The notes under the pieces: generated by a model | What the model saw: only the letters and a program-made list of their open reading frames with translations | Databases searched by the model: none | What the model was told of the DNA's origin: nothing | In this document: positions 1-24,009 of the stretch, piece after piece | How the letters are laid out: each line of letters starts with the position of its first letter | Numbering within the stretch: the first letter of the stretch is position 1 | Program-made: the position numbers and the translations under genes | IMG/VR virus record: IMGVR_UViG_3300032265_000415 | Coordinates: 1-24,009 of that record | DNA: 24,009 bases | Strand: one strand, 5' to 3' | Source: a virus

Positions 1-60
1 TGTCGCTCATGCAACTCGGCAAAAGGAAAGAAAGATGACACAGAAAAACGGCAAGCGTGA
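1..60 (+). CDS. C-terminal end of a probable HNH endonuclease (partial, cut by window edge)
   Basis: Frame 1 is open from the window edge to TGA at 58-60 and encodes 19 residues beginning CRSCNSAKGKK. The CxxCNxxKG signature is typical of the last zinc-binding Cys pair of zinc-containing HNH nucleases, so this is probably the 3' end of such a gene. It overlaps the next gene by 26 nt, and the next gene's ribosome binding site lies inside it. The catalytic part is outside the window, so the call rests on a very short motif. An alternative is that frame 3, which ends at 36-38, carries the upstream gene, but its residues show no recognisable motif. Confidence 0.5.
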   Translation, partial: CRSCNSAKGKKDDTEKRQA

Positions 61-274
61 CTTTAAACACGCATACAAGCTACAGAAAGCAACTGGCGAA
101 ACCGAAGACCAACTCGAGCGCCAACGTGCAAGACGTAAGTATGACAAAGAAGGCATTGACCGCAAGGGTAAACACATTGACCATGTGAAACCTTTAAAGT
201 CAGGGGGCAAGTCCACGTCAGGAAACCTTAGACTACGAAGCCCCAAAGCAAACATGTCAGATAATAAAAAATAA
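35..274 (+). CDS. Small HNH-like (HNN variant) protein
   Basis: This 79-residue basic protein has its recognisable part in the C-terminal half: HIDH at 47-50, then a GG pair at 57-58, NLRL starting at N64, and a final N73. This follows the HNH nuclease layout (H-x-D-H, GG, N-L, final H or N) with Asn in place of the last His. The Cys pairs of zinc-type HNH proteins are missing. The first 40 residues are rich in Lys, Arg, Glu and Gln and probably helical. The start at 35 is supported by AAAGGAAAG just upstream, although the frame is open to the window edge. Family members nick or cut DNA; here it could also be a degenerate DNA-binding relative. It sits at the head of a DNA-metabolism run. Confidence 0.65.
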   Translation: MTQKNGKRDFKHAYKLQKATGETEDQLERQRARRKYDKEGIDRKGKHIDHVKPLKSGGKSTSGNLRLRSPKANMSDNKK

Positions 275-298
275 TACTGGCAACAACGAAAGGAAAAT

Positions 299-583
299 AT
301 GGAAATTCTTAAAAGTTTGTTTAAAGACTTTGGACTGACGTTTAGTTCACCTGAGCAGTTCCACGAAGTTTTTGACACCCCACTAGATGTAGTTGAAGCC
401 ATGTGGCAAGTGCGGTGGGGTAACAAGTGGGTTCCAGCCGAGGAGTTTAGCGACGATAAGTTTTGGGCGGCGGCATTAATGCGCTTATCAAATCAAGACT
501 TAGTCGAATCACACAGAATTGTCACCGCACCAGATGGCAATAGCGGTCTGGTATACAGGATGAAAAAACATGCAGATAATTGA
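299..583 (+). CDS. Hypothetical phage protein, 94 aa
   Basis: I do not recognise this protein. It is small and soluble-looking, with acidic and aromatic residues, several Trp residues (for example around MWQVRWGNKW in the middle) and no membrane segment or Cys motif. The start is well supported by AAAGGAAA at 289-296. It overlaps the following SNF2-type ATPase gene by 14 nt, which suggests co-translation, and the two may be functionally linked. The strand, spacing and RBS argue that it is real; a longer frame of 139 codons on the opposite strand at 7-426 is its shadow. Confidence 0.75.
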   Translation: MEILKSLFKDFGLTFSSPEQFHEVFDTPLDVVEAMWQVRWGNKWVPAEEFSDDKFWAAALMRLSNQDLVESHRIVTAPDGNSGLVYRMKKHADN

Positions 584-2129
584 GAATAAAGCGCTGGTGT
601 TTACCACCCGTAATCCTGAGAAATACTCCATCATTCCTAAACACGCTATCGTAGGTGAGCAAAATGGGGTATCTAAAGTTGCTGTGAAATGGGGTTTAGA
701 CGAAGTGCGTGTGCTCCGCAACCTAGGTGTTAAAAATGTACCTTCACCCATCCGCGCTAGGTATAACTGGCCGGGTATGTATAAACCATTCGACCATCAA
801 ATTGAAACCGCAGAGTTCCTGACACTACACCCAAGAGCCTTTGTGTTTAACGACCCCGGCACAGGGAAAACCCTTAGTGCGTTATGGGCGGCTGACTACC
901 TTATGAAGTTAGGAAAAGTTCGCCGTTGTTTAATTCTCTGTCCGCTATCCATCATGCACGACGCTTGGATGAACGGCATAGGCAAGAGCATCATCCATCG
1001 CTCAGTTATCGTAGCCCATCATGCGCAAGCCACACGACGTATTGAAATGGTACAGGGTAGTTATGAGTTTGTAGTAGTCAATTATGACGGCTTGAACCTG
1101 ATAGCTGACGAGGTGGTGGCAAACGGCAAATTCGACCTAGTTATTGTGGATGAAGCAAATGCCTACAAGAACCCCTCTACAAAGCGCTGGAAGTCTTTAA
1201 ATAAGATTCTGACACCCCATACCCTACTATGGATGATGACGGGCACACCAGCCTCACAATCGCCTGTGGATGCCTATGGTTTGGCTAGGCTAGTTAATCC
1301 CGCTGGAGTACCCAAATTTGCTACTGCATGGCGGGATAAAGTTATGCAAAAACTTACACAGTTCAAATGGGTTCCCAAGCAAGGTGCGGCTGAGGCAGTA
1401 TTTAACGCATTGCAGCCAGCGATTAGGTTCACTAAAGAAGAATGTACCGACTTGCCACCAGTCCTTACAGAGACCCGAGAAATACCGCTTACGCCACAGC
1501 AAATGAAATACTACCGCTTGATTAAAGACAAGATGGTTATGGAAGCGGCGGGTGAAACTGTTACGGCAGTTAATGCGGCGGCGGGGGTATCTAAGCTACT
1601 ACAAATATCTGCGGGTGCGGCATACACAGATGGGCATGAAGTTGTTGAATTTGATTGCGCCCCACGTTTAGCGGTACTACTGGAAGTACTAGAAGAAACT
1701 AGTAGGAAGGTAATTGTTTTTGCGCCGTTTAGACACAGCATAGACACTATCCATAACCACTTACTGAAACATAATGTGGCATCCGAGGTTATTCATGGGG
1801 ATGTGTCGGTATCTAAAAGAACGGACATATTTAAACGCTTTCAAACGCTCCCTGAGCCACGCATTTTAGTAGTACAACCCCAAGCCGCATCTCATGGTGT
1901 AACGCTTACTGCGGCTGATACAGTGGTGTTCTATGGCCCTGTAATGTCGGTTGAAACATACTTGCAGTGTATTGCTCGAGCCGACCGAATTGGACAAGAT
2001 TCCACTAAGGTGACTGTGATACACTTACAAGGTAGTGATATAGAAAAGAAGATGTTTACCCAATTAGAAAAACGGGTACGAGGACACGATATTCTGTTAA
2101 GCTTGTATAAAGAAGAAGTTAATTTGTAA
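570..2129 (+). CDS. SNF2-type superfamily 2 DNA helicase/ATPase
   Basis: This 519-residue protein has all the core SF2 motifs in order. The Walker A is DPGTGKT at 95-101 with K100. The DEAD-like box is DEAN at 194-197. Motif III is TGTP at 224-227. The C-terminal RecA lobe has motif VI, QCIARADRIGQ, at 466-476, with R470 and R473 as the likely arginine fingers. The R-x-x-R-I-G-Q form of motif VI is the SNF2/RapA hallmark, while the short length and lack of accessory domains match phage versions. It is expected to translocate on or remodel double-stranded DNA using ATP in replication or recombination, but its exact role is not shown. The start at 570 has AGGA at 557-560 and overlaps the upstream gene by 14 nt. 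Confidence 0.92.
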   Translation: MQIIENKALVFTTRNPEKYSIIPKHAIVGEQNGVSKVAVKWGLDEVRVLRNLGVKNVPSPIRARYNWPGMYKPFDHQIETAEFLTLHPRAFVFNDPGTGKTLSALWAADYLMKLGKVRRCLILCPLSIMHDAWMNGIGKSIIHRSVIVAHHAQATRRIEMVQGSYEFVVVNYDGLNLIADEVVANGKFDLVIVDEANAYKNPSTKRWKSLNKILTPHTLLWMMTGTPASQSPVDAYGLARLVNPAGVPKFATAWRDKVMQKLTQFKWVPKQGAAEAVFNALQPAIRFTKEECTDLPPVLTETREIPLTPQQMKYYRLIKDKMVMEAAGETVTAVNAAAGVSKLLQISAGAAYTDGHEVVEFDCAPRLAVLLEVLEETSRKVIVFAPFRHSIDTIHNHLLKHNVASEVIHGDVSVSKRTDIFKRFQTLPEPRILVVQPQAASHGVTLTAADTVVFYGPVMSVETYLQCIARADRIGQDSTKVTVIHLQGSDIEKKMFTQLEKRVRGHDILLSLYKEEVNL

Positions 2130-2193
2130 AGAAAACCCTATATTGGGTTGTATTCGCACCGCTATTGTTGTAAAGTATTTGACATAGACGTTG

Positions 2194-2200
2194 AAAGGAG
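2194..2200 (+). promoter_or_regulatory. Ribosome binding site deciding the start of the 136-aa gene
   Basis: AAAGGAG lies 7 nt before ATG 2208. This favours ATG 2208 over the in-frame TTG at 2148, which would add 20 residues but has no comparable Shine-Dalgarno sequence. Confidence 0.8.
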
Positions 2201-2207
2201 AAATCAA

Positions 2208-2618
2208 ATGTCTGATGAAAATGAAGTAGTACCGCTAGATAAACTAGCAAGGATTTACCGCAAGATATACTCAAGAGTTCAAGAGCTAACTCGTGAATAT
2301 GAAAGTGAAATAGAAAAGCTCAAAGCGCAACAAGATGAATTAAAGAACGCTATGAAAGATGCAATGGTAGCGCTTGGTACTAATTCGGTGAAGACTGATG
2401 AAGGTACTATTATCTTGTCGCAAAAGACTCGTTACTACACAGACGACTGGGATTCTTTTAAGACGTTTGCCGTAGACAATGATGCTTTAGATTTGTTCGA
2501 GAAGCGTATATCGCAGAAGAACATGGCCTTGTTCCTAGAGGAAAACCCGGGGCTTGTACCGGCTGGGTTAAACTCCTTGCAGGATTTTGCAGTAACAGTT
2601 CGTAAACCAACTAAATAA
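2208..2618 (+). CDS. Coiled-coil phage protein, possibly Gam-like host-nuclease inhibitor
   Basis: This is a 136-residue protein starting at ATG 2208. Residues about 10-55 are a charged helix with heptad-like spacing (coiled coil). A beta-hairpin-like stretch follows (SVKTDEGTIILSQKTRYY). Then comes a helical part, FEKRISQKNMALFLEENPG, and the end VPAGLNSLQDFAVTVRKP. The final segment (about VPxGLN...VTVRKP) is one I associate with many uncharacterised phage proteins. The order coiled coil, beta hairpin, R-x-(I/N)-x-K helix and beta end loosely resembles Mu Gam, which binds DNA ends and blocks RecBCD, but I see no decisive match. Its place between a helicase and a candidate ssDNA-binding protein fits a DNA-protection or recombination role. 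The gene is certain; the function is not. Confidence 0.85.
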   Translation: MSDENEVVPLDKLARIYRKIYSRVQELTREYESEIEKLKAQQDELKNAMKDAMVALGTNSVKTDEGTIILSQKTRYYTDDWDSFKTFAVDNDALDLFEKRISQKNMALFLEENPGLVPAGLNSLQDFAVTVRKPTK

Positions 2619-2630
2619 GGAAATAGAAAA

Positions 2631-3521
2631 ATGAGTGAACTCACTACATTTAACCCCTCAAAACTACCAGCCTTTGCAAAGAGCGCAGAATTATCTTCAT
2701 TAGCTAAGAGCTTAGCTGGCGGTGTCGGGGTCTCACAAAAACGTATCTCAACGAAGGGTGGAGTATTCCGTTTAATTGCTGGCGGTAAAGAAGTAGCCGC
2801 TATTGATGACAGACATCTTGACGTAGTTATTGTTCAAGCTGCTCCAAAAATTAGTCGTACATACTATGCTGGCACTTATGAGGAAGGAGCTAACTCAGCG
2901 CCTACTTGTTGGTCTGCTGATGGTGATACACCTGATGCAAGCATTGATGCGCCACAAGCGCCATCGTGCGCTAGCTGTCCACAAAATGCCAAAGGCTCAG
3001 GTCTAGGTGATTCACGTGCTTGCCGTTTTAGCCAGCGCTTAGCAGTTGTTTTGGCTAACGACATGGAAGGCGACGTAATGCAGTTAACCCTAGCGGCTAC
3101 TTCTATCTTTGGTAAAGAAGATGGGGACAAGCGCCCACTTCAAGCGTATGCCCGCTACTTGGCGGCTCAAAGCATTAACCCTGAGACCCTTGTTACCCGT
3201 ATGCGCTTTGACACTAAAGCCGCAGTACCCAAGTTGTTCTTCCAACCTATGCGTTGGTTGACTGATGATGAGTATGCGGTGTGCGCTAAGAAAGGGCAAT
3301 CTACCGACGCTAAAAACGCTATCACGATGAGCGTATCTAAAAAGAAAGATGAGCCTATTGCTATTGAAGGTAAGAAACCAGCCGCTAAAGTAGAAGCGGC
3401 TAGCGATGAAGTTGATGAACCCGAAGTACGCAAACCAGCTACTAAACCAAATGCAGTACCAGCTAAAAAAGCTGGCAAGTTGGCAGAAGTAATTGGTGAG
3501 TGGGAAACAGACGACGAGTAA
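2631..3521 (+). CDS. Cys4 protein with acidic tail, candidate ssDNA-binding protein
   Basis: This 296-residue protein has three visible parts. Residues 1-90 hold Ser/Ala-rich and beta-type sequence (VFRLIAGGKEV...). A Cys4 cluster, C93-x19-C113-x2-C116-x14-C131, probably binds zinc. The region up to about 225 is beta/alpha. Residues about 230-285 are a Lys/Ala/Pro linker, followed by an acidic C-terminus (GEWETDDE). A zinc-containing core, flexible linker and short acidic tail is the layout of phage ssDNA-binding proteins such as T4 gp32, and the acidic tip also resembles T7 gp2.5 and bacterial SSB. The position next to helicase and primase genes agrees. No family was recognised with certainty, so the function is inferred. 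The RBS AAGGAAA precedes ATG 2631. Confidence 0.85.
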   Translation: MSELTTFNPSKLPAFAKSAELSSLAKSLAGGVGVSQKRISTKGGVFRLIAGGKEVAAIDDRHLDVVIVQAAPKISRTYYAGTYEEGANSAPTCWSADGDTPDASIDAPQAPSCASCPQNAKGSGLGDSRACRFSQRLAVVLANDMEGDVMQLTLAATSIFGKEDGDKRPLQAYARYLAAQSINPETLVTRMRFDTKAAVPKLFFQPMRWLTDDEYAVCAKKGQSTDAKNAITMSVSKKKDEPIAIEGKKPAAKVEAASDEVDEPEVRKPATKPNAVPAKKAGKLAEVIGEWETDDE

Positions 3522-3527
3522 TTAACA

Positions 3528-3544
3528 GGGGGGCTTGTCCCCCC
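3528..3544 (+). other. G6/C6 stem-loop between two early genes
   Basis: GGGGGG (3528-3533), loop CTTGT, CCCCCC (3539-3544) form a perfect 6-bp G:C stem starting 7 nt after the stop codon of the Cys4 protein gene. It is followed by AACCTAACG rather than a run of T, so it is not a classical intrinsic terminator. It may mark an RNA end, stabilise the 3' end or reduce read-through to the HTH gene that starts 22 nt later. Confidence 0.6.
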
Positions 3545-3565
3545 AACCTAACGAGAAAAATAACA

Positions 3566-3832
3566 ATGCCGTATTCAGATAAGATAATTGCAGAAACAGC
3601 AAAGGCTCCTAAGTCATTAGGAAACCTATTAGGAAGATGGGCGGTCAAGCTCGACTTCCCAGTAATAAAAATATCCGATTACACCGGAGCAACACGTCAG
3701 TCTATTTATAATTGGTTTGGTGGTTCAGAAGTATCGCCAGCATACCGCAGAAGTGTAGAGAATTTACTGGCCATCCTACAAACAAGCAGTACCGCAGAGG
3801 AGGCAATGAGAAAATGCAACAAGAACAAATAA
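3566..3832 (+). CDS. Small helix-turn-helix DNA-binding protein
   Basis: This 88-residue protein contains a helix-turn-helix at about residues 33-53 (VIKISDYTGATRQSIYNWFGG), in which TGATRQSIYNW has the look of a turn plus recognition helix of the Cro/CI type. A C-terminal helix (residues 58-72, YRRSVENLLAIL) may support dimer formation. It probably binds a phage operator and regulates early or middle genes, although a replication role is possible. I chose ATG 3566 rather than the longer frame from 3500, because the longer form would run back through the G6/C6 hairpin and into the upstream coding region. Its RBS is weak (ACGAGAAAAA), suggesting low expression. The last 19 nt overlap the next gene. 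Confidence 0.72.
   Translation: MPYSDKIIAETAKAPKSLGNLLGRWAVKLDFPVIKISDYTGATRQSIYNWFGGSEVSPAYRRSVENLLAILQTSSTAEEAMRKCNKNK
3797..3803 (+). promoter_or_regulatory. Ribosome binding site of the 51-aa gene, inside the HTH gene
   Basis: GAGGAGG stands 10 nt before ATG 3814 and lies within the 3' end of the HTH gene. It supports a short 51-residue protein rather than the 85-codon open frame from 3712. Confidence 0.65.
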
Positions 3833-3969
3833 CATCCCCTATTAACCCACGCATATTAACCGACCGAGAATTAGTTAACTTTGCTGAACGATTTTTGTTA
3901 GCGGGTGGCAGTATGCCCGAAGATTTTCAGCAAGAGATTGTAGATAGATTATACAAACGAGTTAATTAA
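3814..3969 (+). CDS. Hypothetical small phage protein, 51 aa
   Basis: Translation from ATG 3814 gives 51 residues. The core (ILTDRELVNFAERFL ... MPEDFQQEIVDRLYKRV) resembles short helical proteins common in tailed phages, with an LTDREL start and an acidic/Arg helix at the end. No function is known to me. It overlaps the HTH gene by 19 nt and ends 14 nt before the primase-helicase gene, so all three are probably on one transcript. The longer frame from ATG 3712 would overlap the HTH coding region by 121 nt and lacks an RBS. Confidence 0.65.
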   Translation: MQQEQITSPINPRILTDRELVNFAERFLLAGGSMPEDFQQEIVDRLYKRVN

Positions 3970-3983
3970 TTTAAGGGGTTACT

Positions 3984-6845
3984 ATGAAGTCGCAGGAATT
4001 CCTAGCGACTGTGCTCCCGTCTTCAGGTAAGTATTGCGCCTGTGAACTGAGTACAGACAAGAAAGAGCATGTCTTTGTCGATGACATTGACAGTTTATAT
4101 AAAGTTGCCGTTGATTTTAGTCAACGGGGCTTAGATGCGTATTTTGCATTAGCGTCATTTGGAGAATCTAGTAGACTTTCTAAGAACGCTGTCAAGATGC
4201 GTGCGTTGTTTTTAGATATTGATTGCGGTGTTGGGAAAGACTATGATAGTAAACAGGCGGCTGCGGCGGCATTGGGTACCTTTTTGTCCGAAACTTCGCT
4301 AATAGACCTAGGCGAGCCATACGTCAATGATAGTGGTGGTGGATTACACGTCTACTGGCCTTTAACTGAAGACGCTGACATTGCGGTTTGGAAACCCGTT
4401 GCTGAAAACCTTAAGAGACTCTGCAAGCAGAAGAACTTCAACATAGACTTTGGTGTAACTGGCGATGCTTCTCGAGTACTGCGTGTACCTGACACCAACA
4501 ACTACAAGAAAGCTAAGCCACGTCTTGTGCGCATTAAAGTAGAGGGCAAGACATTTGAACTCGAACGAATCAACGCTATTCTTAAAGACCAGCTTACAGT
4601 AACCTACGAAGAAACTTCTTTAAATATTCCCGGCTCTCGCCCTAAAGAAACAGGGGCAACCAGTGTCAAGCTTCTTGAAAACTCAAGCACTTTCTTCAAA
4701 AACATAATTGAAAAAGCTAATGGCTGTGCACAGTTAAAACATTACCAAGAACACGCAAATGAAGACGGCATGGAGCCGTTGTTCTTCAACATAGTCTCAT
4801 GGGCTAAGAAATGCGATGATGGCTATGAGTGGGCGCAGAAGTTAGGTGCGATGCATCCGTATGATGAAGACCGCATCAACACTAAATGGAACAGCACTAA
4901 AGGCCCAAGTCCATGTTTAAAGCTAGATGAAGTAAATCCCGGTATCTGCACAAGCTGTCCGCATTTCGGTAAAATTACTAATCCACTAATATGGGGTAGA
5001 GAATTAAAAACTGACAATACTGAAAAAGAAATTGTCATGGAACGCATGGCTGTGGAAGAAACCGAAGAAGTAATAGCGCCAACAGTTACTAAGCCTGTTC
5101 CACCAAGAGGATATAGCTATGGTCAGAATGGCGGTATCTATGTAGATAAAACTGAGGAAGATTCTCAGGGAAACAAAACGCGGAAGCAGATTATGCTACT
5201 GCCTTATGACATGTTTGTAGTGGATATATTAAATCGTAATGGCGACCACATTGTACATATGGTTGCTTGCAGACCCGAAGGGGCGATTGATATTCTGCTT
5301 CCACAACGTGCTGTGGTAAGTAAAGATGAAACAGTTAAAGCTTTGGCAAACCAAAACATCATTGCAGCGTTTGGCGCTGGCAATGATAAAAATCTATCTG
5401 ATTATGTGCGAGCTTGCGTTGAACAGGCTAGTGCTAATAAGAAAGCAATTAAAATCCCCAACAACTGCGGATGGCAAGAGGACAAAACCTTTGTATATAA
5501 CAGTCATATCTATACCAAAACCGGAAAGAAAATATTTGTTCCTACACCCGGACTTGAAAACGTCAATCAGCACACACAGCCCTCAGGAACGCTTGATGGT
5601 TGGAAAGACGTTATTAACCTTTTTGTTAAGCGAGAAATATGGAACATCCTAACAATGGGTTTAGTTGGGCCTGCATCGTTGCTTATGGAGTTCTCAGGCT
5701 TTAACGGCATGACGTATCACTTGGGTTCTAGTGATTCAGGTACGGGTAAATCGTTAGCGCTTTCTATTGCCGAGAGTTTCTTTGGGCAACCGGGTATGTA
5801 TCGTGTAGGTCAAGCAACATCTGCGGTAGCTCTACAACAACGTCAGGGTATCTTGGGTAGCTTGCCTTTAGTAACTGACGAGATTACCGCTAAGAACCGA
5901 GGTGACTTTGAGTGGCTTCCTACATTCCTCCTAGACCAATCACAAGGTAAAGGCAAGGAGCGTATGGAGAGCAACGCTAACAAAGAGCGACTCAACGTAT
6001 TAAACTGGAAATCTACCGCCTTACTGACTTCTAATACCCACGTGTTTGACTTCTTAGGCGGTATGCGTAAGCACGCTTCACAGGCTGAGATGCTTCGTGT
6101 TTTAGAAGAATGTCCAACAGTTAAGTTGGAGTGGAATGATACAGAATCACTTATCCTTGACCAACTAAAAACCAATTACGGAGTTGTAGGCGATTTGCTT
6201 ATTACTTGGATGGTTCAAAATCAGGAGATTGTTAAAGATGTATTTAAGAAGACACACGAGATGCTCAAGAAAGAGTTCAATACAACGAACGATGAGCGTT
6301 ACTGGAGTGCTGGAAATGCTGCTGTTGTTGGTATTACCGTTCTTCTTGGCAGTAAGTATTCCAATATTATTGATATACCTGTTAAGCCTGTCATTGAAGT
6401 CCTTCGTGGAATGGTTGATAGAGCACGTGCGGTAGTATTTGGTTCTAGAAAATCTGCGGAAGATGTGCTTAATGCTTACACTCGTGAGAACTATGGCAAG
6501 TTTATTGTGGTTAAGAACTTCAACGGAGTGCTAGAAGCTACGCTAGGAGAAGGCGGTATTGTTGACCAGTCTATTACACGCTCACAAGTTGCAGGGCGAA
6601 TTGATAGGGGGCTAAACCCCGGCTGGATTGATTACTATATTGAAGAACAACTTCTGCGGTCGCACTGTGTATCAATGAGCTTTGGCTACTCAACCTTTAA
6701 GAAACAAATGGAAGCGCTCAAAGGCTTTAAGGTTAACTATATAGAAAAGAAAAATATGTTATCTAAAACTAAAGGCCCAAGTATGCGAGTTAATGTTATG
6801 CAAATTAGCCGCCGTATTTCAGACGAAGATGACTCGGAAGATTAG
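3984..6845 (+). CDS. Primase-helicase: AEP-type primase fused to DUF927-like helicase
   Basis: This is a 953-residue replication protein. The N-terminal third resembles archaeo-eukaryotic-type primases: LFLDIDCG with D78 and D80 as likely metal ligands, SGGGLHVYW at 117-125, and ASRVLRVPDTNNYK at 162-175. A middle Cys cluster follows (C311, C322, C325, perhaps H327) in a GPSPCL...CTSCP context, as in phage primase C-terminal regions. The C-terminal half is a P-loop ATPase of DUF927 type: SGTGKS with K589, Walker B LVTDE at about 629-633, then GKGKERM and a sensor-like TALLTSNTH. It should prime and unwind DNA at the phage fork. RBS AAGGGG precedes ATG 3984. It is the last gene of the plus block, and a terminator follows 20 nt after its stop. 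Confidence 0.88.
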   Translation: MKSQEFLATVLPSSGKYCACELSTDKKEHVFVDDIDSLYKVAVDFSQRGLDAYFALASFGESSRLSKNAVKMRALFLDIDCGVGKDYDSKQAAAAALGTFLSETSLIDLGEPYVNDSGGGLHVYWPLTEDADIAVWKPVAENLKRLCKQKNFNIDFGVTGDASRVLRVPDTNNYKKAKPRLVRIKVEGKTFELERINAILKDQLTVTYEETSLNIPGSRPKETGATSVKLLENSSTFFKNIIEKANGCAQLKHYQEHANEDGMEPLFFNIVSWAKKCDDGYEWAQKLGAMHPYDEDRINTKWNSTKGPSPCLKLDEVNPGICTSCPHFGKITNPLIWGRELKTDNTEKEIVMERMAVEETEEVIAPTVTKPVPPRGYSYGQNGGIYVDKTEEDSQGNKTRKQIMLLPYDMFVVDILNRNGDHIVHMVACRPEGAIDILLPQRAVVSKDETVKALANQNIIAAFGAGNDKNLSDYVRACVEQASANKKAIKIPNNCGWQEDKTFVYNSHIYTKTGKKIFVPTPGLENVNQHTQPSGTLDGWKDVINLFVKREIWNILTMGLVGPASLLMEFSGFNGMTYHLGSSDSGTGKSLALSIAESFFGQPGMYRVGQATSAVALQQRQGILGSLPLVTDEITAKNRGDFEWLPTFLLDQSQGKGKERMESNANKERLNVLNWKSTALLTSNTHVFDFLGGMRKHASQAEMLRVLEECPTVKLEWNDTESLILDQLKTNYGVVGDLLITWMVQNQEIVKDVFKKTHEMLKKEFNTTNDERYWSAGNAAVVGITVLLGSKYSNIIDIPVKPVIEVLRGMVDRARAVVFGSRKSAEDVLNAYTRENYGKFIVVKNFNGVLEATLGEGGIVDQSITRSQVAGRIDRGLNPGWIDYYIEEQLLRSHCVSMSFGYSTFKKQMEALKGFKVNYIEKKNMLSKTKGPSMRVNVMQISRRISDEDDSED

Positions 6846-6864
6846 AGTGCACTACCCATGGTTA

Positions 6865-6891
6865 ACGACCCCACAGAAGGGGTCGTTTTTT
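6865..6891 (+). terminator. Intrinsic terminator of the plus-strand block
   Basis: ACGACCCC (6865-6872), loop ACAGAA, GGGGTCGT (6879-6886), followed by a T run to 6891, form a perfect 8-bp stem and U-tract. It lies 20 nt after the primase-helicase stop. On the minus strand the same hairpin would be followed by TAACCATGG, not a U run, so it should work mainly on plus transcripts. The rest of 6846-6982 shows no gene. Confidence 0.92.
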
Positions 6892-6982
6892 GTTCCGACA
6901 TTAAAGCTAGAAGAGACTAGAGAAGCTGGGTTAAAAGCCGCCGTCTATCACCAAGTTCGAGCTAAAGCAGAGTTTGGTATTG

Positions 6983-9900
6983 TTAACGGGAAGCTTGGCG
7001 TTTTGTTTCGGCGACTTGCTTAAGGAAATCTTGAGCTAGCTTAGCGCGTTGTTGTTGTAGCTGGGTTAACTGTTCACGTTTTTGAACCGCAAACTGCTGT
7101 GGGCTCATGCCGGGGGGTAAACGCTGCTCTTTAACTTTGCGAATTTCGCCTGACAAGGCATCTAAGTTAGCCTTCATGGTAGCCGCCATATTTCCAACAC
7201 CAATTTCTTTTTCGTACGTTTTACCGTACGCTGCGGCTTCTTTCTCAGCGCCCTTCTCCACTAAATCTTTATAGGTAGCCGATCTTTGCGATGCTTGTTG
7301 TAGCACCTCATAGGCACGCATAGTAATGCCGCCAGCATCTTCAGGCTGGAACATCTGACCAAACACAGGCAAGTCGGCCATTGTGCCGTCAGGTTTTACA
7401 TTTTCACTTGACGCAAGCATAGGGTTAACTATCGAAGCAACTGTCGTAAAAATACCGCCTAGATAGCTCTTGGCTAAGTAGTCTAATTTAATAGGGGAAA
7501 TCCCTAACATGTCGCCAAGCATCTTAGCCGGTTCGCTGGTTGTGTCGTAGGCACGTTTGCCGGGTTCCATTTCTTGTATACGCTTGCTTTCAATGTCCCG
7601 ACCAGTATACAAAGAACGATTTGCTACAAGTTCAATAGGCGCTTTAATAGCGGTAGGAACACCTAAAGGATTTGTAGCATTTAGCACAGCCTTAATCGCA
7701 TCAAGACCTTCTCTAGCTTTCTCATCACTGTAAGCCATGTTTACTACGGCTTCGGGCAGCGCTTTAAAAATATAGCCTGCTTCAAATGGTATAGGCAATC
7801 TAAATGCTTCTTTACCTTCTTTGCCCATTCCGGGCACAAACCAATTCAAATACTTCTGTTCAGGTGTAGCGTTCTTGTAAGAATCGTTATCTTGTTGTGC
7901 AATTGCATACAGAATCGACATACCCGCAATCATGGTGCCACGTTTGATTAACTTGTTTTGTAAGTCCAGCTTTTTAGCGTACGGCATCTTGCCAGTAAAC
8001 GCTTTGTACATTACGTTGTAGCCTTGGATAGCCGAGTTAAAGAACGGCACCATTGTATTAACCCAGTGCATAGATGGAGAAGCGCCACGAGTATTAAAGT
8101 TCATGGACTCCATCGTGGCAATCTGCGCCTGCATATCCGTCAAGCCTTGCTTGCGGAAGCTATCATAAAGAACTGAACGAGTAGAAGCATCTGCCTCAGT
8201 CGCCATCTTATCCATGAAAGCCAAAGCGCCAGTCACACTAGCTTTACCTGATTGAAGTCTAGTTACGATTTGGTTTAAATCTTCAGCACGACCTGTGTAA
8301 ATTTCACCGCCCAAAATACCTGACTCTTGCAAGTGTTTGTTAGTTAAACCAGCGCCACGTACAGCGTTGTGGACTTCCTTAAGTGATGACAGAATTGGTA
8401 CAAAATTACCGCCTGTTGTTAGCCAAGCAGACATTGGATCACGAACTAACTGCTTGTAGGCATAGAAAGGATTGCGTGTAACGCCCTTACGGAGCCAATT
8501 AGCTGGCATACCCATCAAACGCACAATACCCGGAAGCTGGGTTGGAATACCTTCCATACCCTTAACTAAAAGCTGTGGGCTAATATCGCTAAACTCAGCG
8601 TTCTTAGAGGTATCAATAATGGCATGATAGTCTTTGCCGTTAGCTTTAAAACGAATAACATCAGGGCCAATAGTGCCTTCACCTTTACGAATCTCAGCAA
8701 TACCTAAATCTTGTAGAGTTCTAGCTACGCTGGCAGTTGCATTATTACGCAAAGCCATTTCGGTAATCATATTGGTGTTAGCAACAGAAGATTTAAAAAA
8801 GTCTTGAATTTTTTGATCGCCGCCAACTAACTCGTGTAAATATGGCTGGTCTTTTAATGTACCAATACGGATAGGGTTTTCAGAACCGATAATTAAATCT
8901 ACATTGCCGCCACGTGAACGATAGTACGGTATATAGTTTTTGTTTTTAAACTCAGCGGCTTTTTCTTTAGCAATGTATCCTGAGTCAGCTAAGCTATCAA
9001 TTAAGCCGTTATTGTATTCTTGATATGTCTTAAACGCATTAACAAATGCGGGGTCAGCATCGCCTGACTTCTTGGCAGCTTCCAACATAGCGGGAGTAAT
9101 GTTAGCGCTAATCTCTCCATCGGACACCAACTTCTTATATCCAACACGCTCAGCACGTTTAGCTGCAGCATAGGCGGTAAACATTTCATTTAACGCTTGG
9201 GGATTACCCTTAGTAGACTGCAACAACTCTTCAAGAACTTGCTTCATACCGGGGCCACCGGAAGCACGAATAGTCACTTCGCCTGTTACTGGGTCTTTAG
9301 CAAATTTACGTGCGCCGTTAACAACAGTCTCGCTAGTAATATTTGTGCGCTGACCATGCATCAGCAAGTTGTACATCATCTGCGAGCCAGCGCCTTCTTC
9401 GCCCATACGACGCCAAATTTCTTTAAGCGGGGCTAATCGGTCAACAAACTGCGTATTAAAAGCAGCTAAGTTACCCTTCAAAGACTCTTTTATACCCTTA
9501 GGCTTAGCAACTAAATGCCCAGCCAACTGCGCTAGTGGGTCATTCTCGTTTTCAAACTTAGCTTTACGATATGCGGTCTGTAGGCCGGTTTCTCCTGTGC
9601 GCAACTCGCTTTTACCGCTTAGCATATCTCTAGATTTTTTAAGCATAAATAGTAAATCACTGTCTGTGACTTTACTAAACTCAATTAGGTTATGCTTTTG
9701 TAGCCATTCTCTTATTTGACCAATTAATTCTTTTATAAAACGGGCAGACTTTTGAATAAATGATTTGTCATCTAAACGGCCTTCTTCTACGTGTGCAATA
9801 AGCTCTCGTATTCCTACTAACTTTTCTTCTTCAGGAGTTAATTTAGAGTCGCTGTTTTCACGTGCTTGACGAATAGCCCGAACAACTTTGTCCATAACGC

Positions 9901-12900
9901 CCATTTCACGAGCAACATGAAGCATACCATTTTTATGCTGAGCTTCCAGTCTATCTGCTAAACGCAGTAAGCCTTCTTTACCAAGCAAACGGTCAACACC
10001 AAAGTGCCCAAATGCTTCGTGGGCTAGTGTTTTTTGGAAGTCTAAGAGGTCATAGTGCGTATTTCCAACAGCAACAATAGTGCCGTCTTTCAATACAGCG
10101 CCGTTCATTTCTCGACGTTCTGTTTCCGGAATTTGGTTTTTTACATAGTCAGGTAAACCGTCAAATGAATCAGCGTATTCAAAACGTATACCCTCAGGTA
10201 ATCCAGCCTTAAACTTTTCAGCAGCAGCAGCGGTTTCTTTTACGTTTGCGGTAAACTTACCTTTTGTTCCCAGTCTGTAGGCATTACCCAAATCATCTCT
10301 AGTAAAACGAGGGCTATACTCAGGTTCATACTCACGTTCAGAACGCAAACCTTCTTCAAGTTCTTTAGCCGCATTAGCTGTACCGCTTTTTAAAGGCTTT
10401 AGTCTTTCTTTACGAGCAGGAGCATTACCGGCTATTGCTAACGCACGTTCGCCTTTAGCAAGCTTTTGTTGCTCAGCTAAGTTTTCTTTTTCAAGCTCTA
10501 GTTCTTTGTTTAAGGCATCAACAACGCCCTCAAACTTTTTCCTGTCTTTTGTTTTTGGGCTTGCAAGTCTACGTTTCTTATCATTAACTTCAATACGCTC
10601 TTCAAGCGCTTTAATATAGGCTTTAGAATCAGCAATAATGTCTTTGCGCTTGGGTTTATCTAGTCCAAGTTGCTTACGGATAGCTTGCATTTCCTTAGCG
10701 CCTTCAGCGCTTTCTTCACGCAGCTTGGCACGTTTCTCTTCTGTAGTAAGTGGGGCTTTCTTTTCTACTACACGCTTTTGTAGAATTTCATCTTTAGTGC
10801 CGGGCAATACTACGTTGGTACCAATAACTTCTTGACGAATGGTAGGTTCAGCGGCTTTCTTTTCAAACGTAGCTTGTTCAGCTACACGTCTTTCCTTAAC
10901 ACGTTTCTCTAGCGCAGCTTGGTTAGCAACTTCAATCCTGTCAATTTCTTTGCTAATAGGGGCGGCTTGTTCGCTAGTTACTTTGTTCTCGTCAAGGGCT
11001 TCTTTTAAAACCTTACGAGTCATCTGAACAGAACGCTTATTGTTCTCGCCTTCAATAGTAAAAAATTCTCTGTCACGCGCACGAATGTCTTCTAAATACT
11101 TTTCAGCTTGCGTTACAGTTGCTTCTAGTTCTTTTACGTATTTTTTGTAGCCTTCTTTAAACTTGCCTTTTTCGCCGGCGGCAACAGCTTCGTATTGTTT
11201 AATCTTTTCTTTTGTCTGAGCAATATCAAACAACAGTTTGTATTCAAGCTGGGTACTAAATAAACTACGCAACGCATCGCTTCTAGATATTGCCGCTTGT
11301 TTATTCTCAGCAAAAGATTCTTCTAAACGAGACGTTAAACGCTCTGTTAACGACGTTTTTGTTGGCACTGCAACTTTAGCTTTTGTTCCACGAAGAGATT
11401 TTAAAATCTCTGTTTCTCTTTCCTGAAGTTTTTCAATTTTACTTAAATGCGCTTCCCTCAAACTTATAGATTTGTTAATGCGGTTATCTATAAAGTCTTT
11501 TGTATAGCGTTTTACATCGGCTTCGCTTGGTTTGTATACTTCAGGCGTTGGCTTTTTACTTTCGTTTTCAAGCTGTAATCTTACTTTTTCTAATTCAACA
11601 AAAGCTTCTTTATTTGTTTCACCAAACAACGGTTTTTTAGCTTTTTCTAGTGCAGCTTGCGCCATCTTAATAGCGTGCTGTAACTTAGTTCTTTGGATGC
11701 CGACAAACTTCATAAAGTTGGCCGGGGTAGCCCGCACTGTAGCAAGAGGCGCTAATTCTTTTTCACCAAACAAGCTACGTTGATCTGGACTTATACCAGA
11801 CGGAGCATAGCGCTCCATATCAATCTCTTCTTGCTTGGCACGCTCGGCTTCAAGACGAGCATTTTCTTTACGGCCTGCTTCTACTTCACGACGTAGTGCT
11901 TTAACTTTTTCAAGATTGGGGCTTTTCTTATTTAACTCTTCTTTAAGGGCTAATGTAGCGTCACGTTCTTGGCGTAGATTAAATCCTTCGGCTGGACGGA
12001 AACGACTTTCACCTTGCTCGTACTTGGCTTTAATACCCGCAAGTTGTTTTTCTAATTGAGTAGGTTCTTCTTCGTTGATACGTTTTAACACAGATTCATT
12101 TTTGTTAGCTACTACTTTATCCAACGTATCTTTAAGGTCAAAAGCCAGTTTTAAAGACTCATCAGTAGTTAACAGTTTTTGTTTAGCTTCGGCACGTTTA
12201 GCGTTAACTTCATTAAGAGAGTGCGTAATATAATGCCCAATTACACCCGGCGCTGCGTATGGAGAATTAATCGGTTCTGGAGAACGCAAGTCGTCTACTA
12301 AATCAGTTAACGTATCATGTGCTCTACGCTGTTCAACAACAGCTGAAGCTAATCTGTTTCTTGGGCTAACCTTTTCAGGTAACGGCTCATTGGCATTAAT
12401 TAAGTTACGTTCTTTAGCACTAGCATTTACTGCATCAACCAGCTGACCAACTAAGTGCTGGTCTTTTGGACCGAAAGTATCAGTTAACTCTTTAAGACGT
12501 TTAGCGTGTGCTTTTTCTTCTGCCGTTGGCTCAAACGCCAAGCCTTGTTGTACTGGCGCAGGAGGCTCTTCTAACTTCTCACGAGCTGTTTTGGCTTTTT
12601 CTAACTTATCTAAGGCAGCATCAAACTTGGCTCTATCAAAAGACTCGCCACTATATTTTTGTAAATCGGCATTATGCTTCTTGATTTCTTTATCAAGCGC
12701 ATCCATTTTTTCTTTTACTGTTGGCTCAGGTTTTGGTAGAGCCTCAAGTTGTAAATCTGCGGCTTCTAAAGACTTACGTAGGGTTTCTAAACTACCTGAT
12801 AATTCTCTAGCTTTTTGTGTGTCGCCAGCTTTTATGGCTTGTTGCATCTGAACTTGTACAGCCTCAACTTGTCTTTCAACACTAGGCTTAAACGTATTCT

Positions 12901-14383
12901 CAAGCATAAAGCGGTGTTGCAACATCTCGGCTTTATCTGCCTGTTCTTTAGCGGCGCCAGTTTCTCTTTCGCCTACAGTAAGTGTGCTTGGTGCACCGGG
13001 TAGTTCAGTAGCTTTAGGGGTTTCGCCTAATTGAAGTTCACGTGCTTGTTGTATCTGTTCTTGTCTTGCTGCGGTAGCTTGTTCACGTTGTGCTTTTAGT
13101 GCTTCTAAACGACCTTGTAAAGTTTGCGCTACTTCGCCTTCGGCAACAGGTGCCTGTGGCACACCGGGTCTTTTATTAATTTCTTCAAGTTGTCTTTGTA
13201 ATTCGTTAAGCTGGTCTCTACCAGCTTGCTTTTCTTCTTTAGGTAAACCCTTACCTTTAAGTGCTTCTTTAATATCATTCATCTGCTGAATGATTGGTTC
13301 ACGCTCTGCTTGTAATTGTGCTTGACCTTCGGGGCTAGCATAGTGTTCTTCTAAAACACCCGCTTGTTGTTCTCTAGCAATACCAGTTCTTTGCGCTTCG
13401 CCTTTAGCCCGTGCATCATCAATAAGCTTCTTAGCACGAGCAGGTTGTCCAGCATGTAGTAAACCAAAAAATGGAGCAACTAAGCCCATCTCTTTAGCGG
13501 ATTCTGTATATTGATTTAGCGCTTCTGGGCTAAACATTTCTTGACCGGCAGCGTAGCGTTGTCCTGCTTGACCGACTGTGGACATCAATGTACCCGCACC
13601 GGCAGCTTCTGTTGTACCTTTTAAAACACTCATTACCCTACCGCTAATTTGTGCAGTAGCATCAGCCGCTTTAATTTCACCACTTAATACTTTAGGTGCT
13701 AGTAATTGGGCTTCTTGAGTAGCCGTTTTTAAAGCAAAGCCTTTCATAACTCCGCCAACGATAGCACCGCCTAAAGAATCAACGGCTGTTTGGGCCATTG
13801 CAGGAATTAAAGCACGACCGTAATCAGGCTGTTTTCCAGCTTCTTTTTGAGCAGTAATGTTTTCACCAAAGTGAATAGGGAAGTTAGTTGCAGCAAACGC
13901 CGCAGCGCCTGCAAGAGGGGCAGCAATTAATGTTTCGGGGGCAAGAGCAGAGGCAGCAGCGCCAGCTGCAACAGGGGCTCCATATCTACCGGCTACGCTA
14001 CCAACAGCTTGTCCAACAGGCTCCGTGATATATTTGCTGAGTCCGGTACCCAATAAAGATGTAATACCTTGACGTTTTGCAACACCAATATCGGCTTCTG
14101 TAGTTGGCTCAAATTGACCAGCGGCTTCTTCTTTAGTTTCTTTACCGTATTTAGCAATATCTTCACTACCAAACAAATTGCCAAGACCTTCAAGCGCAGA
14201 ACCTGCGCCGCCTTTAAAACTAGACTTGAGAGCTGGCATGAGGCCAGTCTTTTCTTTATGCTTTGCGTATTCTTCAGGAAAAGCCTCGGGAAATTTTTCT
14301 TGAGCATATTTAAGCGCTTGCTCTTCGTTCATCCCCTCCGGGACTTTTGTATATCCACCATCAGGTAGTGTTAAATACGGCAT
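6983..14383 (-). CDS. Giant virion/ejection (polyvalent) protein, zincin-like motif plus LPD38-like region
   Basis: At 2466 residues this is by far the largest gene. Order of parts: a tag at 1-36 with LPDGG and VPEGM; Gly/Ala-rich hydrophobic segments at about 120-310 that could enter membranes; long charged coiled-coil stretches at about 315-1340; then a putative zincin peptidase with HEAFGH at 1455-1460 and RELIAH at 1526-1531, whose E1527 could be a third ligand. After about 1620 comes a globular part, and at about 1900-2330 a region like large polyvalent protein-associated domain 38, including MNFNTRG at 2094-2100 and VPFFNSAIQGYN. The C-terminus is again coiled coil. Such proteins travel in the virion and are thought to be ejected; peptidase activity is inference. 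It is the last gene of the minus block. AGGAAAA precedes the ATG. Confidence 0.85.
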   Translation of the reverse strand: MPYLTLPDGGYTKVPEGMNEEQALKYAQEKFPEAFPEEYAKHKEKTGLMPALKSSFKGGAGSALEGLGNLFGSEDIAKYGKETKEEAAGQFEPTTEADIGVAKRQGITSLLGTGLSKYITEPVGQAVGSVAGRYGAPVAAGAAASALAPETLIAAPLAGAAAFAATNFPIHFGENITAQKEAGKQPDYGRALIPAMAQTAVDSLGGAIVGGVMKGFALKTATQEAQLLAPKVLSGEIKAADATAQISGRVMSVLKGTTEAAGAGTLMSTVGQAGQRYAAGQEMFSPEALNQYTESAKEMGLVAPFFGLLHAGQPARAKKLIDDARAKGEAQRTGIAREQQAGVLEEHYASPEGQAQLQAEREPIIQQMNDIKEALKGKGLPKEEKQAGRDQLNELQRQLEEINKRPGVPQAPVAEGEVAQTLQGRLEALKAQREQATAARQEQIQQARELQLGETPKATELPGAPSTLTVGERETGAAKEQADKAEMLQHRFMLENTFKPSVERQVEAVQVQMQQAIKAGDTQKARELSGSLETLRKSLEAADLQLEALPKPEPTVKEKMDALDKEIKKHNADLQKYSGESFDRAKFDAALDKLEKAKTAREKLEEPPAPVQQGLAFEPTAEEKAHAKRLKELTDTFGPKDQHLVGQLVDAVNASAKERNLINANEPLPEKVSPRNRLASAVVEQRRAHDTLTDLVDDLRSPEPINSPYAAPGVIGHYITHSLNEVNAKRAEAKQKLLTTDESLKLAFDLKDTLDKVVANKNESVLKRINEEEPTQLEKQLAGIKAKYEQGESRFRPAEGFNLRQERDATLALKEELNKKSPNLEKVKALRREVEAGRKENARLEAERAKQEEIDMERYAPSGISPDQRSLFGEKELAPLATVRATPANFMKFVGIQRTKLQHAIKMAQAALEKAKKPLFGETNKEAFVELEKVRLQLENESKKPTPEVYKPSEADVKRYTKDFIDNRINKSISLREAHLSKIEKLQERETEILKSLRGTKAKVAVPTKTSLTERLTSRLEESFAENKQAAISRSDALRSLFSTQLEYKLLFDIAQTKEKIKQYEAVAAGEKGKFKEGYKKYVKELEATVTQAEKYLEDIRARDREFFTIEGENNKRSVQMTRKVLKEALDENKVTSEQAAPISKEIDRIEVANQAALEKRVKERRVAEQATFEKKAAEPTIRQEVIGTNVVLPGTKDEILQKRVVEKKAPLTTEEKRAKLREESAEGAKEMQAIRKQLGLDKPKRKDIIADSKAYIKALEERIEVNDKKRRLASPKTKDRKKFEGVVDALNKELELEKENLAEQQKLAKGERALAIAGNAPARKERLKPLKSGTANAAKELEEGLRSEREYEPEYSPRFTRDDLGNAYRLGTKGKFTANVKETAAAAEKFKAGLPEGIRFEYADSFDGLPDYVKNQIPETERREMNGAVLKDGTIVAVGNTHYDLLDFQKTLAHEAFGHFGVDRLLGKEGLLRLADRLEAQHKNGMLHVAREMGVMDKVVRAIRQARENSDSKLTPEEEKLVGIRELIAHVEEGRLDDKSFIQKSARFIKELIGQIREWLQKHNLIEFSKVTDSDLLFMLKKSRDMLSGKSELRTGETGLQTAYRKAKFENENDPLAQLAGHLVAKPKGIKESLKGNLAAFNTQFVDRLAPLKEIWRRMGEEGAGSQMMYNLLMHGQRTNITSETVVNGARKFAKDPVTGEVTIRASGGPGMKQVLEELLQSTKGNPQALNEMFTAYAAAKRAERVGYKKLVSDGEISANITPAMLEAAKKSGDADPAFVNAFKTYQEYNNGLIDSLADSGYIAKEKAAEFKNKNYIPYYRSRGGNVDLIIGSENPIRIGTLKDQPYLHELVGGDQKIQDFFKSSVANTNMITEMALRNNATASVARTLQDLGIAEIRKGEGTIGPDVIRFKANGKDYHAIIDTSKNAEFSDISPQLLVKGMEGIPTQLPGIVRLMGMPANWLRKGVTRNPFYAYKQLVRDPMSAWLTTGGNFVPILSSLKEVHNAVRGAGLTNKHLQESGILGGEIYTGRAEDLNQIVTRLQSGKASVTGALAFMDKMATEADASTRSVLYDSFRKQGLTDMQAQIATMESMNFNTRGASPSMHWVNTMVPFFNSAIQGYNVMYKAFTGKMPYAKKLDLQNKLIKRGTMIAGMSILYAIAQQDNDSYKNATPEQKYLNWFVPGMGKEGKEAFRLPIPFEAGYIFKALPEAVVNMAYSDEKAREGLDAIKAVLNATNPLGVPTAIKAPIELVANRSLYTGRDIESKRIQEMEPGKRAYDTTSEPAKMLGDMLGISPIKLDYLAKSYLGGIFTTVASIVNPMLASSENVKPDGTMADLPVFGQMFQPEDAGGITMRAYEVLQQASQRSATYKDLVEKGAEKEAAAYGKTYEKEIGVGNMAATMKANLDALSGEIRKVKEQRLPPGMSPQQFAVQKREQLTQLQQQRAKLAQDFLKQVAETKRQASR

Positions 14384-14409
14384 AAATTTTTCCTAGCAGT
14401 TTGCAGGTG

Positions 14410-16215
14410 TTACTTGTATTCTTTTCCGCCAGTTGGCGCTGTACTACTTAGTAGCCCGGGTATAAATTGTTTTTTTAAACCTTCTTCATCTAAACCACTA
14501 GTTTCAAGATAGTGCTTTTTCAAAGAAGGACTCTTACTAAGTATCTCGTATTTTATCGTATTAATTGCCTGTTGACGTTGCGCTGGATTATTTAAATCAA
14601 AGTTGGAGTATTTAGTCATTCCTTTGATTCGGTCTTCAGCCGTTTTATCTAACCCAGCTATCATTTGGTCGTACTTGAGAGCTTGCGCGTTTTGTGCGGC
14701 ATTAGCGTAATGTTGTTGATATACCTTGTTTCTTTCCATAGCAGCTTGAGCAGATAGTCCTGCGGCTTCACCAGTCATGTTAGCTTTTTGTGCATCTGCA
14801 TAAGACTGAAGACCCTGTAAACCACCAGCGCCTATATTAGACAGACCGTACGGTGAACGCTGTCCAGCAATACCTAAACCAGCAGCCATCAAAGCCAAGC
14901 CGGGTGCTTGCTTTCTAGATTGCTCTAGTCCTGCCATGTACTTATCAAGCATAGATTGAGAACTGTCGGTTGTTGAAGGTGCTGTCGGTGTTGTAGGCGC
15001 TGTTAATGTGGTTTGATCTTTGTTAGTTACAGGAACTACCGGTTCTGCTGGCGCTGCTGGTGCGGCAGCTGGTTTATTTAATTCTGGCGCTACTTGTGCC
15101 GCTGAATATGCTTCTGGGGTTGAAGCTCCAAAATAACTTTTTGCGCCCTTAGCAATACCGCTAATACCTTTCTTTATATCAACGCCCTTATTTTTTAAAC
15201 GTGTATATGCAAGTTGTAAATCGCGGCCAGCTTCAGATTCTGCTGCTTCTGTTGGAGGATAGTAGTAACCCTCATCATCCATAGGCAAATCCCCGCCTCC
15301 AGCTAAAGAAACAATACCGCCTTGAGCAAGATTAGCTACGTACATGCGGGTTTCTTTAGGCACGGCTTTTTCTTTGCTGCCGTGTTTAAGCCACTTATCT
15401 ACGTTGCCCGGACCCCAGTTGTAAGCCATAGCAGCTAACTTAGGGTCTTTGTATTTGTGTTCTAAACTAGCTAAATATTTAACACCGCCGTTAATATTTT
15501 CATATGGGTCATTTAGATTTGTAACGCCAAGTTCTTTAGCTGTTTTAGGCATCAACTGCATTACACCGGTAGCGCCAGCTTTAGATACTGCATTAGCTGG
15601 GTCTTTGTGGCCGCCAGTCTCTTTGTGCATTACGTGTTGTACTAAATCCCAAGATGCGCCATGTTTTTTAGCTGCTTCGGCAGCAATATCTTTAAATGTA
15701 CCAGTTGCTGCAGCTATTCCTTGTGGTGCTGCAGTTGGAGTAATAGAAGAATAAGGTGTCAGTTTTGGGTTAGCAACAGCCATAATGCCAGCACCTAAAC
15801 CACCTAAGTCGCCTTGACGTGCCATTAACGAATCTAGCTCTTCTTGGTCTGTCTCTTGTTCATCTTCATCAGGGTCAGTAAAACCACCAGTAGCAAAAGA
15901 TACTAAACCACCACCGGCACCCATCGCAGGTTCGCCCATAGATTCCATAGTAGGAGCAGGTAGTTGGTCTATGCCAGCTTGAGGTTGCGGTAAATCACGA
16001 GCAAGCATTTGGTCACGCACTGTAGGTTGTTTAGCGCCCATTTGCGCTTGTTGACCTTTGTTTGCGGCTTCTAATTTATCGCGCTGTTGTTTAGCGGACA
16101 TGGCAACAGCCATAGGCAAAGAATTATCTTTTCCCTGTAAAACAGCTAATAAACGAGAGTCAGGGAAGATGCGCGGATCGAGCGCCATCTTATACATTTG
16201 TTCCATGCCGAGCAT
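14410..16215 (-). CDS. Virion-associated lytic transglycosylase (SLT domain), 601 aa
   Basis: Residues about 170-295 form an SLT-type lysozyme-like domain. HKETGG has the likely catalytic E199; GATGVMQLMPKTA is at 214-226; AMAYNWGPGNV is at 262-272. This enzyme class cleaves the MurNAc-GlcNAc bond of peptidoglycan, here probably to open the wall locally during DNA entry. The N-terminal 100 residues are Gln/Ala-rich and disordered-looking, with a GG motif at 101-111 (GGGLVSFATGG); a second GG motif is at 299-308. The C-terminal half is Pro/Ala/Thr-rich (about 370-420) and then helical and Gln-rich. It lies between the Gln-rich protein and the giant protein, as expected for a core/ejection component rather than the lysis endolysin, which is separate at 21739-22332. 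Confidence 0.88.
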   Translation of the reverse strand: MLGMEQMYKMALDPRIFPDSRLLAVLQGKDNSLPMAVAMSAKQQRDKLEAANKGQQAQMGAKQPTVRDQMLARDLPQPQAGIDQLPAPTMESMGEPAMGAGGGLVSFATGGFTDPDEDEQETDQEELDSLMARQGDLGGLGAGIMAVANPKLTPYSSITPTAAPQGIAAATGTFKDIAAEAAKKHGASWDLVQHVMHKETGGHKDPANAVSKAGATGVMQLMPKTAKELGVTNLNDPYENINGGVKYLASLEHKYKDPKLAAMAYNWGPGNVDKWLKHGSKEKAVPKETRMYVANLAQGGIVSLAGGGDLPMDDEGYYYPPTEAAESEAGRDLQLAYTRLKNKGVDIKKGISGIAKGAKSYFGASTPEAYSAAQVAPELNKPAAAPAAPAEPVVPVTNKDQTTLTAPTTPTAPSTTDSSQSMLDKYMAGLEQSRKQAPGLALMAAGLGIAGQRSPYGLSNIGAGGLQGLQSYADAQKANMTGEAAGLSAQAAMERNKVYQQHYANAAQNAQALKYDQMIAGLDKTAEDRIKGMTKYSNFDLNNPAQRQQAINTIKYEILSKSPSLKKHYLETSGLDEEGLKKQFIPGLLSSTAPTGGKEYK

Positions 16216-16225
16216 AATTTATTCC

Positions 16226-17347
16226 TTAAGGTGTACCAAATGCTTTGTATGCGCCTAAACCAGCTAAACCCAAACCTGTTGCTTGGCTCAAAGTACTTGG
16301 AGCTGCTTGATAAGATTGAGTTGTTGTTGCTTGCGTTGGTAATCCACGCAACATGGCGTTCATAAAAGACAGCTGTTGTTGTGGGTATTGTTGTGCAGTA
16401 GCGTAGTTTTGAACAGCCTGATTAATAGTATTCTGTTGCTGTTGTTGTTCTGCAGTACCCGCTGTCATTTGCGCAGATGCAATGCCTTGTTGCGCCGCTA
16501 GTTGTTGCCCGCCCAAAGCACCTAATTGATTAGCTGCACTTAAACCTTGACCGATACCCTGCATACCTGCTTGCTGCCCTTGCAGACCTAAGCCTGCACC
16601 ATACTGCATAGCTTGTTGTGCCTGTTGGTACGCTTGGTTGTATCCTTGACCAATGGCTTGTTGTTGTGCCATCAAGGTATTTTGTTGATTCAATGCTTGT
16701 TGTAACGCATTACGTGAACCGCCGAAAGCGCCAGCTTGTGTAGCTGCACCTTGTTGTTGAGCACCTTGAATACCGCCTTGTTGAGCAATCATGTTAAGTT
16801 GTGGCTGTAACGATTGCTGCACGTACGGGTTCATAAAAGCACCCATAGCATACGGGTTTGTTGCCATCTGGTTGTAACGATTACCAGCTTGCGCTTCTTG
16901 ACCAGCTAAACCAAAAGCCGCAGCACCGCCAGCACCAGTAGCTTGAGAAGCAGCTTCATATTGACCGGGTACTTGCAAGTTGGCCGTGGTGTTCATAGCT
17001 TGATTTTGCATTGGACTAAAAGGTGCTACATAGTCCTGTGGGTTTTGACTATATGGTACGTAAGGTTTTACGCCATTAATTTGTACAGAACCATCTTCAT
17101 TTGTTGAAGTGTTAAATAACTGTTGTTGAGTTGCGCCAAGCATTGTTTCTGCATAAGGACGCAAGTAGTCAGGTATGTTTGTATTTTGAACTGTAGTTTG
17201 TGTAGGCGCTGCAGGAGGAGGAGGGGGAGGAGAACCGCCACCACCGCCACCAAGAACATAACCGCCGTTGGCTTTTTTATAGGTAGCAGAATTGCCTAGG
17301 GTTTCACCTAATGCGTAAAGCTCCCGTCTTGAGTAAGTTGTTTTCAT
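16226..17347 (-). CDS. Gln/Ala-rich structural protein, probable internal virion component
   Basis: This 373-residue protein has strongly biased composition. A short basic N-terminus (residues 1-25) leads to GG motif ANGGYV at 26-31, then six Gly (33-38) and six Pro (40-45). From about residue 95 it is dominated by Gln, Ala, Gly, Asn and Tyr, with many short QQ and AQQG repeats and EQQQQQ near the end. No enzyme motif is seen. It starts 4 nt inside the upstream GNAT-like gene (ATGA overlap), so translation is coupled, and it lies between two core/ejection genes. A structural role in the internal core or tail is inferred from the context. The six-Pro run would be a strong ribosome-stall site. 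Confidence 0.8.
   Translation of the reverse strand: MKTTYSRRELYALGETLGNSATYKKANGGYVLGGGGGGSPPPPPPAAPTQTTVQNTNIPDYLRPYAETMLGATQQQLFNTSTNEDGSVQINGVKPYVPYSQNPQDYVAPFSPMQNQAMNTTANLQVPGQYEAASQATGAGGAAAFGLAGQEAQAGNRYNQMATNPYAMGAFMNPYVQQSLQPQLNMIAQQGGIQGAQQQGAATQAGAFGGSRNALQQALNQQNTLMAQQQAIGQGYNQAYQQAQQAMQYGAGLGLQGQQAGMQGIGQGLSAANQLGALGGQQLAAQQGIASAQMTAGTAEQQQQQNTINQAVQNYATAQQYPQQQLSFMNAMLRGLPTQATTTQSYQAAPSTLSQATGLGLAGLGAYKAFGTP
17213..17251 (-). repeat. Poly-Gly/poly-Pro codon tract with hairpin potential
   Basis: Six Gly codons followed by Ser and six Pro codons (residues 33-45 of the Gln-rich protein). Gly codons (GGN) and Pro codons (CCN) can pair at two of every three positions, giving an imperfect GC-rich hairpin inside the coding region near the gene start. 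Confidence 0.7.
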
Positions 17348-17757
17348 ATTTTTGTCTCTACAATTCTATACCGCTCTTCAAATCCATAACGGCTCCACAA
17401 ACGGGCAATTGATTCTCTAGCTGCACCCTGTATTTTAGTAGCTCCGTTAGCCTTTAGTAAATCTTTAAATTGCCCAAATGTGTTTTTATTTGAAATTAAT
17501 TTACCGCCAATAAAAGTAATAAACGCAACTCTGTCATTTGGATAATTTAAAAACGATATTGTCGCTGCTCCATGCAGTTCCCCGTTTTCATCTACTGCTA
17601 CCACCAAAAGCCATTGCCCCGAAGTAACGTAAACGCGTACCTGATCCAACGTGTAATCGTCTCCACAGTAGTCAATAGCATTTGCAATATACTTTTCAAC
17701 CATTGGCCAAGCTTGACTAACGTACTGTACAGGAACATGTTTTATCTCTAAGCTCAT
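17344..17757 (-). CDS. GNAT-fold-like protein, probable virion assembly/internal component
   Basis: This 137-residue protein matches the N-acetyltransferase (GNAT) fold pattern: an alpha-helical start, the strand WLLVVAVDENGELHGAATI at about 49-67, strand VAFITFIGGKL, a helix, and ending with ARLWSRYGFEERYRI, where YGFE is a common GNAT end motif. The usual acetyl-CoA loop (R/Q-x-x-G-x-G/A) is not clear, only IGGK, so catalysis is doubtful. Proteins with this fold occur among virion-internal genes of T7-like podoviruses; that comparison is from memory. The gene overlaps both neighbours by 4 nt (ATGA), fixing it in the 409-aa to 373-aa operon and supporting a structural or chaperone role over metabolism. 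Confidence 0.78.
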   Translation of the reverse strand: MSLEIKHVPVQYVSQAWPMVEKYIANAIDYCGDDYTLDQVRVYVTSGQWLLVVAVDENGELHGAATISFLNYPNDRVAFITFIGGKLISNKNTFGQFKDLLKANGATKIQGAARESIARLWSRYGFEERYRIVETKI

Positions 17758-18983
17758 GCAGGTAGGTATTTGTCTGCGTTAATCTTTGGGGCTTGATTCT
17801 TTTTGCCTGTACGGGCTTTACGAACCTGAGCCATCATTGAATAGAGCTTCTTAGCTCCTGCATCACTTGAACCATTACCTAAATGACTTACTACATCTGC
17901 GGGTACTACAAATTCATTATCTGCTAAACGGGCTGGCTGGCGTGAACCAATACGTGCTGGAATACTGTCGCTCATTCCGTCGCCGGGGCCTCTAAGCATT
18001 TGACCGCCATCAGAGTATGAACCCAAAGAAGCCAAACCACCACCAGCCATATTAGCTGTCATTTCGCCTGTCAATGGATTTGTATTTGGTTCGTAAGATG
18101 CTGCAGTCTGTTGCGCAGAAGTTGGCATTTGGGTAGGAGTAGCGTAATATGAACGTTGCTGTTGGCTTTGTGGATACATATCGCCACCCATAAAATCAAC
18201 AGGCTCGGAATTAGGGTCAAGTAAACCGCCGTCAGCATATCCGGGAACCATGCCGCCTTCAGCCATAGTTGGTTGATACACTTGTGGATATCCAGCGCCA
18301 GCACTAGCTGGTGTTGGCTGAGTTACTCTATTTTGATACTGTGCTTGGTAATGCGGGTTAGGCGGGGTTACTGTATCTGGGTTGTAGTGTTGCGGGTCGT
18401 ACCTAAAATCGGCTAAAGAACCGCCATTCCAGTTAACAGCTGAGTTTGGAGGGATACCATATTTGGATTTATCTTGAGCCATTAAACCAAGAGTACCCAA
18501 ACCAGCAGCGCCGTACATGGCTTGTGTACCTGTAATACCATTACCTAATGTACTAAATAAACCAGCGGTTTCGCCGGCTGGGACAGCATTAATTGAAGAC
18601 GCTATTTCAACTGGAGTCATACCGGCATAGCCAGAAGCAAGGGCTCCGGGAGTTGTACCTAAAGTACTAGCAGCTCCAGTAAAACTACCACCGGCAGCAG
18701 CTACGCCTTCAGCGCCTTGATATAGACCAGAAGCACCAATTCCAGCGCCGCCAATACCGCCCATAAGAGCATTACGACCTACATCCTGTCCTGTAAGAGC
18801 GGCAACACCACCACCAGTCAAAGCACCAATACCAGCACCTGTAGCCGCCGCCGCGCCTGTAGCACCAAGCTCTTCTACCAAATAAGGCGCAGCAGCGCCG
18901 TCAGTCATAACCGTAGCGGCCAAAGCCGCAGCTATCGGTAAATAGCTCTCAAAACCGCCAGATTGTCCGCCGCCGCCTGCCAT
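17754..18983 (-). CDS. Gly-rich virion protein with a tape-measure-like C-terminal motif
   Basis: This is a 409-residue protein. Residues about 15-170 are Gly/Ala-rich with glycine-zipper-like hydrophobic stretches and could insert in or lie against a membrane. The middle is Pro/Gln/Tyr-rich. Two GG motifs follow: AEGGMVPGYADGG at 241-253 and AGGGLASLGSYSDGG at 313-327. The C-terminus has GPGDGMSDSIPA at 332-343, LADNEFVVPADVV at 353-365, then LGNGSSDAG. The order GPGxGxSDSIPA...EFV is one I know from tape-measure proteins of long-tailed phages. Here the gene lies in a short-tail-like core cluster, so I infer an internal or ejection protein. The RBS (AAAGGAT) precedes the ATG. Translation is coupled to the GNAT-like gene. 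Confidence 0.8.
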   Translation of the reverse strand: MAGGGGQSGGFESYLPIAAALAATVMTDGAAAPYLVEELGATGAAAATGAGIGALTGGGVAALTGQDVGRNALMGGIGGAGIGASGLYQGAEGVAAAGGSFTGAASTLGTTPGALASGYAGMTPVEIASSINAVPAGETAGLFSTLGNGITGTQAMYGAAGLGTLGLMAQDKSKYGIPPNSAVNWNGGSLADFRYDPQHYNPDTVTPPNPHYQAQYQNRVTQPTPASAGAGYPQVYQPTMAEGGMVPGYADGGLLDPNSEPVDFMGGDMYPQSQQQRSYYATPTQMPTSAQQTAASYEPNTNPLTGEMTANMAGGGLASLGSYSDGGQMLRGPGDGMSDSIPARIGSRQPARLADNEFVVPADVVSHLGNGSSDAGAKKLYSMMAQVRKARTGKKNQAPKINADKYLPA

Positions 18984-19016
18984 ATACTATCCTTTACTTT
19001 TTCCTGATTTTAACAT

Positions 19017-19319
19017 TTAAACTGCCGTTCCGGAAGCATTTATCCACTTAGTTCCTGTCCACCAAATAGGTAAAACAAGGGTCGTATCAAAAAATTGCTG
19101 CCCAACTTGCAAATTAGCCGTAGGTCTTTGGGTTGTTTTACCCGAATCTGGTATAGCCAACGATTGGCTAAAGTTATCAATCTGGTTAAAATATAGACGC
19201 AGAGCATTATTCATTTGGTCTTGGTATTGCTGGCTATACTCGGTCGGCGCAATCAGTAAGTTAGGTGCTTTAGATATACGTGGGGCGCCGTTATAGTTTT
19301 GGTATGCTGGAATAGTCAT
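19017..19319 (-). CDS. Small structural protein, 100 aa, RPT-FDTTL-PIWW motif
   Basis: The C-terminal third (QRPTANLQVGQQFFDTTL, then PIWWTGTKW and NASGTAV) matches a pattern common in phage tail fibre and tail-associated proteins, where a Tyr/Phe-Asp-Thr-Thr-Leu turn and a Trp-rich strand form a small beta motif. The N-terminal part is helical with Gln/Asn-rich stretches (YSQQYQDQMNNAL). It starts as a TAATG overlap with the end of the P22 gp10-like tail gene (stop at 19319-19321), so the two are translated together. Its function as a tail accessory or adaptor is inferred. Confidence 0.75.
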   Translation of the reverse strand: MTIPAYQNYNGAPRISKAPNLLIAPTEYSQQYQDQMNNALRLYFNQIDNFSQSLAIPDSGKTTQRPTANLQVGQQFFDTTLVLPIWWTGTKWINASGTAV

Positions 19320-21730
19320 TATCTACGTCCATCCGGTCTGATATCAATACGAGGGCTACCTAACTGCCAAGCCACACCAACGCCGGTTGACTCAATTCTA
19401 AAGCTCATTTGGCGACCACGAAGCCGTGTATAGACCTGACCATCGAATTGTTGGATAGTGTATTCCGGCACAACGGTGTAGTTTTGAGCAGACTGAACTT
19501 GTGGGTTATCCGCTTGTCCGTAAGGGGTTCCAGAGTTTTGACGGGGTTTAACCGTCATTGTGACGCTGGGCTGATTAGTAGAAGAGCCGTTAAAATTAAC
19601 GTCAGGAAGTATTCTCCAGACAAAGCCAAAGTTATGGCCATCACCAATATCAAAATCAGAACTTTGTACATATGCATCAATCGGTAAGGTTGTAGAAGTC
19701 GACATATCGTCGCACCCAACTTCATGGTACAACAGTCTTCCATTGTAATCAGCGGCAATAGGATACGTTTGAGTGCCTGATTGCATCCAAGCAGTGCGCC
19801 CCATAGTTCCATAGTACCAAACACGGTCTAAATAGTTATAAATGACGTACTTATCAACAACTGTGTTTGCACTACTTTGGCTCACGTAATACCACCAAAC
19901 CTCATTAAAAGCCTCATTAGCGCCAGCAAATACTTGATAGGCTTGATCTTCATTAATATCAGCAAAAATGTATTGACGTAGCGAGCAAGGTAAAACCTCA
20001 ACACGACCTGAATACATATAAAAACGATCTTTACCCATCCAGTAAGTTACGTTATTAATCGTAATCATCGAATTAGGCGACATAACAGAGATGTTGTCCA
20101 TCAATACTTGGAAACCCCAAACATAAGGAGCACCTAAATACTGCATAGAATATAGACAAGAATCAGTCCAAACTAGAATCTCTTGGCGAGTTGCACGAGC
20201 TGCCATAATATAAGAGCCGTTTGTAAGCAAATATTCGCCGGACTGATTAGTTAATTGAGGAATCCATTGATAGGCATTTCCTTGATCTGACCAACGAACC
20301 AACATTGGATTAAATGTAGTTGCCGCATTATTAGGCACGTAAGAGTTTGCGCCAAATGCAATAACAAATTCTTGAATGGCTGAAGTAATTACTTGGAATG
20401 TTGCTGATGGAACAAACGAACCAGCATATGAAACTGTGTATGAACCTGAACTACCGCCAGATGTTGTAGTTGTAATTGGGACTGTTGTAGCGCCTGTAAT
20501 ATAAGTAGAAGCAACTTTAGTATTTGCCGGTAAATTTGCCCCAGTAATAACCATATAGGGGTAAATACTTGGAGCATACGCACTTGAAACTGTAACCGAA
20601 GTTGCTGAGCCAGTAAACGTGATATCCCCTGCTGTGGCAGAAAGTGTGTATTCCGTTGTAGCATTTGCTACACTACTTAAATATTGTGCACGAACACCTA
20701 CACCGGTAGTATCAGCCCAGTAAAATATAGGGCCACCACGAGGGGCAATTACAAGGTCAGAGCCATAGTTATCATTAGACCAAAGGCGAAGCTGCGAACC
20801 AATACCAGAAGAATAAGCAGACCCCCAACCACGAGAACCGCTTTGTTCTGTAACAACCACAGAAGACCCACCACCGGATGTAGTTGCGGTAGCAGTGGAA
20901 GAACTTGGTAATGTAATGTTGTAGGTATTGGTAGTTACACCAGAAATAACAAAAGTCGAATTCAATGTAGATGCAGATATACCAGCAAACCCAGTAGCCC
21001 CGCTAAAAGCAACGTAGGTACCATTAGACATACCATGAGCATTTTGAGTTACCGTTACTGTTCCAGAAGAAGACGTAGATGCAAAAGGATTATTACCTAA
21101 ACTAACTACCACAGGAATAAGTGGGCCGCCCCAAGGACCTGCACCCCAACCAGTACCGACTGAAAATACATTTGAACCTGACGGATATTCGTATTGAACA
21201 GTTACAGTACCACCACCAGTTGCAGTAGATGTTGCTGGGTTTGTTGTGGTTATTTGATATGTGGTTGCACTAGTTACGTTTGTAACAATATATTCACCAG
21301 TAATGGTTAAACCGCCAACGGCAGAACCACCAGAAAACACAACATAATCTCCAACATTAGGAAGATAAGTTGCATCAGTTACGGTAACAATATTTAAACC
21401 ATTTGTAGTGCTAAATGGGTTTGTTAAAACATCGGTTTGAATAATAGGAGTTACATCGTTATAGGCACCAGCAGAATAAATGTAATATTTAGCGCTTGTA
21501 CCTAAACCAATATAGGTTGTTCCTACACCAGCATCACCGTCCGCCCATACCCAAATAGAACGGCATACACCTTTGTATTGTTGTGGAGAAAGCTGTTGCC
21601 AACCACCAATCTTTTCTGGAAAGCCAGAACGAAAACGAACTTTATCCCCATCGAACCAGCCGCCTTCATTGCTATAGTCTGTACCTTCTCGGTTTAGTCC
21701 GGGTCTAAATTGTAGTTTTTGTAATGGCAT
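19319..21730 (-). CDS. P22 gp10-like tail/packaged-DNA stabilisation protein with inserted beta domains
   Basis: This is an 803-residue protein. The N-terminus (FRPGLNREGT...GGWFDGDKVRFRSGFPEKIGGW, residues 8-44) is the hallmark I associate with P22 gp10-type stabilisation/tail-hub proteins in podovirus genomes. The Trp/Tyr-rich core at about 300-350 and 455-700, with repeating beta strands (MLVRWSDQGNAYQWIP, RVWYYG, GRLLYHEVG), fits a beta-propeller-like hub. Three Ser/Thr/Gly-rich inserts interrupt the core: about 104-179, 214-293 and 353-436; the first two look like a duplication. The end has RLRGRQMSFRIES and PRIDIRPDGRR. It would close the portal channel and connect head to tail. The RBS is weak; the gene follows the endolysin by 8 nt. 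Confidence 0.83.
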   Translation of the reverse strand: MPLQKLQFRPGLNREGTDYSNEGGWFDGDKVRFRSGFPEKIGGWQQLSPQQYKGVCRSIWVWADGDAGVGTTYIGLGTSAKYYIYSAGAYNDVTPIIQTDVLTNPFSTTNGLNIVTVTDATYLPNVGDYVVFSGGSAVGGLTITGEYIVTNVTSATTYQITTTNPATSTATGGGTVTVQYEYPSGSNVFSVGTGWGAGPWGGPLIPVVVSLGNNPFASTSSSGTVTVTQNAHGMSNGTYVAFSGATGFAGISASTLNSTFVISGVTTNTYNITLPSSSTATATTSGGGSSVVVTEQSGSRGWGSAYSSGIGSQLRLWSNDNYGSDLVIAPRGGPIFYWADTTGVGVRAQYLSSVANATTEYTLSATAGDITFTGSATSVTVSSAYAPSIYPYMVITGANLPANTKVASTYITGATTVPITTTTSGGSSGSYTVSYAGSFVPSATFQVITSAIQEFVIAFGANSYVPNNAATTFNPMLVRWSDQGNAYQWIPQLTNQSGEYLLTNGSYIMAARATRQEILVWTDSCLYSMQYLGAPYVWGFQVLMDNISVMSPNSMITINNVTYWMGKDRFYMYSGRVEVLPCSLRQYIFADINEDQAYQVFAGANEAFNEVWWYYVSQSSANTVVDKYVIYNYLDRVWYYGTMGRTAWMQSGTQTYPIAADYNGRLLYHEVGCDDMSTSTTLPIDAYVQSSDFDIGDGHNFGFVWRILPDVNFNGSSTNQPSVTMTVKPRQNSGTPYGQADNPQVQSAQNYTVVPEYTIQQFDGQVYTRLRGRQMSFRIESTGVGVAWQLGSPRIDIRPDGRR
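20852..21091 (-). repeat. Second copy of a duplicated beta insert in the gp10-like protein
   Basis: Residues about 214-293 repeat the plan of residues 104-179 (21194-21421): NPF start, VTVT strand, Y-V-x-FSG, hydrophobic V...T-x-TY-x-IT, and a Ser/Thr/Gly-rich end. The identity is modest, so this is a diverged protein-level duplication. Confidence 0.6.
21194..21421 (-). repeat. First copy of a duplicated beta insert in the gp10-like protein
   Basis: Residues about 104-179, beginning NPFSTTNGLNIVTVT and containing DYVVFSGG and TTYQIT. It is the partner of the copy at 20852-21091. A third, different insert lies at 20423-20674 (residues about 353-436). Confidence 0.6.
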
Positions 21731-21738
21731 ATGAGGGT

Positions 21739-22332
21739 TTACCCTAGTATTGACAGCGCTTTAGCAATTTTAGCTTTGCGGTCATCCAGTCCGATTAATC
21801 CGCCATTAATACGCTTTGTCATTGTATCGTAATCCTTGCTATCCGCCAACGCATTTAGCCCTTTTTTATTCCAGAACCAAGATGCGCTTAAGACCGCATA
21901 TTTAGGATCAAGCAGCAATTCAGGATGAATAAGAAGATCCACACCCAAATTAGATCCGCAGTTGGCATAGTTGTCTTTGCCAGTAAGTTGTATAAGACCA
22001 CGCCCGTGATACTTCCAGCCATCACCAGATTCTTCATCGCCATTTCCTAAACGTCCGCTGTATACCTTATTGGCTATTTTTTCGGGGTTATTTGCATAAG
22101 CTTCAGCCACAACGTTATCAGTAAATCTGCTGGGCCAAACACGCATAAGTGCAGTAGCGGAGTAATGAAGGTTCTCTTCCAATACTTTAAAATTTCCAGA
22201 TTCATGAGCACACTGTCCTATAAAGAAAGCCTGCCGTGCAGGGGTGGAAATATCATACTTAGCAAAAGCTTCTTCTAGTGGGCCAAGCCACTTGTGGTCA
22301 ATTCCTAAAGCATCTAGCTGGTCATAGGTCAT
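21739..22332 (-). CDS. Endolysin, glycoside hydrolase family 19 (chitinase-like)
   Basis: This 197-residue protein is about one GH19 domain and no other part. The key features are AHESG with E44 as the likely catalytic acid, EENLHYSA with E53 as a possible second acid, the YHGRGLIQLTGKDNY motif typical of GH19 and related lysozymes, and ASWFWNKKGLNALAD near the end. GH19 endolysins hydrolyse peptidoglycan glycan chains at the end of infection. No signal peptide is seen, so release depends on the holin. Its start overlaps the holin stop by 4 nt (ATGA), giving a compact lysis operon. Confidence 0.93.
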   Translation of the reverse strand: MTYDQLDALGIDHKWLGPLEEAFAKYDISTPARQAFFIGQCAHESGNFKVLEENLHYSATALMRVWPSRFTDNVVAEAYANNPEKIANKVYSGRLGNGDEESGDGWKYHGRGLIQLTGKDNYANCGSNLGVDLLIHPELLLDPKYAVLSASWFWNKKGLNALADSKDYDTMTKRINGGLIGLDDRKAKIAKALSILG

Positions 22333-22826
22333 TTTGAAGGGGTAGAGTTGTAAATCATATGGTCTTTAGCTTGAGAACCTGCAGAAGAACCAAAATAAAA
22401 AGCAATAATGCCAGTCCATGCTGTGCCAAGACTACCTAACATAATCATTAACGCATTGTTGTTAGCATCAACTTTGCCCATCATAAGCCCAATCAAAATA
22501 CCAAAAAAACCAACGGTTACTAAAATAGATAAAACAGGGGGAATAATTGATTTGGTTTCAGTCTGCATATCACGAGCAGACTTGCGGTCTTCTACAGCTA
22601 ACTGTTCAAAATTTAAACCGAGTTCTTGGGCTGATTTTTGTAATTCTATTTCAGCTTGTTTTACTGCCGCAATTTGGTCTGCCGAAAGCTTACCTTCGTC
22701 GATTGTGTCCTGAACCTTATCTTCATCAATTCCCAAAACTTTAGACACAGCAGTGACAGCAAGACCAGCAAGAGGACCACCAAGGCAAGTAGCAATAGTA
22801 GGTGCAATTTGTTTAAGCCATTCCAT
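22329..22826 (-). CDS. Holin of the 3-TM family
   Basis: This is a 165-residue membrane protein. A first moderately hydrophobic Gly/Ala-rich segment (TIATCLGGPLAGLAVTAVSKVLG, about 10-32) is followed by a charged helical stretch (40-90) and two strong membrane segments at about 94-117 and 123-148. This layout is close to the GTA_holin_3TM family (named holin of 3TMs). It should form membrane lesions that let the GH19 endolysin reach the wall. Its position directly upstream of the endolysin with a 4-nt overlap supports this. Confidence 0.83.
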   Translation of the reverse strand: MEWLKQIAPTIATCLGGPLAGLAVTAVSKVLGIDEDKVQDTIDEGKLSADQIAAVKQAEIELQKSAQELGLNFEQLAVEDRKSARDMQTETKSIIPPVLSILVTVGFFGILIGLMMGKVDANNNALMIMLGSLGTAWTGIIAFYFGSSAGSQAKDHMIYNSTPSK

Positions 22827-22827
22827 A

Positions 22828-23187
22828 TCATTTTCCTATGACTGTTTCGTTATCACCTTTTTTAACGGTAACTTTATCGCCTTCAACCTGAACGCTCATA
22901 GGATCACGGTCAGCCATGCCATCTAAGCGAGAAATAAGTTCTTTCATAATCTCAAACTCAGGTTTCTCTTCTTTAGGATTAGCACCAGCTACTGAATTAA
23001 GCAATGAAATCAATGCAGTCAAAGAAGCACCAAGCAATCCCATTACCGCTGCCATCTTGTCTTTATCAAGAATAATAGAAGCACCTACGCCCATCGCTAC
23101 AATGATGGTGATATAGATTAAGCCATGTTTTCCAATGGCTTTACCAGCGACTTCTTTTGCAGATTCAATGTAGGTTTGGTCAGCCAT
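22828..23187 (-). CDS. Two-TM membrane protein, possible second holin or antiholin
   Basis: This 119-residue protein has two predicted membrane helices: about 22-40 (GLIYITIIVAMGVGASIIL) and about 45-67 (MAAVMGLLGASLTALISLLNS), with a short charged turn DKDK between them. The C-terminal 50 residues are charged and soluble, with a beta-like end (VQVEGDKVTVKKGDN). It sits immediately before the 3-TM holin, one nucleotide away, and has an RBS, so it is probably part of lysis control. A class II holin or an antiholin is plausible; a virion membrane protein is an alternative. Confidence 0.72.
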   Translation of the reverse strand: MADQTYIESAKEVAGKAIGKHGLIYITIIVAMGVGASIILDKDKMAAVMGLLGASLTALISLLNSVAGANPKEEKPEFEIMKELISRLDGMADRDPMSVQVEGDKVTVKKGDNETVIGK

Positions 23188-23189
23188 AT

Positions 23190-23447
23190 TTATCCTATCA
23201 ATGCTTTTACTTCATCTTCAGTTAAACCAAGTGCAGTTAGTTTAGCTAATGCAGAAGCCTTTGTTGATTCTGCTTGCAATTTTTCATCAGTCGCTTTTTT
23301 AAGTGTAGACTCCCACAATGCTTCTAATTCAGCTTGTGTAGGCTTTGGAGACTCATCAAGCCAAGTTAAACCTTCATAAAAATCACCAGCTAGAGTCCAT
23401 TGTTTGCCTACATAATTTTTAGCAAGAATAAGAGCGTAATCAAACAT
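23190..23447 (-). CDS. Small phage protein, possible tail fibre accessory
   Basis: This is an 85-residue protein. Its motif YVGKQWTLAGDFYEGLTWLDESPKPTQAEL leads to an acidic, Ala/Lys helix and ends LGLTEDEVKALIG. The Trp/Tyr turn followed by KPT-x-x-EL and a helical tail is a pattern found in small proteins next to tail fibre genes; I cannot name a family with confidence. It overlaps the end of the upstream tail-fibre-like gene by 8 nt, supporting a linked role, possibly as a fibre chaperone. Confidence 0.75.
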   Translation of the reverse strand: MFDYALILAKNYVGKQWTLAGDFYEGLTWLDESPKPTQAELEALWESTLKKATDEKLQAESTKASALAKLTALGLTEDEVKALIG

Positions 23448-23925
23448 ATGCTATTTCCATTAAAGTAATTGTTGAAACAGAACGGGGACCATAGTTAGTA
23501 TTTGCATCAGAAGCAGTTCTATTTATATTCCATTGACCAGTATCGGCATATCCTTGCACTTTATAAGTAATTGCAGAAGTTGTTGCTGGTGAATCAAGCC
23601 ATTGAAATCCACCATAAAATCCTCTATCACCATTTGTGCCACTATATTGTAAACAAGAAGTAGTGGATTGAGTATGACTTCCTGAAGCATCGCCAAGTGC
23701 AATAGCAGTAGAATTTCTAACTAATTGAAAAACAGATAAACTAGCTGCACTACCACTCATATCAACTCTTACTAATATTTTATTGCTTGTGCTTAATGGA
23801 GTAATAGTTGCTGCCAAACCAGTTACATCTACATAAGTTGATGATGTAGAACTAAATGTAGAAGTTAAAGTAGTTTGAATTACCTGAACTACTGTCTGTC
23901 CACTACCATATAAAGATACTGACAT
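23440..23925 (-). CDS. Tail fibre/adhesin-like protein, 161 aa
   Basis: The Ser/Thr/Gly-rich beta sequence starts GSGQTVVQVIQTTLTSTF and continues SSTYVDVTGLAATITPLSTSNKILVRVD. This VVQ...TSTF-SST...DVTGL-ITP-STS-KILV pattern is familiar from the C-terminal part of phage tail fibres and probably forms a beta-sandwich or triple-stranded head that contacts the host surface. The end (RSVSTITLMEIAYV) is a strand that closes the fold. The RBS AAGGAT precedes the ATG. It is short for a full fibre, so it may be a tip or decoration subunit used with the gene that ends just upstream. Confidence 0.78.
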   Translation of the reverse strand: MSVSLYGSGQTVVQVIQTTLTSTFSSTSSTYVDVTGLAATITPLSTSNKILVRVDMSGSAASLSVFQLVRNSTAIALGDASGSHTQSTTSCLQYSGTNGDRGFYGGFQWLDSPATTSAITYKVQGYADTGQWNINRTASDANTNYGPRSVSTITLMEIAYV

Positions 23926-23934
23926 AATCTATCC

Positions 23935-24009
23935 TTAAATAGCCACTAATTCGGCAGTTGTTGTTGCACTTGCAATAGCTGTGCGACCAGCAGTTAAACT
24001 AGCTGTAAA
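23935..24009 (-). CDS. C-terminal end of an upstream structural protein (partial, cut by window edge)
   Basis: The minus strand is open from the window edge to TAA at 23935-23937, encoding 24 residues ending RTAIASATTTAELVAI. It ends 9 nt before the start of the 161-aa tail-fibre-like gene. The Ala/Thr-rich beta-like end suits a tail or fibre protein, but too little is visible for a family call. Confidence 0.6.
   Translation of the reverse strand, partial: FTASLTAGRTAIASATTTAELVAI

Follow-up and report, generated by a model that had tools for sequence, protein, structure and literature searches.

A giant polyvalent phage protein with a predicted, exchangeable zinc peptidase and an N-terminal tag paired with the tail of the upstream gene product

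The window, the 24,009-base stretch of viral DNA analyzed here, is dominated by a single giant gene that occupies 31% of its length and is read as 2466 uninterrupted codons from an ATG start. The initial annotation had placed this frame correctly at 6983-14383 without giving its strand, which is the minus strand. Every part of the giant is under purifying selection (dN/dS 0.11-0.28 in comparisons with the related loci L007 and L008), and this, coupled with its occurrence in 41 IMG/VR loci, argues that it is no chance frame. These loci, two of which are the contigs of L002 and L003, were found in a scan with a three-row alignment, and complete giants range from about 1960 to 3330 aa. Megablast of the window against 50,697 phage records gave no match, a scan of genome contigs found no relative, and tblastn returned 148 records, all below 60% identity, with the C-terminal part alone matched among the 50 matches listed. 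Conservation is uneven along the giant: mean majority identity lies at 0.19-0.38 up to residue 1360 and at 0.35-0.73 beyond it, and residues 1360-2466 are conserved in the 41 IMG/VR loci and, remotely, in cultured phages. In the 79%-identical relative L002 (also L014, from the same contig), the giant is split near its C-terminus, at 3165-3174, by a frame change that leaves 1057-aa and 288-aa frames overlapping by a few bases, reflecting either a sequencing error or a real frameshift.

In transcription order, the giant is preceded by genes for proteins of 803 aa (phrog_3287, a virion protein), 100, 409, 137, 373 and 601 aa, the last three of which are described, together with the features of the giant, in Table 1. 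By eye the 137-aa protein is acetyltransferase-like, a likeness with no counterpart among database matches. The order is similar in most of 16 inspected loci, where proteins of ~330-510 aa and ~460-1040 aa usually come before the giant; the exceptions are L045, with a single 847-aa gene, and the Vibrio phage D274 locus L004. With our own SLT model, the domain was detected immediately ahead of the giant in 13 of 57 entries (the window, L003, L006, L007, L008, L009, L010, L011, L013, L015, L026, L037 and L041); some of these 13 are copies, and many of the 57 are truncated. Judged by gene order and domain matches, the giant closes a podovirus-type ejection module. Elsewhere in the window, a GH19-type endolysin gene (21739-22332, minus strand; Pfam E 1.9e-9) lies ahead of the structural genes in transcription order, and two replication-type genes on the plus strand encode a 953-aa DUF927 protein with a weak primase-polymerase match (3984-6845) and a 519-aa SNF2-type helicase (570-2129). 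DUF927 and SNF2-type genes are also found beyond the giant in L002 and L003.

Table 1. Features of the giant gene and its upstream neighbors (window coordinates).
Feature	Coordinates	Strand	Evidence
Giant ejection-type polyvalent protein, 2466 aa	6983..14383	-	Open frame, dN/dS, homologues
N-terminal tag, residues 1-38, PDG type: MPYLTLPDGGYTKVPEGMNEEQALKYAQEKFPEAF	14270..14383	-	Alignment of 12 tags; L022/L020 swap
Gly/Ala-rich, mildly hydrophobic region, residues 100-330	13394..14086	-	Hydropathy, composition, consensus of alignment A3
Long charged helical (coiled-coil-like) region, residues 331-1354, poorly conserved	10322..13393	-	Periodicity, conservation profile, PDB coiled-coil matches
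Predicted zincin-type metallopeptidase domain, residues 1355-1610	9554..10321	-	29-row alignment, AF2 model, fold neighbors, local divergence
HEAFGH active-site motif (HExxxH), residues 1455-1460	10004..10021	-	H, E, H invariant in 29/29 rows
E1527, predicted third zinc ligand (in RELIAH)	9803..9805	-	Invariant in 29/29 rows
Conserved C-terminal core, residues 1611-2466	6986..9553	-	Highest conservation in the giant; phrog_18222 at 1646-2451
LPD38 domain, residues 2167-2340	7364..7885	-	Pfam PF18857, E 3.3e-29
Lytic transglycosylase protein, 601 aa, directly upstream of the giant	14410..16215	-	Pfam SLT E 8.9e-23 at residues 178-282; adjacency in relatives
C-terminal tail (last 25 aa) of the upstream protein, proposed tag partner	14413..14487	-	Tail/tag comparison
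373-aa protein, phrog_4287 'DNA ejection protein'	16226..17347	-	PHROG E 4.7e-6; conserved position
137-aa module protein	17344..17757	-	Weak phrog_22172 match; 135-150-aa counterpart in the same place in 11/16 loci

The giant shares with T7 gp16, of the gp14-gp15-gp16 ejectosome, the position of largest and last gene in a three-gene ejection set, and the passages of PMC8954989 on this complex also describe contact between the N-terminal part of gp16 and gp15. In gene order, the giant occupies the place of gp16; homology was seen neither to gp16 (hhalign probability 0.2% against the single T7 sequence, with no PDB profile match) nor to the N4 virion RNA polymerase (0.6% against the single N4 sequence). 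In contrast to gp16, which carries its lytic transglycosylase as an N-terminal domain, the giant has this domain encoded in the neighboring gene, and it carries a predicted peptidase in addition. The suggestion of the initial annotation that one protein merges the functions divided in T7-like phages among several internal virion proteins did not hold, and we rejected a merged T7 set: counterpart components are encoded next door as separate 'DNA ejection' (373-aa, phrog_4287) and lytic transglycosylase (601-aa, SLT) genes, and relatives keep a similar order.

Within the giant, the same annotation had outlined an N-terminal tag, membrane-active-looking segments, about 1000 residues of coiled coil, a zincin-like motif and an LPD38-like region. 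An alignment of 12 tags bears out the tag; the zincin-like motif is also real, with invariant catalytic residues and in the form HExxxH rather than HExxH, as is the LPD38 region, which scores 102.8 bits against a curated Pfam cut-off of 27. As to membrane activity, residues 40-330 are indeed Gly/Ala-rich, but there is little hydropathy to go with this composition, just three 19-residue windows in the whole giant having a mean above 1.2 (best 1.52). The supposed coiled coil survives as an amphipathic, charged helical stretch at residues 331-1354, which is E/K/R/Q-rich, has a periodicity of z 3.7 relative to shuffles and, in a profile of giant residues 1-600, matches coiled-coil PDB chains at about 370-550. 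Because the C-terminal core shows the same amphipathic periodicity (z 3.9), we describe the middle region just as long, helical and coiled-coil-like. Sequence searches with the giant and with profiles of its parts gave no useful homologue of solved structure, the N-terminal profile leading to coiled coils.

The peptidase and core of the giant align with residues 3408-4510 of Burkholderia phage JC1 gp69, including its HEAFH peptidase (hhalign E 2.5e-20, 944 columns). JC1 gp69 is a DarB-like protein encoded by the last gene of its virion module, listed with LPD38 and LT-like domains in a table of PMC9144972. According to that paper, virions purified on CsCl yielded 51 of its unique peptides, covering 15.61% of the sequence, which would suit an intact as well as a cut protein. 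It differs from the giant in its length of 4515 aa, its methylase/helicase, its own LT domain and its HExxH motif, and it has none of the tag types described here. For a DarB-like methylase/helicase dyad in the giant, there was no Pfam, PHROG or NCBIfam match, and a comparison of JC1 proteins with the module proteins of the window other than the 373-aa protein, the transglycosylase and the giant gave no match among those listed. Bacillus phage Pony gp20, likewise behind an SLT gene, aligns with the core at hhalign E 6.7e-29; the core is therefore also present in a phage of a Gram-positive host. An AF2 model of residues 1340-2466 is poor (pLDDT 64.4, pTM 0.44) and retrieved helix matches only from the PDB, and a search of BFVD gave 63 matches at E <= 0.001, with many annotated 'large polyvalent protein' and two LT_GEWL among the matches listed.

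Since it combines the peptidase with an LPD38 core and is homologous to the virion protein JC1 gp69, the giant is a further member of the known phage 'polyvalent protein' kind. In the passages of Iyer et al. 2017 (PMC5512222) devoted to them, such proteins are large, are encoded among virion genes, and carry LPD38 and MPTase domains, including the HEXXXH form of the latter; the giant likewise has at least two unlike domains, LPD38 and the predicted metallopeptidase, and is encoded among late/virion genes. N-terminal tags, upstream tails and peptidase cassette exchange are absent from those passages, and the paper contains 0 occurrences of 'N-terminal motif'. The place of the giant in the ejection module, together with the presence of its homologue JC1 gp69 in purified virions, supports by analogy the earlier view of a virion or ejection protein, and the giant is probably packaged and injected into the host. 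Its length, helical middle and late-gene position would also suit an ordinary tape-measure or structural tail protein that is not injected; we consider this very improbable, given the ejection-protein match next door, the presence of peptidase and LPD38, and homology to gp69 of JC1, whose tail measures 20 nm.

We take residues 1355-1610 to be a predicted zinc peptidase, an assignment that we base on invariant residues, with the fold as weak support, and the peptidase that the initial annotation had considered possible for the giant is supported as a prediction from conservation, model and fold neighbors. In an alignment of this region from 29 of 39 giants (A6), H1455, E1456, H1460, E1527 and A1530 are invariant in all rows and H1443, a His at the end of the preceding strand, is nearly so; the motif reads HExxxH in 27 rows and HExxH in two (L030, L041). 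The giants left out of A6 are L031 and L033, which have no motif, L034 and L037, whose motif lies elsewhere and is not alignable, L004 and L005, from another collection, and L010, L035, L046 and L047, which are copies or near copies. The AF2 model of the domain (pLDDT 74.6, pTM 0.70) runs from an N-terminal helix through strands to the HExxxH helix and a Glu helix, which is the zincin order given in PMC5512222, where the passages on zincin-like MPTases also distinguish a HEXXXH class and place a strand-end His in another class. Foldseek with this model found nothing in the PDB at E <= 0.001, and no Pfam model fits the domain. In VIA-align, the 18 best rows are chains of the lethal-factor/PPEP zincin group or of its degenerate homologues (Z 7.0-5.5, rmsd 3.8-5.7, 140-175 residues aligned), and IrrE lies lower (Z 5.3), with Z below 8, the level the tool calls safe, throughout. 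For the HExxGH form of the motif we also considered a DPP III-like (M49) enzyme, whose absence from the fold-search list excludes nothing.

Divergence within the giant is concentrated at the peptidase in several close comparisons. Between the window and its nearest relative, L015, identity is 51% in the peptidase versus 77% and 90% in the 300-residue flanks, and third codon positions go from 0.57 and 0.66 in the flanks to 0.43. Because third positions fall too, the drop points to import of a diverged allele rather than to fast protein change alone. For the pair L016/L017, flank identity reaches 99% and 96%, compared with 72% in the peptidase (third positions 0.98, 0.82 and 0.54), and across 21 close pairs, many of which share members, third-position identity dropped by more than 0.1 relative to the downstream flank in 13 and rose in none. 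The pair L007/L008, below the identity limit of that test, shows the reverse, with 88% inside the peptidase versus 79% and 73% outside. Collectively, these comparisons show that the peptidase behaves as a recombining cassette, apparently swapped between close relatives, which looks new; such an exchangeable peptidase would signal that a function exercised in the first minutes after infection is changing. Host takeover and self-processing are both possible roles. It is quite conceivable, although we lean slightly against it, that the enzyme releases the giant's own parts instead of acting as a host-directed effector, and in this respect passages of PMC5512222 propose self-processing for polyvalent proteins and describe phage P1 DdrB as processed before packaging. 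Exchange between close relatives looks like a changing target, with the reservation that cleavage sites in the giant could change along with the enzyme.

The N-terminal tag is exchanged as well. We coined the names PDG, MDL, ARF, AGD and GYS for the tag types encountered, and complete giants (n = 34 rows) comprise 18 PDG, including the window, nine MDL, three ARF, two AGD, one GYS and one other. On the core tree, built by a quick method with no bootstrap, the tags require at least 10 changes, and PDG/MDL taken alone require four. Just after the tag, L020 (MDL) and L022 (PDG) share a stretch of ~480 bases with 88-100% DNA identity; the tag itself and about 350 bases ahead of it are unrelated. 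Tags also extend beyond the giants: a scan for the MDL tag found 24 loci, including proteins outside the giant's family, and the ARF-tagged proteins include one, in L105, with a match to phrog_26400, 'DNA ejection protein', two, in L132 and L129, with matches to the function-unknown families phrog_5880 and phrog_36512, respectively, and others with no match. PHROG and tblastn searches with the short tags gave nothing useful. The idea that the tag is a signal common to several proteins of one phage was set aside, no such sharing being seen among the open frames of the loci compared. One MDL-tagged giant, in L050 (10001-16363, cut at 2121 aa), has a HExxH motif and a faint LPD38-core likeness (hhalign E 0.0044), and is possibly a remote branch of the core.

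We show that, at the level of sequence, the tag comes in several interchangeable types and that each of them goes with a particular tail at the C-terminus of the protein encoded upstream, an arrangement that looks new. Among the best 80 of 131 loci with the ARF (MPIARF-type) tag, a KFLGFE-like tail lies upstream in 79 of the 79 with an upstream frame, L143 having been dropped for lack of one. Starting from the tail instead (VKFLGFE followed by a stop, 68 matches), we found an ARF tag immediately downstream in 64; the remaining four cannot be read as gene ends or sit at a contig end (L158 and L217, with a stop directly before the match; L187, with 30 open codons; L216, which ends 25 nt on), and no orphan KFLGFE tail occurred among the 64 evaluable junctions. 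The two scans overlap in the same or related contigs, and by our own reading 30 of the 68 tail-first contigs are absent from the 80. For the MDL (MDLSKLS-type) tag, a helical tail resembling LPSxxxIxAELxRR was recognized by eye directly upstream in 16/16 scan loci examined and in 9/9 cases when the giants' upstream proteins were compared. Regular expressions composed after the tails had been seen matched 70 of 73 frames upstream of ARF tags and 18 of 25 upstream of MDL tags; on 788 other frames they matched two (ARF) and one (MDL), the former two, L037 and L042, again lying upstream of ARF-tagged giants.

The pair found in the window itself is the least clear-cut type. PDG subtype 1 (L007, L009, L011 and L015) has tails that are 38-68% and tags that are 74-100% identical, and subtype 2 (the window and L008) is looser, at 48% in the tail and 58% in the tag. 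Between L008 and L009, identity is 93% in the sequence behind the tag, 53% within it and 4% in the tail, and the core tree groups L008 with L009 and the window with L015, unlike the subtypes. PDG-type tails agree only roughly, those of L236 and L239 being unlike among 17 PDG scan loci. By our own reading, an AGD-like tag with a helical tail upstream is present in the cultured Rhodoferax phage P26218, and this type is known from three examples.

It is tempting to hypothesize that each tail binds its tag. By a modest margin of confidence, we favor a modular docking code that would join consecutive ejection proteins in tailed phages, with each matched pair moving as one unit from one injection protein to another, unrelated one. 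Some 10-20 residues at the C-terminal end of one protein would then bind the first ~36 of the next, and, with the same slight leaning, we distinguish several separate types: the strand-like KFLGFE tail would go with the hairpin-like tag MPIARFxxPDGR and the helical tail LPSxxxIxAELxRR with the tag MDLSKLSxxDLxAL, and the PDG pair of the window would be a further type.

Tail and tag adjoin in the DNA, and the co-exchange in L020/L022 can therefore be simple linkage. More generally, there might be no contact at all, and the pair would be a short DNA cassette at the stop/start junction, co-inherited because it is contiguous, for example through translational coupling. Stop and start overlap by one base in 62/64 tail-first junctions, the single contiguous tract in L020/L022 spans both the upstream 3' end and the tag, and similarity between L008 and L009 is also lost in the upstream 3' end, all as such a cassette would predict. 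However, KFLGFE is written in 30 distinct DNA versions, with synonymous change free, and 21 near-invariant tag residues have codon entropies of 0.11, 0.05 and 1.31 bits at positions 1-3, a codon variation indicating that selection acts at the protein level. Moreover, the MDL pair recurs across its 24 loci in proteins that fall, by single-linkage clustering at E 1e-3, into 11 families on the tagged side and 10 on the upstream side, combined in 13 ways, and KFLGFE tails without a tag are missing from the evaluable junctions. We regard linkage without contact as unlikely, though far from negligible. Tails and tags could also be two separate capsid-targeting or processing signals read by a common third partner, such as a scaffold, portal or prohead protease. 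T4 internal proteins use terminal targeting/processing signals, and the extreme N- and C-terminal positions of tags and tails are where such signals would be expected; a common partner alone leaves the one-to-one match of tail and tag types across unrelated bodies unexplained, and we consider it improbable.

Tail-to-tag docking has a parallel in the docking domains of polyketide and peptide synthetases, where a short C-terminal tail is matched to an N-terminal element of the next protein in several types. These belong to a different system, and the phage case is known as a pairing of sequences alone. Literature searches, judged in part by the titles of the papers listed, gave nothing on KFLGFE, nor on ejection or internal virion proteins with docking, tails or motifs shared by adjacent genes, which is no proof that nothing has been published.

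Taken as a whole, the explanation we find most satisfactory, and hold with moderate confidence, is that the giant travels inside the capsid and is injected along with the DNA, being the final and largest part of a podovirus ejection module. Docking of its N-terminal tag to the C-terminal tail of the lytic transglycosylase, the product of the gene immediately upstream, would set a defined head-to-tail order in which these proteins are packed or exit the capsid. The helical stretch in the middle would span or fill space, the C-terminal core ending in LPD38 would be the part common to all such proteins, serving as a packaging or translocation hub, and the zinc peptidase would be exchangeable enzymatic cargo that cuts the giant itself after delivery or a host target. 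Physical docking, the order of ejection and the substrate of the peptidase are what we infer. Binding of tail to tag would bear on how ejected proteins are packed and on the order of their exit from the capsid. In that case, ejection order could be read from gene ends, hidden injection proteins could be found in unannotated phages, and the pairing could be tested directly with short peptides; if the code is true, a phage could fit its conduit with a new giant as cargo, and sequence alone would predict which proteins travel together.

T7 gp15 (L072, 1-69) ends in ...TPKFIYGRKE, a loosely KFLGFE-like sequence that may be due to chance. Other N-terminal types lie downstream of the upstream tails LPVLDTKTGKIVYR, in the JC1 locus L074 (5507-7039), and ILRWNPRTNSFE, in L241 (1462-2778), and these ends are perhaps further tail/tag types.

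Follow-up and report, generated by a model that had tools for sequence, protein, structure and literature searches.

A short Gly-Gly motif shared by neighbouring ejection-type proteins of mostly uncultivated phages

Five sites in three neighbouring proteins

Short Gly-Gly strings recur in three closely spaced genes of a 24,009-nucleotide stretch of viral DNA (IMG/VR record IMGVR_UViG_3300032265_000415, positions 1 to 24,009; the window). Do these strings represent a selected signal, and what might such a signal do? A first-pass annotation, made from the letters alone, had reported five motif sites in the three neighbouring proteins TG601, p409 and p373, and we verified all five strings at the reported residues (Table 1). 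These residues are 101-111 and 299-308 of TG601, 242-253 and 314-327 of p409, and 26-31 plus the Gly run of p373; Table 1 lists the TG601 and p409 sites with their flanks. Its frame, GG[LIMY][VA]x3-9GG, occurs five times in these proteins, compared with 0.09 expected from shuffles of the same sequences, and a count of five was reached in 0 of 5,000 shuffles. Because the five-site list and the frame had been chosen post hoc in the source proteins, the motif was retested in homologous proteins and in independent loci, and the result was upheld.

The frame thus stood well above shuffled chance, but its definition had to be refined. The refined consensus reads [MYFL]-A-x-G-G-[IVLM]-[VAI]-x-[FYL], in which the second GG is optional. 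The motif is about 10 residues long, with the core form A-x-G-G-[I/L]-[V/A]-x-[F/L]. Positions +1, +2 and +4 are conserved and position +3 is variable in each protein family taken separately. The unit is often found in tandem, and x-[ND]-x-G or another AxGG commonly comes after it. It is internal rather than N-terminal, lying at residues 90-140 or later.

Table 1. Features of the ejection-type gene cluster in the window (all on the minus strand)
Feature	Residues	Position	Strand	Remark
TG601, 601-aa inner-virion protein with SLT lytic transglycosylase domain		14410..16215	-	Pfam SLT 8.9e-23
TG601 motif copy 2, LAQGGIVSLAGGG	296-308	15292..15330	-	directly after lytic domain
SLT lytic domain of TG601	178-282	15370..15684	-	between two motif copies; Pfam; AF2 pLDDT about 88
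TG601 motif copy 1, AGGGLVSFATGG	100-111	15883..15918	-	conserved in 23 homologues
GIDQLP element of TG601	81-86	15958..15975	-	upstream of copy 1; conserved in 23 homologues
p373, DNA-ejection-protein family member		16226..17347	-	phrog_4287
p373 leader, MKTTYSRRELYALGETLGNSATYKKANGGYVLGGGGGG	1-38	17234..17347	-	contains fifth site GGYV
GGYV site of p373	26-31 and Gly run	17234..17266	-
p137, small conserved protein between p409 and p373		17344..17757	-	motif-free internal negative control
p409, 409-aa, Ala/Gly-rich N-terminal helices and conserved C-terminal module		17754..18983	-
p409 C-terminal module, GGxMLxGPGDGMSDSIPA...EFVVPADVVS	326-409	17757..18008	-	family's most invariant region
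p409 motif copy 2, MAGGGLASLGSYSDGG	312-327	18003..18050	-	conserved in 52 homologues
p409 motif copy 1, MAEGGMVPGYADGG	240-253	18225..18266	-	G252 at least 90% in homologues

A putative cluster of ejection-type proteins

The gene row p409, p137, p373, TG601 and a 2466-aa protein is found in the source phage and in its relatives. Profile searches matched 29 of 33 p373 homologues to phrog_4287, annotated as a DNA ejection protein (best match 1.8e-31; p373 of the source phage, 4.7e-6). TG601 matches PHROG lytic tail/transglycosylase families, and Foldseek on TG601 returned the Slt and MltF enzymes, the T7 core protein (7eyb) and the T7 ejectosome (7k5c). A 67-kb relative encodes a portal, a capsid protein and an SU10-type adaptor. 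Based on the PHROG labels, the fold and the gene order, we infer from sequence that p409, p373 and TG601 form an ejection-protein cluster. Neither searches of solved structures with p409, p373 and p137 profiles nor nucleotide comparison with cultured phages yielded a useful hit. We had considered p137, from its position, as a GNAT-like homologue of T7 gp13; this assignment was dropped for want of support from profile comparison or Pfam.

Conservation and order specificity of the motif

We used p409, TG601 and p373 as queries to collect 157 IMG/VR loci, which reduced to 76 non-redundant loci, and counted a widened frame, GG[ILMVFY][VAIS]x2-8GG, against the expectation from shuffling. The frame occurred 77 times in the p409 family (8.05 expected), 18 times in the TG601 family (0.3 expected) and 27 times in the p373 family (4.25 expected, with part of the count coming from relatives that carry a p373-TG fusion). 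An 803-aa structural protein gave 0 occurrences versus 3.05 expected, and the remaining ORFs gave 33 versus 17.45. The shorter unit [FYLM]AxGG was likewise enriched, at 214 versus 22.6 expected in p409, 40 versus 2.9 in TG601 and 64 versus 18.3 in p373. The motif is therefore conserved in homologues and commoner than in shuffled Gly-rich sequence.

We then searched with a strict DNA pattern encoding A-x-G-G-I-V-A-F-A-x-G-G. At least 120 IMG/VR viral contigs matched, and 80 of the matched loci were examined. Among the matches listed, the motif lies in frame within ORFs, mostly of 400-1100 aa. The same residues in scrambled order matched 0 IMG/VR contigs, as did the same residues in reversed order. 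The strict pattern in its true order matched once in 257 Gb of genomes from bacteria and archaea; this match falls inside an acetyltransferase-like protein of a Lokiarchaeota MAG and was treated as chance. Some strict-motif proteins match phrog_4287, PHROG 342 (internal virion protein with endolysin domain) or lytic tail families, and most match neither PHROG 4287 nor PHROG 342. The carriers are many very different uncultivated phages.

The core string GGIVAFA is written in 67 distinct DNA spellings among 74 non-redundant instances, which indicates selection on the protein rather than on the DNA. This codon diversity led us to reject a common DNA element or recombination site as the explanation. 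Order specificity also bears on the idea that these segments are merely flexible hinges, Gly-rich linkers that allow domain motion or unfolding for portal passage without a specific partner. The segments are indeed Gly-rich, disordered and always between domains. A linker needs no fixed order, however, and here scrambled and reversed versions are absent where the true order is found in at least 120 contigs; specific hydrophobic positions are moreover conserved across families. A plain flexible linker is therefore insufficient, and we regard hinges as an improbable explanation.

Queried by tblastn with a strict-motif protein and with motif and leader peptides, a set of 50,697 phage records returned no match, to which the BLAST low-complexity filter may contribute. 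Pra-JY27, a distant relative, contains only degenerate units (NYAEGGALRA and GYADGGFLAP). Searching open PMC text for motif and leader strings retrieved nothing relevant, in keeping with the earlier suggestion that the shared signal is undescribed.

Position of the motif in the gene cluster

We examined where the motif falls in two samples of loci. The first comprised 74 non-redundant contigs, for which the presence of the strict motif in one ORF was the sole criterion. In the four upstream genes, a relaxed motif was found 53 times, compared with about 1 expected, and it was absent from 240 downstream, distant or opposite-strand ORFs. The second sample comprised 52 loci chosen solely by an unrelated N-terminal leader of the SRREL type (described below). 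Here the motif occurred 68 times, versus about 1 expected, at positions -3/-2 (p409-like), 0 (p373, fused) and +1/+2 (TG). It was found in 0 of 42 ORFs at position -1, 0 of 24 at -4, 0 of 60 distant ORFs and 0 of 37 on the opposite strand. The p137 family likewise contains 0 motifs in 45 homologues. This independent, leader-selected sample is the strongest single support for the motif.

The motif thus recurs in linkers of neighbouring ejection proteins and almost nowhere else, which indicates a real, selected signal. We give next to no credence to the alternative that it is functionless, low-complexity Gly-rich drift that has been over-read. The five-site list was picked post hoc and its p373 site is not a member, which speaks for such a view, but order-specific and position-restricted conservation refutes it. 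We conclude that the motif is real: it is selected at the protein level, order-specific, position-restricted and multi-copy, and it lies in disordered linkers at domain boundaries.

The motif in TG601 and p409

Structure prediction agrees with the earlier proposal that the motifs lie in linkers and not in folded domains, for the copies in both TG601 and p409. The AF2 model of TG601 (mean pLDDT 64) contains a helical domain at the N terminus (residues 1-60), the lytic domain at about 174-297 and a set of helices at the C terminus (417-590). The two copies of the motif have pLDDT below 50, are given no fold by the model and fall in segments between these confident domains. The model of p409 is poor (pLDDT 54), with both copies in unstructured segments. 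In p409 copy 2, G315, G316, L320, G321 and Y323 are conserved at 90% or more and G326 is invariant among 52 homologues.

Only five residues of TG601 are invariant among 23 homologues (G81, A100, G102, G103 and P258), and motif copy 1 holds three of them; F107 is conserved at 90% or more. G81 belongs to the GIDQLP element, in which L85 and P86 are also conserved at 90% or more. Related phages carry full motif copies at this place, for example MADGGLAALP, and the element is possibly a degenerate motif copy, judging by its sequence. In relatives the lytic domain has been swapped for a different kind or lost while copy 1 is retained. The expectation that sites stay fixed while flanks diverge was borne out here: A100, G102 and G103 are invariant while the downstream sequence is exchanged. 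Where the lytic domain is of a different kind, it is likewise bracketed by the motif. Among 28 lytic-domain proteins, the motif lies within 100 aa before the domain in 22, just after it in 18 and on both sides in 15; the copy just after is missing in 10. Proteins selected by the strict motif contribute to the 'before' count, which makes the 'after' count the cleaner of the two. By shuffling, the chance of a motif is about 1.3% per 50-aa window.

This bracketing of the lytic domain raises the possibility of a processing site, at which a phage or host protease would cut after GG and free ejection-protein domains during head maturation or after ejection. Adenovirus-type and double-glycine peptidases cut after GG. 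The hydrophobic-A-x preceding the motif GG resembles GG-specific sites, and we counted it for processing, as we did the placement of motif copies at domain boundaries. An HslV-like peptidase is encoded by 3 of 13 long relatives, but the gene is missing from the other 10. Searches of the 13 relatives for Peptidase_S78, CLP_protease, Peptidase_S49 and C39 gave no match. Furthermore, conservation in TG601 peaks beyond the GG: the most conserved motif residue is the F at +4, which would be P4' of a GG cut, and the V at +2 is also strong. A simple GG-cut site would not usually show this pattern. The lack of a common maturation protease of these four kinds in the 13 relatives, together with the conserved +4 aromatic, disfavours processing, which we consider unlikely.

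We also weighed a self-assembling or membrane-active role, in which GGIVxF strands would zipper together or enter the host envelope once ejected. A short hydrophobic strand flanked by Gly and present in multiple copies in several co-located proteins is consistent with such a role. The hydrophobic run spans only about five residues, however, and the stretch just downstream of copy 1 in the TG family is acidic (D+E 0.29, versus 0.14 before the motif). Both features disfavour membrane insertion; self-pairing of the strands is conceivable. We judge this self-assembling or membrane-active role to be improbable as well.

Exchangeable leaders on p373

The p373 site did not belong with the others. The first-pass annotation had counted GGYV as a fifth motif member, but few homologues keep the site, which instead ends a separate, conserved N-terminal leader. 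We found at least three interchangeable leaders among p373 homologues, of the SRREL..., LPExAF... and KHSGW... types, and a Gly run closes each of them. This terminal Gly run is conserved at 90% or more, as are Gly35-37 in the p373 family. The source phage has the form YSRRELYALGE-...-Gly run. The SRREL-type pattern occurs in at least 120 contigs and, among the matches listed, starts at residues 3-30 in 74 ORFs. Its carriers are mostly p373-type proteins and also include p409-type proteins. In one genome (L216) the leader is present on two proteins, one p409-type and one p373-type, and two contigs (L318 and L387) carry it on two genes each, one of which falls outside the family profiles. The leader and Gly run on p373, and on some relatives' p409-type proteins, probably constitute a second tethering signal.

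Comparison with known systems

We compared the cluster to the internal virion proteins of T7. After the transglycosylase domain of gp16 (residues 1-156) comes an extended 'molecular tape' (157-228) that cements gp15 (PMC8954989). In TG601, similarly, an extended segment lies directly after the SLT-type lytic domain, with motif copy 2 at the tape's relative place. Like the T7 proteins, its neighbours are predicted internal virion proteins clustered in a row. The lytic domain of gp16 is N-terminal, whereas that of TG601 follows an N-terminal helical domain. TG601 thus shares the SLT fold and the cluster with gp16, but not homology outside the lytic domain; in tblastn searches against cultured phages, alignments with TG601 span only about that domain. 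T7 gp14, gp15 and gp16 lack the full motif, with only a GGIT at gp16 residue 158, whereas the motif here is multi-copy and common to several proteins. Since the T7 proteins lack the motif, the parallel would be one of working alike rather than of membership.

The T4 capsid targeting sequence is a short conserved peptide on otherwise diverse internal proteins packaged in the head (PMC3012670). The SRREL-type leader resembles it in being N-terminal; in L216 it is present on p409-type and p373-type proteins, which may be packaged. The GGIV motif differs from it in being internal and repeated rather than N-terminal, and the 13 relatives showed no prohead protease of the S78, CLP, S49 or C39 kinds. 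The window's proteins match PHROG 4287 and PHROG 342, or families like them, over folded regions, and the motif is not their defining feature. Finally, p409 shares a C-terminal module (GPGxGxSDSIPA...GEFVVP) with phage proteins annotated as tape measures; its residues 330-391 align with such proteins from Caulobacter phages. It differs from them in its short length and in its place within an ejection-type gene cluster; motif copy 2 stands just before the module.

A candidate docking element

The first-pass annotation had proposed a docking, packaging or processing signal for one virion compartment. The signal is indeed shared, conserved and confined to p409, p373 and TG positions; of the three options, processing is disfavoured. 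Our preferred reading, held tentatively and at somewhat less than an even chance, is that the motif is a selected short linear motif on ejection-type inner-virion proteins that acts as a strand-like docking or stapling element for a putative partner. In such a mechanism, the GG would open a short extended strand, and the hydrophobic residues at +1, +2 and +4 would fit into a groove on a shared partner, which could be another ejection protein or the portal/core. Docking would hold the ejection proteins together like staples, in the head, after ejection, or both, and the flexible Gly pairs would let each protein thread through the portal.

A broader proposal, which goes further and which we consider rather unlikely as it stands, is that these mostly uncultivated phages share an 'assembly code' for ejection proteins, built from internal A-x-G-G-[IV]-[VA]-x-[FYL] staples and exchangeable Gly-run leaders. 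If true, such a code would bring in and align inner proteins that have no other relation to each other, and domains such as lytic enzymes would be swappable. Ejection proteins have been described as some of the most variable proteins of the virion (PMC8954989). An element of ten residues that remains constant amid this change would offer a handle on how ejection proteins are recruited, ordered and re-assembled. The motif would also serve as a sequence tag for ejection proteins in unannotated viral genomes and would point to the residues to mutate.

Gene fusions and conserved regions in the probable ejection-protein cluster

In some relatives, a single protein joins regions resembling the ejection protein p373 and the lytic transglycosylase TG601 (for example in L223), and copies of the short linker motif sit at the junction. 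Relatives are also enriched for acidic low-complexity sequence at the matching place after motif copy 1 of TG601. The motif is scarce or absent in homologues of the LPD38 polyvalent protein. The HslV-like peptidase gene was found in 3 of 13 long relatives.

Many relatives keep p137 in the p409-p373 interval; no match assigned it to a family, though its mean column identity is 68%. The C-terminal module of p409 shows almost no variation and recurs in Caulobacter phage proteins annotated as tape-measure.

Exchangeable leaders (SRREL, LPExAF and KHSGW types), each closed by a Gly run, occur at the p373 N terminus. The SRREL type is also present on p409-type proteins in some relatives. We consider the p373 leader a candidate packaging leader.

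Features of the cluster and of related uncultivated phages (IMG/VR loci L223 and L279, locus coordinates)
Feature	Position
2466-aa polyvalent protein with LPD38 domain, adjoining the cluster	6983-14383
Acidic low-complexity stretch FTDPDEDEQETDQE, immediately after TG601 motif copy 1	15841-15882
p373 N-terminal leader, Gly run at its end	17234-17347
p137, small conserved protein between p409 and p373	17344-17757
p409 C-terminal module, GGxMLxGPGDGMSDSIPA...EFVVPADVVS	17757-18008
Fused p373-like and TG601-like protein	L223:3313-6090
HslV-like peptidase gene (phrog_1040)	L279:474-908
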